A DNA stretch of 64,000 nucleotides from Roseospira marina (GTDB taxonomy: Bacteria > Pseudomonadota > Alphaproteobacteria > Rhodospirillales > Rhodospirillaceae). Each line of letters starts with the position of its first letter. Within the stretch, counting starts at the first letter, position 1. The position numbers and the translations under genes are program-made. A model generated the notes under the pieces. It saw only the letters and a program-made list of their open reading frames with translations, ran no database searches and was not told the DNA's origin. The DNA is taken from the NCBI RefSeq assembly GCF_014197855.1, contig NZ_JACIGJ010000011.1:62001-126000 (forward strand), given 5' to 3'. Positions 1-64,000 of this stretch are shown here, piece after piece.

Positions 1-424
1 GATACAGGGTCAGGGCGAAGACTCCCAGCCAAGTCCGCACCTTCGCCGGGACCATCGGAAAGAACTGCGGCACCAGCGCGAGGGCCAACAGGATGAAAAC
101 CGTGTTGACCCGCCAGCGTTCCGGGTCCGGGTAGAAGCCGTAGATGAAGAAGTTCAGCCGCTGCCCGATGAACACCCAGCACGCGCCCTCGCCGGTGCAG
201 GCGTCGTTGGAGTCCCCGAAGAAGTTCGCGCTGAGAATGGCCCAGTCGATCACCGGCGGAACCAGCACCCACACCAGATACGCCGATAGCAGCGTCAACA
301 GGGTGTTCGGGATCGAGGAGAACAGGTTCTGGCGCGCCCAGCCGGCCAGGCCGACCGTCCGGGGCGGTGGCGGCAGCGCCGGCCGGGGGGTGAACACCTG
401 CGATTCGGAGTCGCGAGAGCTCAT
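1..424 (-). CDS. aapM: AapM amino-acid ABC permease, N-terminal part only
   Basis: This is the first 141 codons of an inner-membrane permease of a general (polar) amino-acid ABC transporter; the gene runs off the left edge. The start is the ATG at 424, three bases after the aapQ stop, which suggests co-translation. The visible protein has a Pro-rich cytoplasmic N-terminus, then NLFSSIPNTLLTLL leading into a first membrane segment, and the ACWVFIGQRLNFF stretch typical of AapM. The conserved EAA loop would lie outside the window. The AapM assignment rests on this N-terminal pattern and on the order J-Q-M. Confidence 0.85.
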   Translation of the reverse strand, partial: MSSRDSESQVFTPRPALPPPPRTVGLAGWARQNLFSSIPNTLLTLLSAYLVWVLVPPVIDWAILSANFFGDSNDACTGEGACWVFIGQRLNFFIYGFYPDPERWRVNTVFILLALALVPQFFPMVPAKVRTWLGVFALTLY

Positions 425-427
425 GGC

Positions 428-1606
428 CTACCGCTCCTTCAGGGCCACGGCCCGGTTGTACAGATTCATGAGCAGCGAGATGATCAGGCTGATGGACAGA
501 TAGACCGCCATGGTCATCGCGACGATCTCCACGGCCTGCCCCGTCTGGTTCAGGGTCGTCCCCATGAACACCGCCACCAGATCGGGATAGCCGATGGCCG
601 TCGCCAGCGAGGAGTTCTTGGTGAGGTTCAGGTACTCACTGGTCAGCGGCGGGATGATGACCCGCATCGCCTGCGGAATGATGATCAGTCGCAGCGTTTT
701 GCCCCGGCTCAGCCCCAGGGCCTGGGACGCTTCCGTCTGGCCGTGGCTGACCGACTCGATACCGGAGCGGACGATCTCACCGATGAACGCGGCCGTATAG
801 ATGGTCAGCGCCAGCCACAGCGAGATCAGCTCAGGGATCAACTGCACACCGCCCCGGAAGTTGAAGCCCTTCAGCTCCGGCCGGTCCAAGGTGACCGGCG
901 ACCCCATCAGCAGGAATACGAGGGTCGGCAGCCCGATCACCAGCAGCACAGACACCGGCCACGCCGGGAAGCGGACCCCGGTCTCGTCCTGGCGTTTCTT
1001 GGACCAGCGCAGCAGCAGCGCCGCGCCCACGAGCACCGCGATGAGCGTCACCCCAACAACCCAGAACCCCGGCTCGGGATGCGGCCAGGGGATGTACAGA
1101 CCCCGGTTGTTCAGGAACATCGCGCCGGGAAATTCCAGGCTACCGCGCGGGCTGGGCAGCGTGCGCAGCACCGCGAAGTACCAGAAGAAGATCATCAGCA
1201 GCGGCGGGATGTTGCGCGTGATCTCGATATAGACCAACGCGATTTTGGCGATCAGCCAGTTGTTCGACAGTCGCGCCACGCCCAGCACGAACCCGATCAC
1301 GGTGGCGAAGACGATCCCCAGGCCCGAGACCAGCAGGGTGTTCAGAATGCCGACGATGAAGGTGCGGCCGTAGGTGTCGGCCTCGTCATAGGGGATCAGC
1401 GAGAACAGAATCCCGAACCCGGCCGTGTTGTCCAGGAACCCGAATCCGGTCGTGATCCCCCGGCTTTCCATATTGGTGAGTGTGTTCTGAAAGATGGTCC
1501 AGAAGAACCACAGCACCAGCACCAAGGCGAGCCCCTGAAACACCAGCGCGCGGATGCGTGGGTTGTTCCAGGGTGCGGGAGTTCGGGGCGCGGCCGGTTC
1601 GGCCAT
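428..1606 (-). CDS. aapQ: AapQ amino-acid ABC transporter permease
   Basis: Inner-membrane permease of the Aap general L-amino-acid importer, pairing with AapM to form the channel. The 392-residue protein is longer than most His/Glu/Gln-type permeases because of an insert between the early and late membrane segments, which is normal for AapQ. The C-terminal part has the EAA-like loop (EASQALGLSRGKTLRLIIIPQAMR) and the NLTKNSSLATAIGYPDL motif of this family. The start was set at the ATG at 1606 because AGGAGG lies eight bases upstream; the in-frame GTG at 1615 overlaps that ribosome site. It lies between aapJ and aapM on the same strand. Confidence 0.92.
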   Translation of the reverse strand: MAEPAAPRTPAPWNNPRIRALVFQGLALVLVLWFFWTIFQNTLTNMESRGITTGFGFLDNTAGFGILFSLIPYDEADTYGRTFIVGILNTLLVSGLGIVFATVIGFVLGVARLSNNWLIAKIALVYIEITRNIPPLLMIFFWYFAVLRTLPSPRGSLEFPGAMFLNNRGLYIPWPHPEPGFWVVGVTLIAVLVGAALLLRWSKKRQDETGVRFPAWPVSVLLVIGLPTLVFLLMGSPVTLDRPELKGFNFRGGVQLIPELISLWLALTIYTAAFIGEIVRSGIESVSHGQTEASQALGLSRGKTLRLIIIPQAMRVIIPPLTSEYLNLTKNSSLATAIGYPDLVAVFMGTTLNQTGQAVEIVAMTMAVYLSISLIISLLMNLYNRAVALKER

Positions 1607-1760
1607 GGACGACACCTCCTGACGAGGGAAACAGGGGAGGGAAACGATGACGGGGAGAGGAGAGACGGCAGGAAGGGGCGCACGAGACAGGGCGAGCGCC
1701 GGGGTGGCGCCCGAATCCGGGCCGGCCCCATGAAGAGGGCGGCCCGGTCGGTGGCCGGGT

Positions 1761-2783
1761 TTAGCGGATCGGCGGGGCGTACTGGATGCCGCCGGCGGTC
1801 CACAGCGCGTTCAGCCCGCGCGCGATCTCCAGCGGCGTGTCCATGCCGACGTTGCGCTCGAACATCTCGCCGTAGTTGCCGACCTGCGCCACGACGTTGG
1901 CCGCCCAGTCCGCGGACAGACCCAGCTTCTCGCCCATGTCGCCGTCGGTGCCGACCAGACGCTTGATGGACGGGTTGTCGGCGTTCTTCATGTCTTCGAC
2001 GTTGTCCATGGTCACGCCCAGCTCCTCGGCATTGAGCTGCGCGAACAGCGTCCACTTGACGATGTTGAACCACTGGTCATCGCCCTGGCGCACGGCCGGG
2101 CCCAGGGGTTCCTTGGAGATGACCTCGGGCAGCACCATCGCGCTCTCCGGATCGTCCAGCTTGGTGCGCAGCGAGTAGAGCTGCGACTGGTCGGAGGTCA
2201 GCACGTCGCAACGACCGGAATCGAAGCCCTGCGCGGTTTCGCTGATGGCGGAGAACACGACCGGGTTGTACTCCATGCCCTTGAGCCGGAAGTAGTCCGC
2301 CAGGTTCAGCTCCGTCGTGGTGCCGGCCGCCACGCAGACGGACGCGCCATCCAGCTCGGTCGCGCTGGTCACCCCCAGATCCTTGCGGATCATGAAGCCC
2401 TGACCGTCATAGAACGTCACACCGGTGAAGTTCAGGCCCAGGGACACGTCGCGGGTAAGTGTCCAGGTGGTGACGCGCGACAGCACGTCGATCTCGCCCG
2501 ATTGCAGGGCGGTGAAGCGCTCTTTGGCCGTCAATGGGACGAACTTCACCTTGTCGGCATCGCCCAGCACGGCGGCGGCGACGGCGCGGCAAAAGTCGAC
2601 ATCCAGCCCACTCCAGGTGCCGGTGCTGTCCGGGATCGAGAACCCGGACAGGCCCGTGGAGACACCGCAGGCGACCTCGCCGCGATCCTTCACGGCGTCC
2701 AGGGTCGGCCCGGCGATCGCCGCGCCGGCGGACAGGGCGACGGTGGCGGCGCCGACCACAAGGGCGGCAGCAAAACGCGTCAT
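1761..2783 (-). CDS. aapJ: AapJ periplasmic amino-acid-binding protein, copy 1 (divergent)
   Basis: Periplasmic binding protein of the Aap amino-acid ABC importer, 340 residues, with a Sec signal peptide ending near residue 24 (SAGAAIA-GPTLD). It is a close paralog of the copy at 3076-4098; the last 110 or so residues are almost the same, while the first two thirds differ at scattered sites. The motif that reads SRNTTWTLTRD in copy 2 is SRVTTWTLTRD here (Val104 for Asn). The start is the ATG at 2783 with GAGG seven bases upstream. The longer open frame continuing upstream is only translated 27-bp repeats. Two binding proteins feeding one permease pair could widen substrate range; that is inference. 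Confidence 0.92.
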   Translation of the reverse strand: MTRFAAALVVGAATVALSAGAAIAGPTLDAVKDRGEVACGVSTGLSGFSIPDSTGTWSGLDVDFCRAVAAAVLGDADKVKFVPLTAKERFTALQSGEIDVLSRVTTWTLTRDVSLGLNFTGVTFYDGQGFMIRKDLGVTSATELDGASVCVAAGTTTELNLADYFRLKGMEYNPVVFSAISETAQGFDSGRCDVLTSDQSQLYSLRTKLDDPESAMVLPEVISKEPLGPAVRQGDDQWFNIVKWTLFAQLNAEELGVTMDNVEDMKNADNPSIKRLVGTDGDMGEKLGLSADWAANVVAQVGNYGEMFERNVGMDTPLEIARGLNALWTAGGIQYAPPIR

Positions 2784-2802
2784 GAGAAACCTCAACACAG
2801 TC

Positions 2803-2964
2803 TTTGGAACCAGCCTTCGGAAGGCCGGCTTTGGAACCAGCCTTCGGAAGGCCGACTTTGGAACCAACCTTCGGAAGGCCGGCTTTGGAACCAGCCTTCG
2901 GAAGGCCGACTTTGGAACCAACCTTCGGAAGGCCGGCTTTGGAACCAGCCCTCGCAGGGCCGGC
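2803..2964. repeat. Six tandem 27-bp units, each with a small hairpin
   Basis: Six back-to-back 27-bp units begin at 2803, 2830, 2857, 2884, 2911 and 2938. Each starts TTTGGAACCA and holds the dyad GCCTTCGGAAGGC (in some units the first G is A). Sub-types alternate at two positions. In the last unit the dyad is GCCCTCGCAGGGC: both arms changed together so pairing is kept. The array is in the intergenic mRNA between the two aapJ copies, ending 20 bases before the copy 1 start codon, so it could affect mRNA stability or relative expression. No spacers are present, so it is not a CRISPR. Confidence 0.95.
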
Positions 2965-3075
2965 AGCCTTGCGAACCGGCCCCCGAGGGCGGGAGCGGCG
3001 CCGGAGCGGTCTCACGAACCGTCCCGAACCGCCCCCGCCACGGCCCAGGGCCGGGTAAGGGTCAGCGGGCGAAAA

Positions 3076-4098
3076 TCAGCGGATCGGCGGGGCGTATTGG
3101 ATGCCGCCGGCGGTCCACAGCGCGTTCAGCCCGCGCGCGATCTGAAGCGGGGTGTCCATGCCGACGTTGCGCTCGAACATCTCGCCGTAGTTGCCGACCT
3201 GCGCCACGACATTGGCCGCCCAGTCGGCGGCCAAGCCCAGCTTTTCGCCCATGTCCCCGTCGGTGCCGATCAGACGCTTGATGGACGGGTTGTCGGAGCT
3301 CTTCATGTCCTCGACGTTGTCCATGGTCACGCCCAGTTCCTCGGCGTTGAGCTGCGCGAACAGGGTCCACTTCACGATGTTGAACCACTGATCGTCCCCC
3401 TGGCGCACGACCGGCCCCAGGGGCTCCTTGGAGATGACCTCGGGCAGCACCATCGCGCTGTCGGGATCGTCCAGCTTGGTCCGCAGAGCGTAGAGCTGCG
3501 ACTGGTCGGATGTCAGAACGTCGCAGCGACCTGCCGAGAAGCCCTGCACGGTCTGGTCGGAGGTGTCGAACACGACCGGGCTATATTCCATGCCCTTGAA
3601 GCGGAAGTAGTCCGCCAGGTTCAGCTCGGTGGTCGTGCCGGCCTGGATGCACACCGACGCGCCGTCCAGCTCGGTCGCGCTGGACACGCCCAGGTCCTTC
3701 TTCACCAGGAAGCCCTGGCCGTCGTAGTAGTTCACGCCCGCGAAGTTCAGGCCGAGCGAGGAATCGCGGGTCAGCGTCCAGGTGGTGTTGCGCGAAAGGA
3801 TATCGATCTCGCCGGATTGCAGAGCGGTGAACCGCTCCTTGGCCGTCAATGGCACGAACTTCACCTTGTCGGCGTCGCCCAGCACGGCGGCGCCCACCGC
3901 CCGGCACACGTCGACATCGATGCCGGACCACTGCCCGGACTCATCGGGGTTGGAGAAGCCGGGCAGACCGGTCGAGACACCGCAGACCACTTCGCCGCGT
4001 TCCTTCACGGCGTCCAAGGTTTCGGCCGCAAACGCGGCGCTGGTGGACAGAGCGACGGTGGCGGCGCCAGCCACAAGGGCGGCAGCAAAACGCATCAT
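3076..4098 (-). CDS. aapJ: AapJ periplasmic amino-acid-binding protein, copy 2 (canonical)
   Basis: Periplasmic solute-binding protein of the general amino-acid ABC importer, 340 residues, and first gene of the visible aap operon. It carries a Sec signal peptide (ALVAGAATVALSTSAAFA) and the type-3 solute-binding fold, with DAVKERGEVVCGVSTGLPGF opening the mature protein and the SRNTTWTLTRD motif at 102-112. Tandem ATG codons start it; AGAGG precedes by five bases. The next gene downstream is its close paralog. This copy keeps the usual Asn104 and is the more family-typical of the pair. Confidence 0.93.
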   Translation of the reverse strand: MMRFAAALVAGAATVALSTSAAFAAETLDAVKERGEVVCGVSTGLPGFSNPDESGQWSGIDVDVCRAVGAAVLGDADKVKFVPLTAKERFTALQSGEIDILSRNTTWTLTRDSSLGLNFAGVNYYDGQGFLVKKDLGVSSATELDGASVCIQAGTTTELNLADYFRFKGMEYSPVVFDTSDQTVQGFSAGRCDVLTSDQSQLYALRTKLDDPDSAMVLPEVISKEPLGPVVRQGDDQWFNIVKWTLFAQLNAEELGVTMDNVEDMKSSDNPSIKRLIGTDGDMGEKLGLAADWAANVVAQVGNYGEMFERNVGMDTPLQIARGLNALWTAGGIQYAPPIR

Positions 4099-4544
4099 GA
4101 GGGCCTCTTCGTCTGTGTTGTCGATGTGAAACGGACGGGGTCACCAGACTGAATGGAGACTCGGATCGGTCCGGGCCGCCCTTCGCGCCACCGAGACGGC
4201 GTGCAGGGGGCGCCCGGTCGGCCGCTCCGGAGGGGGACCCCTCGAAACGACCGGCGGCGTGCGGAGAGGCCGGAGCACGACGTCAATGACCCGCCCCGCG
4301 CCACTAAGCCCCTCATCAGCAACAGACGTGCCATGCACTGGATAGGCACCTTAGCGGCCCCGAGGCGGTCCGAAAAGCAATCTTTGCCGACGCTTGCCGG
4401 TACGCCGTGTCGTTGCGTCGCCCCACGGGGATTGCTGTATTTGGGGGCAACATGACACCGAATTGAGCAAGTGCCCGAAGCGGCCGGACTGGGCCCCTAA
4501 CCCCAAAATCCGCATTCGCAACAAAAAACGAGCGAAAAAAGCCC
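4099..4544. other. Intergenic region upstream of aapJ and tRNA-Asp
   Basis: No gene is supported here. It must hold the leftward aapJ promoter, but no clear -35/-10 pair is visible on the minus strand. The stretch from 4500 is A-rich on the plus strand (ACAAAAAACGAGCGAAAAAA), probably an upstream element of the tRNA promoter. Confidence 0.6.
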
Positions 4545-4573
4545 TTGCACACCCCCCGGCAGGCTGATACATA
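4545..4573 (+). promoter_or_regulatory. Promoter of tRNA-Asp
   Basis: TTGCAC at 4545-4550 and TACATA at 4568-4573 are separated by exactly 17 bases, with an A-rich stretch upstream. The -10 ends 29 bases before the mature tRNA. A dyad CCGCTGCACAGCGG (4581-4594) lies in the leader. Confidence 0.65.
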
Positions 4574-4602
4574 CCCGGCCTCCGCTGCACAGCGGACCCG
4601 AT

Positions 4603-4679
4603 GCGGGTGTAGCTCAGTTGGTTAGAGCGCTGGCCTGTCACGCCAGAGGTCGCCGGTTCAAGTCCGGTCACTCGCGCCA
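4603..4679 (+). tRNA. tRNA-Asp(GTC)
   Basis: The 77-base gene folds as a cloverleaf: acceptor GCGGGTG/CACTCGC, D arm AGCTCAGTTGGTTAGAGC, anticodon stem-loop CTGGC-CTGTCAC-GCCAG giving anticodon GTC, T arm with GTTCAAGTC, discriminator G and an encoded CCA end. Confidence 0.97.
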
Positions 4680-4695
4680 CTTTTCGAAGGACGGC

Positions 4696-4723
4696 ACGGC
4701 CCTGCGGGGCCGTTCGTTTTTTT
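4696..4723 (+). terminator. Rho-independent terminator after tRNA-Asp
   Basis: ACGGCCC (4696-4702) pairs with GGGCCGT (4707-4713) over a four-base loop and is followed by TCGTTTTTTT. It lies 17 bases after the tRNA CCA end. Confidence 0.9.
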
Positions 4724-4804
4724 GACCCGGACCCGGCGCCAAGCGCCGGGGTTCAGGTCGGATGGACCGGTTGCGATCGGCCCGCGACGGCCTGGAAAAA
4801 GAGC

Positions 4805-4833
4805 TTGCATGGCCCGGAACCTCCGGCTAGAAC
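4805..4833 (+). promoter_or_regulatory. Likely promoter of tRNA-Thr
   Basis: TTGCAT at 4805-4810 and TAGAAC at 4828-4833 have 17-base spacing, matching the style of the tRNA-Asp promoter. The tRNA begins 60 bases after the -10. A TATACA at 4878-4883 is closer but has no -35 partner. Confidence 0.45.
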
Positions 4834-4892
4834 TCGCCCCGCGCCGCTGGCCCGGGTCCGCAGGTCTCGCCGCCGGATATACAAGCGCATGT

Positions 4893-4967
4893 GCCGCCGT
4901 AGCTCAGGGGTAGAGCACACCCTTGGTAAGGGTGGGGTCGGGTGTTCAATTCACCCCGGCGGCACCA
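4893..4967 (+). tRNA. tRNA-Thr(GGT)
   Basis: The 75-base cloverleaf has acceptor GCCGCCG/CGGCGGC, D arm AGCTCAGGGGTAGAGC, anticodon stem-loop CACCC-TTGGTAA-GGGTG giving anticodon GGT, a T arm with GTTCAATTC, and an encoded ACCA end. A short T run follows directly. Confidence 0.96.
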
Positions 4968-5355
4968 TTTTTCTCCTTAGAATATCAATGCTTTATGTGT
5001 GGTTTCGGGGTCTTCTAAAGACCGACCGAAAACGCGAACGCATGGCGAACGCGGCCCGTGATTGGGGGGTGGTGTTCGCGTGCCGTTCAGGACGCCTTAC
5101 CCCACCCACTAGCGTCTTAACCCCTGGCGCCTTGGATGCGCCGAGAGCCAATCCTGAACGGACGAACCGAGGCGCTTATCTATCGCTCGGTACGACCGGA
5201 CGGCCGTGCCTGCACACGAAGACCCCGCCCGGATGCGGATTGAACGCCTCTCATACCAGACGGCGATGTGTCCGACCCTTCGCCGCCTTGTTTTTTTCGT
5301 GCCGCGAGACGCGACGGCGTTTTTCACGCCACGCAGCGCGGCGGCCGGTCGGCCT

Positions 5356-5394
5356 TGCCAGCCTGCGGTGAGCGGGCCACACCGCAGGCTGGCA
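5356..5394. repeat. Perfect 15-bp inverted repeat
   Basis: TGCCAGCCTGCGGTG (5356-5370) and CACCGCAGGCTGGCA (5380-5394) pair perfectly across a nine-base loop. No T run follows on either strand, so a classic terminator is not indicated. It may be a structured RNA end or a mobile repeat; nothing nearby decides. Confidence 0.85.
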
Positions 5395-5614
5395 TCCGGG
5401 CACGCAGACAAACACCTCTTATGATAACCTTAAGTGGCTATGCTTCTCCATTAAAGAGCAGAAACCTCCGTTCAAGCATCCGACCGTATACTGAAAATTC
5501 AGCCTGCAATGCGTATGTGACCGTAGACGCATGCGACCGTGGGCGCGGCTTCCGAGCCGACACCCCCGTCCTACCGATGGGCACATTTTTAGGTTGCGCA
5601 GCCACATGATGTAT

Positions 5615-5629
5615 TAGGGCGACGCCCTA
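5615..5629. promoter_or_regulatory. Palindrome before the chemoreceptor gene
   Basis: TAGGGCG-A-CGCCCTA is a perfect 7-bp dyad centred about 36 bases upstream of the ATG at 5658. It could be an operator or a leader hairpin; no binding protein can be named. Confidence 0.5.
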
Positions 5630-5657
5630 TAGGCGGTGGTCGACGTGGAGAAATGTT

Positions 5658-7814
5658 ATGCTGAAGGCTTCGAAGATCGCCGTCTTGCTTCCTGTCTTGA
5701 TCTGTCTCATCGCTTTGACGGCGGTCGTGGTGACGGGAAGCCTTGCCTACTGGCGCGCGGCGCGCGACCTGAACACCGAAGCCGAGGCCAAGCTGGTGGC
5801 GTTGCGGGAAAGCCGCGCCGCCACGCTCTCCGCCTATCTGGAGAGCATCCAGGACGACTTGCGCATTACCGCCAAAAGTCGGACCGCGCTGGAAGCCTTG
5901 CACGACTTCGCGCGCACATACAGCGCCCTCGGCACGACCTCGCCCGACAGCGACGCCAGGGCAATCCTGCAACAGGCCTACATCGACCAGAACCCCAACC
6001 CACTAGGTAAAAAGTACCGGCTCGAGTCCGCCGGAGATTCGCCGTACGATCAGGCACACGCGAAATATCACGACTGGTTCCTCACCCTGCAACAGGACCG
6101 CGGATACTATGACGTCTTCTTGATCGGCGCCGACGGGACCGTGTTTTATACGGTGTTCAAGGAAACCGACTTCGCCACCAACCTGCGAACCGGTCCCTGG
6201 GCCGAAAGCGGTCTCGGGCAGGTCTACCAGCGCATCGCCGCCAACCCCGAAGGGGCGGGGACCGTGTTCACGGACTTCGCACCCTACGCCCCCTCAAACG
6301 ATGCCCCGGCCAGCTTCATAGGTCATGCCGTGTTCGCAGAGGACGGTGCCTTCCTCGGGGTGCTCGCCTTTCAGATGCCCATCGGCGAAGTCAATGCCAT
6401 CATGCAGTTGCAGGCCGGCATGGGCGAAACCGGCGAGACCTACCTGGTTGGGCCGGATTTGCGGATGCGCAGCGACTCTCGGTTTTCGACCGATGGCACC
6501 ATCCTCTCGCGCCGCGTCGATACACCCGCCGCCCGCGCCGCCCTGGCCGGCAAAGCCGGGGTCGCCCAGGGGAAGGACTATCGCGGTCAGGCGGTGGTGC
6601 AAGCGTACAGCCCCATCACTTTCCAAGGTGTGACCATGGCGCTGCTGGCCGAGGTCGATCGGGCCGAGGTGCTCGCGCCGGTTTACCGGATGCGCTGGTT
6701 CATCGGCCTCGCGGGGCTCGCGGTGATCGCGGGGATGGCGATCCTGGGCGCGCTGTTCGCGCGCACCATCACGCGCCCCATCTCGGCCATTACCGACACG
6801 ATGGCCCATATGGCCGGCGGCGACCTCAACGTGACCATCCCGGCGACGACCCGCCGCGATGAGGTGGGCGACATGGCCCGGTCGCTGCACGTCTTCCATG
6901 ACGGACTGGTGCGGGCGGAAGAACTCGCCGCCGAGCAGGCGGAGCAGGTCCGTCAGCGCGAAGCCCGAGCCGAGCGGATCGCGGCCTTGAACGGGGCCTT
7001 CGACAAGGGCGTGAGCGACGTCCTGGCGGCCGTGTCGGCCGCGACCACGGAGCTTCAGGCCACGGCCGAAAGCATGGCCTCGATCGCCGAGGAAACCCGC
7101 AATCAGGCCGTGACCGTGGCCGCCGCCTCGGAAGAAGCGTCCACCAACGTGCAAACCGTCGCGGCGGCCGCCGAAGAGCTGTCGTCGTCGATCCGCGAAA
7201 TCGGCCGGCAGGTCCAGCAGTCCAGCGATATCACCGGCCAAGCCACGGAGGAGGTCGAACGCACCAATCGCATGGTGGCCGGACTCGCGGCCACGTCCGA
7301 GCGTATCGGCGAGGTCGTGAATCTGATCAGTGACATCGCCGATCAGACCAACCTGCTCGCCTTGAACGCGACCATCGAGGCGGCACGTGCCGGCGACGCC
7401 GGGAAAGGGTTTGCGGTGGTGGCCAACGAGGTCAAGGCCCTAGCCACTCAGACGGCCAAGGCCACCGAGGAGATCGGCCAGCAGATCGGCTCGGTACAGG
7501 CGGAAACAACAACCGCCGTCACGGCGATTCAGGGCGTCTCCGACATCATCCAACGCATCAATGATGCCACCACGGCCATCGCCGCCGCCATGGAGCAGCA
7601 GAATGCGGCCACCGAGGAAATCGCCCGCAACGTCCAACAGGCCAGCCAGGGCACCAGCGAGGTGTCGGCAACCATCACCGGTGTGACCGAGTCCGCCCAT
7701 GAATCGGGGGCTGCGGCCGAGAACGTCCTGACGGCCGTTGCCGATCTCAATCGACAAGCGGCGCACCTAAGGGACATGGTGGAACGGTTCCTGGCCGACG
7801 TACGCGCGGCCTGA
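5658..7814 (+). CDS. Methyl-accepting chemotaxis protein
   Basis: Membrane chemoreceptor of 718 residues that passes ligand signals to CheW/CheA. Order of parts: membrane segment about 8-30; periplasmic sensor about 31-345, probably a double-Cache type ([20 protein letters not shown], then [20 protein letters not shown]); second membrane segment about 347-369; HAMP about 370-420 ([21 protein letters not shown]); methyl-accepting coiled coil from about 450, with the CheA-contact tip from about 558 ([19 protein letters not shown] and [12 protein letters not shown]). Gln/Glu-rich methylation regions are visible on both sides of the tip. No C-terminal CheR pentapeptide is seen (ends FLADVRAA). 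No chemotaxis genes are adjacent, so it is an orphan receptor with unknown ligand. Confidence 0.95.
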
Positions 7815-8322
7815 GCCCGACCAGTCCGCACGCTCCCATCCGGGGCTCGCGTCCCGCGCCCGGTCGACGGCGGTTTTTCGAGGTTTCCGATCGACGGCAA
7901 GACCTGACGACGACCGAACAGGCGGCATGCGTCGTCGGCATAAAGGCTTTGAAGGCCCGCATCGAATGCCGTCGTTTTCGGGCAACATGGCCCCGAACGC
8001 CCGCCCTGAGGCGAACGCCCCCACGAGGCAGGGACACAGGTGACTGGCACACAGGTGACTGGCACACAGGGTGTCGCACCGATCGCGGATCGCGTTGCGC
8101 GCGAGGCACGAGCATACCCCGCAGCGGGCATCCCATCCGCACAGTTCCGGTCACGACACACGTAGGATCACGACACACATCCGCCGGCCGTGAAACGACC
8201 ACGCCCCACCGAGGTCCCCGGCGGTCATTTCACGGACGGGAGTGTCAGGGCTTACCGATCAGCGCCGGCACGCCCGAGGACGGCAGGAAATATACGTACC
8301 CATTGCATCGCGCAGGGCACAC
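7815..8322. other. Intergenic region with short direct repeats
   Basis: No gene is supported. The 3' ends of the chemoreceptor (plus) and the XRE gene (minus) face each other here. Short repeats are at 8033-8071, and TCACGACACAC occurs twice near 8152-8180. No strong terminator is visible. Confidence 0.6.
8033..8071. repeat. 15-bp tandem repeat, 2.6 copies
   Basis: The unit CACACAGGTGACTGG (first copy GACACAGGTGACTGG) is at 8033-8047 and 8048-8062, with a partial third copy to 8071. It is non-coding. Confidence 0.9.
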
Positions 8323-8799
8323 TTACTCAGGCGAGCTACGGACGAGGCTCTTGAGCATTTCCAGCACCCGGGCACGCACGACTTCGGTCGGCAGGCGCCA
8401 GTAGGTCTGGACCAGCTCAAGCGATTCCGTCCGCTTCATCGGATCGTCCTCGTCGCCCAGGTCGGCTTCGTCGACGACCGCGAAGTGAACCTTCACTTCC
8501 TCGTCGCGAGCCTGGACGGCATCCCGTGTCAAATCTTCAAAGAAGTAGCCCACAGGCACGTTCAGAAAGCGCGAGACGTCAAACAGACGGCTGGCACTGA
8601 TCCGGTTCGTCCCACGTTCATACTTCTGGACCTGCTGGAAGCTCACGCCCAATGCGCGGGCCATCTGGTCCTGACTTTTACCAAGCATAGTGCGACGCAG
8701 TCGCATCCGCTGCCCGACGTGTATGTCGATCGGGTCGGGACCGTCGATCGAAGCGGCACGGCGCCGACGACCATCGCGAACCTCTTCGGATAGGATCAT
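8323..8799 (-). CDS. XRE-family (Cro/CI-type) transcriptional regulator
   Basis: Cytoplasmic DNA-binding protein of 158 residues. The helix-turn-helix spans about 28-83 (RLRRTMLGKSQDQMARALGV, then FQQVQKYERGTNRISASRL), followed by PVGYFFEDL, a pattern common in small alphaproteobacterial XRE regulators. A Glu/Asp-rich middle and a short helical tail follow. It resembles the regulator at 63450-63938 in the helix-turn-helix and in the PxGYFFE and ELVxxYxR motifs, so the two are paralogs of one subfamily. The ATG at 8799 has GAGGA nine bases upstream. A palindrome overlaps its predicted promoter, suggesting autoregulation. Targets are unknown. Confidence 0.9.
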   Translation of the reverse strand: MILSEEVRDGRRRRAASIDGPDPIDIHVGQRMRLRRTMLGKSQDQMARALGVSFQQVQKYERGTNRISASRLFDVSRFLNVPVGYFFEDLTRDAVQARDEEVKVHFAVVDEADLGDEDDPMKRTESLELVQTYWRLPTEVVRARVLEMLKSLVRSSPE

Positions 8800-8871
8800 G
8801 ATTCGAGTGTCCTCTATTTACATGTGTTTGGCCGTAGCCCGCGCCGATCGCGGGTTCGATACCAAGCACCA

Positions 8872-8901
8872 TTTAAAGCCTAATGCGACAGTCAGTCGCA
8901 A
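8872..8901 (-). promoter_or_regulatory. Predicted promoter with overlapping palindrome for the XRE gene
   Basis: On the minus strand TTGCGA (8901-8896) and TTTAAA (8877-8872) sit 18 bases apart, upstream of the ATG at 8799. The dyad TGCGAC-AGTCA-GTCGCA (8884-8900) covers the -35 region, an arrangement typical of autorepression by a Cro/CI-type protein. A second dyad CCCGCG-CCGAT-CGCGGG lies near 8839-8855. Confidence 0.45.
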
Positions 8902-9346
8902 GAGTTAACTTCGTGGAGATTAAGGCAAGTGCCGTCTCGCACGATTTGGGGGTGATCTGGGATCGCCCAAGATGCAACCCTGTGGTTTCATGTTTTCCTG
9001 GTATTTACGCTTCGAACTTCTCCTGTTGTTCGGATCCGTTGTCCACGGGGCCTCCATACACCCTTCGGCGTCGTGACGCGACCAGCCATCGGCCATACGC
9101 ACGCGCGCATGCCGTTCGTCGTGGTTGCCCACGGACCAGAGACGATCGCCGCCATATGGCGCGCGGGCCCCAGCCTCGACACTAAGGTTTGCACACGGCA
9201 TGCCAATGATGCGGGCGCCGCCTTTCGCGAAAGGCGTATCGCCGACCGGACCCGTCAGGACCACGTCCTGACCCGAATGTCCACCATCCGGATGAGGGTC
9301 CGTTCGGCGCACGCCGCGCCCATTAATGGGCGCGACCAGTGCCATG
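8902..9346. other. Intergenic region, no gene seen
   Basis: Several short open frames cross this stretch but none has a ribosome site, a recognisable family or protein-like composition. It is less GC-rich than the rest of the window from about 8880 to 9050. Confidence 0.5.
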
Positions 9347-9556
9347 CTATTGTTTCGACAAAGAATCCAGGAAAGCGGCGATGCGGTTCAGGCGGTGCTT
9401 CTCGGCGCCGCGAACACCGTCCGCCGACGCACTGGTTCGAAGCACATCCGCCGCTTGGCACACCGCGGCTTCGTAGGTTCGGGAGCGCGGGTCGCCGTTC
9501 ACGAGCCGGCCCGATGCATTCCGCATGTCAATTCGATCGTCATTCCGCACGGACAT
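9347..9556 (-). CDS. Small unknown protein (69 residues)
   Basis: The product is not recognised. The frame begins MSVRNDDRIDMRNASGRLV and ends in a helical stretch, HRLNRIAAFLDSLSKQ; it is soluble, rich in Arg, Asp and Ala, and has no signal peptide or membrane segment. The case for a real gene is the ribosome site: GGAGGAGGAC lies immediately before the ATG at 9556, among the strongest in the window. The frame extends upstream to 9730 but that part has no initiation signal. It stands alone between the XRE gene and the peptide-use operon. Confidence 0.55.
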   Translation of the reverse strand: MSVRNDDRIDMRNASGRLVNGDPRSRTYEAAVCQAADVLRTSASADGVRGAEKHRLNRIAAFLDSLSKQ

Positions 9557-9924
9557 GTCCTCCTCCCCGGGTATGGAATGCTGCCTTTTGGCATACCACA
9601 CCATCGATCGTGCCCGCCGGGTGACAAAACCCCTCCTCGCCCCCACACTTGCGCGCCATAGCAGAGTGACGCGCTTCGGGTACTGTACACCTATCCGGGC
9701 TGCCATCCCAAATGGTTTGTTTCGCCACATCCCGCAGCCTAGCGACGAACGGAGTTATGGGACCCTTGGCGCATTCCCCGGCCAAAAAACACCGCATATG
9801 TTCCCTGGCCTTTGTTCCCTGGCCTTGGAAGGCGTCCGCGTCCGGTGTGGCCGTCTGGCCGGACTGTGCCAGAATGCCGCGCCGACGGACTCACGGTCCG
9901 CGCCCCCATGATCGGAGTCGCCGC
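9557..9924. other. Intergenic region upstream of the peptide operon
   Basis: No gene is supported. It lies between the divergently read small protein and the S58 peptidase, so it should hold promoters in both directions; no convincing -35/-10 pair could be chosen. Confidence 0.5.
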
Positions 9925-10992
9925 ATGGTTTCGCCCGCCCCTGCCTCTCGTCCGGCGCCGCGTCCCGGCCCACTCAACCGGCTGACCGACGTGCCGGGGC
10001 TGCGGGTCGGACATGCCCACGACGCCCACGTCCGCACCGGCGTGACGGTGATCCTGCCCGACGCGCCCGCCACCGCCGCCGTGGACCAGCGGGGCGGCGG
10101 GCCGGGCACACGGGAGACCGATCTGCTCGACCCGGTCAACACGGTCGAGGCCGTGCACGCCTTGGTCCTATCGGGGGGCTCGGCGTTCGGGCTGGAGGCG
10201 GCCGGCGCCGTCACCACGTGGCTGGCGGGGCGGGGTGTCGGCTTCGCGGTGGGCGAGGCCCTCGTTCCCATTGTGCCCTCCGCCATCCTGTTCGACCTGC
10301 TGAATGGGGGCGACAAGGCCTGGGGTCCGGCGCCGCCTTACGCCGCCCTCGGCCGTCAGGCTGTCGAGACCGCCCGGAACGCGGATGGCGCGTTCGCGCT
10401 CGGCACCGTCGGGGCGGCGTACGGCGCCACGGCCGGCGACCTGAAAGGGGGGCTGGGCAGCGCCTCCCTCGTCCTGCCCGTCAACCCAACCGCCGCCGGG
10501 CCGCCCTTCACCGTCGGCGCCCTCGCCGCCGTCAACAGCCTGGGCCAGGCGACCCTCGGCGATACGCCAGCCTTCTGGGCATGGCCCTGGGCGGTCGGCG
10601 ACGAGTTGGGGCCGCGCGCCCGCCCGGCTCCGGACGATCCCACGCCGGGCCCCACCGACTTTGCCTTCGCCGCTCCCGCCCGCGCCAACACGACGCTGGT
10701 GGTGGTCGCCACCGACCTCGCCCTGACCAAGGCGCAGGCCGGACGCGTCGCCATCATGGCGCAGGACGGCCTCGCCCGGGCGCTGCGGCCGGTCCATTCC
10801 CCTTTGGACGGCGATACGGTGTTCGCCCTGGCCACCGGCCGTGTTCCATTGGGGCCCGAACCGCTGGTGGCCCTCGCCCGCTGCGGCATGGCCGCCGCCG
10901 ACTGCGCGGCGCGGGCCATCGCGCGCGGCGTGTACGAAGCCGACTCGGTGGGGGACGGAACCAGTTATCGCGACCGCTTTCGGTTGCGGTAG
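9925..10992 (+). CDS. P1/S58-family aminopeptidase (DmpA-like)
   Basis: Ntn-type self-processing peptidase related to L-aminopeptidase/D-esterase DmpA and beta-peptidyl aminopeptidases, 355 residues. The family start LTDVPGLRVGHAHD is at 20-33, the VLSGGSAFGLEAA motif at 81-93, and the presumed cleavage site with nucleophile is ANTTLVVVATD (Thr256 or Thr257), where DmpA has Ser. The ATG at 9925 has GGAG upstream; the open frame before it is not supported. No signal peptide is evident, so it probably acts in the cytoplasm. It is followed in the same direction by a complete peptide ABC transporter, suggesting that imported peptides or peptide-like compounds are its substrates (inference). Confidence 0.9.
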   Translation: MVSPAPASRPAPRPGPLNRLTDVPGLRVGHAHDAHVRTGVTVILPDAPATAAVDQRGGGPGTRETDLLDPVNTVEAVHALVLSGGSAFGLEAAGAVTTWLAGRGVGFAVGEALVPIVPSAILFDLLNGGDKAWGPAPPYAALGRQAVETARNADGAFALGTVGAAYGATAGDLKGGLGSASLVLPVNPTAAGPPFTVGALAAVNSLGQATLGDTPAFWAWPWAVGDELGPRARPAPDDPTPGPTDFAFAAPARANTTLVVVATDLALTKAQAGRVAIMAQDGLARALRPVHSPLDGDTVFALATGRVPLGPEPLVALARCGMAAADCAARAIARGVYEADSVGDGTSYRDRFRLR

Positions 10993-11080
10993 GGCCGGCC
11001 CCTCCCTAAAGTCCCGCCCATCCAGACCCGGGCCGACCCCGGACCAAAGAAGAGCCCGGTCCAACAAAGGGGACACGTTC

Positions 11081-12607
11081 ATGCCGCTGTCGTTCGCCCG
11101 TGGCCCGGCCCGTGCCGTCGCCGCGTTCCCAGTGCTGGCCGCTGTGCTGGCCGCCGCCATTTCGTCGTGGCCGCTGACGGCGCGGGCCGCGCCCCCGGAC
11201 TCCCTGGTCATGGGCATGGTGCTGGAGCCGCCGCACCTGGACCCCACCGCCGGCGCGGCCGGCGCCATCGACGAGGTGGTCTACGCCAATGTGTTCGAGG
11301 GCCTGACCCGCATCGGCCCGGACGGCGCGGTGCGGCCCGGCTTGGCCGAACGCTGGAACGTCAGCGACGACGGCCTCACCTATACCTTCCGCCTGCGGGA
11401 GGGCGTGACCTTCCACGACGGCTCCGCCTTCACCGCTGAGGATGCCGTGTTCACCCTGGACCGCGCCCGCGCCGACGCCAGCGTCAACGCGCAGAAGGGC
11501 TTGTTCGAGGCCATCGACACCGTGGCGGCCCCCGATCCCTACACCCTGGTGGTCCATCTGAGCCGGCCGCAGGGGCGGTTCCTGTTCAATCTGGGCTGGG
11601 GCGACGCGGTGATGGTGGCCCCGGAGAGCGCCGACACCAACAAGACCGCCCCGGTCGGCACCGGCCCGTTCCGGCTCACCCGCTGGGTACAGGGCGACCG
11701 GGTCGAGTTGGAGGCCTATCCCGACTATTGGGGCGAGGCCCCGGCGCTGACGCGGGCCACCTTCCGCTTCATCGCCGATCCGGCGGCCGCCCTGGCCGGC
11801 ATCATGGCCGGGGACGTCGACGCTTTCGCCAACTTCCCGGCGCCGGAAGGGCTGATCGCGCTGGAGACGGACCCGCGCTTCTCCGTCGTGATCGGCACGA
11901 CCGAGGGCGAGACCATCCTGGCGCTCAACCATCGAAATCCGCCGCTGGACGATGTGCGCGTGCGCCGGGCCATCGGCCACGCCATCGACCGGCAGGCCCT
12001 GATCGACGGCGCCATGTTCGGCCACGGCACGCCCATCGGCAGCCACTTCGCCCCGCATCATCCCGCTTATGTCGACCTGACCGGACTGTCTCCGTACGAT
12101 CCCGAGGCGGCGAAAGCTCTGCTGGCGGAGGCCGGCATCACGCCGGGCGCCCTGTCGCTGCGGCTGCATCTGCCGCCGCCCTCCTACGCGCGGCGCAGTG
12201 GGGAGATCATCGCGGCCCAGCTCGCCGCCGTGGGCATCCAGACCGAGATCATTCCGGTCGAATGGGCGCAGTGGCTGGAGCAGGTGTTCCGGGGCCATGA
12301 CTTCGACATGACCATCGTGGCCCACACCGAACCGCTGGACATCGATGTCTACGCCCGCGACGGCTATTACTTCGGCTACAAAAACCCGACCTTCAACGGC
12401 CTGATAGCCACGCTGGACGAAACCACGGACCCCGTGAAACGCGCCGAGTTGTACCGGCAGGCCCAGACCCGGCTGGCGGAGGACGCCGTGAACGGCTTCC
12501 TGTTCCAGTTGCCGAAACAAGGGGTATGGGACGCCCGGCTGCATGGCCTGTGGCACAACAGCCCGGTGCAGGCCAACGACCTGACCGGCGTGTCCTGGTC
12601 CGAGTAA
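11081..12607 (+). CDS. Peptide ABC transporter substrate-binding protein
   Basis: Periplasmic binding protein of the DppA/OppA family (508 residues), presenting peptides to the permease encoded next. A Sec signal peptide runs to about residue 37 (LPLTARA-APPDSL-like end). Family motifs seen: EPPHLDPTAG near the mature N-terminus, VVYANVFEGLTRIGPDG, the LAERWNVSDDGLTYTFRLRE block, VTFHDGSAFTAEDAVFT, and PVGTGPFRLTRW. The ATG at 11081 has AAAGGGGA upstream. It is second in the run starting with the S58 peptidase. The exact ligand cannot be read from sequence. Confidence 0.93.
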   Translation: MPLSFARGPARAVAAFPVLAAVLAAAISSWPLTARAAPPDSLVMGMVLEPPHLDPTAGAAGAIDEVVYANVFEGLTRIGPDGAVRPGLAERWNVSDDGLTYTFRLREGVTFHDGSAFTAEDAVFTLDRARADASVNAQKGLFEAIDTVAAPDPYTLVVHLSRPQGRFLFNLGWGDAVMVAPESADTNKTAPVGTGPFRLTRWVQGDRVELEAYPDYWGEAPALTRATFRFIADPAAALAGIMAGDVDAFANFPAPEGLIALETDPRFSVVIGTTEGETILALNHRNPPLDDVRVRRAIGHAIDRQALIDGAMFGHGTPIGSHFAPHHPAYVDLTGLSPYDPEAAKALLAEAGITPGALSLRLHLPPPSYARRSGEIIAAQLAAVGIQTEIIPVEWAQWLEQVFRGHDFDMTIVAHTEPLDIDVYARDGYYFGYKNPTFNGLIATLDETTDPVKRAELYRQAQTRLAEDAVNGFLFQLPKQGVWDARLHGLWHNSPVQANDLTGVSWSE

Positions 12608-12671
12608 GGGGGCCGGGCACCCCCGCCCATCCGGCGCACGCCACGGCTGACACCCAGAGGGCACCTTATAT

Positions 12672-13640
12672 ATGGCCTGGATCCTCGCCCAACGCGCGGT
12701 CGCCCTGGCCCTGACCTTGCTGGCGGCCTCGATCCTCGTGTTCGTGGTGCTGGAGGTGCTGCCGGGCGACCCCGCGCTGCTGATCCTGGGCGTCAACGCG
12801 CGCGAGGACACCCTGGCCGCCCTGCGCGCCACCATGGGCCTGGATCAGCCGGCGGTCTGGCGCTACCTGACCTGGATCGGCGGCCTGCTCCAGGGGCACT
12901 TTCAGAACAGCCTGACCTACGGCGTGCCCGTGGATGAGTTGCTGGCACCGCGTCTCGCGGTCAGCCTGCCGCTCGCCGCCCTGTCGTTGAGTTTGGCGGT
13001 GGCGCTGGCGCTGCCGCTGGGGGTGCTGGCCGCCGCCCGGCGCGGGCGCGCCACGGACACCGCCATCCTGGCCCTGGGTCAGCTTGGGGTGGCCGTGCCG
13101 AACTTCTGGCTGGGGATCCTGCTGGTGCTGCTGTTCGCTGTCACCCTGCACTGGCTGCCGGCGGGCGGCTTTCCGGGGTGGGAGGCGGGCGTCGGCCCGG
13201 GGCTGGCGGCCCTCATCCTGCCGGCGGTCGCGCTGGCCCTGCCGCAGGCGGCGATTCTCACCCGCGTGACCCGCTCCGCCGTGCTGGAGGTGCTGGGCGA
13301 GGACTACATGCGCACCGCCCGCGCCAAGGGCCTGAGCCGCGCCGCCGCCCTGTGGCATCACGGCTTGCGCAACGCCATGATCCCGGTCGTGACCATTCTG
13401 GGGCTTCAGTTCTCCTTTCTTCTGGCGGGCACCATCATCATCGAGAACGTGTTCAACCTGCCGGGGGTCGGCCGCCTGATCTTCCAGGCCATCAGCCAGC
13501 GCGATCTGGTGGTGGTGCGCGACCTCGTCGTGCTGCTGGCCGGCACGGTCGGGGTGGTCAACGCCCTGGTGGACCTGTCCTATGCGGCGTTGGACCCACG
13601 CCTGCGCCATGGCGCGGACGGAGCCCGACCCGATGATTAG
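12672..13640 (+). CDS. Peptide ABC transporter permease (DppB type)
   Basis: Inner-membrane permease of 322 residues with about six membrane segments, the first near residues 8-28. It has the DppB N-terminal pattern VLEVLPGDPALLILG, ATMGLDQP, and the EAA-loop EDYMRTARAKGLSRAAALWHHGLRNAM in the second half, which docks to the ATPase. It forms the pore with the next permease, whose start it overlaps by eight bases. Confidence 0.93.
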   Translation: MAWILAQRAVALALTLLAASILVFVVLEVLPGDPALLILGVNAREDTLAALRATMGLDQPAVWRYLTWIGGLLQGHFQNSLTYGVPVDELLAPRLAVSLPLAALSLSLAVALALPLGVLAAARRGRATDTAILALGQLGVAVPNFWLGILLVLLFAVTLHWLPAGGFPGWEAGVGPGLAALILPAVALALPQAAILTRVTRSAVLEVLGEDYMRTARAKGLSRAAALWHHGLRNAMIPVVTILGLQFSFLLAGTIIIENVFNLPGVGRLIFQAISQRDLVVVRDLVVLLAGTVGVVNALVDLSYAALDPRLRHGADGARPDD

Positions 13641-14508
13641 GTCGCCCCACCTGAATCGGTCCCGCCTCAGCCCGGCCGGCTGGGTCGGCGGCGGCATCAG
13701 CGCCGTCGTCCTGGGCACCGCGCTCCTCTCTCTGGTCTGGACGCCGCACGACCCCACGGCCATGGACATCGCCCACCGGCTGGCGGATCCCAGCGCCACC
13801 CACCCGCTCGGCACCGACCACTTCGGCCGCGACACGCTGTCCCAGCTCATGGCCGGCGCGCGCGTCTCCATCGCCGTCTCGCTGGTCGCGGTCGGACTGG
13901 GCGCCGGACTCGGCGTGCCCCTGGGGCTGCTGGCCGCCGCCCGCCGGGGTTGGCTGGACGAGGCGGTGATGCGTTTCAACGACCTCGCGTTCGCCTTCCC
14001 GGCCCTGCTGACCGCCGTGCTGCTGACCGCCCTGCTGGGTCCCGGCGCCATCAACGCCATTCTCGCCATCGGCGTCTTCACTATCCCCGTGTTCGCGCGC
14101 GTCACCCGGGGGGCGGCGCTGGCGATCTGGAAACGACCGTTCATCCAGGCCGCACGGCTGGCGGGGCGCGGGCGCGCCCGTATTTCCGTGGACCACATCC
14201 TGCCCAACATCGCGGGAAGCCTGATCGTGCAGGCGACGATCCAGTTCGCCATGGCCATTCTGGCCGAGGCGGGCCTGAGCTACCTCGGCCTCGGCAGCCA
14301 GCCCCCGGAGGTGAGTTGGGGCCGCATGCTGAACGAGGCCCAGACGTTCCTGTTCCTCGACGCCCGGCTGGCGATCCTGCCGGGGATGGCCATCGTGGTC
14401 ACGGTCCTCGGGCTCAACCTGCTCGGCGACGGGCTGCGCGACCGCCTGGATCCGCGCCTGCACGCGCGTGGCGCCCCGCGCCCGAATTCCCACGTCGACC
14501 GGATCTGA
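13633..14508 (+). CDS. Peptide ABC transporter permease (DppC type)
   Basis: Second permease subunit, 291 residues. It shows DppC hallmarks: HPLGTDHFGRDTLSQLMAGARVS after the first membrane segment, an EAA-type loop (FIQAARLAGRGRARISVDHILPN) and SYLGLGSQPPEVSWGRML near the C-terminus. The start was put at the ATG at 13633, overlapping the dppB-type stop; upstream in-frame ATG codons at 13609 and earlier would overlap further and have no ribosome site. Confidence 0.92.
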   Translation: MIRSPHLNRSRLSPAGWVGGGISAVVLGTALLSLVWTPHDPTAMDIAHRLADPSATHPLGTDHFGRDTLSQLMAGARVSIAVSLVAVGLGAGLGVPLGLLAAARRGWLDEAVMRFNDLAFAFPALLTAVLLTALLGPGAINAILAIGVFTIPVFARVTRGAALAIWKRPFIQAARLAGRGRARISVDHILPNIAGSLIVQATIQFAMAILAEAGLSYLGLGSQPPEVSWGRMLNEAQTFLFLDARLAILPGMAIVVTVLGLNLLGDGLRDRLDPRLHARGAPRPNSHVDRI

Positions 14509-14511
14509 CCG

Positions 14512-15492
14512 ATGGCGCTGCTGGACATCCAGGATCTGACCGTCACCATCCCCGGATCAACCCGGTACGCCCCGCCGGTGCGGCTGCTGGATGGAGTCTC
14601 GCTGACGCTGGCCTCGGGCGGCACGCTCGGGCTCGTGGGGGAAAGCGGCTGCGGCAAGTCGCTGACCGCGCTCGCGATCCTGGGCCTGCTGCCCGATGGC
14701 CTGCGGGCGGAGGGGGCGATCCGGCTGGACGGCGAGGACCTGCTTACGGCGGGGGAACGGCGCCTGTGCGCCCTGCGCGGGCGGCGGGTTGCGATGATCT
14801 TTCAGGAGCCCATGACCGCCCTGAACCCGGTGCGCACCATCGTGGATCAGGTGGCGGAAGGCCCGCGCCGGCACTTGCGCCTGTCCCGGCGCGCGGCGCG
14901 GGAGCACGCCCGCGCGGTGCTGCACCGGGTCGGGCTGGATCCGTCGCGGGTCTCGCCGGACCAGTATCCGCACGCCCTGTCCGGCGGTCAGCGCCAGCGG
15001 GTCGTGATCGCCATCGCGGTGGCCTGCGGACCGGCGTTGCTGGTCGCCGACGAGCCGACGACCGCGCTGGACGTGGCCACGCAGGCGCGCATTCTCGACC
15101 TCGTGCGCGATCTGGTGCAGGGCGAGGGCATGGCGTTGCTGATGATTTCCCACGACCTGGGCGTGATCGCCGAAACGGCCCGGGACATGGCGGTGATGTA
15201 CGCCGGTCAGGTGGTGGAGGCTGGCCCCACCGCCCGCGTTCTGGCCGGGCCGCGCCATCCTTACACCAGCGGATTGATGGCGGCGCGACCGCAGCGCGCC
15301 GGCCAACCGGGCGCGCCGCTGCCGGCGATTCCGGGTGCCGTGCCGCCGCCGGACGCCCGCCCGCCCGGCTGCCCGTTCGCGGATCGCTGCGCGCGGGCCG
15401 ACACCGGGTGCCGGACGCGGCCTCCGCTGGGGACGGGACCGGACCACCGCCATTCCGTCGCCTGCCATCATCCGTTGGAGGCGTCCCCATGA
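14512..15492 (+). CDS. Peptide ABC transporter ATPase (DppD type)
   Basis: Cytoplasmic ATPase of 326 residues. Walker A is GESGCGKS, the Q-loop is in MIFQEPMTALNP, the signature is LSGGQRQR, Walker B ends LLVADEPTTALD, and the switch His is in LLMISHDLGV. The C-terminal oligopeptide extension carries a Cys pattern (GCPFADRCARADTGC) seen in DppD/OppD proteins. It starts three bases after the preceding permease and its stop overlaps the next ATPase (ATGA). Confidence 0.94.
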   Translation: MALLDIQDLTVTIPGSTRYAPPVRLLDGVSLTLASGGTLGLVGESGCGKSLTALAILGLLPDGLRAEGAIRLDGEDLLTAGERRLCALRGRRVAMIFQEPMTALNPVRTIVDQVAEGPRRHLRLSRRAAREHARAVLHRVGLDPSRVSPDQYPHALSGGQRQRVVIAIAVACGPALLVADEPTTALDVATQARILDLVRDLVQGEGMALLMISHDLGVIAETARDMAVMYAGQVVEAGPTARVLAGPRHPYTSGLMAARPQRAGQPGAPLPAIPGAVPPPDARPPGCPFADRCARADTGCRTRPPLGTGPDHRHSVACHHPLEASP

Positions 15493-16523
15493 CGCCACCC
15501 CCAACGGAAACAGCGCCCCTGCTGGAGGTCCGGGACGTGGCGCGGACCTACCCCCGGCCCCGGGCGCATCCCCTGGCGCCGCGCGTCTTCATCCCAGCGG
15601 TCGCGGACGTCTCCCTGACTCTGGCGCGCGGCGAAAGCCTGGGCGTGGTGGGGGAAAGCGGTTGCGGCAAGTCCACCCTCGCCCGCCTCGTCACCGCACT
15701 GGAACCGCCGGATCGCGGCACGGTGCGGATCGCGGGCGCCGACCCGCACGCCCTGCCCAAAGCGACGTTGCGCCGGCTGCGGCGGCGCATCCAGATGGTG
15801 TTTCAGGACCCGATGGGCTCGCTGGACCCGCGCTGGACCATCGCCCGGGTGATCGCCGAGCCGCTGGCCGGGCTGGCCCCGGAGATCCCGCGCGCCGACC
15901 GCCGCGCCCACGCGGCGGACGCGCTGGCGGCCGTGGGCCTGGGGGCGGAGGCGCTCGACCGCTACCCGCACCAGTTCTCCGGCGGACAGCGCCAGCGCAT
16001 CGCCATCGCCCGGGCGTTGGTCACCCATCCGGATGTGGTGGTGGCGGACGAGCCGGTGTCGGCGCTCGACGTCTCGGTGCAGGCGCAGGTCCTGAACCTG
16101 TTCCTGGCGCTACGGCACCGGCACGGACTGGCGTTGCTGTTCATCAGCCACGACCTGGATGTCGTGCGCCATGTGACCGAGCGCGTGATGGTGATGGTTC
16201 AGGGCCATGTGGTGGAGAGCGGCCCGACGCGGGACGTTCTCGATCGCCCGGCGCACCCGCATACGGCCGCTTTGCTGGCGGCGGTGCCCCGGATCGAGGC
16301 GGCCGGACAGACCCACACCCGGCGTGGTCCGACCGGCGGCCCGGCCTCGCCGCGCCGGGTGGACTCCGGCCCCGGCTGCGTCTATCGCGCCCGCTGCCCC
16401 TGGGCGGTGGAGGCCTGCGCCGCCACCGCGCCCGCGCTGAGGCCGGTCGGATCGGACCGGACCGCCGCCTGTTTCCGAGCGACGGAGGTCATGGCGGCGG
16501 CGCCAGCGGCTCCCCGCGCTTGA
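15489..16523 (+). CDS. Peptide ABC transporter ATPase (DppF type)
   Basis: Second ATPase of the importer, 344 residues. It has GESGCGKST (Walker A), MVFQDPMGSLDPRW, FSGGQRQRIAIARAL (signature), VVADEPVSALDVS (Walker B) and LLFISHDLDVVRHV. The tail has a short Cys motif (GCVYRARCPW). It is translationally coupled to the DppD-type gene (ATGA) and is the last gene of the operon; the convergent symporter gene ends 25 bases away. Confidence 0.94.
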   Translation: MTPPPTETAPLLEVRDVARTYPRPRAHPLAPRVFIPAVADVSLTLARGESLGVVGESGCGKSTLARLVTALEPPDRGTVRIAGADPHALPKATLRRLRRRIQMVFQDPMGSLDPRWTIARVIAEPLAGLAPEIPRADRRAHAADALAAVGLGAEALDRYPHQFSGGQRQRIAIARALVTHPDVVVADEPVSALDVSVQAQVLNLFLALRHRHGLALLFISHDLDVVRHVTERVMVMVQGHVVESGPTRDVLDRPAHPHTAALLAAVPRIEAAGQTHTRRGPTGGPASPRRVDSGPGCVYRARCPWAVEACAATAPALRPVGSDRTAACFRATEVMAAAPAAPRA

Positions 16524-16548
16524 ACAGCATGGGGAGGGGCGCCCGGTG

Positions 16549-17976
16549 TTACGCCTTCGCCTCCGACCACGCGGTCGGATCGATGTCGAGATCGGCGTAG
16601 TCCTCGACCTTCAGTTCCGGATGCTCCTTACCGGCGGCGACCTGCTCGCGGTAGTCCTTCAGCAGCCGCAGGCCGGTCGGGAACAGCATGGTCAGCGCCA
16701 GCAGGTTGACCAGCGCCAACACGCCCATCAGCGGATCGGAGAAGAAGAACACCGCCGTCGCCCCCGGCGCGGTCGCGCCCAGGAACACGATGCCCACGAT
16801 GGCGATACGCATCCCATGCAGCATGACACGGCTCTTCGTGAACACGTTGAGCGCGTTCTCACCCAGATAATAGTTGTAGATGATGGAGCTGAACGCGAAC
16901 AGCAGGACCGAGAACGTCATGAAGTACGTCGACCAGTCGCCGATATGACTGGCCAGCGACTGCTGGGTCAGGGCCACGCCGTTGATGTCCTGCGCGCCCG
17001 GCACATACACATCGCCGAGCAGAATGACGAACGCCGTGCACGAGCAGATGATGATTGTGTCGATGAACACCGACAGCGACTGCACGATGCCCTGGCTGAT
17101 CGGATGCTTGACGTAGGCCACCGCCGCCACGTTCGGGGCGGAGCCCAGGCCGGCCTCGTTGGAAAACAGACCGCGCCGCAGGCCCTGCGCCACCGCCGCG
17201 CCGATGCCGCCGCTCACCGCCGTCTCGATGCCAAACGCATTGGCAACGATGTCATAGATCACGCCCGGCAGGGACGTCAGGTTCATGATGATGATCAGCA
17301 GCGCCATGGCAATGTAGGTCACGGCCATGATCGGGATCACGACGTCCGCCACCTTGGCAATGCGCCGAATGCCGCCGTAGACCACCAGGGCCGTGACGCC
17401 CGCTAGGAAAACACCGGTGTACAGCCGGTCAATGCCGAGACTGTCGTTGGCCGCGCCGGCCACGGTGTTGCCCTGAAAGGCGTTGAAGCCGAACCCGAAG
17501 GCAGCAATCAGGCAAATGGCATACAGAACCGCCAACCACCGGTACTGCTCCCCCAGTCCGTGCAGAATGTAGCTGGCCGGACCGCCGCGAAAGGTGCCGT
17601 CCGGCTCCGTCCGCTTGTAAAGCTGCGCCAGCGAACACTCGAACAGGCTGGTCGCCATGCCGACCAGGGCAATGGCCCACATCCAGAACACGGCCCCCGG
17701 CCCCCCCAGGGTGATCGCCACCGCGACGCCCGCGATGTTGCCGCCGCCGACCCGTCCGCCGACACTGACCAGAAGGGCCTCGCGCGAGCTGACGCGGCGA
17801 CCGGTGCCGTCCGCCTTCGGCGCGTAGAGGACCCGGAACATTCGGCCGAAGAACTCGAACTGCACGAGCTTCGACATCAAGGTAAAGAAAACGCCCAGGA
17901 CGACAAGAAACGGGATCAGCGACCACCCCCACGTCAGATCGCCAATCCCCGCGAATACGCCCTCGATAAACTCCAT
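16549..17976 (-). CDS. AGCS-family alanine/glycine:cation symporter
   Basis: Inner-membrane transporter of 475 residues importing small neutral amino acids with Na+ or H+. About ten membrane segments are visible, with the family core RVGGGNIAGVAVAITLGGPGA, FRGGPASYI and RRGLFSNEAGLGSAPN. The ATG at 17976 was chosen because a GGGGAGGGG stretch lies just upstream; the open frame extends 19 codons further without support. A Glu-rich cytoplasmic tail ends the protein. It is monocistronic or first before nothing obvious, convergent with the peptide ABC operon. Confidence 0.92.
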   Translation of the reverse strand: MEFIEGVFAGIGDLTWGWSLIPFLVVLGVFFTLMSKLVQFEFFGRMFRVLYAPKADGTGRRVSSREALLVSVGGRVGGGNIAGVAVAITLGGPGAVFWMWAIALVGMATSLFECSLAQLYKRTEPDGTFRGGPASYILHGLGEQYRWLAVLYAICLIAAFGFGFNAFQGNTVAGAANDSLGIDRLYTGVFLAGVTALVVYGGIRRIAKVADVVIPIMAVTYIAMALLIIIMNLTSLPGVIYDIVANAFGIETAVSGGIGAAVAQGLRRGLFSNEAGLGSAPNVAAVAYVKHPISQGIVQSLSVFIDTIIICSCTAFVILLGDVYVPGAQDINGVALTQQSLASHIGDWSTYFMTFSVLLFAFSSIIYNYYLGENALNVFTKSRVMLHGMRIAIVGIVFLGATAPGATAVFFFSDPLMGVLALVNLLALTMLFPTGLRLLKDYREQVAAGKEHPELKVEDYADLDIDPTAWSEAKA

Positions 17977-18160
17977 GGGTACCCCTCCCCCCCTTACTCC
18001 GACCAATACGTCCGGGCCGTGTGTGCCGGACATGTGGGATTCACCAGAGCATTGGATGGAACGCGAGGCAAGAAAACTGTCACGGCGTCACTGAAAATAG
18101 GCGCACGTGCATGACGGCCTTACTATGTATGACTGCAATGCCGGCTCTATCCCGGCCGAA

Positions 18161-18934
18161 TCAGCCGGACGCCGGGCCGAGCGTGTCTAGGACCTCGCCA
18201 TAGTAGCGGTGGAACGGCCCCTCGTCGCCCTTGGGCGCCGTGCGGTCGCGGTAGTCCGCCAGCACCGCCCGCTGGCCGCGCACGAAGGCCTCCGCGTCGA
18301 CCTCGGGCAGGCGGGGCAGCAGGGCCGTGAAGCTGAGCGCAATGGTGCCGGTGCTGCCCTTCTGCCGGTCGATGCGGTTCAGTTCCGCCATCACCGACGG
18401 CGAAAGGGACAGGCGGCTTTCGGCGTAGGCCCGCAGGATTGGAGCCTGTGCCCGCAGCGCCTCGCGCTCCGCCGTGTAGGCCGCCAGCGCCCCGGGCTCG
18501 ATAATGGCCTCGTCCTGGTACACCTCCGGCGCGGCGGCGGAGATATCGCAGGTCCAGCCCGGCCGGGGCAGCAATAGCGCCGCCTGATCGCTTTGCGGCC
18601 GGCGGGGGTTGAACGGCATCGCCCGGCAGCGGAGCGGCTTGGTCTCGGTGTCATGGACCGCGCACAGGCCGTCGTGCGTCAGATCCGGGCAGGGAAAGGC
18701 GGGCGGCAGGTAGACCATAGGGGAGACCAGCACGGCGACCGTGCGCCCCTTCCCCAGGGTGACCTCAAGGCCGAGCCGCTTGATGGTGGCGTAGGCTGGC
18801 GCGCCCTTGCGCACGGGGGTCCACACCAGCGCCAGCGGGAAGCGGTCGGCGCGAGCCACCGCCTCCTCGATCGTCAGCGGTAGCAGGCCGACGCAGCATT
18901 TGCCGCACAGGGTGCAGGCGAACCGCCGCGCCAT
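18161..18934 (-). CDS. YkgJ-family Cys-cluster protein
   Basis: Cytoplasmic protein of 257 residues of the YkgJ/CxxCxxCC group, thought to bind metal (Zn or Fe-S). CTLCGKCC lies at residues 7-14, and further Cys occur in FPCPDL, GLCAVHD and LRCRAMPFNPR, matching the family arrangement. The second half is helical without clear motifs. It begins six bases after the YchJ-type gene, on the same strand, so the two are co-transcribed. The biochemical role is not established. Confidence 0.85.
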   Translation of the reverse strand: MARRFACTLCGKCCVGLLPLTIEEAVARADRFPLALVWTPVRKGAPAYATIKRLGLEVTLGKGRTVAVLVSPMVYLPPAFPCPDLTHDGLCAVHDTETKPLRCRAMPFNPRRPQSDQAALLLPRPGWTCDISAAAPEVYQDEAIIEPGALAAYTAEREALRAQAPILRAYAESRLSLSPSVMAELNRIDRQKGSTGTIALSFTALLPRLPEVDAEAFVRGQRAVLADYRDRTAPKGDEGPFHRYYGEVLDTLGPASG

Positions 18935-18940
18935 GGTCGG

Positions 18941-19426
18941 CTACGCCCCGCAGCACTTTTTGTATTTCTTGCCGGACCCGCAGGGGCACGGCTCGTTACG
19001 CCCCACCGAGACCACACGCCGGGGCGGTCCCTTGGGGTTGACCTCGCCCCCGGTGCAGCGCCACTGGCCGTCCTCGCGGCGGAAGGTCGCGCGCTCGTGA
19101 TGCATGCGCGCCCGGCCCTTGTACTTCAGCCGCGCCACGTACTCGACCGTGCCCTCGTCGTCGCCCTCGCCGCCGGCGGACACGGCGCGAATCTCAAGCC
19201 CAGTCCAAACGGACTCGGCGGCCACGCCCTTAGCCTCGATCGGGTCGAAGTCAGCGCGCGAGTCCGTGGCCAGCGTAGCCATGAGATAATCGATGTTGCC
19301 CTGCCCATAGGCGGTGTAGCGCGACCGCATCAGCGCCTCGGCGGTCGGCGCCGGGGTCGTACCGGCGATCACCGGGGCGCAACAGGCGTCAAGGGTCAGC
19401 CCGGAGCCACAAGGGCAGGAATCCAT
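18941..19426 (-). CDS. YchJ-family protein with two SEC-C motifs
   Basis: A 161-residue protein of the YchJ (UPF0225) family. A SEC-C-like Cys motif opens it ([13 protein letters not shown]) and a second closes it ([14 protein letters not shown]); between them is the NTF2-like YchJ domain with [25 protein letters not shown] motifs bind Zn. The function of the family is unknown. It is the first gene of a two-gene unit with the YkgJ-type gene. Confidence 0.9.
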
Positions 19427-19604
19427 AACACAGCCTCACGGATGCAAACGGGGGGTGGGGACACACTGTCTCTCGCCCTTGTACCGCGCGCCGTCCGCGC
19501 GGGCAAACCCGTTCGCCCAGAACACCCCCCCACATCAAACGCCCCGCGCGCCAATGTCTGGCGGCGGGGCGCGACGTGCCGAACGAAAAAACGGGAGGAC
19601 GGCT

Positions 19605-19654
19605 GCGGTCTCTTTTGCGCGCCTCAGGCGCGGTCTCTTTTGCGCGCCTCAGGC
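19605..19654. repeat. 25-bp tandem duplication with hairpins at the lpxC end
   Basis: Two identical 25-bp units (19605-19629 and 19630-19654) begin GCGGTCTCTTTTGCGCG. Each repeat junction forms the dyad CGCGCC-TCA-GGCGCG (19618-19632 and 19643-19657). In the copy nearer lpxC the three loop bases are the lpxC stop codon (TGA on the minus strand). A T6 run occurs on the minus strand about 30 bases beyond, so the hairpins may contribute to termination. Confidence 0.85.
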
Positions 19655-20668
19655 GCGGCGGCGATCGCTGGCCGGATCGAACCGGCCCCGGCCGGCTCCA
19701 TAGCCCCCACTCAGCAGGGCCGGCTCGAACCGCCAGGCCTCCGGCTGATCGAACAGGGCACGCAGCAACAGGTTGTTGATCCGATGGCTCGGGCGGAGGC
19801 CCTGATAGACGCCGATGAGGGGATGGCCCGCCAAATACAGGTCCCCGAGGGCGTCCAACGCCTTGTGGCGCACGAACTCGTCGGCGTAGCGCAGCCCCTC
19901 CGGATTCAGGATGGTGTCGCCATCGACGACCACGGCGTTGTCGAGCGAGCCGCCCCGGGCGAGGCCCATGGCGCGCAGGCCGTCCACCTCATGCCGGAAG
20001 CCGAAGGTGCGGGCGTCCGCCAGTTCCTCCCGGAAGCTCCGCGCCGACACCAGGACGACGCGGCGCTGCCGCCCGATCACCGGGTTCTCGAAATCGATTT
20101 CGGCGTCGATGGTCAGGCCGCGCGGCGCGGGCCGCAGGGAGACCGTGCTGTCCCCCTCGGTCACCGACACGGTGTCCACGAGACGAATGGCATGGCGAGG
20201 CGCGGCCTGGGCCACGGTGCCGACGGCCTCGATCTCCGCCACGAACGCGGCGGACGACCCGTCCATGACGGGCAGTTCCGGCCCATCGACCAGGATTTCG
20301 GCGTTGTCCACACCCAGCGCGGCCAGCGCGGCCATCAGGTGCTCGACGGTCGAGACCGTGACGCCGGCGGCATTGCCGAGCGCGGTGCACAGGCGCGTGT
20401 CCACGACATGATCCCAGCGCGCCGGGATCATCGGGTCGCGGTCGGTGATATCGGTGCGGCGGATCCACAAGCCGTTGTCGGCTGCGGCGGGTCGCAGGGT
20501 CAGGGTCACCGTCGCACCGGAGTGCAAACCGATCCCCTGGACACATACCGGGCCGGCCACGGTCCGGCGCGCGCTGGCCGCGAGAGGCCACGCCCGATGG
20601 GACGGGGCGGTCCCGGCGGGCTCGACCGCCGCGGCGAGCGTGCTGTCGTCGAGAGTGGCATCCTTCAT
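19649..20668 (-). CDS. lpxC: LpxC, UDP-3-O-acyl-N-acetylglucosamine deacetylase
   Basis: Zinc deacetylase for the committed step of lipid A synthesis, in the cytoplasm. The 339-residue protein has the zinc ligands in STVEHLMAAL (His110) and FVRHKALDALGDL (His268, Asp272), and a catalytic-region His295 in RPSHRINN. The entry motif TVAGPVCVQGIGLHSG is at 37-51. About 30 extra residues precede the usual start; no better start with a ribosome site was found. The stop lies in the loop of a duplicated hairpin. No ftsZ or other division genes flank it here. Confidence 0.95.
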   Translation of the reverse strand: MKDATLDDSTLAAAVEPAGTAPSHRAWPLAASARRTVAGPVCVQGIGLHSGATVTLTLRPAAADNGLWIRRTDITDRDPMIPARWDHVVDTRLCTALGNAAGVTVSTVEHLMAALAALGVDNAEILVDGPELPVMDGSSAAFVAEIEAVGTVAQAAPRHAIRLVDTVSVTEGDSTVSLRPAPRGLTIDAEIDFENPVIGRQRRVVLVSARSFREELADARTFGFRHEVDGLRAMGLARGGSLDNAVVVDGDTILNPEGLRYADEFVRHKALDALGDLYLAGHPLIGVYQGLRPSHRINNLLLRALFDQPEAWRFEPALLSGGYGAGRGRFDPASDRRRA

Positions 20669-21332
20669 GATCGTGCGCCCCCAAAACCGGTCTCTGGCGA
20701 GTGGATGACCCCGGTCTCTCCACGCACCGGGGCCTGTGGACCGGCCCCGGGGGAGATCCGCGCCCGTATCCGGGTCTGCGAGTCAACCTTTCTGATACGC
20801 TAGATTTAGCCACCCACCCGAGTCCGCGCAAATCAATCATTGTTTCAGATTGTTGCGGCCGCTCTGTGGCAAAAAAGAGTTCAGAAACAAACGTTTATTG
20901 GATCATACGGAGACGCGAAGCCGGCACGGCGGCCCGGGCGCCCCCGGCCACCGCGACTCTCAGCCGACTTTACCAAATTGTTGCTGCGGCTCATGTTCCG
21001 GCAAAGATGCGCGGCACGGCCGAAGGTCTGCCGCCCCTCCCCGTGCCGGGGCCGATCCACCCGAGCGGGTGCCCACCACCACCGCTCACACCCAGCCTTT
21101 GTGTCGTGAAACGCCGGCGCGAGCAAGAGCCGGAGATCGGGTGCGAACCGCCTCCTGCGCGCGCGCCGTGTGGTGGCGCCTATTTTTTCAGCAAACGCGG
21201 GCGGGCGGTTGATTCTTGACACGTTCGACGGACCCGGGGACCTTATGAGCCTACAAACGGATGACGTCGCCACCAGAGGTCGCGGGCCTCCCCATCGCCT
21301 CCCATCCCAGCCGACCGCATCGGGACGGTTTC
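20669..21332. other. Divergent intergenic region lpxC / TRAP operon
   Basis: No gene is supported in 664 bases. Two related stretches, ATTGTTGCGGCCGCTC near 20850 and ATTGTTGCTGCGGCTC near 20980, look like diverged repeats. TTGACA at 21216-21221 may be the -35 of the TRAP operon, but the -10 is poor. AT content is raised at 20820-20910. Confidence 0.5.
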
Positions 21333-21869
21333 ATGCCACACGCAATCAGGCTTTACGTTCGGACGATGGATCGCGCCAGCCGCGCCATCGGCCGCGCGAC
21401 CATGCTGCTCATCTTCGCGATGATGGCGGTGCTGTTTTGGTCCGCGATTTCCAAGAACACACCGGGCCTGTTGCCCTCGCTATGGACGCTGGAGGTCGCC
21501 CAGTTCCTGATGGTGACGTACTTCCTCATCGGCGGATCCTATGCCCTGATGCATGAATCCCACGTCCGCATGGACCTTCTTTATGGCATGTGGTCGCGGC
21601 GCACCAAGACCTGGGTGGATGTCGTCACCATCCTGTTCCTGATCTTCTACCTCGGGGTTCTGCTGTACGGCGGCCTGTCCTCCACCGCCTACGCCCTGGA
21701 GTACGGCGAACGCAGCTACTCGGCGTGGCGCCCATACATGGCGCCGATCAAGATTATCATGTGCCTCGGCATCGGCCTGACCCTGCTGCAAGCGTTCGCC
21801 GAGTTGTTCAAGGACATTGCCCGCCTGCGCGGCGAGGAGATCGGCCTGCCGACGGAGAGCGCGTCATGA
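21333..21869 (+). CDS. dctQ: TRAP transporter small permease (DctQ)
   Basis: Small membrane subunit of a tripartite ATP-independent periplasmic (TRAP) importer, 178 residues with four membrane segments. The WTLEVAQFLMVTYFLIGGSYALMHESHVRMD block is the DctQ core. The ATG at 21333 was preferred; MDRAS at 21366 is an alternative. Its stop overlaps the dctM start (ATGA), showing coupling. Confidence 0.9.
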   Translation: MPHAIRLYVRTMDRASRAIGRATMLLIFAMMAVLFWSAISKNTPGLLPSLWTLEVAQFLMVTYFLIGGSYALMHESHVRMDLLYGMWSRRTKTWVDVVTILFLIFYLGVLLYGGLSSTAYALEYGERSYSAWRPYMAPIKIIMCLGIGLTLLQAFAELFKDIARLRGEEIGLPTESAS

Positions 21870-23194
21870 GCCTGAGCTATGAGATGATCGCTCTGCTCAT
21901 GTTCGCGTCCATGATGTTGATGCTGCTGACCGGGCAGCGCGTGTTCGCAGCCATCGGGTTCGTGGCGGTCGCCGCCGCGTTGCTGCTGTGGGGCGACGGC
22001 GGGTCGGAAATCGGCTTCAGCGCGGCCATGAAGCTGATGAAGTGGTATCCGCTGCTGACGCTGCCCCTGTTCATCTACATGGGCTACATGCTGTCGGAAT
22101 CCGGCATCGCCGACGACCTGTACAAGATGTTCCATGTCTGGTTCGGGCCGGTGCGCGGCGGCCTGGCGATCGGCACCATCGGCCTGATGGTCGCCATTTC
22201 GGCCATGAACGGGCTGAGCGTCGCCGGCATGGCCATCGGCGCCACCATCGCCCTGCCCGAACTGCTGCGCCGGAACTACGACAAGATCATGGTCACCGGC
22301 GTGATCCAGGCCGGCAGTTCGCTCGGCATCCTGGTGCCGCCCAGCGTCGTCCTGGTGCTCTACGGCATGATCGCGCGCCAGCCGGTGGGCCAGTTGTGGC
22401 TGGCCGGCGTGACACCCGGCCTGATGATGGCCGGGCTGTTCGTGCTCTACATCGCGGTGCGCTGCTGGTTTCAGCCCAGCCTGGGGCCGACCCTGTCGAA
22501 GGAGGAACGCGACGTCCCGCTGGCCGAGAAGCTGCTGCTGCTGCGCGCGGGCGTGCTGCCGCTGCTGATCTTCTTCTGCATGATGGGCCTGTTCGTGTTG
22601 GGCTACACGTCTTTGGTCGAAAGCTCGGCGGTGGGCGCCCTGGCCGCGACGCTGGCCGCCCTGGTCAAGCGCCGCGTCACCCGTGCGGTCATGGGCGAGG
22701 TGTTGCGCAAGACCCTGGGCGTGTCCTGCATGTTCATGTGGATCATCCTGGCCGCGCTGTGCTTCGGCGCCGTGTTCGACGGCCTGGGCGCGGTGCGGGC
22801 GATCGAGACTCTGTTCGTCGACCGCCTCGGCCTGGGACCGTGGGAGATCCTGATCCTGATGCAGCTCTCGTTCCTGCTGATGGGCACGTTCCTGGACGAC
22901 ACCGCCATGCTGGTCATCGTGGCCCCGCTGTACGTCCCCTTGGTTGGGCATCTGGGCTTCGATCTGGTCTGGTACGGGGTGCTGTACACGATCACCTGCC
23001 AGATCGCCTATATGACGCCGCCGTTCGGCTACAACCTGTTCCTGATGCGCGCGATGGCGCCGCCCGAGGTCACGCTGATCGACATCTACCGGTCCATCGT
23101 GCCCTTCGTTGCCGTCATGGCGGTCGGTCTGGCCCTGGTCATGGCCTTCCCGCAGATCGCGTTGTGGCTTCCCCAGATGGTGTACGCCCGCTAG
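21866..23194 (+). CDS. dctM: TRAP transporter large permease (DctM)
   Basis: Large, transport-catalysing membrane subunit of the TRAP system, 442 residues with about 12 membrane segments. Family motifs are TLPLFIYMGYMLSESGIADDL, MNGLSVAGMAIGATIALPEL, QAGSSLGILVPPSVVLVLYGM, GTFLDDTAMLVIVAPLYVP and YMTPPFGYNLFLMRA. It couples uptake to an ion gradient rather than ATP. It lies between dctQ (4-base overlap) and the binding protein gene. Confidence 0.95.
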   Translation: MSLSYEMIALLMFASMMLMLLTGQRVFAAIGFVAVAAALLLWGDGGSEIGFSAAMKLMKWYPLLTLPLFIYMGYMLSESGIADDLYKMFHVWFGPVRGGLAIGTIGLMVAISAMNGLSVAGMAIGATIALPELLRRNYDKIMVTGVIQAGSSLGILVPPSVVLVLYGMIARQPVGQLWLAGVTPGLMMAGLFVLYIAVRCWFQPSLGPTLSKEERDVPLAEKLLLLRAGVLPLLIFFCMMGLFVLGYTSLVESSAVGALAATLAALVKRRVTRAVMGEVLRKTLGVSCMFMWIILAALCFGAVFDGLGAVRAIETLFVDRLGLGPWEILILMQLSFLLMGTFLDDTAMLVIVAPLYVPLVGHLGFDLVWYGVLYTITCQIAYMTPPFGYNLFLMRAMAPPEVTLIDIYRSIVPFVAVMAVGLALVMAFPQIALWLPQMVYAR

Positions 23195-23291
23195 CCGCCG
23201 TCCCCGGCATTCGGGCGGCGGGCCACACTGGTACGGCAGGCGGTCGGCCTCATGACCGCGGACTGGCAACCGACAACAGGGAGTGTCCGGT

Positions 23292-24350
23292 ATGACCACC
23301 ACCAACAAACGCCGCGATTTTCTGAAGACGGCCGGCCTGGGCGCAGCCGCCGTCGGCGCGACCACCCTCGCCGCGCCGGCCGTGCACGCGCAGTCCACCA
23401 TCCGCTGGCGTCTGCAGACCTACGCCGGGCCGGCCCTGGCCGAGCACGTCATCAAGCCGTCGATCGACGCCTTCAACAAGGTGGCCGGCGACCAGATGCA
23501 GATCGAGCTGTACTACGCCGACCAGTTGGTCCCGACGGGCGAGCTGTTCCGCGCCATGCAGCGCGGCACCATCGACGCGGTGCAAAGCGATGACGATTCC
23601 ATCGCCGCCCCGGTCGATATCTCGGTGTTCGGCGGCTATTTCCCGTTCGCCACGCGCTACAGCCTGGACGTTCCGGTGCTGTTCAACCGCTATGGCCTGC
23701 GCGAGATCTGGGAAGAGGCCTACGGCGAGATCGACGGCGTGACCTGGCTGTCCGCCGGTGCCTGGGACCCCTGCCACTTCAACACCAAGGAACCGATCCG
23801 CAGCCTGGACGACCTGAAGGGCCTGCGCGTCTTCACCTTCCCCACCGCCGGCCGCTTCCTGTCGCGCTTCGGCGTGGTGCCGGTCACCCTGCCCTGGGAA
23901 GACGTCGAGGTTGCGGTCCAGACCGGCGAGTTGGACGGTATCGCGTGGTCCGGCATCACCGAGGACTACACCGTAGGCTGGTCGAAGGTGACGCCGTACT
24001 TCCTGACCAACAACATCTCGGGCGCGTGGTGCGGGTCCTACTTCGCCAACTCCGAACGCTGGGCGGAGCTGCCGGAAAACCTGAAGGAGCTGTTCAAGCT
24101 CTGCATGGACAGCAGCCACTACTATCGCCAGTACTGGTACTGGGGCGGTGAGGCGGACCTGCGCGTCAACGGCACCGACATGGAACTGACCTCTATCCCC
24201 GACGCCGAATGGCAGACGGTCGAGGATGAGGCCATGAAGTTCTGGGACGAGATCGCGGCGGAAAGCGACCGAAACGCCCGCGTGGTCAAGATCCTGAAGG
24301 ACTATAACGCGACCATGCGCAAGGCCGGCACGCCATACCGCTGCGGCTGA
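23292..24350 (+). CDS. dctP: TRAP transporter substrate-binding protein (DctP), Tat-exported
   Basis: Periplasmic solute-binding protein of 352 residues for the adjacent DctQM permease. The N-terminus has a clear twin-arginine signal (NKRRDFLKTAGLGAAAVGAT) with likely cleavage at VHA-Q, so it is exported folded. The conserved ligand arginine lies in the GLRVFTFPTAGRFLSRFG region, and VQTGELDGIAWSGITEDY is a subfamily signature. The start is the ATG at 23292; the upstream in-frame GTG sits on the ribosome site. The group includes proteins for organic acids and 2-oxoacids, but the ligand cannot be decided. Confidence 0.93.
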   Translation: MTTTNKRRDFLKTAGLGAAAVGATTLAAPAVHAQSTIRWRLQTYAGPALAEHVIKPSIDAFNKVAGDQMQIELYYADQLVPTGELFRAMQRGTIDAVQSDDDSIAAPVDISVFGGYFPFATRYSLDVPVLFNRYGLREIWEEAYGEIDGVTWLSAGAWDPCHFNTKEPIRSLDDLKGLRVFTFPTAGRFLSRFGVVPVTLPWEDVEVAVQTGELDGIAWSGITEDYTVGWSKVTPYFLTNNISGAWCGSYFANSERWAELPENLKELFKLCMDSSHYYRQYWYWGGEADLRVNGTDMELTSIPDAEWQTVEDEAMKFWDEIAAESDRNARVVKILKDYNATMRKAGTPYRCG

Positions 24351-24374
24351 CCCGAGCGCAGGCGTAAACACGTC

Positions 24375-24412
24375 ACGGGCGGGGCGTCGGCCGGCCTCCC
24401 GCCCGTTGTCTT
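24375..24412 (+). terminator. Terminator after the TRAP operon
   Basis: ACGGGCGGG (24375-24383) pairs with CCCGCCCGT (24398-24406) around an inner GGCCGGCC dyad, followed by TGTCTTT. It lies 25 bases after the dctP stop. Confidence 0.75.
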
Positions 24413-24481
24413 TGGGAAGGGCGTCCGGAACGCCCCCGGGCCGGCATCGCGCATGGGTTTTGCGAGCCGCTCGCTCGCCCC

Positions 24482-24509
24482 TTGACACGACAAAACCCCT
24501 CCATACGTA
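24482..24509 (+). promoter_or_regulatory. Possible promoter of the cytochrome c' gene
   Basis: A consensus TTGACA (24482-24487) is followed after 16 bases by TACGTA (24504-24509), a weak -10. The gene starts at 24656, leaving a leader of about 140 bases. No FNR or Reg-type site is obvious. Confidence 0.35.
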
Positions 24510-24655
24510 AGTGCATTGAACCCCGACGCGAAGGTACGCCCACGCCGCCGGGGATCGTCCGGGCCGGTGGTCCCGGTGTCCCGTCCTGGACCGCCACTTC
24601 AGGCCACCTCATGCCTCACACATCTGCCCAAGCACGAAAAACGGAGTGACCTTCC

Positions 24656-25108
24656 ATGACCAAGGGTTTGACCGCTGCCGCTGCGCTGATGATGGCCGCC
24701 ATCGCCGCGTCCCCAGCCATGGCCGATGACGGCGAAGCCGCTGTACAGTACCGCAAGGACGTCATGACCGTGGCCGGCGCCAGCATGGGCGCGCTGGGGT
24801 GCTTCATGCAGGGCGGATGCGCCCTGGAGGGCCCCGTTCTGGCGCGGGCCGCCAAGTCGATCGCCTTCTCCGGAGAGCTGGCCGTCGACGCGTTCAAGGT
24901 CGACACCCGCGAGTCCATGGCCGAGACCGACGCCCTGCCGAAGGTCTGGGAGGACTGGGAGGCCTTCGAAGGCGGCCTGACCGAGATGAGCCGCGCCGCC
25001 GATGAACTGGCCGTGGCCGCCGCCGACGGCGACAAGGCCGCCATGGGCCCGCTGATGCGCACGCTGGGCGGCACCTGCAAGGACTGCCACGACACCTTCC
25101 GCGACTAA
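24656..25108 (+). CDS. Cytochrome c'
   Basis: Periplasmic four-helix-bundle haem protein of 150 residues, a class common in purple bacteria and linked to NO binding and protection. A Sec signal peptide (AAALMMAAIAASPAMA) ends at about residue 23. The single haem site CKDCH is at 141-145, near the C-terminus as in the whole class. VQYRKDVMTVAGASMGA forms helix A. Unusually, the segment after it has two additional Cys (GCFMQGGC, residues 49 and 55). The ATG has GGAG upstream. It stands alone, near the photosynthesis cluster. Confidence 0.93.
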   Translation: MTKGLTAAAALMMAAIAASPAMADDGEAAVQYRKDVMTVAGASMGALGCFMQGGCALEGPVLARAAKSIAFSGELAVDAFKVDTRESMAETDALPKVWEDWEAFEGGLTEMSRAADELAVAAADGDKAAMGPLMRTLGGTCKDCHDTFRD

Positions 25109-25381
25109 AGCAAATCCCCAGCGATCTGGACCCGATCGCGACGACGATCGGCGTCAATATCAAGAGTCCAGGGCAGATCCCGCCGGCTCTGATACCGGAT
25201 TGCAAGAACGGTGGGCGTTGCATCCTTATGACGACCGACCGGCTGGATCGCCATGGTTCGGCCGGTCGCCGCTTCGGGAAAATCTGTCAGGGTTCATGGT
25301 CCAGGCCCGCCGCACTCAACCAAACGGGGCATTTACATACAATATCTATTAAATATTCTAAAAATGCGCATAAGGTTTGCT

Positions 25382-25399
25382 GCAATATAAAAATATTGC
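25382..25399. repeat. AT-rich palindrome
   Basis: GCAATAT and ATATTGC pair perfectly across AAAA. With the nearby GCGATA-AA-TATCGC it lies in the only markedly AT-rich patch of this part; role unknown. Confidence 0.7.
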
Positions 25400-25615
25400 G
25401 AGCCCCCTCATCTCGTGTTTATTGTCAGCGCCTGGGGCAGACACTTGCGATGGCGATAAATATCGCAACCCGAGATCTTCTTTTTCGGGAACTGCCCCCT
25501 GTTTTGGACACGTAGTGGTGTTCTGGACCGGACAGCGATGTGCGCGTCCACAGGACACCATCCCGCGATCCGACGGGAGGCACCCCCCCGACTGCCCCCC
25601 AGCCTCTCGTTGGAA

Positions 25616-25647
25616 AGACCCCTCCGGACAACCGTCCGGAGGGGTCT
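25616..25647. terminator. Bidirectional terminator between cytochrome c' and carboxypeptidase
   Basis: AGACCCCTCCGGAC (25616-25629) and GTCCGGAGGGGTCT (25634-25647) form a perfect 14-bp stem with loop AACC. T-rich sequence follows on the plus strand (ACTATTTTGTATTTT). It lies between convergent genes. Confidence 0.85.
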
Positions 25648-25702
25648 ACTATTTTGTATTTTGGGGACGATTGCGCCCCCGGTATCCGGTCGCAGCCGGT
25701 GA

Positions 25703-27220
25703 TCACCCCGCGCGGTCCACGTAACGCCGCCGCAGGTGCGCCTTAAACACGGCCGCATCCAACGGCCGGCCGGTGGCCCGCGTCAGCATCTCCCGCGCCG
25801 TGACGCTCTGCCCAAGCCCATGCACGTGGGTCCGCAGCCACCCGAGCAGCGGCGCGAAATCCCCGCGCGCCAAGGCCTCGGGAACGTCCGGCACCGCGGT
25901 CACGGCCGCCTGGAAGAGCTGCGCCGCCGTCATGGCACCAAGAGTGTAAGTCGGGAAATACCCGATCGCCCCGTCGTACCAGTGAATGTCCTGGAGGCAG
26001 CCGGTGCGATCGTCCGGCACCGCCACACCGAGCAGGTCGCGCATGCCGTCCCGCCACGCGCCGGGCAGATCGTCCAGCGCCAAATCACCCGACAGCAGCG
26101 CCCGTTCCAGACGGAACCGCAGGATGACATGGGCCGGATAGGTGACCTCGTCCGCGTCCACCCGGATCAGCCCCGGCTCCACCCGCGTGTTGAGCCGGTA
26201 CAGGCTGTCAGCGTCCCAGCCGGGCGCATCGGGTGCCGCCCCCAATTTATCCGCCATCACCGGCGCCGCGAAGGTCAGGAACGCGCGCGACCGGCACGCC
26301 TGCATCTCCATCAGCAGGCTCTGGCTTTCGTGCACGCTCATGCCCAGGGCACGGCCGACCGGCTGGTCGCGCCAAGCCGCAGGCAAGCCACGTTCGTACA
26401 GCGCATGGCCGGTCTCGTGCAGAACCCCCATCAGGGCGCCGGAGAAATCCGCCTCGTCGTAGCGCGTGGTGATGCGCACATCGTCCGGCACGCCGCCGCA
26501 GAAGGGATGCAGGCTTTCATCCAGGCGCCCGTGCCGGAAGTCGAACCCGATACGCTCCATCAGATGGCGCACCAGGGCGCGCTGGCGCTCGACCGGGAAC
26601 GGGCCGGCCGGCCGCACCAGGGCCGGCTCCCGGCCCTGAGCCGCCAGGGCATCGTCGAGCAGGCCCGGCAGATCCGCGGCGAGGTCGTCGAACACCGCCT
26701 CGATCTCGGCCTCGCGGCCGTCCGGCTCATACTGGTCCAGCAAGGCGTCGTAAGGGGAGCGGCCGAGCGCCTCGGCCTTCGCGGCGGCAATCTCCCGAGT
26801 CAGGGACAGCACCGTGGCCAGCTTATCGCGCACGGCGGCGAAGTCATCGCCCGCGCGCGCCCCCCGCCACGCCATCTCGCAGGCGGAGCAGGCGCGCGAG
26901 TGCGCCTCCACCAGATCGGCGGACAGCACGGTGGCGTGGCGCCACTGCCGGCGCATGGCGTCCAGATTGGCCCGGTCCCAGGGATCCAGGGCCGTCGCCT
27001 CATCCCGCTCCGCCCCGTCCAGCAGGGCCCCGACCTCGGGCGCGGTCAGCAGGTCATGGCTCACGGCGCGCAGCGTCGCGAGTTGCGCCGCCCGGGCGTC
27101 CGCCCCGCCCTCCGGCATCACGGTCGACAGGTCCCAATGCAGCATGCCGGCCGCATCCTCCAGATGAGTCAGGCGGGCGAAGCGGGTCTTCAGACGGGCG
27201 TACGCGGTAGGGGCATCCAT
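25703..27220 (-). CDS. M32 carboxypeptidase Taq-type
   Basis: Cytoplasmic zinc metallocarboxypeptidase of 505 residues that trims residues from peptide C-termini. The zinc motif HETGH is at 268-272 (VLHETGHALYERGLP) and the third ligand Glu follows in SVHESQSLLME; the family motifs DDVRITTRYDE and ARVHPGLIRVDADEVTYPAHVILRF-like block are present (read here as TRVEPGLIRVDADEVTYPAH). Length equals the family norm. The ATG at 27220 was chosen as the protein start MDAPTAYARLKTRF; the frame before it is not supported. It is followed in the same direction downstream by nothing, and preceded by bchJ 55 bases upstream. Confidence 0.95.
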   Translation of the reverse strand: MDAPTAYARLKTRFARLTHLEDAAGMLHWDLSTVMPEGGADARAAQLATLRAVSHDLLTAPEVGALLDGAERDEATALDPWDRANLDAMRRQWRHATVLSADLVEAHSRACSACEMAWRGARAGDDFAAVRDKLATVLSLTREIAAAKAEALGRSPYDALLDQYEPDGREAEIEAVFDDLAADLPGLLDDALAAQGREPALVRPAGPFPVERQRALVRHLMERIGFDFRHGRLDESLHPFCGGVPDDVRITTRYDEADFSGALMGVLHETGHALYERGLPAAWRDQPVGRALGMSVHESQSLLMEMQACRSRAFLTFAAPVMADKLGAAPDAPGWDADSLYRLNTRVEPGLIRVDADEVTYPAHVILRFRLERALLSGDLALDDLPGAWRDGMRDLLGVAVPDDRTGCLQDIHWYDGAIGYFPTYTLGAMTAAQLFQAAVTAVPDVPEALARGDFAPLLGWLRTHVHGLGQSVTAREMLTRATGRPLDAAVFKAHLRRRYVDRAG

Positions 27221-27275
27221 GGGACAGAGGCTCCGGAAACGGAAGGGAACGGAGGGGGGAGGGATGGCGGCGCCG

Positions 27276-27953
27276 TTACCACGTGATCTCGAACGTACAG
27301 GCACGGGCACCGGCGGCCTGACAGGCGACCTCGCGCGCGGTGGCCCTGCGGGCGACCAGCACCCGGAACAGCCGCTCGAAGGTGGCGGTGTAGTAGTCGC
27401 ACAGGGGGTAGCCGGCCTCGGGCATGGCGGCCTGGATCGGCCCGCCCTCGATCACCAAGCGGGTCGGTCGGCCGGCCTCGCCCTCGAACCGGCCGGCGCC
27501 GGCGAAAGTCCAGGCGTGCTTGCCCATGGCCTGGATCAGGATGCGCGCGGCCGGCACCGGCGGCAGCATCTTCAGCACGACCTGGGCCGGCTTGGGGATC
27601 CGGCGGGCCAGAAGGTAGTCGCCGGTGGCCTCCCCGGCGCGTCGGCTGACCGCCACCATGGTCGGCGTGTCCAGATGGGCGCGCAGGGCCTTGTGCAGCG
27701 CCGTCACATCGGCGGCCGGCACCATGGACTCCGGCGGGTGCTCCCAATGATGCGTCAAACCGGCGGCGGCGAACAGGCGGGCCGCCGCCTCCGCGCCGAT
27801 CTGGGCACGCAGGGCGTCGCCCATGCGGAAGATGCTGTTCGGCCCGATGCGGGGCACCGTGTCGCCGGTCGGCTCCCCCGCCCCACCGCTGTCCGGCGCG
27901 GCACAGTCGGGACAGGCGGCGGCTCCGGCGGCACGGGTCTTGGCATCACACAT
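27276..27953 (-). CDS. bchJ: BchJ, V4R-domain bacteriochlorophyll biosynthesis protein
   Basis: A 225-residue V4R-domain protein of the bacteriochlorophyll pathway. BchJ was first proposed as the 8-vinyl reductase; later work assigned that activity to BciA/BciB and left BchJ as an auxiliary, perhaps substrate-delivering, protein. Seen here: RIGPNSIFRMGDALRAQIG opening the domain, CDYYTATFERLFRVL and the closing CQAAGARACTFEITW. An N-terminal stretch has CPDC, which could bind metal. The start is the ATG at 27953, with AGGA about ten bases upstream. It is the last gene of the leftward bch/puh arm, 170 bases after the puhE fusion gene. Confidence 0.88.
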   Translation of the reverse strand: MCDAKTRAAGAAACPDCAAPDSGGAGEPTGDTVPRIGPNSIFRMGDALRAQIGAEAAARLFAAAGLTHHWEHPPESMVPAADVTALHKALRAHLDTPTMVAVSRRAGEATGDYLLARRIPKPAQVVLKMLPPVPAARILIQAMGKHAWTFAGAGRFEGEAGRPTRLVIEGGPIQAAMPEAGYPLCDYYTATFERLFRVLVARRATAREVACQAAGARACTFEITW

Positions 27954-28123
27954 GGGGTCTGAATCCTGATCGATGCGGCAGCCTGCGGCATGGATTGGCG
28001 CGCGGCCCGAACGGAATGGATGACGTGTTGGTCGAGAGGTCGACATGGGCTGCGGCGCAGGCCGGGTCAAGCACACCGGGCGACGCCAGCCCCACAGTCC
28101 GCGCGGGCAGGAACGCGCGCGCA

Positions 28124-30061
28124 TCAGGCGCGGCGGGCACAGCCCTCAAACGCCTGCCGCAGCCGGGCACCGTCCAGCGCCCGGCCGAGCGCCACGACCC
28201 GCGCTGCCGGATCACTGCCCGGCGCCGGGTCCCACTCCACAACGCTGGCGTGCCCATCCTCGATGCGGAACCGCACCCAGGCGTCATCCACGCGGGCGAT
28301 CCCGTTGAGCCAGTCGACGGCACCCCAGGCGCCCTGCGCCACGTCATCGAGCAGGGCGCGCAGGCTGTCCGGATCCACCGGCCCGGCCGTGTCGCCGCCC
28401 CAGGTTCGCAGGTCGAGCACCACCATATCGCCCGGCGGCGCGGCGTCGGCCGCATCCACGAACGCCCCGATATCCGCCAACGCGCGCAGCTCGGCGGCCG
28501 CCTCCGCCCCCTCCCCGGCGTGATAGTGATGATGATGGTGGTGATGGTGGTGCACAAGTGAGCCCGCCTGGGGCGGCACCACGCCGGCCGCCGGCCGCGA
28601 CAAGGCGACCACGCCGTCCCGCACCGGCTCGCCGTTCGCATCGCGCGCGGCCGAATGGCGGTCGTTGGCCGGCGCCGTGACCGCCTCACCCTCCACGCCA
28701 TGGATGGCCGTCACGATGCGCGCGGACGGATTGAGCGCCTTTAGCGTACCGGTCAGCCCGGCCAGATCGTGCGCAGAGACGAGATCCGCCTTATTGACGA
28801 TGAACGTGGTCTGTGGTGGCGCGGCGCGGCGGCTTTCGGCGCGGCCGCTGGCCTGCACCTGGGCCCGCAGGAAGTCCGGTAGGCGCGCGTAGTCCGCCAT
28901 GAAGGCGCTGGCGTCGATCACCACGGTGAACCGGATGCCCTTGATCGACGGGCGGATGTCGGCGCGGTTGAGCATATGGGTCAGCACGCTGATGTCCGCG
29001 ATCCCGCTGGGTTCGATCAGCATCCGGTCCGGTTTCGTCGCCGCCAGGACCTCCTTGAACTGGTGGGCCAAGTCTTCGCGCAGACCGAAGCACACATGGC
29101 CATCGGGCAACGTCACCTTGGCCCCGTTGGGGCCCCGCACCAGGGTCCCCTCCTCGGCCAGCGCCGTGCAATCATGGACCAGGGCCACGATGCGCGTGTC
29201 GTCCTGTGGCGTTTCGCCCATCCGCCGGCGCAGCACGGTGGTTTTGCCGGCCCCCATGAAGCCCGCCAGGATCTCGACCTGCACGGCGGGGGTCTGCGGC
29301 ATGCGCGAGCGCAGCGACCAATTCCACAGCGCCGCCGCCGGCAACGGCAGCACCAGGAACCAGTGCTCCAGAATGGCCAGCGTCATCATGGTGGCGACGA
29401 AGGTATAGGCCACCACCTCGAACTCGGTCGCGGCTGGCGCCAGGGCGCGTTGCGCCAGCACCACGGTCGCCATCGTCGACAGCGTCACCGACACCGGAAA
29501 CAAGAGGTTCATCTGGCGTCGGTTGTTGAAGAAACTCTTCAGGAATTCCATGTGGTCAGGCAGGAATTCCTCGTTCAGGTTCCGCACCCCGAGGAACACG
29601 TTCAGGCGCGCACTTTCATGCATCCACCACAGCGCGATGAACGTCCACAGGCCCACATGATTCGGCTGATTCCAGGTCAGGACCAGGATCACGCCCAGCG
29701 TGAGCAGGATCGAGATCTCGTGGTACAGGCTGGTCTGGACGGCATGCCAGAAGTGGCGCCAGCCGCGGCAGTCCTCGGCGCACGCGTGGCGACGCGGCCC
29801 CGTGACGTAACCCATGTAGAAGCTGATTTCCTGCCAGCCCCAGGCCAGCAGCCCATAGGAAAACGCGGCATACGCGCCCGATACCGTAGCGTCCGCCGCA
29901 CTGGTGGACAGCCCATACAGCGAGACGCCGAAGATCGCCGTGGCGGCCAGCATCGACCACTTGAACGTCTTGGTCGGCAGCCCGTCCAGGTACAGGATCA
30001 CGCCGGTGGCAAACCACCAGACGAACACGGCGTGAAGGATGGGTAGGGCATACTCGGCCAA
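28124..30061 (-). CDS. puhE: PuhE photosystem assembly protein fused to a COG0523 (CobW-like) GTPase
   Basis: One uninterrupted 645-residue frame joins two proteins normally separate. Residues 1 to about 255 are PuhE (DUF3623), a membrane protein implicated in photosynthetic complex assembly: VWWFATGVILYLDGLPTKTF, SFYMGYVTGPRR, HEISILLTLG and WWMHESARLNVFLGVRNLN. From 260 it is a G3E-family COG0523 GTPase: Walker A GFMGAGKT (267-274), LIEPSGIAD (Glu350), NKAD (423-426), then nine His plus YH (504-514) and a CobW C-terminal domain. The usual CxCC metal site reads HVCF (322-325). Translation starts at TTG 30061 with GGAG nine bases upstream. An ATG at 29302 (Met254) lies exactly at the junction without a ribosome site. 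The GTPase would face the cytoplasm if the PuhE C-terminus does. Confidence 0.9.
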   Translation of the reverse strand: MAEYALPILHAVFVWWFATGVILYLDGLPTKTFKWSMLAATAIFGVSLYGLSTSAADATVSGAYAAFSYGLLAWGWQEISFYMGYVTGPRRHACAEDCRGWRHFWHAVQTSLYHEISILLTLGVILVLTWNQPNHVGLWTFIALWWMHESARLNVFLGVRNLNEEFLPDHMEFLKSFFNNRRQMNLLFPVSVTLSTMATVVLAQRALAPAATEFEVVAYTFVATMMTLAILEHWFLVLPLPAAALWNWSLRSRMPQTPAVQVEILAGFMGAGKTTVLRRRMGETPQDDTRIVALVHDCTALAEEGTLVRGPNGAKVTLPDGHVCFGLREDLAHQFKEVLAATKPDRMLIEPSGIADISVLTHMLNRADIRPSIKGIRFTVVIDASAFMADYARLPDFLRAQVQASGRAESRRAAPPQTTFIVNKADLVSAHDLAGLTGTLKALNPSARIVTAIHGVEGEAVTAPANDRHSAARDANGEPVRDGVVALSRPAAGVVPPQAGSLVHHHHHHHHHYHAGEGAEAAAELRALADIGAFVDAADAAPPGDMVVLDLRTWGGDTAGPVDPDSLRALLDDVAQGAWGAVDWLNGIARVDDAWVRFRIEDGHASVVEWDPAPGSDPAARVVALGRALDGARLRQAFEGCARRA

Positions 30062-30124
30062 AACGGCGGTCTCCTGCCTCCGACGGATCCGCGCTCGTGC
30101 GCGGGCGTTGGGGATCTATTCTGC

Positions 30125-30763
30125 CTATTCTTCGCGCGCAGCGCCAGCGTCCGGCGTCTCCTGGGCGAGCCGCAGCAGCTCCGCGACCTGATCGCGGTTG
30201 TCCGCGCCAAAGGCGCGCACCGCGATACTTTCGCCGGTCGCGGGATCATCGAAGGTGAGCGACCCGTCGTGCCATTGTGAAATGCGATACGGCGCATCCT
30301 TCGGCACCTCGGCCACCTCGCGCAGGCGGCCAAGGCTGCGCATCATGCCCCGGATGAAGCCGCTGTGCTCTTCCGAGAGCACGGTCAGAACGGCCCCGTC
30401 CGAAACGCGCTCGACGGTTACGGTGCCGGCTCCCTCCAGCGAGCGGTTCCAGGCCTCCTCGCCCTCCTTAGGCGTACCGGCGCCCGGCTCTGCCCCGCGC
30501 TGTGCGGTGCCATCGTCGGTCGTGGTCCCCTCACCCGACGCGGCCGTTTCCACGTGGCGCGGCCCCGGCCCCTCCTGGATGGGCGAAACTTCAATCAGGC
30601 GGACGTCCGCGTAGACAGGCGGTGTGGCCGGCTCACCCTGCCCGGGCCCCAGGCCGAGGATTCGGACCGCGCCCACCAGGCCGATGGTCACCAGAACCAT
30701 GGCGAAGATGGCGTACAGAAGGGGTTTCGGCGGGCTCAGGTCATGGGGGTCGCGGTCGGTCAC
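30125..30763 (-). CDS. puhC: PuhC photosynthetic complex assembly protein
   Basis: Membrane-anchored assembly factor of 212 residues needed in relatives for normal reaction centre/light-harvesting 1 assembly. One membrane segment (about 14-36, LLYAIFAMVLVTIGLVGAV) is followed by a periplasmic domain with VRLIEVSPIQ, then GTVTVERVSDGAVLTVLSEE, FIRGMMRSLGRLRE and FDDPATGESIAVRAFGADN, which are typical of the family. Between VRLIEVSPIQ and the main domain is a Gly/Thr/Glu-rich insertion of about 45 residues, making it longer than most PuhC. It lies between puhB and the puhE fusion gene. Confidence 0.9.
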   Translation of the reverse strand: MTDRDPHDLSPPKPLLYAIFAMVLVTIGLVGAVRILGLGPGQGEPATPPVYADVRLIEVSPIQEGPGPRHVETAASGEGTTTDDGTAQRGAEPGAGTPKEGEEAWNRSLEGAGTVTVERVSDGAVLTVLSEEHSGFIRGMMRSLGRLREVAEVPKDAPYRISQWHDGSLTFDDPATGESIAVRAFGADNRDQVAELLRLAQETPDAGAAREE

Positions 30764-30954
30764 GGTGTCAGGCTCCGTCGCGCGCCGTCCGATGCCCGGA
30801 TGCCGGGACCGGAAACTTCGGGCGCCAGATCAACAAGAGAACCGGTGACGGGTCGCGCCGGCTGACGCCGGTCGGCGGTCCGCCACCGCGCACGGGCGCC
30901 GGCGGCGCCGGCATCGCGTGCCATTCGGAGGGCGCTGCCCCCGGGATTGGGCGG

Positions 30955-31629
30955 TCAGGTCTCCGCCCCGGCCAAACGGGGCGTGGGCGGTGTATCCGCG
31001 GCCATGGCCTCGGTCTCCGGGGGCACCTCGCCCTCCGTCCCGGTCCGGCGGGCGTGGTCCGCCAGCGCATCAGCCAGCACGCGCGCCACCGCCTCCGGCA
31101 CTGCGATGGCGCGGAGCATGGGCTGCGCCCGACGCCAGTGCCACGGCCGCACGTGCGGCCACAGCATGATGTTGGACACCCGCTCATCCTTTTGCAGGAT
31201 CAGGGGAATATTGCCGGTGCCGTCGCGACGAACCAGAAGCTGGGCTTCCTCGATCACGCGGAACGGCAGATTGATGGTCATCTGAAAGGCGAGACCGTAG
31301 CGAATAATGACCCGCTCGCTGGTGATGGTGTAGATCGTGGTCCCCTGCGCCCAATACCCCACGGCGCACAACAGGGCGACCACCACCGCCCCAATCAGAA
31401 GCGGCAGCACGACGCCAAGCGCGGCCGTCTCCAGCCCGACCCCGTCATGGATCGCCGAGGCACCACCCCACAGGGCCAGCAGGCCGAAATAGGCCGCGAT
31501 CCACGGCAGCTTGAACGCCTGCCGGGCGAGGCTGAACCAGCGCGGTTTGCCCTGCCACAGGATTCGCTCCCCCTCCGGCGGCAGTTCGGGCAGACCGGGA
31601 ATGGGCTCGAAGGCGAAATCATCGTGCAC
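30955..31629 (-). CDS. puhB: PuhB reaction-centre assembly protein
   Basis: Membrane protein of 224 residues with a bacterial PH-like domain, a dimeric assembly factor for the reaction centre in related organisms. It starts MHDDFAFEPIPGLPELPPEGE; GERILWQGKPRW and ITSERVIIRYGLAFQMTINLPF are family signatures, and two or three membrane segments lie at about 45-100. A Glu/Pro-rich tail of 25 residues ends it. A stable hairpin separates it from puhA upstream, and 190 bases without a gene separate it from puhC. Confidence 0.92.
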   Translation of the reverse strand: MHDDFAFEPIPGLPELPPEGERILWQGKPRWFSLARQAFKLPWIAAYFGLLALWGGASAIHDGVGLETAALGVVLPLLIGAVVVALLCAVGYWAQGTTIYTITSERVIIRYGLAFQMTINLPFRVIEEAQLLVRRDGTGNIPLILQKDERVSNIMLWPHVRPWHWRRAQPMLRAIAVPEAVARVLADALADHARRTGTEGEVPPETEAMAADTPPTPRLAGAET

Positions 31630-31737
31630 GATACGGACCCTCGCGTCGTTCGCGTCGTCAGGTCACCGGGTCCCAGGGAGAAACGGAGGGCAGCCCCCGC
31701 GCCGTCCCTTGGGCCGATGGGACAGGAACACACGGCG

Positions 31738-31765
31738 CCCGCGGAACGACGAACCGTTCCGCGGG
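31738..31765 (-). other. Intercistronic hairpin between puhA and puhB
   Basis: CCCGCGGAACG (31738-31748) and CGTTCCGCGGG (31755-31765) form an 11-bp stem with loop ACGAAC. It lies 86 bases after the puhA stop in the shared transcript and has no T run, which fits an mRNA-stabilising or processing element rather than a strong terminator (inference). Confidence 0.75.
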
Positions 31766-31850
31766 TCGATGCCGCTGTTCCTCGGATCAGATCACCGTGC
31801 CGGGTCCGGTCCGCCGGACGAGGTCCGGCCGTTCCGGATCGGCCCGGGCC

Positions 31851-32639
31851 TTACTGGGCGAGCAGGAACCCACCGCCGTAGTAGGCGCAGATCTTCTCTT
31901 CCTCAAGCATGGTCACCTGATCCGGCTTCTTGGTCACCGGCACCTGGGCGAACAGCTTGCCCGGGATGGCGGCCACCTGGACCTCACCCTTGCGCTTGGC
32001 GACATGGGCGAAGTTGACCGGCAGAAGGACACGCTTCTTCGCCGCGGCCGGGGCACCTTCGCCCGGCTTCGGCGCCGGACCACCCGCAAGTTCGACCTCG
32101 AAGTAGCGCGCCATGATTTCCGGCGTGTCGACCCACAGATCGACCACCTGACCGACCGCCGTGCCATCGGAGCCGACGACCTTCATGCCACGCGGATCGG
32201 GGCTGTTGGACTCCATCGTGAAGCCCTTGGCCGCGCGCATCGGCACGATCTTCGGCTTGTTGTGGAGATCCAACTCGGGACGGTCCAGCCGCTCGGCGTA
32301 GGCCGACGGGCCGATGCAGTCCAGCAGCGGATTCGCACCGGTCGGCTCGTACGGGGACCCGGACCAGGGCGCGACGCGCTTCGCCTTCAGCGGGCGCGTG
32401 TCACGCTTGAAGTTCGGGACCTTTTCCTCGCCGCCATGGAACAGCTTGAAGGTCTTCGCCGGCGGGATCCAGAGCCAGCCAGCGTTCTCAAGCTTGCCGG
32501 TCGTATCGGCTTCGAGCGGATACCCCTCGCGGCGATCCTCGCGGCGAAGGTACAGAATCAGACCAAAAAAGAAAAACCAGAAGACCCACAGGACGACCTG
32601 CGCGACGTCCATGTAGCTGGTGAAAGCGCCAATAGGCAT
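31851..32639 (-). CDS. puhA: PuhA, photosynthetic reaction centre H subunit
   Basis: H subunit of the type II reaction centre, 262 residues; it caps the L/M subunits on the cytoplasmic side and helps proton delivery to QB. It has the single membrane helix at about 12-31 (VAQVVLWVFWFFFFGLILYL) followed by the RREDRREGYPLE motif, and the globular PRC-barrel region (FTMESNSPDPRGMKVVGSDG, VVDLWVDTPEIMARYFEVEL). It begins 25 bases after lhaA ends; in relatives a separate puhA promoter lies inside lhaA, which cannot be judged here. Confidence 0.97.
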   Translation of the reverse strand: MPIGAFTSYMDVAQVVLWVFWFFFFGLILYLRREDRREGYPLEADTTGKLENAGWLWIPPAKTFKLFHGGEEKVPNFKRDTRPLKAKRVAPWSGSPYEPTGANPLLDCIGPSAYAERLDRPELDLHNKPKIVPMRAAKGFTMESNSPDPRGMKVVGSDGTAVGQVVDLWVDTPEIMARYFEVELAGGPAPKPGEGAPAAAKKRVLLPVNFAHVAKRKGEVQVAAIPGKLFAQVPVTKKPDQVTMLEEEKICAYYGGGFLLAQ

Positions 32640-32664
32640 AGCGGAACCTCCACGGGCAAGAGCA

Positions 32665-34161
32665 CTATCCAGGGAATTCGGCCAGGCCGAACCGTGAGTC
32701 GGGCCGCGACCGACTCTCCCTCCTCAGACGGACGAGCGGACCGATCACGACCAAGGTCGTGAACAGCAGTCCGATCTCGAGGTGATACACGACCCCGTAC
32801 CCGATGCTCGGTCCGGTCAGCACCTCCCCCAGGAGGCCCTGTTCGGACAGCGACGAGACGACATCGCGCACGGCGCCGCCAGCGGCAATGGCAACGCCTG
32901 TCGCGGTGGCCTGCACGGCACCCCAGGCCCCCAACGCCAGACCGCCATGGTCCGAGTCAGCCAATTCCATGGCGGCGGTCAGGGTCCCCACGACAAACAG
33001 TCCTGCCCCCAGACCGATCAGGGTCGCGCCGATCCGGAACAGGAGCGGAGACCCCAGGGGCGAGGAAAAGATCACGCACGGAAAGGCGACCAGCCCGACC
33101 AGCAGGCCGATCGCCGCCATGCGGCACGGATCCAGCCCGCGCGACAGCCACCGCGCGGACAGGGCAAAGCCGACCAGGTTGCCCCCGGCCAGCAACGCGG
33201 TCAGCAGTGTCGTCTGCGACACCGACAGACCGAGAACTTCACCGCCGTACGGTTCCAGCAGGACGTCCTGCATGGTGAACGCGGCGGTCCCCAGGCCAAC
33301 CGCGACCAGCAGGCGGCTGTACTGCCCCCCGCCGGCAAACGCGCGCCAGGAATCCTTGAACGACGGCCGCTCGCGACCGGGATCGGTCAGGCGCTTGTTG
33401 CGCGCCTCCTGCTTCCACAGCGCGATGATGTTCAGAACCATGGTCAGCACGGCGGCGCCCTGAATGACCCGGATCAGACGGCCGTTGCTGAAATCATCCA
33501 GCAGCCAGCCGAACATCAGCGCGCTGACGCCCATGCCGACCAGCAGCATCACATACAGCAGCGCGACCACGCGCGGCCGCGTCTCGTCCGGCGCCAGATC
33601 GTTGGCCAGCGCCAGCCCCGCCGTCTGCGTCGTATGCAGGCCGGCCCCCACCAGCAGGAACGCCAGCGCCGCACCGATCTGCCCGGCCATAAAGGCATCG
33701 CCGTTCCCCTTGGCCAGCAGGACCAGGGCGAACGGCATGAACGACAAGCCCATAAACTGCATCAGCGAGCCGAACCAGATGTACGGCACGCGGCGCCAGC
33801 CCAGGACGGAGCGGTGGTTGTCGGACCGATACCCGATCAGCACGCGCAACGGCGCGAACAGCACCGGCAGCGAGATCATGACGGCAACCACCCAGGCCGG
33901 CACGCCCATCTCGACGATCATCACGCGGTTCAGGGTTCCGGTCAGCAGCACCATGGCCATGCCGACCGAGATCTGGAACAGCGAAAGGCGCAGCAGGCGC
34001 CTCAGTGGGAGTTCGGCCGTGGCCGCGTCCGCGAACGGAAGGTACTTCGGTGCGATGCGCATAAACACCTGCGCAAAGGTCACCGGTTGCGGCGGGGCCT
34101 CGGGCCCGTCGCTCGACCCCATGCCGTCCGGACCGGCCTTATGAGGATCAGGAGCGCTCAT
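32665..34161 (-). CDS. lhaA: LhaA, light-harvesting 1 assembly protein (PucC family)
   Basis: Twelve-segment membrane protein of 498 residues in the PucC branch of the major facilitator fold; it is needed for assembly of light-harvesting complex 1 and may handle pigment. Typical motifs: SVGMAMVLLTGTLNRVMIVEMG, PLRVLIGYRSDNHRSVLGWRRVPYIW, TQTAGLALANDLAPDETRPRVV and TMQDVLLEPYGGEVLGLSVSQTT. The ATG at 34161 overlaps the bchM stop (ATGA). A second PucC-family gene is at 47312-48760. Confidence 0.95.
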   Translation of the reverse strand: MSAPDPHKAGPDGMGSSDGPEAPPQPVTFAQVFMRIAPKYLPFADAATAELPLRRLLRLSLFQISVGMAMVLLTGTLNRVMIVEMGVPAWVVAVMISLPVLFAPLRVLIGYRSDNHRSVLGWRRVPYIWFGSLMQFMGLSFMPFALVLLAKGNGDAFMAGQIGAALAFLLVGAGLHTTQTAGLALANDLAPDETRPRVVALLYVMLLVGMGVSALMFGWLLDDFSNGRLIRVIQGAAVLTMVLNIIALWKQEARNKRLTDPGRERPSFKDSWRAFAGGGQYSRLLVAVGLGTAAFTMQDVLLEPYGGEVLGLSVSQTTLLTALLAGGNLVGFALSARWLSRGLDPCRMAAIGLLVGLVAFPCVIFSSPLGSPLLFRIGATLIGLGAGLFVVGTLTAAMELADSDHGGLALGAWGAVQATATGVAIAAGGAVRDVVSSLSEQGLLGEVLTGPSIGYGVVYHLEIGLLFTTLVVIGPLVRLRRESRSRPDSRFGLAEFPG

Positions 34162-34858
34162 CGTTTGGTCAGTTCCAAAGCCTGCGAAATATAGAACCCG
34201 TTGGTCACGCGCTCCGTACGGCCGGCCCCCCACCCCTGCGGGCCGAGCGCCACGTTGACGCGCTTGGTGAACCTGCGCTTGCCGTGCGGCACAATGGCCG
34301 GGGACCGATCGCTGCGCGGAAACATCTTGCCGACCGCGTGCATGGTCGCGAGCATCGGCGTGCGCGGCGCATAGGTCATGACGATCGACGACGTGGTCCG
34401 CGCCGCCAGCCCCTCCAGCACCGCGATGGCGTCCGGCATCTCGTAGTGGATCAGCGAGTCCATCGAGACGACGTGATCGAACGTGCCCAGCGCCGGGTCG
34501 AGCATGTCCCCGGAGCGGAACTCGACCGAGCCCGGCCCCAGGTCGGTCGGCAGGCGCTCCCGCGCCAGATCGACGAGGGTGGGCGACAGATCGATGGCCG
34601 TGACATGGGCGCCGCGTCGGGCCGCCTCGACCGCCAGCGCGCCGGTGCCGCAGCCGGCATCCAGCACGCGCCGCCCCGTCAAATCGGCCGGCAGCCAGGA
34701 CAGCAGAATGGCACGCATGCTGTCGCGACCCGCGCGCACGGTGGCCCGGATGCGCCCGACTGGGGCATCCGAGGTGAGGCGCTTCCAGGCCTCCACGGCG
34801 GTCCGATCAAAGTAGGTTTCGATCTCGCCGCGCCGTTCCTGATACGACCCCATGGCCA

Positions 34859-34859
<1 letters not shown>
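34158..34859 (-). CDS. bchM: BchM, Mg-protoporphyrin IX O-methyltransferase
   Basis: S-adenosylmethionine-dependent enzyme of 233 residues that methylates the ring-C propionate of Mg-protoporphyrin IX, the step after Mg chelation. The SAM-binding motif I is RVLDAGCGTGALAVEAARRG; VSMDSLIHYE and the family C-terminus RVTNGFYISQALEL are visible, as is the N-terminal YFDRTAVEAWKRLTSD. The ATG at 34859 shares one base with the bchL stop (TGATG). It is followed by lhaA with a 4-base overlap. Confidence 0.96.
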
Positions 34860-39594
<4,735 letters not shown>

Positions 39595-39620
<26 letters not shown>

Positions 39621-41238
39621 CGTACAAGGTCTCGACGGTGATCGTGGGGACACCCCGTTCGGTGGCGTACCGCTCCGTATTGCGGCGGGCCTTACCCCGA
39701 ACGAAGAACGGAATTTTGTGCAGTTCGCGCTCGGCGTCGGCGGACCAGACAGGCGCGTCCACGACGCCCACGCCGGAGTCGGCGGCGGTGGGGATGGAGG
39801 CGGACTCGGTCGAGGATGAATCGGCCACGGACTCGGTGGATGGAGAGTCGGAGGCAGGTGATGCGCCCGACGCGGACGGTCGGGCGGCGGAGGCGGACGC
39901 CAGGTGGGAGGGCCCGGCGTCACCGTGGAACTCGAAATCCTCCCGGAACATGCCCAGAAGGTGCTCTTCCAAGCCCATCATCAGCGGATGGACCCAGGTG
40001 TCGAACAGCACGTTGGCCCCTTCCACCCCCATCTGCGGGGCGTGACGGGCCGGAAAGTCCTGCACATGCACGGGCGCCGAGATGACGGCGCAGGGCACGC
40101 CCAGACGCTTGGCGACATGGCGCTCCATCTGGGTGCCGAGCACCAGGTCGGGGCGCAGGTCGGCGATGGCGCTTTCGACCTCCAGGTAGTCGTCGGAGAT
40201 CACCGGCTCCACGCCGTAGGCCTTGGCGGCGGCGCGGATGTCGCGCGCGAACTCCCGCACGTAGGTGCCGAGCCCGACCACCTCGAAACCCATTTCCTCG
40301 GTCGCCACCCGCGCGGCGGCGAGGGCGTGGGTGGCGTCCCCGAACACGAAGACGCGCTTACCGGTAAGGTAGGTGCTGTCGACCGAGCGGGAATACCACG
40401 GCAAGCGGGGCGTCAAAGACGCCAGAGTCGGCTCCGGATCGAGGCCCGCCAGTTCGGCCACCTCGCGCACGAAGTCCCGCGTGGCGCCGACGCCGATCGG
40501 CACCGCGTGGGTGCGCGGCTGGCGGAACGTCTTCTCCAGCCAGCGGGCGGCGGTATCCGCGACTTCGGGGTACAGCACGACATTAAAGTCGGCCTCGCCC
40601 AGGCGGGCCAAATCGGCCGGTCGCGCGCCCATCGGCGCCACGACGTTGATCTGGACGCCCAGGCTCTCCAGCAGCCTGCGGACCTCATACACATCATCGC
40701 GATGCCGAAAGCCCAGCGCCACCGGCCCGAGGATGTTGCACGACGGGGCCTGCCCCTCCGGACGCGCCGGACGGTCCGCACCGGCGGCCGGCGCCATCGG
40801 TCCGGCCATGGCGCGCGTCAGGTGGTAGAACGTCTCCGACGCGCCCCAGGTCTCCTTGCGCTGATACGACGGCAGATCGAGCGGCACGACCGGGATCGGC
40901 AGCCCGAGCGTTTTTGCCAAGCCACCGGGATCGTCCTGCAGCAGCTCCGCGGTACAGGAGGAGCCGACCAGCAGCGCCTCCGGCCGGAACCGCTCGTAAG
41001 CGGCGATGGCCGAGGACTTGAACAGATCGGCGGTGTCCCGCCCGAGATCGCGGGCCTGGAACGTCGTGTAGCTGACCGCCGGCCGGGCCGGGCGGCGTTC
41101 GATCATGGTGAACAGCAGATCGGCATACGTATCGCCCTGCGGCGCGTGCAGAACGTAATGCACGCCCTCCATCGCGGTGGCGACGCGAATGGCCCCCACA
41201 TGGGGCGGCCCTTCGTATGTCCAGACGGACAGACGCAT
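39595..41238 (-). CDS. bchB: BchB, dark protochlorophyllide reductase subunit B
   Basis: NifK-like subunit forming, with BchN, the substrate site of light-independent protochlorophyllide reductase. The protein has 547 residues. Asp36 (QGDTYAD) is the unusual fourth ligand of the NB cluster known from this family, and [14 protein letters not shown] and PVIPVDLPSYQ-type motifs (here [12 protein letters not shown]) are present. The conserved C-terminal domain ([15 protein letters not shown]) is joined to the core by a Ser/Ala/Asp-rich linker of about 55 residues (442-497), longer and more low-complexity than usual. It starts five bases after bchN ends. Confidence 0.96.
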
Positions 41239-41242
41239 AATC

Positions 41243-43194
<1,952 letters not shown>

Positions 43195-43428
43195 GGTTGT
43201 CTCAACCCTCCTGCTGAGAGCCTCCGACGCGGATGCGCGGTCAATGGACGAACCGCGTCCAGCAGACCCGCGTCCAGCACTGCTGCGCCGTCAGACGTGT
43301 TCTTTTTATTCGGGGAACGGGATCGTCACGAAATCCCTAGGGCCACGGATCCGGCTCTCCCGGCCGACGCGCCCCCCCCTGACTCCTCTCGTTCCATCCT
43401 CGGTGACTCTATGGGGACGGGCCGAACG

Positions 43429-43446
43429 TGTCAACTAAACAAGACG
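43429..43446. promoter_or_regulatory. PpsR-type operator 1 (bchF side)
   Basis: TGT-N12-ACG: TGTCAACTAAACAAGACG. It departs from the known PpsR/CrtJ consensus TGT-N12-ACA in the last base. A minus-strand -35-like TTGACA is embedded in it. Confidence 0.55.
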
Positions 43447-43462
43447 TCAATTCCTATTGACA
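43445..43462. promoter_or_regulatory. PpsR-type operator 2
   Basis: CGTCAATTCCTATTGACA contains the perfect dyad GTCAAT-TCCT-ATTGAC and ends in the consensus ACA; only the first base of TGT differs. It shares two bases with operator 1, so the centres are 16 bp apart, which would suit cooperative binding of adjacent dimers. Confidence 0.7.
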
Positions 43463-43706
43463 AACACCGGCACCTGGGCTGAGGTGGAGTAGCGTTCGAT
43501 GTCGTGCCGGTTGCACGCGCGCGCATTTCTTGGTCAATTGATCCGTTAGATGCCAGGAGAACAACGCCACCCCCCGTATGCACGAAAGTGAGCACAGCGA
43601 TCGCGGGCTCGGACATGAGCCTGGGAGGGATCGTGGTGACGGTGGGATTAAGATAGGCGGCTTGGCCAACAACACGGGGACCGGACCAAGAGAGGGGTGC
43701 GTCGTC

Positions 43707-44768
43707 ATGACCGGAATAGGGCGCCGAAGCATACGCATGGGGTTTTGGACCGCGGATCTACCCGTCGATCTGGAGCCCCGGGGATTGACCCGGCCTTGGC
43801 CGCGGCATCAGGCAGAGGAGTTTTGGGCTCCGCGCGGCGTCGACCGAACAGGCGATGACCGAAACGCGGAGGCGCGTCGCGGTTGGGGACCGCGCGCGGC
43901 CGGGAGTCCGGACCACGACACCGCCGATACCGGAGCGCCACGTTGGTCGTTACAAGCTCGGGAGGGTAGCGCCTTGGCGAGCGTCATCGAAGGGGATGTC
44001 ATTCCCCGACTGGTTTTGGCGCACCGCCATGGCCCGTCGGCCGGGCAGGCCATTGTTCGCGGGGTCCTGGATCACCTGGGGCGCAGCGTAGGGCCGAACG
44101 CCGACGGGACGCCGGTGGATGCGTTCTCGCGCTGTATCGTGAGCGGCGACCCGGACCGGGCGTTGCTCGTGGTGCGCGATCTGGAAGCGCGTGGGGTGTC
44201 CTTCGAAGCCCTGTGCGATGGCTTGCTGGAACCGACGGCCGCCCTGCTGGAGGCCTTCTGGGTCAGCGATGCCTATGATTTTTCGGACCTGACCGTCGCG
44301 CTCGGGCGTTTGCAATGGATCTTGCACGAGTTGGAACGGGACGTCGGGCCGGATGAGGAACTGCATGGCGTCGGGCACCGCATGGTGCTGGCGACGGTGC
44401 CGGAGGAACGCCACCCGTTCGGGGTGTCGCTGGCTTCGGCGATGTTTCATCGCGCCGGCTGGGACGTGACGGACGCGCTGGTTCCCGAGTCCCGGGCCAC
44501 GCTGCTGTCCCTGGTCGCCGAAGATGCCTATCCCGTCATCGCTTTATGGGTCGGGCGGCCATGCCACCTGACCGGTCTACCGGCGCTGATCGATCAATTG
44601 AGGCGGGCGTCGATGAACCCGTGCTCGCGGATTCTCGTGGTCGGGCCGCCCTGCGGCGGTCCGGCGGAAAGCCTCGCCCATTTGGGTGCAGACGCTGTGG
44701 CTGAAACCGCTCTGGAGGCGGTCGAACGGGCGGAGGAACTGCTCGTCGGCGTCCTGGAGCAAGACTGA
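43707..44768 (+). CDS. aerR: AerR/PpaA-type cobalamin-binding photosynthesis regulator
   Basis: Cytoplasmic regulator of 353 residues of the AerR/PpaA family; in Rhodobacter it binds B12 and modulates CrtJ/PpsR. After an Arg-rich variable N-terminus of about 85 residues, the helical part has FWVSDAYDFSDLTVALGRLQ (near 184-203) and the cobalamin fold has EERHPFGVSLASAMFHRAGW with His236 and Gly239 in the position of the cobalt-ligating HxxG. The ATG at 43707 was selected with GAGGGG ten bases before it. It is followed 43 bases later by ppsR, the expected partner. The N-terminus is longer than in Rhodobacter, or the true start lies further in. Confidence 0.88.
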   Translation: MTGIGRRSIRMGFWTADLPVDLEPRGLTRPWPRHQAEEFWAPRGVDRTGDDRNAEARRGWGPRAAGSPDHDTADTGAPRWSLQAREGSALASVIEGDVIPRLVLAHRHGPSAGQAIVRGVLDHLGRSVGPNADGTPVDAFSRCIVSGDPDRALLVVRDLEARGVSFEALCDGLLEPTAALLEAFWVSDAYDFSDLTVALGRLQWILHELERDVGPDEELHGVGHRMVLATVPEERHPFGVSLASAMFHRAGWDVTDALVPESRATLLSLVAEDAYPVIALWVGRPCHLTGLPALIDQLRRASMNPCSRILVVGPPCGGPAESLAHLGADAVAETALEAVERAEELLVGVLEQD

Positions 44769-44811
44769 GCATGCGGGTCCGATCGGGGCTCCCGCATGGG
44801 CGAGGGGATTT

Positions 44812-46281
44812 GTGCACCAGTTCAGCGCGCCAAGAACCTCCTTGGGAGACCTCGACGCCGATTTGGCGGCCAAGGTCATTACGGCATCGGCCGATGTCTC
44901 GCTGATCCTGGACGAATCCGGCATTGTTCGGGATGTCGCGTTCGGAAAGCCCGACTTTCTGGCGGGCGGCGCGGGGGCTTGGCTGGGCCGCCCCTGGGCC
45001 GAAACGGTCAGCGAGGACAGCCGACCCAAGGTGACCGCTCTGCTCAACGACGCCCTGGCCGACATCCCGACGGCGTGGCGCCAGATCACCTATCCCGCCG
45101 GCGAAGGAGCCGATATCCCGGTTCTGTACACCGCCATCCGGCTCGCGGCGCCCGGGCGCTCCGGAACGGGAGTCGGGACCGGTGATCAATCTGGCGGCAC
45201 GCGGGTCGTGGCGATCGGGCGCGACCTGCGCTCCGTCGCGACCATGCAGCAGCGGCTGCTGATCGCCCAGCAGACCGTCGAGCGCGACTACAACCGTCTA
45301 CGCCACTTGGAAACCCGCTACCGGCTGCTGTTCAAGCTGTCGTCGGAGGCGGTGCTGTTCGTCGATTCGGCCTCGCGACGCATCATTGAGGCGAATCCCA
45401 CCGCCCACGAGGTGTTCGGTGACACCGGCCGGAGTCTCGTCGGCCGGGTGTTCCCGCACGGCATCGAGGCCGAGGACGCCGACGCCATCGAAACCCTCCT
45501 CGCCAGCGTCCGCGCCATTGGACGCGGCGAGGACGTGATCGTGCGGCTGGGGCCCGCCAAACGCGAGGTCATGGTTTCGGCGGCGCTGTTCCGGTTCGAG
45601 CGCACCGTACAGTTTCTTGTGCGGCTGGCGCCCCGGGTCGTGGGCACCGACGGCACCCTGGTCACCAACGCCCGCGCCCGCGTGCTGGACGTTGTGGACA
45701 GCGCGCCTGACGGCATCGTGGTCACCGACCTGGACGGGGTCATCCTGTCGGCCAACACCGCCTTTCTGGACTATGCGCAGGTCGCCACCGAGGCGCAGGT
45801 GCGGGGCCGCCCACTCGGCCGCTTTATTGGGCGCCAGGGCGTTGACATGCCCCCGCTGATCGCCAACCTGCGGGAGCTGGAGACGGTGCGGCAGTTCTCC
45901 ACCGTGGTGCACGGCGACGTCGGCGCCAGCACACCGGTGGAAATCTCGGCGGTCGCCGTCCCGCACGCCGACCGGCCATGCCTGGGCTTCATTGTGCGCG
46001 CCGCCTCGCAGCGTGACGGTGTCGGGGAAAGCGGAGTCGCCGCCGTAACCGTGCCGCGCTCGGTGGAGCAGCTTACCGAACTGGTCGGCCGCGTCTCTTT
46101 GAAGGAGATCATTCGCGAGACCAACGACATGATCGAGAAGCTGTGCATCCAGGCGGCCCTGGAGCTGACCGGCGACAACCGCGCCTCCGCCGCCGAGATG
46201 CTTGGTCTCAGCCGCCAAAGTCTGTACGTGAAGCTGCGGCGCTACAACCTTGGCGACCTCTCTCCTCACGACTCAACGTGA
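44812..46281 (+). CDS. ppsR: PpsR/CrtJ, redox-responsive repressor of photosynthesis genes
   Basis: DNA-binding repressor of 489 residues. Parts in order: N-terminal PAS about 15-140 (ITASADVSLILDESGIVRDV), coiled linker 141-170, PAS1 about 170-275, PAS2 about 290-397 (SAPDGIVVTDLDGVILSANT), then a Fis-type helix-turn-helix (TGDNRASAAEMLGLSRQSLY, 453-472). Cys445 (IEKLCIQAALE) corresponds to the reactive Cys next to the DNA-binding domain in CrtJ/PpsR; the only other Cys is Cys390 in PAS2, and PAS1 has none. The start is GTG 44812 with GAGGGG five bases before it; it also aligns with the N-termini of relatives. Predicted operators are in front of bchF/aerR and bchG. Confidence 0.94.
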   Translation: MHQFSAPRTSLGDLDADLAAKVITASADVSLILDESGIVRDVAFGKPDFLAGGAGAWLGRPWAETVSEDSRPKVTALLNDALADIPTAWRQITYPAGEGADIPVLYTAIRLAAPGRSGTGVGTGDQSGGTRVVAIGRDLRSVATMQQRLLIAQQTVERDYNRLRHLETRYRLLFKLSSEAVLFVDSASRRIIEANPTAHEVFGDTGRSLVGRVFPHGIEAEDADAIETLLASVRAIGRGEDVIVRLGPAKREVMVSAALFRFERTVQFLVRLAPRVVGTDGTLVTNARARVLDVVDSAPDGIVVTDLDGVILSANTAFLDYAQVATEAQVRGRPLGRFIGRQGVDMPPLIANLRELETVRQFSTVVHGDVGASTPVEISAVAVPHADRPCLGFIVRAASQRDGVGESGVAAVTVPRSVEQLTELVGRVSLKEIIRETNDMIEKLCIQAALELTGDNRASAAEMLGLSRQSLYVKLRRYNLGDLSPHDST

Positions 46282-46374
46282 GAGCAGTCGCCCCGCCCCC
46301 TTCCCGCGCTCCCGAGTCGGCTCGGGCGGCCCTTCGGACCCCATTTCGACGGGTCCCGGGGCGCGAGTCGTGAG

Positions 46375-46392
46375 TGTCAGTTTGGATTGACG
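46375..46392. promoter_or_regulatory. PpsR-type operator before bchG
   Basis: TGTCAGTTTGGATTGACG has TGTCA and its near-mirror TGACG at the TGT-N12-ACA spacing; one base departs from consensus. It lies five bases before the bchG ATG at 46398, placing it over the ribosome-binding area and probably downstream of any promoter. Confidence 0.6.
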
Positions 46393-46397
46393 CAACC

Positions 46398-47315
46398 ATG
46401 GCCTCCACCTACTGTCCGCCCATGCAACGCATCCAGCCGTCCGCGATCCTTGAGGTGATGCATCCCGTCACGTGGTTCGCGCCCATGTGGGCCTTCACCT
46501 GCGGCATCGTGTCGTCGGGACACCCCGTCGCACCCAACCTTTTGGTGATTCTGGGCGGTGTATTGCTCGCGGGTCCCCTGGTCTGCGGCACCAGCCAGGT
46601 GGTCAACGACTGGTTCGACCGCCATGTCGACGCCATCAATGAGCCGGACCGGCCGATCCCCTCCGGGCGGATTCCCGGACGCTGGGGCCTGTATCTGTCT
46701 TTCATCATGACCGGCCTGTCGCTGGCGCTGGCCTGGGTGCTGGGAATCTGGGTGCTGTACGCCGGCCTGTTCGGGCTCGCGCTGGCCTGGGCCTATTCCA
46801 TGCCCCCGTTCCGGTTGAAGCTGAACGGCTGGTGGGGCAACGGCGCCGTGGGCCTGTGCTATGAAAGCCTGCCATGGTTCACCGGGGCGGCCATCATGAC
46901 CGCGGGCCTACCGCACTGGGGCATTATCGCGCTGGCCGTTCTGTACGGCATCGGCGCCCACGGCATCATGACCCTGAACGACTTCAAGGCCATCGAAGGC
47001 GACACCCAACTCGGCGTGCGGACGCTGCCGGTGCAGCTCGGCGCCGACGGGTCGGCGCGCGTGGCCTGCTGGGTCATGGCCCTTCCGCAGGTGGTGGTCA
47101 TCGGCCTCCTGCTGTCCTGGGGACACCCCTGGCACGCGCTGGCCATTGTCGGCCTGCTGGTGGTGCAGGGCCTGCTCATGGTGTGGTTCCTGAGGGACCC
47201 GGTGAAGAACGCGCGCGGCTACAGCGGCATCGGCGTGCCCTTCTATGTGTCCGGTATGATGATCAGCGCCTTTGCGCTGCGGTTCGATCCCATGATCGCG
47301 AGCGCCCTGTCATGA
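46398..47315 (+). CDS. bchG: BchG, bacteriochlorophyll synthase
   Basis: UbiA-family membrane prenyltransferase of 305 residues that esterifies bacteriochlorophyllide with geranylgeranyl (or phytyl) diphosphate. Both Asp-rich motifs are seen: NDWFDRHVDAINEPDRPIPS and NDFKAIEGDTQLGVRTLPV. The N-terminal LEVMHPVTWFAPMWAFTCG matches the family. The ATG at 46398 is preferred over the upstream GTG at 46374 because the latter lies in the operator. The stop overlaps the next gene (ATGA). Confidence 0.95.
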   Translation: MASTYCPPMQRIQPSAILEVMHPVTWFAPMWAFTCGIVSSGHPVAPNLLVILGGVLLAGPLVCGTSQVVNDWFDRHVDAINEPDRPIPSGRIPGRWGLYLSFIMTGLSLALAWVLGIWVLYAGLFGLALAWAYSMPPFRLKLNGWWGNGAVGLCYESLPWFTGAAIMTAGLPHWGIIALAVLYGIGAHGIMTLNDFKAIEGDTQLGVRTLPVQLGADGSARVACWVMALPQVVVIGLLLSWGHPWHALAIVGLLVVQGLLMVWFLRDPVKNARGYSGIGVPFYVSGMMISAFALRFDPMIASALS

Positions 47316-48760
47316 CATCCGAACGCGGCCCGGGCATGAGCTGGCTGTCCATCGCCCGGCTGGGGCTGGTGCAGGCCGCCCTGGGGGCCATGGTCGTGCT
47401 GACGACCTCCACCTTCAACCGGGTGATGGTGGTCGAGTTGGGCCTGGCCGCGATGGTGCCCGGCGCCCTGGTCGCGCTGCGGGAGGGGCTTCAGTTCCTG
47501 CGCCCACGCTGGGGCCACGGCTCCGACGTGGGAGGCCGGCGCACACCGTGGATCCTCGGCGGCATGGGCCTGCTGGCCCTGGGCGTCACCGGCGCCGGCC
47601 TGTCCACGGCCTGGATCAGCACCGAGCCGACCCTGGGCCTGATCGCCGCCGTCGCGTCTTATGTGGTGATCGGCATCGGCGTGGGGGCTGGCGGCACCAA
47701 CCTCCTCGCCCTGCTGGCCAAGCAGGTCGGACCGGAGCGCCGCGCCCCGGCCGTCACGATCGTGTGGCTGATGATGTTCGTGGGCTTCATCGTGGCTTCG
47801 GCCACGGCGGGTGCCGTGCTCGACCTGGGCCCGGCCAGCGGCGCGCCCGCCGACGCCGACACCTATTCGCCCGAGCGCCTGGTCTGGGTGACGGCCAGCG
47901 TATGCGCGGTGGCGTTCCTGGTGTGTGTCGCGGCCCTGTGGGGCGTGGAGCGGCGCCCGACACCCAAGCCGACGGCCGCCGCCACGGCGGAACCGACCGG
48001 CGCCCCCGACGCGGACGCCTCGGCCGGCACGCCCGGCTTTCTGGAGACGCTGGCGGACGTCTGGCACGAGCCCGAGTCCCGCCGGTTCGCGCTGTTCGTG
48101 TTCGTCTCCATGTTCGCCTACAATATGCAGGACCTGATCCTGGAGCCCTTCGCCGGGGCCGCCTTCGACTACACCGTCGGCCAGTCCACGCAATTGACGG
48201 CCAACCAGCACGGCGGTGCCGTGGCCGGCATGCTGCTGGTCGGATTCCTGGCCAGCCGCCGCGCGCTGGGCGGCGGCCACCGCCGGGCCCTGCAGTGGTG
48301 GACCGTCGGCGGCTGTATCGCCTCCGCCCTCACCCTCGGCGGGTTGGCGCTCTCCGGCCAATTCCTGGGCACCTGGCCGTTCCGCCTCAACGTGATCCTG
48401 ATGGGGTTGGCGACCGGCGGCTTCACCGTCGCGGCCGTCAGTTCCATGATGGGGCTGGCCGGGGCCGGCACCGCCAACCGCGAGGGCATCCGCATGGGTG
48501 TCTGGGGCGCAGCGCAGGCCGTGGCCTTCGCCCTGGGCAGCTTCGTTGGCACCCTGGTGGCCGACCTCTCACACCTGATCTTCGACGCCATGGCGGACGC
48601 CTACGGTATCGTGTTCCTGATGGAGGCCGTCCTGTTCCTCGTCGCGGCCGTCCTGGCCGCCCGCGTCGGCACCAGCGGCGGCGCGGCAACGAGCCGGACG
48701 GACGACGCCGGCGCGCGCGCCGGTCTGGCCTCCGTCGCCGAAAACCAACTGGGAACCTGA
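47312..48760 (+). CDS. PucC-family membrane transporter (Bch2/ORF428-like)
   Basis: Twelve-segment membrane protein of 482 residues in the PucC/LhaA branch, sitting between bchG and bchP as in Rhodobacter (often called bch2 or ORF428). Motifs: VLTTSTFNRVMVVELGLAAMVPG, LREGLQFLRPRWGHGSDVGG, NMQDLILEPFAGAAFDYTVGQSTQ and AAVSSMMGLAGAGTANREGIRMGVWGAAQA. It has an Ala/Thr-rich cytoplasmic loop near 215-240. It probably handles pigment delivery or light-harvesting assembly, by analogy with LhaA. It is translationally coupled to bchG. Confidence 0.93.
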   Translation: MTSERGPGMSWLSIARLGLVQAALGAMVVLTTSTFNRVMVVELGLAAMVPGALVALREGLQFLRPRWGHGSDVGGRRTPWILGGMGLLALGVTGAGLSTAWISTEPTLGLIAAVASYVVIGIGVGAGGTNLLALLAKQVGPERRAPAVTIVWLMMFVGFIVASATAGAVLDLGPASGAPADADTYSPERLVWVTASVCAVAFLVCVAALWGVERRPTPKPTAAATAEPTGAPDADASAGTPGFLETLADVWHEPESRRFALFVFVSMFAYNMQDLILEPFAGAAFDYTVGQSTQLTANQHGGAVAGMLLVGFLASRRALGGGHRRALQWWTVGGCIASALTLGGLALSGQFLGTWPFRLNVILMGLATGGFTVAAVSSMMGLAGAGTANREGIRMGVWGAAQAVAFALGSFVGTLVADLSHLIFDAMADAYGIVFLMEAVLFLVAAVLAARVGTSGGAATSRTDDAGARAGLASVAENQLGT

Positions 48761-48850
48761 GCCTGCCGCCTCCCGGGCTTAGGGGTCTGGATGGCGGAAG
48801 CTTCATGCATCAAAACGGCACAACGTATTCGAACGGAAAGGGGACTGGTC

Positions 48851-50044
48851 GTGGTGGATACCGTGGACGTGGTGGTTGTCGGCGGGGGCCCGGCGGGCGC
48901 CACGGCGGCGTGGGATCTGGCGCAAAAGGGACGCTCGGTCGTTCTGCTGGACCGTGAAAGCCGCATCAAGCCCTGTGGCGGCGCCATTCCGCCGCGCGCC
49001 ATGAAGGACTTCGCCATCCCCGAGTCCAAGCTGGTCTGCACGGTCAAGGGCGCGCGTATCGTCTCCCCGACCGCGCGCATGATCGACATGCCGATCCTGA
49101 GCGGCTACGTCGGCATGGTGGACCGTAAGTCGTTTGATCCCTGGCTGCGCGAGCGCGCCGCCGCCGCCGGTGCCGACCGTCGCGTGGGCACCTACCAGCG
49201 TATCGAGCGCGACACCGACGGCACCGCCGTGGTGGTCTACAGGCCCCAGGGCACCGATGCCGCGCCCGAGCGCATCCGCACCCGGGCCGTGATCGGCGCC
49301 GACGGGGCGCGTTCCGTCATCGCCAGCAAGGAAATTCCGGGCGGCGAAGAGCGGCCGATGGTGGTCGCCTACCACGAGATCGTGAAGGCGCCGGAGCCGG
49401 GCACCGCGCCGGGCTACGACCCGGAACGCTGCGACGTGTACTACGACGGCACCATCTCGCCCGACTTCTACGGCTGGATCTTCCCGCACGGCGACACCGT
49501 CAGCATCGGCATGGGCACCGAGAAGAAGGGCGTGGACCTGCGCGCCGCGACGGCGGAGCTGCGCCGCCGGTCCGGCCTCGACAAGGTCGAGACCCTGCGT
49601 TACGAAGGGGCACCGATCCCGCTTAAGCCGATGAAGAAATGGGACAACGGCAAGGACGTGGTGCTGGCCGGCGATGCTGCCGGCGTGGTGGCCCCGGCCT
49701 CGGGCGAAGGCATCTACTACGCCATGTGCGGCGGCCGTCTGGCCGGCGAGGCGGTGGATGCCATGCTGCGCACCGGAAAGGCGGTGCATCTTGCGGACGC
49801 CCGCAAGCGCTTCATGAAGGAGCACGGCCGCGTGTTCTGGATTCTCGGTATGATGCAGAATTTCTGGTATAAGAACGACAAGCGCCGCGAGCGCTTCGTG
49901 TCCATGTGCGAAGATCCCGATGTCCAGCGGTTGACCTGGGAAGCGTACATGAACAAGGCTCTGGTCCGGACGAGCCCGCTGGCACACGTGCGCATCTTCC
50001 TGAAGGACGTGGCGCATCTGCTCGGACTGGTGAAAGCAACATGA
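48851..50044 (+). CDS. bchP: BchP, geranylgeranyl reductase
   Basis: Flavoprotein of 397 residues that reduces the geranylgeranyl tail of bacteriochlorophyll to phytyl in three steps. The FAD dinucleotide motif VVVVGGGPAGATAAWDLAQ starts at about residue 7, followed by LLDRESRIKPCGGAIPPRAM, VIGADGARS and VLAGDAAGVVAPASGEGIYYAM. The GTG at 48851 with AAAGGGG seven bases upstream gives the usual length; the open frame begins at 48791 without support. The stop overlaps tspO (ATGA). Confidence 0.95.
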   Translation: MVDTVDVVVVGGGPAGATAAWDLAQKGRSVVLLDRESRIKPCGGAIPPRAMKDFAIPESKLVCTVKGARIVSPTARMIDMPILSGYVGMVDRKSFDPWLRERAAAAGADRRVGTYQRIERDTDGTAVVVYRPQGTDAAPERIRTRAVIGADGARSVIASKEIPGGEERPMVVAYHEIVKAPEPGTAPGYDPERCDVYYDGTISPDFYGWIFPHGDTVSIGMGTEKKGVDLRAATAELRRRSGLDKVETLRYEGAPIPLKPMKKWDNGKDVVLAGDAAGVVAPASGEGIYYAMCGGRLAGEAVDAMLRTGKAVHLADARKRFMKEHGRVFWILGMMQNFWYKNDKRRERFVSMCEDPDVQRLTWEAYMNKALVRTSPLAHVRIFLKDVAHLLGLVKAT

Positions 50045-50577
50045 CAACCGATACTGCGGTCTCCGACCCAGGTCGCCCCCAACCGGGGCCGATCTGGAAA
50101 CCTATTGTGGTCGCCCTTCTGATCGTCGGCGTGGTCGGCGGGGTGGGCGACCAGTTCACGATCCTCGGCCCCTGGTACCAGTCGCTCAATGAACCGGCGT
50201 TCCAGCCGCCGGACTGGGCGTTCCCGATCGGCTGGAGCGTGATCTACCTGTTCACGGCCACCTCCGGCGTGATCGCCTGGCAGCGGGGGCCGTCGGCGCG
50301 CGCCAAGGGCTGGCTGTTGACGGTCCACCTCATCAGCGCGGCCATCAACATCGGCTGGAGCTATCTGTTCTTCGTGTTGCAACGGCCGGACTGGTCGCTG
50401 ATCGAGAACGTGTTCCTGTGGTCGTCGGTGGTCTGGCTGATCGTCGTGACCTATCGATGCAGCCGGCTGGGCGCGTGGCTTCTGGCGCCGTACATCTGCT
50501 GGGTGACGTTCGCGTTCACGCTGAACGCGTTCGTCGTGTGGATGAACGCGCCCTTCCCCGGCGTCGCCGCTGGCTGA
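50041..50577 (+). CDS. tspO: TspO/MBR-family tryptophan-rich sensory protein
   Basis: Five-helix membrane protein of 178 residues (CrtK/TspO). In Rhodobacter sphaeroides TspO is an outer-membrane porphyrin-linked regulator that damps photosynthesis gene expression under oxygen. The typical GPWYQSLNEPAFQPPDWAFP motif is at about 40-60, with Trp-rich helices (GWSVIYLFTATSGVIAWQR, LFFVLQRPDWSLIE). It begins inside the bchP stop and ends the bchG operon; in Rhodobacter tspO lies among crt genes, so this placement differs. Confidence 0.93.
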   Translation: MTTDTAVSDPGRPQPGPIWKPIVVALLIVGVVGGVGDQFTILGPWYQSLNEPAFQPPDWAFPIGWSVIYLFTATSGVIAWQRGPSARAKGWLLTVHLISAAINIGWSYLFFVLQRPDWSLIENVFLWSSVVWLIVVTYRCSRLGAWLLAPYICWVTFAFTLNAFVVWMNAPFPGVAAG

Positions 50578-50607
50578 GACCAACGGATCTGCGGACGGGC
50601 GCCGCCA

Positions 50608-50973
50608 TCAGGCGCGCCCGCCTCGCAGCGCCCCCACGGCCGCGTCGAACGCGTCCCGGCCCAGGGGCTGGGTCAGGTCGGACACGGCCGCCGTGCCGAC
50701 CTCCCCTTCCGGATAGTAGGTCGAAAACGCCCGCACGACCCGCCAGCCCCCCGGCAGGTCCGGAGCCTCCGACGGGCCGGCCAGCACCTCCACCACGATC
50801 CGCACCGAACCCAGCCAGGTTTCCGCCAGATCGCCCTTGATCAGCGCATCCTGCCAGGGAACCGGCGCGGCTTCGCGCCGCAGGACGGCGTCCATCACCC
50901 AATCCGGGGATGTGGGGTCCGGAGAGGCGGGGTCCGGCGAGGATGGGGCGTCGGCAGTGCGGTCATGGGCCAT
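50608..50973 (-). CDS. Unknown 121-residue protein beside the photosynthesis cluster
   Basis: The product is not recognised. The start at ATG 50973 has AAAGGAG about ten bases upstream. The N-terminal 30 residues are Pro/Ser/Asp-rich and probably disordered; the rest reads as a small alpha/beta domain (DALIKGDLAETWLGSVRIVV, GGWRVVRAFSTYYPEGEVG, DAFDAAVGAL). There is no signal peptide or membrane segment. It is convergent with tspO, 30 bases from it, and its codon use resembles the neighbours. Reality of the gene is likely, its role unknown. Confidence 0.6.
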   Translation of the reverse strand: MAHDRTADAPSSPDPASPDPTSPDWVMDAVLRREAAPVPWQDALIKGDLAETWLGSVRIVVEVLAGPSEAPDLPGGWRVVRAFSTYYPEGEVGTAAVSDLTQPLGRDAFDAAVGALRGGRA

Positions 50974-51566
50974 GACGCGGTGACTCCTTTGCATGGCGCC
51001 GATCGCTCGAACTCACCCGGAACGAGTCGGCCGCGCCCCCCCCGGGGCACCGGGACCTGTATCGCATCTGTTATGATGCCAAAGACATCCGCAGGCCTGC
51101 AAATCCGACGTGAGCCCCCAAAAAAAGGGCCGTCGACCGCACTTTGTACGCCTGCGAACAGTTTGAGTCCGTACTGATTTTGCTTGCATGAACGACGCGT
51201 CCGACGCAGGTTGAGGGAATGGTTGACGGCCCCTTTAGACGCACACATCGCACACGGTGCGGTGGAAGGCCCCCCGTCAGAGGAAGGAGATTTATCCTCC
51301 AACCGATACAAAACCAGCGCCGAAAAGGGAGGACACCCGCGCGGCACCGCGCCGCCGGAACGAGGGACTTGACGCCTGGCGTCACGGCGGGCACATGTGT
51401 GCGCCCCCGGCAGCCCCCCGGCAGCCTCTCGGCGGCCCCGGGGTCGTACCGGGCCGCGACCATGGCCCAGGCGCGTGTCGCCACACCCTCATCGGTGCCC
51501 CTCTGCACACCAGTCTGAAGGACTGGTCCTGAACGTTGTTCACGCGTCGTCTGCGAAAGGTCAGTG
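50974..51566. other. Intergenic region upstream of ptsN
   Basis: No gene is supported. A hairpin ACCAGTC-TGAAG-GACTGGT (51509-51527) lies 40 bases before ptsN. The genes that normally accompany ptsN in proteobacteria (lpt, rpoN, hpf) are absent. Confidence 0.55.
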
Positions 51567-52031
51567 ATGGATATTTCGGATCTGATTGCGCCCGAGGGCG
51601 TGATGGTGCCGCTCAAGGTGACCAGCAAGAAGCAGGCGCTCCAGGCCATGGCTCGGCGGGCTGCCGAGATGACCGGCCTGAACGAGCGGGTCGTGTTTGA
51701 TGTGCTCCTGGAACGCGAACGGCTCGGCACGACCGGCGTCGGCAATGGCATCGCCATCCCGCATGGGCGCCTGGCCTCTGTTTCCTCGATGCATGGCGTG
51801 TTTGCGCGCCTAGCCCGGCCGATCAACTTCGATGCCATCGATGACCAGCCGGTGGACCTCATTTTCCTGCTGCTGGCGCCGGAAAGCGCGGGGGCGGACC
51901 ATCTGAAAGCCCTGGCCCGTGTGTCGCGCCTGCTGCGCGACCGGGGCATGTGCGAGAAACTGCGCGGGGCCGAGACGCCCGAGGCCCTGTACGGCCTGCT
52001 GATCTCCGGCCGGGCCAGTCAGGCGGCTTGA
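51567..52031 (+). CDS. ptsN: PtsN, nitrogen-PTS enzyme IIA
   Basis: Cytoplasmic EIIA-Ntr regulator of 154 residues that takes phosphate from NPr and adjusts nitrogen, potassium and envelope functions. The phospho-accepting histidine is His66 in GNGIAIPHGRLA. Other family blocks are SKKQALQAMARRAAEMTGL, ERERLGTTGVG and ADHLKALARVSRLLRD. The ATG at 51567 has AAGG six bases upstream. It stands alone between an unknown gene and the macroglobulin gene. Confidence 0.94.
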   Translation: MDISDLIAPEGVMVPLKVTSKKQALQAMARRAAEMTGLNERVVFDVLLERERLGTTGVGNGIAIPHGRLASVSSMHGVFARLARPINFDAIDDQPVDLIFLLLAPESAGADHLKALARVSRLLRDRGMCEKLRGAETPEALYGLLISGRASQAA

Positions 52032-52164
52032 GCGCCCCAGGGACCGACGAAAGCCACGCCTGGAGCGTCATCCCACCCCCGCCACAATCGCCCGGTATCA
52101 GACTCGCGGCCCCGGATAAACCGGGGCACAACCGAGACACCGTGTCGAAGGGGAGGCGGCGCCC

Positions 52165-55100
52165 ATGACTGCGCATACGACCGCGCACATCACCGCGCAT
52201 CGGATGTCCACGCCGGTTGGGGGCCCGTTGCGGCACGCCCTGGCCTGTCTGTGTCTGGTCTGCGGCGTCCTCGCCGCAGGCGCCGGAGCCGCCAGCTCGG
52301 CCCGGGCCAACGACCTGCCGGCCGAGGCCTCGCCGCTGGTCACCCAACTCGCCACCATCGACCGCCTGCGGGTGCTCTCCCGCGACGCCCGCGCGTACGC
52401 CCACGGGCTGCGCGCGCGCGACACGGTGGCCGACGAGGAGTGGAGCACGCGCCGCGACGCCCTGGACCGCTACAGCGAAGCCCAGGAGGCCGACGATCCC
52501 GCCGCCGCAATCGCCGCGCTGGAGGACTATATCGACGCCGGCGGCGATGACGATGCCGACCGGTGGCGCGCGCTGGCGCGCCTGCGCTTGACGCAAGACC
52601 CGCAGTCCCGCGACGGCGTTCTGGCCGCCTGGACCGCCTATGGCGTGGCCGGCAGTGACGACGGGCACCGCCGCGCCCTGCGGATCCTCGGCGACGTGGC
52701 CGAGGCCGTGGGCGAACCCGACCTCGCCGTGCCACTGTATCAGGCCGCGCTGGCCTATGGGGACGACGCCGACACACGCGACCGCCTGCGGGCGGTGGCC
52801 GGGGACGCGCCCGTCCTGGCCACGATGACGGGCCGCATCGAACGCGACGTGCCCGAGCTCTGCCTGACCTTCACCGCGGATCCCGTCGCCGACGGCTCGG
52901 TGCGCTATGAGGACTTCGTGGGCCTCGACCCCGCCGACGACACCGTGGCCCGCGTCGACGCCGACGCGCTGTGCCTGTCCGGCTTCCGGCACGGCACCCG
53001 GCTGGACGTGACCCTGCGCGCGGGACTGCCGCTGGCCGACGGCGCCGCGCTGGCCGACACGCGCACCTGGAGCGTCGCCGTCCCGAACCGGGAGCCGCGC
53101 GTGGCCTTTGTCGGGGAGTCCTACGTGCTCCCGGCCCGGGGCAGCCAGGGCCTGCCGCTGGACAGCGTGAACGTCGCGCGCGTGGACCTGACGATCTACC
53201 GCCTCCCCGCGCGCGGCCTCGCCGCCGCCCTGCGCGAGGGCGAGACCTTCCGCCCCCTGTCCGGGTGGGCGGCCGATGAATTGGGCGATGAGACAGGCAC
53301 CTTGGTCTGGTCCGGCGCCATGGACCTACCGAACGAAGCCAACCGCCAGCAGCGCGCCGCCGTGCCGTTCGCGAAGGCGGTGCCCAACCCCGAACCGGGC
53401 CTGTACGCCGTCACCGCGACCATCGCCTCGCGCCCCCCCCCGCATTGGCGGGACCGGCCCACCCAGTGGGTGCTGGTCACGGACCTGGGCCTTCAGGCCT
53501 ACCACGGCGACCGCGAGCTGGTGGTCGCCGCGCGCTCGCTGGAGACCGGGCAGCCGCAGTCCGGGGTCGAGGTCGCCCTGATCGCCCGCAACAACGACGT
53601 GCTCGGCACCGCCACCACGGATGCGACCGGCCTGGCCCGGCTGCCCGCCGGTCTGCTCCGGGGCGACGGCGGCGCGCGGCCCAGCCATGTCACCGCCACC
53701 GCGCCCGACGGATCGGACCACGCCCTGCTTGACCTGGGGCGGCCGGCGCTGGACCTGTCTGACCGGGGTGTGGGCGGGCGCGATGCGCCGGGGCCGCTGG
53801 ACGCCTTTCTGTATCTGGAGCGCGGCATCTACCGGCCCGGCGAGACCATCGAGATGATGGCCCTGCTGCGCGACGACCGGGCGCGCGCCGTCACCGACCT
53901 GCCCCTGACGCTCAAGGTCATGCGGCCGGACGGGGTCGAGGTCCGACGCGAGGTGGTGCGGCTGGATTCCGGCGGCGGCGGCTGGCTGCGCTTGCCCACC
54001 AGCGACAGCGACCGCACCGGCGTCTGGACCATCACCGCCCATGCGGAACCGGACGGTCCGGCCATCGGCCGCGTCACCGTGCAGCTTGAGGACTTCGTAC
54101 CGGCGCGCATGGAGGTGCTGCTGGATGCACCGGAGAATACCGTCCTACGCCCGGGCGACACGGTGCCGATCGGCGTGGAGGCGCGCTATCTGTACGGCGC
54201 GCCCGCCGCCGGACTGGCTGCCGAGGCCGAACTGGTGCTGCGGCACGACCCGCAGCCGTTCGGGGCGGAGCGGGCGGACTACGTCTTCGGTCTGACCACC
54301 GAGAGCTTCGAGCCCTGGCGTGAAGACCTGACCATCGCCGACACCGACGACGAGGGCCGCACCCGGGTCGAGGCGCTGCTGCGCGACGCCCCGGACACGA
54401 GCCTGCCGCTGTCCGCCCTGGTCCGCGCCACCGTGCTGGAGCCGGGCGGACGTCCGACCAACCGGGCGGTGAGCATCCCGGTCCGCCTCACCGACACCAT
54501 GGTGGGCCTGGACCCACTGTTCGAGGACAGCCGCATCGACGAGGACGAGTCCGCCGGCTACCGCGTTCTGGCCATGGACGCGGCGGGCGACGCGGTCCCG
54601 GACCGCAGCCTGCGCGTGTTCCTGTACGCCGAGGACTGGGACTATCAGTGGTACCGCGAGGGCGACGGCTGGCGGTATAGCGCCGTGGTGCGCGACCGCC
54701 GCATTGACGCCCGCGACATCGTCACCGGCCCCGACGGCACGGTCGACGTCACCCTGCCCGTGTCCGGCTGGGGCCGCTTCCGCGTCGAGGTCGCGGATCT
54801 GGAGAGCGGCGCGGTCACCAGCCACCGCTTCTACGCCGGCTGGCGCGTGCCGGGGCCAAGCGCCCAGGACACGCCGGACACCCTGCGCATGACGGCCGAA
54901 CACGCCACCTACGCCGTGGGTCAGACCGCGCGGCTTTCGCTCGACCCGCCGTTCGCGGGCGAGGCCCTGGTGACGGTGCTGGGCCAGGACGTGCTGGACG
55001 CCCGCTCGGTGTCCGTGCCCGCCGATGGTCGCGTGATCGAGATCCCGGTCACCGAGGATTGGGGCGCCGGCGCCTACGTCGCCGTCTCGCTGTTCCGCCC

Positions 55101-57522
55101 CGGCACCGACACCGAACGCGGCCCCGGCCGCGCCGTGGGCGTGCACTGGGTGGCGGTGGACACGGCAGACCGTACCCTGGATGTGACGCTCGATCCGCCG
55201 GAGACGATCCGCCCGCGTGGCCCGCTCACGATCCCGGTGTCGGTGGCGCACGCGGGCCCCGACACCCGGGTGACGGTCGCCGTGGTCGACGAGGGCATCC
55301 TGCAACTGACCGGGTTCGCGACCCCGAAGCCGGACGCCTTCTTCCTCGGCAAGCGCCGTCTGGGCGTGGAGCTGCGGGACGCCTATGGCGCCCTGATCGA
55401 TGGCCGCGACGCCACCCTGGGCCAGTTGCGCACCGGCGGCGACGCAGCCGGGCGCCACGCGCCGGGATTGCCCGACAAGACGGTCGAGCCGCTGGCGGTC
55501 TTCTCCGGCCCGGTGGAATTGGACGCCGACGGCACGGCGACCGTGCGCGTGGACATCCCCGCCTTCAACGGGCGGGTCCGGGTGATGGCGGCGGCCTATG
55601 ACGCGCGCGGCGTCGGTCATGGCGAAGCCTCCGTGACGATCCGGGATCCCATGGTCACGCTGGTCACCCTGCCCCGGTTCCTGGCGCCGGAAGACCGGGC
55701 GGCCATGCATCTGACCCTGGACAATGTGGACGGCCCGGCCGGTGACTGGCGCGTGGCCGTGACCACCGAGGGCGGTGTCACCGTGGACGCGGGTGGAACC
55801 GCGACCCTGCCCATCCCGGCCGGCGGCCGCGGCGACCATGTGGTGACTCTGAAGGGCGACACGATCGGCGGCGGCCGGGTGACCCTGGCCGTGACCGATC
55901 CGAACGGCGCCACCACCACGCAAGCGTGGGGGCTGTCCACGCGGCCGGCGGCGGCACGCGAAACCCGCGCCCGGACGTACCGGCTCGCCCCGGGCCAGAG
56001 CCAGCCGCTCAACCGCGGCGTACTGGACGGCTTCGCTCCGGGCACCGCCAGCCTGAGCGTCAGCCTGTCCACGCTGCCGGACTTGCGTCTGGCCAGTCTG
56101 GTGCGCGACCTGGACCGTTACCCCTACGGCTGTGTCGAGCAGACCGTCAGCCGCGCCCTGCCCCTGCTGATGGTGGCGGACGTCGCGGCGGCGGTCGGCG
56201 TGGTCGATCCCTCCGACCCCGATGCGCTGAAGGACCGCATTGACGAGGCCATCGCCCGCGTGGTCGCCATGCAGCGCGGCGACGGCGGGTTCAGCCTGTG
56301 GGGCGGCGGGGAGCGTCAGGAGTGGCTGTCCGCCTATGCCACGGAGTTCCTGCTGCGCGCCCGCAACACGGGCCATACGGTGCCGCCGTTCGCGCTTGAC
56401 CGGGCGCTCGGATTCCTGGAAAGCACGGTCCTGGGCCTGGATTACGCCGACGAGGCCCTGCCCGCGCGCGCCTACGCGCTCTATGTGCTCGCCCTGGCCG
56501 GCGAGGTCGATCCGGGCGCCCTGCGCTACGTCCACGACGCCGACCTGAACCGCCTGCCGGGGCCGTTGCCGCGCGCCCACCTGGGCGCGGCGCTCGCCAT
56601 GATCGGCGACACCGCGCGCGCCCGCTCGGCGTTTGCGGCGACGGACCAAGCCCGGCTTCAGCTCTCGTCCCTGACGGCGGAGCAGGCGGCGGATATCCCG
56701 CGCCCCTATGGCTCCACCCTGCGGGATGTCGCGGCGACGGTCGCCCTGATGGCCGAAAGCGGCCTGGGGGATCCGCTGGCCGAGGCCGAGGCGCTGGCGG
56801 ACGCCCGCGCCGGCCAACCGTGGCTGAGCACGCAGGAGCAGGCGCGGCTGGTACAGGCCGCCGCCGCGCTTCAAGCGCTTCAGGGGCCCCTGTCCGTCTC
56901 CGTTGCGGGCGCCGAGACGGTGCCCCTCGGCACCGGTCGGGCGCTGGTCCGGCCCGGCGCGGACGCGGCCTCCGGTGCCGTGTCGGTCACCAACACCGGC
57001 GACGGCACCGTGACGATGGTGGTGGCGGGCGACGGCATTCCGAGCGCCCCGCCCCCCGCGGAGGACCACGGCCTGACCATCAGCCGCGTGTTCTATGACC
57101 TGGACGGCCAGCGCGTCGACCCGGTGATGGTCGGTCAGTCGGACCTGATGGTCGCCGTGATCTCCGGCGAAACCGTGGACCCGCAGGCCCTGGGCGACGA
57201 CGAGACCCATCAAGCGCTGGTGGTCGACCTGCTGCCGGCGGGTCTCGTGCTGGAGAACGCCGCCGTCGGCGATGGCCGATCGACCGCCGGCCTGGACTGG
57301 CTGCCGGACCTCGATACGCCGGCCCATGTGGAGTTGCGAGACGACCGGTTCGTGGCGGCGCTGCCCATCGGGCGCGACCACACCGGGTTCACGGTGGCCT
57401 ATCTGGTCCGCGCGGTGACCCCGGGGGTGTTCACCATGCCGGGCGTCTTCGTCGAGTCGATGTACCAGCCGGCCCTGCGGGCCCGTGGCCCGGCGGCTCA
57501 GATGATCATTACACCCCGGTGA
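52165..57522 (+). CDS. Bacterial alpha-2-macroglobulin with thioester motif
   Basis: Very large envelope protein (1785 residues) of the bacterial alpha-2-macroglobulin family, thought to trap proteases in the periplasm. An N-terminal export signal ([17 protein letters not shown]) ends near residue 48 at SSARA-ND; no clear lipobox is seen. Macroglobulin domains follow, with [18 protein letters not shown] and [20 protein letters not shown] typical of the family. The thioester CVEQ is at about 1323-1326 ([17 protein letters not shown]), followed by the alpha-helical thioester domain. AAGGGGAGG precedes the ATG. The penicillin-binding protein 1C gene that often accompanies such proteins is not adjacent. 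The stop shares one base with miaB. Confidence 0.93.
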
Positions 57523-59087
57523 TGGTGCGACGGGGCGCATGCCGGCTTGACAACCCGGCGGCCCCCGCTCACCTTCCGGCTTTCAACACGATATCCGCTC
57601 CCGGGATCCGCCCGCGCGGTGGCACGACACGGGAGCGTCCGCCCGTTTCCGGAACGCTCCCCCGACTTGAGGACGCGGCCCGAGCCGCGCGAACGCTCGC
57701 CTTGGCGACCAAGACGCTCTGCATCAAAACCTACGGCTGCCAGATGAACGTCTACGACTCCGCCCGGATGGCGGATGTCCTGGCGCCGCTGGGCTATGCC
57801 ACCACGGACGACCCGGCCGACGCCGACATGGTGATTCTGAACACCTGCCACATCCGCGAGAAGGCGGCCGAGAAGGTGTTTTCGGAACTGGGTCGCCTGC
57901 GCCAGATGCGCGCCGCGCGCGAAGCCCGGGGCGGTGGCCGCACCATCCTTGGGGTGGCCGGCTGCGTCGCCCAAGCGGAGGGCGAGGAGATCCTGGCCCG
58001 GGCCCCGTTCGTGGATCTGGTGCTCGGCCCGCAGACCTATCACCGGCTGCCGGAAATGATCGCCCGCCTCAGCCGCGCCGGCACGGCGCAGCTCGACACC
58101 GATTTCCCGGTGGATGCGAAGTTCGACCACCTGCCCGCCGCCGGCGCGCGCGGCCCGGCCGCGTTCCTGTCGATCCAGGAGGGCTGCGACAAGTTCTGTA
58201 CGTTCTGCGTCGTGCCCTACACGCGCGGCGCGGAGTACTCCCGCCCGGTGGCCGACGTGCTGGCCGAGGCCCGCGCCCTGGCCGCCGCCGGCACGGTCGA
58301 GGTCACACTGCTCGGCCAGAACGTGAACGCCTACCACGGCGACGCCCCGGACGGCACCGTCTGGGGCCTGGGCCGCCTGATCCGCGCCCTGGCGGAGATC
58401 GACGGCATCACCCGCATCCGCTACACGACCAGTCACCCGCGCGACGTGGACGACGACCTGATCGCCGCCCATGCCGAGGTGCCCGCGCTGATGCCGTTCC
58501 TGCATCTGCCGGTGCAGTCCGGCGCCGACCGCATCCTGAAGGCCATGAACCGGGGCCACGACGCCGACGCCTACCGGCGCATCGTCGACCGCCTGCGCAC
58601 CGCGCGCCCGGATCTGGCGCTGTCGTCCGACTTCATCGTCGGGTTCCCCGGCGAGACGGCGGCGGAAGCACAGGCAACCCTGGATCTGGTGGACACCATC
58701 GGCTTCGTGCAGGCCTATTCGTTCAAGTACAGTGTCCGGCCCGGCACACCGGCAGCCACCATGCCCGGTCAGGTGCCCGAGCCGGAGAAAGCCGCCCGGC
58801 TGGCCGCGCTCCAGGACCGGTTGAACGCCCAGCAGGTCGCGTTCAACCGGCGCTCCGAGGGGTTGGAGATGGACGTTCTGTTCGACCGCCTCGGCAAGCA
58901 TCCAGGTCAGTTGGTCGGGCGCAGCCCCTTCATGCAGCCGGTCCATGTGGACGCCCCCGAGGGCGTGTTGGGCACCGTGCGGCGCGTGGTCATCGACCAG
59001 GGCCGGCCCAACAGCCTGTCCGGGCGCCTGATCGACGACGCCGACGACACCACACACCCGGCCCAGGCCGTGGGGGCGCGGTCTTGA
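57522..59087 (+). CDS. miaB: MiaB, tRNA methylthiotransferase
   Basis: Radical-SAM enzyme that adds a methylthio group to isopentenyl-adenosine 37 of tRNA. The UPF0004 domain has [24 protein letters not shown] and [11 protein letters not shown]; the radical-SAM motif is [15 protein letters not shown]; a TRAM domain ends the protein. The conserved part begins about 60 residues after the ATG at 57522. That ATG shares one base with the preceding stop (TGATG), an arrangement also used at bchL/bchM, but a TTG at 57702 would give a more usual N-terminus, so the start is uncertain. The stop overlaps phoH. Confidence 0.94.
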
Positions 59088-60076
59088 CCGGTACTGCGGC
59101 TCAGGCGGTCCGCACCTACGCCGACAACAGCGCCCTTCAGGTCGTCTTCGGCCCCGGCAGCGAGAACATGGACCATCTGGAAGCCCGCCTCGGCGTGTCG
59201 CTGCCCACGCGCGGCAACGAAATCACGGTGGTGGGCGGCTCCTCGGCCGGGGTCGACGCCGCCGTGCGCGCGCTCGACTCGCTGTACGCCCGCGCCCGCG
59301 CCGGCCGCGACGTGACCAAGGCCGATGTCGACGCCGCCGTGCGCATGGGGCTGGAGCCCTCCGCGCTGGACGACGGCCCCGCCCCCATCCTGCGCACCCG
59401 TAAGCGCACCATCGAGGCCCGCTCCCCTGCCCAGGCGCGCTACATCCAGGCCATGGCCCGGGCGGAGCTGGTGTTCGGCCTGGGACCGGCGGGCACGGGC
59501 AAGACCTATCTCGCCATCGCCCACGCCGTGGCGCTGAAGATGACGGGGGCGGTGGATCGCATCATCCTGTCGCGCCCAGCGGTCGAGGCGGGTGAACGGC
59601 TCGGCTTTCTTCCGGGCGACCTGCGCGAAAAGGTGGATCCCTATCTGCGTCCGATGTACGACGCGCTTTACGAGATGCTTCCGGGCGACGAGGTGATGCG
59701 GCGCATGGAAGCAGGCGAGATCGAGGTCGCGCCGCTCGCCTTCATGCGGGGGCGCACCCTGGCCAACGCCTGCATCATCCTGGACGAGGCGCAGAACACG
59801 ACGCCCACGCAGATGAAGATGTTCCTGACCCGCATGGGCGAGCACTCCCGCATGATCGTGACCGGCGATATGACCCAGATCGACCTGCCCCTTGGGGCCC
59901 GGTCCGGCCTGCATGACGCGCTGGACACGCTGGAGGGACTGGAGAGCGTCGCCGTCTGTTCGTTCACCCACCGCGACGTCGTGCGCCACGACCTGGTGAC
60001 CCGGATCGTCAAGGCCTACGACGAACGGGACCGTAAGCTCGGCGCCGAGGCTGCAAACCGGACTCCGCGTCGATGA
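59084..60076 (+). CDS. phoH: PhoH-family ATPase (YbeZ-like)
   Basis: Cytoplasmic ATPase of 330 residues, partner of YbeY in ribosome/RNA metabolism. The Walker [19 protein letters not shown] is near 130-147, preceded by [21 protein letters not shown], and followed by [38 protein letters not shown] and [13 protein letters not shown]. The only start fitting the neighbour is the TTG at 59084, overlapping the miaB stop (TTGA). The order miaB-phoH-ybeY-corC-lnt is typical of alphaproteobacteria. Confidence 0.95.
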
Positions 60077-60705
60077 CCTCCCCCATTCCCGTGCCCGATC
60101 CGGCCGCCGTGCCGGACCTCGACATTGATGTCGTGATCGAGTCCCCACCCTGGCGCAAGGCCGTCAAGGGACCGGTCGCCCTGTGCGAACGGGCGGCCCG
60201 CGCCGCCCTTGAAGGTGGCCTGGCCGGGTCACCGCTGGCGGCGATGCTCGCGACCCAGCCGGTGGTCGAACTGTGCATCGCGTTGGAGGACGATGCCAGC
60301 GTGCACGCCCTGAACCGCGATTTCCGGGGCCAGGACAAGCCGACCAACGTGCTGTCCTTCGCCGCGCTGGAGGGCGAGGACGGCCGCGTGCTGCCGCCCG
60401 TGGTCGACGGCGACCCGCTCGACCCGGATCCGGAGCCGGAAATGCTGGGCGACGTCATCGTCGCCTTCGAAACCACGCGGGACGAAGCGGCCCGTGATGG
60501 CAAGGCGCTGGCCGATCACCTATCTCATCTGGTGGTGCATGGCGTTCTGCACCTGTTGGGCTATGACCACCAGGACGATGACGAGGCCGAGGCCATGGAA
60601 GGCCTGGAAACCCGTATTCTGGCCGGGCTTGGCATCGCCGATCCTCACGCGCCGGACCGGGACCCTGGGACTGGAGACGATGAACGACGACCCGACACCG
60701 AGTAG
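60073..60705 (+). CDS. ybeY: YbeY endoribonuclease
   Basis: Zinc-dependent endoribonuclease (210 residues) for 16S rRNA 3' maturation and ribosome quality control. The zinc motif HGVLHLLGYDH is in the second half (after HLSHLVV), and RGQDKPTNVLSF and LGDVIVAFETTRDEA are family signatures. It starts inside the phoH stop and overlaps the next gene by 26 bases. Confidence 0.95.
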   Translation: MTSPIPVPDPAAVPDLDIDVVIESPPWRKAVKGPVALCERAARAALEGGLAGSPLAAMLATQPVVELCIALEDDASVHALNRDFRGQDKPTNVLSFAALEGEDGRVLPPVVDGDPLDPDPEPEMLGDVIVAFETTRDEAARDGKALADHLSHLVVHGVLHLLGYDHQDDDEAEAMEGLETRILAGLGIADPHAPDRDPGTGDDERRPDTE

Positions 60706-61678
60706 AACGCCGGGCGCCAGCCCGCCGGCCGATCCCGAACGCGACGGCCCCACGGACGGCGACCCGGCGTTGGAGCGCACGCCCGACGGCTTAACGGACG
60801 GCTCCGGCGAAAGCCTGGGCGACTGGTTGCGCGGCCTGTTTCGCGGCCGCGGCAACGGCGATGGCTCGGTGCGCGGCACCCTGGAAGAGATCATCGAAAC
60901 GCGCGATGAGGCGGAACTGCCCATCGACGCGCACGAACGCCTGCTGATCGCCAACGTGCTGCACCAGCGCGATATGACCGCCGAGGACGTGATGGTGCCC
61001 CGGCCGGACATCGTGGCGCTGGGGGACTCCGCGACCCTGCCCGAAATCGCCACGCTGATGGCGGAGAAGGGGCACTCCCGCATGCCGGTGTACCGGGATT
61101 CGCTCGACGACACGGCCGGCATGGTCCACATCAAGGATCTGATTCCGCACCTGCATCGCGGCGAACAGCCCGACGTGGTTGCGCTGGCGCGCCCCGTGCT
61201 GTTCGTGCCGCCGTCCATCCGGGTGCTGGATCTGCTGCTGGAGATGCGGCTGAAGAAGACACATATGGCGCTGGTGGTGGACGAGTACGGCGGCATCGAC
61301 GGCCTCGTGACTATCGAGGATCTGGTCGAGCAGATCGTCGGCGAGATCGAGGACGAGCACGACGGCGAGGTCGAGCCGGAACTTGCCGTCCAGGAGGACG
61401 GATCGGTGATCGCCGATGCGCGCTTCGACCTGGAAGAGTTCGAGGAGCGCTTCGGCGCTATCCTGTCCGAGGAGGAGCGCGAGGAGACCGATACCCTGGC
61501 CGGGCTGGTGTTCCGTCTGGCCGGGCGGGTCCCCAGCCGGGGTGAACTGCTGGTCCACGACAGCGGGCTGGAGTTCGAGGTGCTGGAGGCCGACCCTCGC
61601 CGGATCAAACGCCTACGCCTGCGCAATCTGCCGCCGGAGGTTAGCGAGCCGACGCGCAACGGAAACGGCGGCTCGTGA
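60680..61678 (+). CDS. CorC-type CBS-domain protein (hemolysin C family)
   Basis: Cytoplasmic protein of 332 residues with a CBS pair and a CorC/HlyC domain, linked to Mg2+/Co2+ efflux in enterobacteria. A disordered Pro/Asp-rich start (to about 60) is followed by ANVLHQRDMTAEDVMVPRPD, KGHSRMPVYRDSLDD and MALVVDEYGGIDGLVTIEDLVEQIVGEI, and the C-terminal domain with DTLAGLVFRLAGRVP. The start at ATG 60680 has GGAG five bases upstream. It overlaps lnt (4 bases). Confidence 0.93.
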   Translation: MNDDPTPSRTPGASPPADPERDGPTDGDPALERTPDGLTDGSGESLGDWLRGLFRGRGNGDGSVRGTLEEIIETRDEAELPIDAHERLLIANVLHQRDMTAEDVMVPRPDIVALGDSATLPEIATLMAEKGHSRMPVYRDSLDDTAGMVHIKDLIPHLHRGEQPDVVALARPVLFVPPSIRVLDLLLEMRLKKTHMALVVDEYGGIDGLVTIEDLVEQIVGEIEDEHDGEVEPELAVQEDGSVIADARFDLEEFEERFGAILSEEEREETDTLAGLVFRLAGRVPSRGELLVHDSGLEFEVLEADPRRIKRLRLRNLPPEVSEPTRNGNGGS

Positions 61679-63243
61679 CCGCGCCGACACGCCGCGCGCG
61701 GCTGGCCGGCTGGGTTGCGGGGCTGCGCGGCTGGCGCCGCCGGGGCCTGACCTGCGGGCTGGGTGCCCTCGCGGCGCTGGCCCTGCCCCCCTTTCACATC
61801 CTCCCCGCCCTGGCTGTGGCGCTGATCGGGCTGGTCTGGCTGCTCGACGGGGTGGAGCGGCCGCTCCGGGGCGGCTTCGGCACCGGCTGGTGGTTCGGCT
61901 TCGGCTTCTTCGTCGTCGGGATCCACTGGATCGCCTACGCCCTGTTGGTGGACGCGGCGGCCTTCGGCTGGATGATCCCGTTCGCGGTCGGTGGCCTGAG
62001 CGCCGTCCTGGCCCTCTTCATGGGCGCCGGCACCGCGCTCGCCGGGTATCTCTGGCGTCCGGGCCACGCCGCCCGGATCGGTGTGCTCGCCGCCACATGG
62101 GTGCTGGCGGAATGGCTGCGCATGTGGGTGGCCACGGGCTTTCCCTGGAACATGCTGGGTACCGTCTGGATGCCGCTCCCCCCGGCGGTGCAGAGCGCGA
62201 GCCTGATCGGCGCGCTGGGCCTGAGCGGGCTGACGGTGATGGCCCTCGCGGCGCCAGCAGTGCTAGGCGACGCGCGATCCGCGGCACGCTCGCTCACCGC
62301 GCTGGTCGTGGCGGTGGCGCCGCTGGCCGGGCTGAGCGCCTGGGGCGCGGTGCGGCTGGCAACGGTGGACCCCGGGACGGTGGAGGGCGTACGGCTGCGG
62401 CTGGTGCAGCCCAACCTGAGCCAGACCGAGAAGTGGGACCCAGCCCGCCGCGAGTTGAACCTGATCGACCAGGTCGCGCTCAGCCGGCAACCGGGTTTCG
62501 ACGCCGTCACGCATGTCATCTGGTCCGAGACGGCGTCCGCCTTCCCGCTCAACGCCGACGTGGTGCACCGGTTCATGGCCGCCGACGCGGCGCCCACCGA
62601 CGGCCTGCTCATCACGGGCGCCCCGCGCGTGACCACCCCGGGTCAGGTGCCGTTCCAGGTCTGGAACAGCCTCATGGCCATCGCGCCGGACGGCTCCATC
62701 CGGGACACCTACGACAAGGCGCATCTGGTCCCGTTCGGCGAATACGTGCCCTTCGCCGATGTTCTGCCCGTGCAGAAGATCACCCCGGGCCGCGTGGATT
62801 TCACGCCCGGCCCCGGCCCCCGCACGCTGCGGCTGAAGGGCCTGCCTCCGGTCGCGCCCCTGATCTGCTACGAGGTCATTTTCCCCGGCGCCGTGGTCCG
62901 CCCGGATGATCGCCCGGCCTGGATGCTGAACCTGACCAACGACGGCTGGTATGGCCTGAGCCCGGGCCCCCATCAGCACTTCGCCACGGCGCGCCTGCGG
63001 GCCGTCGAGGAGGGTTTGCCGCTGGTGCGCGTGGCAAACACCGGCATCTCGGGCGTGGTCGATCCTCTGGGCCGGGTGACGGCCCGCCTTGCTCTGGGCA
63101 CACGCGGCACGATCGACGCCGCGTTGCCCGGAGCGCTAAGGTCCACAGTGTTTGCCCGTCTTGGGAACGCTCTTCCAATAGCGGCAGCACTCTTTTTCAT
63201 CGTTGCTGTTGCGCTATACAATCATAAAGAACTGCGACTGTAG
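61675..63243 (+). CDS. lnt: Lnt, apolipoprotein N-acyltransferase
   Basis: Inner-membrane enzyme of 522 residues that adds the third acyl chain to lipoproteins. Several membrane segments fill the first 230 residues; the periplasmic nitrilase-like domain has the catalytic Glu in VIWSETASAFP, Lys in DTYDKAHLVPFGEYVPF and Cys in LICYEVIFPGAV. A last membrane helix ends the protein. The start GTG at 61675 overlaps the corC-type stop. It closes the coupled run beginning at miaB. Confidence 0.95.
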   Translation: MTAPTRRARLAGWVAGLRGWRRRGLTCGLGALAALALPPFHILPALAVALIGLVWLLDGVERPLRGGFGTGWWFGFGFFVVGIHWIAYALLVDAAAFGWMIPFAVGGLSAVLALFMGAGTALAGYLWRPGHAARIGVLAATWVLAEWLRMWVATGFPWNMLGTVWMPLPPAVQSASLIGALGLSGLTVMALAAPAVLGDARSAARSLTALVVAVAPLAGLSAWGAVRLATVDPGTVEGVRLRLVQPNLSQTEKWDPARRELNLIDQVALSRQPGFDAVTHVIWSETASAFPLNADVVHRFMAADAAPTDGLLITGAPRVTTPGQVPFQVWNSLMAIAPDGSIRDTYDKAHLVPFGEYVPFADVLPVQKITPGRVDFTPGPGPRTLRLKGLPPVAPLICYEVIFPGAVVRPDDRPAWMLNLTNDGWYGLSPGPHQHFATARLRAVEEGLPLVRVANTGISGVVDPLGRVTARLALGTRGTIDAALPGALRSTVFARLGNALPIAAALFFIVAVALYNHKELRL

Positions 63244-63312
63244 CGTAACGTTGAATACCACCCGCGATTCTCAACCCAACTCGCCGACTTGCAGAAAATT
63301 ACAGGTTTCTCG

Positions 63313-63341
63313 TTGACCCTGTGCCCGCCGGTACCTAACAT
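63313..63341 (+). promoter_or_regulatory. Promoter of the second XRE regulator
   Basis: TTGACC (63313-63318) and TAACAT (63336-63341) are 17 bases apart, 109 bases before the ATG at 63450. The pair suggests that the regulator is transcribed separately from lnt. Confidence 0.6.
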
Positions 63342-63449
63342 TACCCCATTAATACGTGCAGAATCGTCCCGCATCGGCAGAAATTCGGTCGACGCACTCG
63401 CGGAACGACTACCGTCGCGTAGGTCACCGTATTCCACAAGGCAACAAGC

Positions 63450-63938
63450 ATGGCGGAGCAACATTCGCAGACACCGCGGCGGTCCAGCCGCGGGCGAACC
63501 CCTTCGGGACAACCCAATCCCGTTGACGTGCATGTTGGAAGCCGCGTCCGCTTGCGCCGGACGCTGCTGGGCATGAGTCAGGAGCGCCTCGGCGAGGCAA
63601 TCGGGCTGACGTTCCAACAGGTGCAGAAGTATGAACGCGGCGCCAACCGCATCGGTGCCAGTCGCCTCTGGGACCTCAGCCACGTGCTGGACGTTCCCAT
63701 GGGCTACTTTTTCGAGGAGATGGACGACACCACATCCGCCCTGAGCCCGCGCAACCTCACCGGCGGCAATGGCTCGTTGCATACGCTCCACGAGGGCGCC
63801 GATCCCGACCCGCTGGCACGGCGCGAAACGTTGGAACTGGTGCGGTCCTACTATCGCATTGCCGATCCCCAGGTGCGGCGGCGCGTGTTCGACCTGACCC
63901 GCACGCTCGGAGTCGGCGACACCGGAGAGTCGGGATAA
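63450..63938 (+). CDS. XRE-family transcriptional regulator (metK-neighbour type)
   Basis: DNA-binding protein of 162 residues. The helix-turn-helix spans about 29-84 (RLRRTLLGMSQERLGEAIGL, FQQVQKYERGANRIGASRLW), then VPMGYFFEEMDD, an acidic variable part and a helical tail (ELVRSYYRIADPQVRRRVF). It is a paralog of the regulator at 8323-8799. In alphaproteobacteria a regulator of this type commonly lies between lnt and metK, so metK is expected just past the right edge. Targets are unknown. Confidence 0.92.
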   Translation: MAEQHSQTPRRSSRGRTPSGQPNPVDVHVGSRVRLRRTLLGMSQERLGEAIGLTFQQVQKYERGANRIGASRLWDLSHVLDVPMGYFFEEMDDTTSALSPRNLTGGNGSLHTLHEGADPDPLARRETLELVRSYYRIADPQVRRRVFDLTRTLGVGDTGESG

Positions 63939-63945
63939 AGCCGAT

Positions 63946-63988
63946 CGCCTCACATTTGGCCCGCATGCGCGGGTTCAAATGTGAGGCG
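63946..63988. terminator. 13-bp perfect inverted repeat after the XRE gene
   Basis: CGCCTCACATTTG (63946-63958) and CAAATGTGAGGCG (63976-63988) pair perfectly; the loop itself holds CCCGCATGCGCGGG. It begins eight bases after the stop. No T run follows before the window ends, so it may be a terminator or the first part of a structured leader of the next gene. Confidence 0.6.
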
Positions 63989-64000
63989 GCGCGCCACGCC

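Follow-up and report, generated by a model that had tools for sequence, protein, structure and literature searches.

A PuhE protein fused in frame to a G3E/CobW-type GTPase in the photosynthesis gene cluster of Roseospira marina and related Alphaproteobacteria

The puhE locus and its two-part gene

Here, we analysed a window of 64,000 nucleotides from Roseospira marina (contig NZ_JACIGJ010000011.1, positions 62,001 to 126,000), in which a puhE-cobW fused gene lies on the minus strand, as do all window features described below. The gene order is bchH-bchL-bchM-pucC family-puhA-puhB-puhC-puhE-bchJ, with bchB and bchN further upstream, beyond bchH. The cluster thus comprises bchH for Mg-chelatase subunit H (35841..39923, NF009942), bchL (34859..35914, TIGR01281), bchM (34158..35012, TIGR02021), a gene for a PucC-family protein in the lhaA position (32665..34233, PF03209), puhA for the reaction-centre H subunit (31851..32639, TIGR01150), puhB (30955..31629, NF040894) and, directly upstream of the fused gene, puhC (30125..30763, TIGR03054). 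A 139-codon frame overlapping puhB (30768-31187) has no family match and is probably not a gene. Directly downstream of the fusion lies bchJ (27276..28124), a V4R protein gene of the 4-vinyl reductase type, whose TIGR02019 match (177 bits) begins at amino acid (aa) 92; its true start probably lies downstream of the listed ATG. No acsF separates puhC from puhE, and a whole-genome search found no AcsF in the genome to which the window belongs. The neighbouring bchH/L/M and puhA/B/C genes bear out the placement of the fusion in a bacteriochlorophyll and reaction-centre operon, and the puh operon inside a photosynthesis gene cluster is the setting that TIGR03055 expects of PuhE.

The fused gene itself (28124..30061) is complete, with 645 codons, a TTG start preceded by AGGAG 9 nt upstream and a TGA stop sharing bases with the listed bchJ ATG (TGATG). 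The single uninterrupted frame described by the first-pass annotation was confirmed: a search of the window's own genome recovered it with 100% identity, four genus-mates have it open too, and in the sixth genome (G033) the gene is split by contig ends with both halves present. A frameshift or chance fusion was considered as an artefact and rejected, since the same fusion recurs in tens of species. Separate translation of the GTPase half would call for a start at the junction; no start codon there is common to all 50 loci compared. Some ATG occurs in the junction stretch of 28 of them, at differing positions, any start codon together with a Shine-Dalgarno-like string in only 8, and the window's junction ATG (MPQTPA) reads Thr in R. 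navarrensis.

PuhE is a widespread protein in purple-bacterial photosynthesis, annotated as a photosynthetic complex assembly protein (TIGR03055), and we know of no established chemistry for it. That the N-terminal part of the frame holds a whole PuhE/DUF3623 domain (aa 1-255, 29297..30061) was borne out by PF12291 (aa 2-254, E 3.4e-109, hmmscan) and by TIGR03055 (aa 7-250), the latter scoring 332.4 bits at a curated equivalog cut-off of 164.05. Besides this full-length match far over the cut-off, the protein shares with its family the operon place after puhC (and after acsF where acsF exists) and the conserved residues common to 101 PuhE rows. It differs in its C-terminal GTPase, as the unfused PuhE proteins examined stop soon after the last helix. 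Seven transmembrane helices are predicted in the PuhE half, and the long helices of the AlphaFold2 (AF2) model span residues 2-26, 30-54, 60-82, 100-128, 136-156, 187-207 and 213-237; the C-terminus of this half would lie in the cytoplasm. Seven helices are also given for DUF3623 in a passage of PMC12423673. In or near the predicted helices we found nine nearly invariant polar residues (E78, H114, E115, N134, S150, N154, H170, E232 and H233), conserved in 95-100% of 101 sequences, which look like a putative catalytic or cofactor site. A structure search with the PuhE half alone gave no clear match.

The second half begins with a G3E GTPase domain (aa 260-455, 28697..29284), which PF02492 (cobW) matches over aa 262-450 with 79.8 bits (Pfam gathering cut-off 20.7). 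The Walker A motif, Glu350, NKAD and His tract read from the sequence at first pass are all present: Walker A is GFMGAGKT (aa 267-274, 29240..29263), Glu350 belongs to the ExxG-type motif IEPSG (aa 349-353, 29003..29017), NKAD stands at the NKxD position (aa 423-426, 28784..28795), and a compact His block, HHHHHHHHHYH, follows (aa 504-514, 28520..28552). The first three agree with the COG0523 GTP-binding motifs GxxGxGKT, hhhExxG and NKxD as a section of PMC7895991 defines them. The claim of a "whole" G3E GTPase with a CobW C-terminal domain held for the GTPase domain; at the end of the protein, a CobW_C-like domain (aa 550-643, 28133..28414) is matched weakly by PF07683 (aa 558-641, 19.5 bits, below the cut-off of 22). 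Matches to CobW_C at E <= 0.001 occur in 31 of 39 alignment rows, four of these being unfused or remnant proteins, and the AF2 model of the region contains strands and helices with a block pLDDT of 78-95.

Between Walker A and IEPSG, at the place of the CXCC site, the window's protein reads HVCF (H322 V323 C324 F325, 29087..29098); in the alignment, the locus from a second genus of the same family (G002, L008) has CICC. The NDF of switch I is likewise replaced, by HDC. The part of Haas et al. (PMC2770081) that treats the motif states CXCC to be present in all COG0523 members; the window's protein lacks it. The same source treats RV0106 of Mycobacterium tuberculosis, which also has no intact CXCC, as COG0523-like; RV0106 is described there as lacking the GTPase motifs too, whereas the window's protein retains them and is fused to PuhE. 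The fold predicted for the GTPase domain behind the seven-helix PuhE half is that of G3E proteins, with YjiA as best structural match. With YjiA, ZigA and CobW it shares this fold, Walker A, ExxG, NKxD and a His-rich stretch; it differs from them in being in frame with a membrane protein, in falling into a group of its own in the tree, in its EPSG as opposed to the ETTG of the stand-alone proteins examined, and in the loss of CXCC and switch I in the window's genus. Two specific identities were rejected, namely ZigA (NF038288, 62 bits, equivalog cut-off 600) and the cobalamin-synthesis protein CobW (TIGR02475, 37.7 bits, equivalog cut-off 332.1). The nickel-related G3E GTPases HypB and UreG are separate sequence families.

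Distribution and origin of the fusion

Of 143 loci from a scan of named genomes with the fused alignment, 80 were retained for their likeness to the fusion; in 50 of the 80 the PuhE frame also has GTPase sequence, a proportion which, given this choice, is not a frequency. The 50 include a locus cut by a contig end (L112), one starting inside PuhE (L119) and one of Jiella pelagia (L117), whose fused gene has a frameshift behind Walker A (frames 3950-5443 and 4860-6149); four of them are the same records as the window's genus-mates in the family set. Named carriers are Roseospira navarrensis, R. visakhapatnamensis, Rhodospira trueperi, Rhodovibrio sodomensis and Acidiphilium rubrum, and the fusion was further found in Lichenicoccus, Lichenibacterium, Pararhizobium mangrovi, Acidocella, several Jiella, Aurantimonas and Fulvimarina. 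Among 73 genomes of the same family, the window's and four of its genus-mates have it complete, G033 has it split, and the second genus mentioned above (G002) carries it as well. In an order sample, PuhE scored over the cut-off in 26 of 317 genomes, 6 of which carry the GTPase (7 with the split copy); in a class sample of 385 alphaproteobacterial genomes, PuhE occurs in 27, and 3 of these, the window included, carry the GTPase on it. The fusion is hence not confined to the window, a possibility entertained at first pass. It is found in type strains and is routine in described genomes, a finding that the first-pass annotation had itself named as one that would count against it. The two halves belong to known families, and public genomes contain the fusion; our searches of open-access papers turned up no description of a fusion of PuhE with CobW/COG0523.

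How did the two halves come together? In our tree, a branch separates the sampled fused GTPase halves from the sampled stand-alone CobW-type proteins, a split that plausibly fits a single fusion with later losses. Among the matches listed for the 385 class genomes there was no stand-alone member of the fused CobW clade, and scores dropped from 398-422 bits (fused) to 192. Several PuhE loci without a complete GTPase deserve separate mention. In a Pelagibius metagenome-assembled genome (MAG; L118:3998-5128), PuhE is extended by a His-rich segment and a CobW_C-like end but by no G domain, an apparent remnant of a lost fusion; L141 has no GTPase half though it sits, on a long branch, inside the fused group; and three unfused Rhizobiales PuhE proteins (L121, L123, L136) bear His-rich tails, which may be what is left of a lost GTPase half or may be metal-binding tails independent of it.

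PuhE is also extended by other partners. In three genomes of the same family (G030, G029 and G031; L011, L012 and L014), it shares one frame with the V4R protein BchJ, TIGR03055 and TIGR02019 both scoring over their cut-offs in the 511-aa translation of L011, the one of the three to which the family models were applied. As in the window, the PuhE C-terminus is extended by another pigment-operon protein; in contrast to the window, where bchJ is a separate gene directly downstream, that partner is BchJ. In Rhodomicrobium sp. R_RK_3 (L144:3986-6043), PuhE and 5-aminolevulinate synthase (HemA), the first enzyme of the pathway, stand in one 686-aa frame (TIGR01821, 648 bits), the match ending short of the model end near a contig end; an internal ATG could start HemA separately. 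Because PuhE is in frame with BchJ and HemA too, it remains a serious rival explanation that the PuhE C-terminus passively merges with whichever cluster gene follows and that the GTPase works independently of PuhE, and overlapping puhE and hemA genes in two Roseobacter-type plasmid clusters point the same way. We nevertheless regard this as improbable in view of a short linker of nearly constant length between PuhE and the GTPase (52 proteins), the score gap just described with its lack of stand-alone clade members, and the retention of the fusion across several families.

Motif loss and constraint in the genus of the window

Fifty fused proteins, picked by their Walker A, were long enough for motif scoring. 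EPxG and NKxD occur in all 50 and CXCC in 42, the eight without it being the window's protein, four others of the Roseospira/Rhodospira genus (L072, L073, L092, L107) and three from Acetobacteraceae MAGs (L109, L111, L115). In these three, CXCC and the His-rich loop are both gone (0-1 His in the linker) and acsF adjoins. The 42 CXCC-type proteins have more than two linker His in 34 cases and two or fewer in 8. Within the window's genus, CXCC is absent in six of six genomes, the split G033 copy included, and switch-I NDF is lost in all six as well, L107 retaining ND but not F; Walker A, EPxG, NKxD and the His block are retained in all six. The block holds 10-11 His in the five scored members and is present in G033, too. 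The proposal of a metal- and GTP-dependent activity at the membrane is thus partly supported: GTP motifs are kept throughout the fused relatives and CXCC in most of them, whereas the window's own protein lacks both CXCC and NDF, which argues against a standard metallochaperone.

This raises the possibility that the GTPase half of the window's genus is a relic, decaying after its descent from an ancestral metallochaperone fusion and kept only by its position behind PuhE. In this genus the G domain is less constrained than elsewhere: the median dN_G/dN_PuhE is 1.75 (10 pairs), whereas the six CXCC-type groups, two of which consist of a single pair, have medians of 0.38-1.52; the single Acetobacteraceae pair L109-L111 reaches 2.60. 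Decay would also account for the lost CXCC and switch I, and the half is apparently deleted in L118, missing in L141 and frameshifted in L117. On the other hand, omega of the G domain is 0.16-0.17 in the two closest pairs (window and R. navarrensis, L073 and L107; 0.29-0.68 in eight more distant pairs of the genus), which indicates that purifying selection acts on the domain among close relatives, and both the GTP motifs with the His block in six of six genomes and the complete open frames in all but the contig-split one speak for a maintained protein. We therefore consider a relic rather unlikely, though it, too, remains a serious rival.

A candidate GTP switch on PuhE and its possible clients

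But, which metal enzyme might a PuhE-bound GTPase have served? The first-pass annotation suggested a functional COG0523 metallochaperone that would supply metal for Mg-chelation or to BchE. AcsF is a diiron oxygen-dependent cyclase and BchE a cobalamin- and iron-dependent one. AcsF was found in 41 of 41 scored CXCC-type rows, by adjacency or whole-genome search (L074 of Rhodovibrio sodomensis, L095 and L119 were left out of the scoring), and in none of six genomes of the window's genus (genome search). BchE is present in the six genomes of that genus, the window's included; among 42 CXCC-type genomes, it scores over its cut-off in just 7 (4/18 plus 3/24; 10 counting partial matches). Hence BchE is not supported as the general client and AcsF could be one, and the genus with BchE and without AcsF is one that lost CXCC. 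The operon context with bchH/L/M, the His block, the G3E fold and BchE in the window's genome are what can be said for the first-pass reading; with CXCC missing, BchE rare among CXCC types and scores for ZigA and CobW roughly a tenth of their cut-offs, we judge it very improbable.

A link between AcsF and the fusion is suggested as a hypothesis and not as a result. The loss of CXCC in the AcsF-free genus is one coincident loss; the three Acetobacteraceae proteins count against the link, having lost CXCC with acsF next door; and a test of CXCC against AcsF on independent pairs had no power, there being too few independent changes in the tree. In other AcsF-free genomes of the same family, PuhE lacks the GTPase. 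As acsF also adjoins unfused puhE and many acsF loci have no fusion, the GTPase domain is not required for AcsF. The ancestral client might instead have been a different metal site in the photosystem, for example the non-heme iron that the reaction centre contains, or the protein might have served membrane zinc handling. The assembly annotation of PuhE fits such a client, as does the CXCC-type fusion of the zinc-pigment maker Acidiphilium (A. rubrum, L078), a genus for which a passage of PMC12654162 describes zinc-bacteriochlorophyll. This alternative is nonetheless unlikely in our eyes, given that the CXCC-less genus, too, has the reaction-centre gene puhA and that the remaining fused species are not known to make zinc pigments.

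We favour, at a probability of roughly 0.4, the reading that the window's fusion is a putative GTP switch tethered to the membrane, one that descends from a metallochaperone and has changed within the genus. The ancestral fusion would most likely have been a metal protein driven by GTP, anchored at the membrane and acting together with PuhE. In the window's genus, where AcsF is absent, delivery via CXCC may no longer be needed, and the GTPase may persist as a switch on PuhE, GTP-responsive and possibly also His/metal-responsive, rather than as a classical metallochaperone. A more far-reaching version, also drawn from sequence comparison and distinctly more doubtful, would join these points into a hitherto undescribed class of PuhE-anchored G3E metallochaperones for bacteriochlorophyll synthesis that hand over metal on GTP hydrolysis, in the simplest case iron to AcsF; after loss of AcsF, with BchE alone, the metal site would have decayed, and the GTP switch and His block might signal the metal/GTP state to PuhE, which itself putatively brakes pigment production.

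For the window's copy, homology alone is no ground for annotation as a metallochaperone. The loss of CXCC in the only fused genus found without AcsF offers a concrete and falsifiable client hypothesis, and the named fused species, which are non-pathogenic and include the zinc-pigment maker Acidiphilium rubrum, offer test systems for the PuhE and GTPase halves. That the fusion has lasted over several alphaproteobacterial families points towards a GTP- and metal-type activity that belongs beside PuhE.
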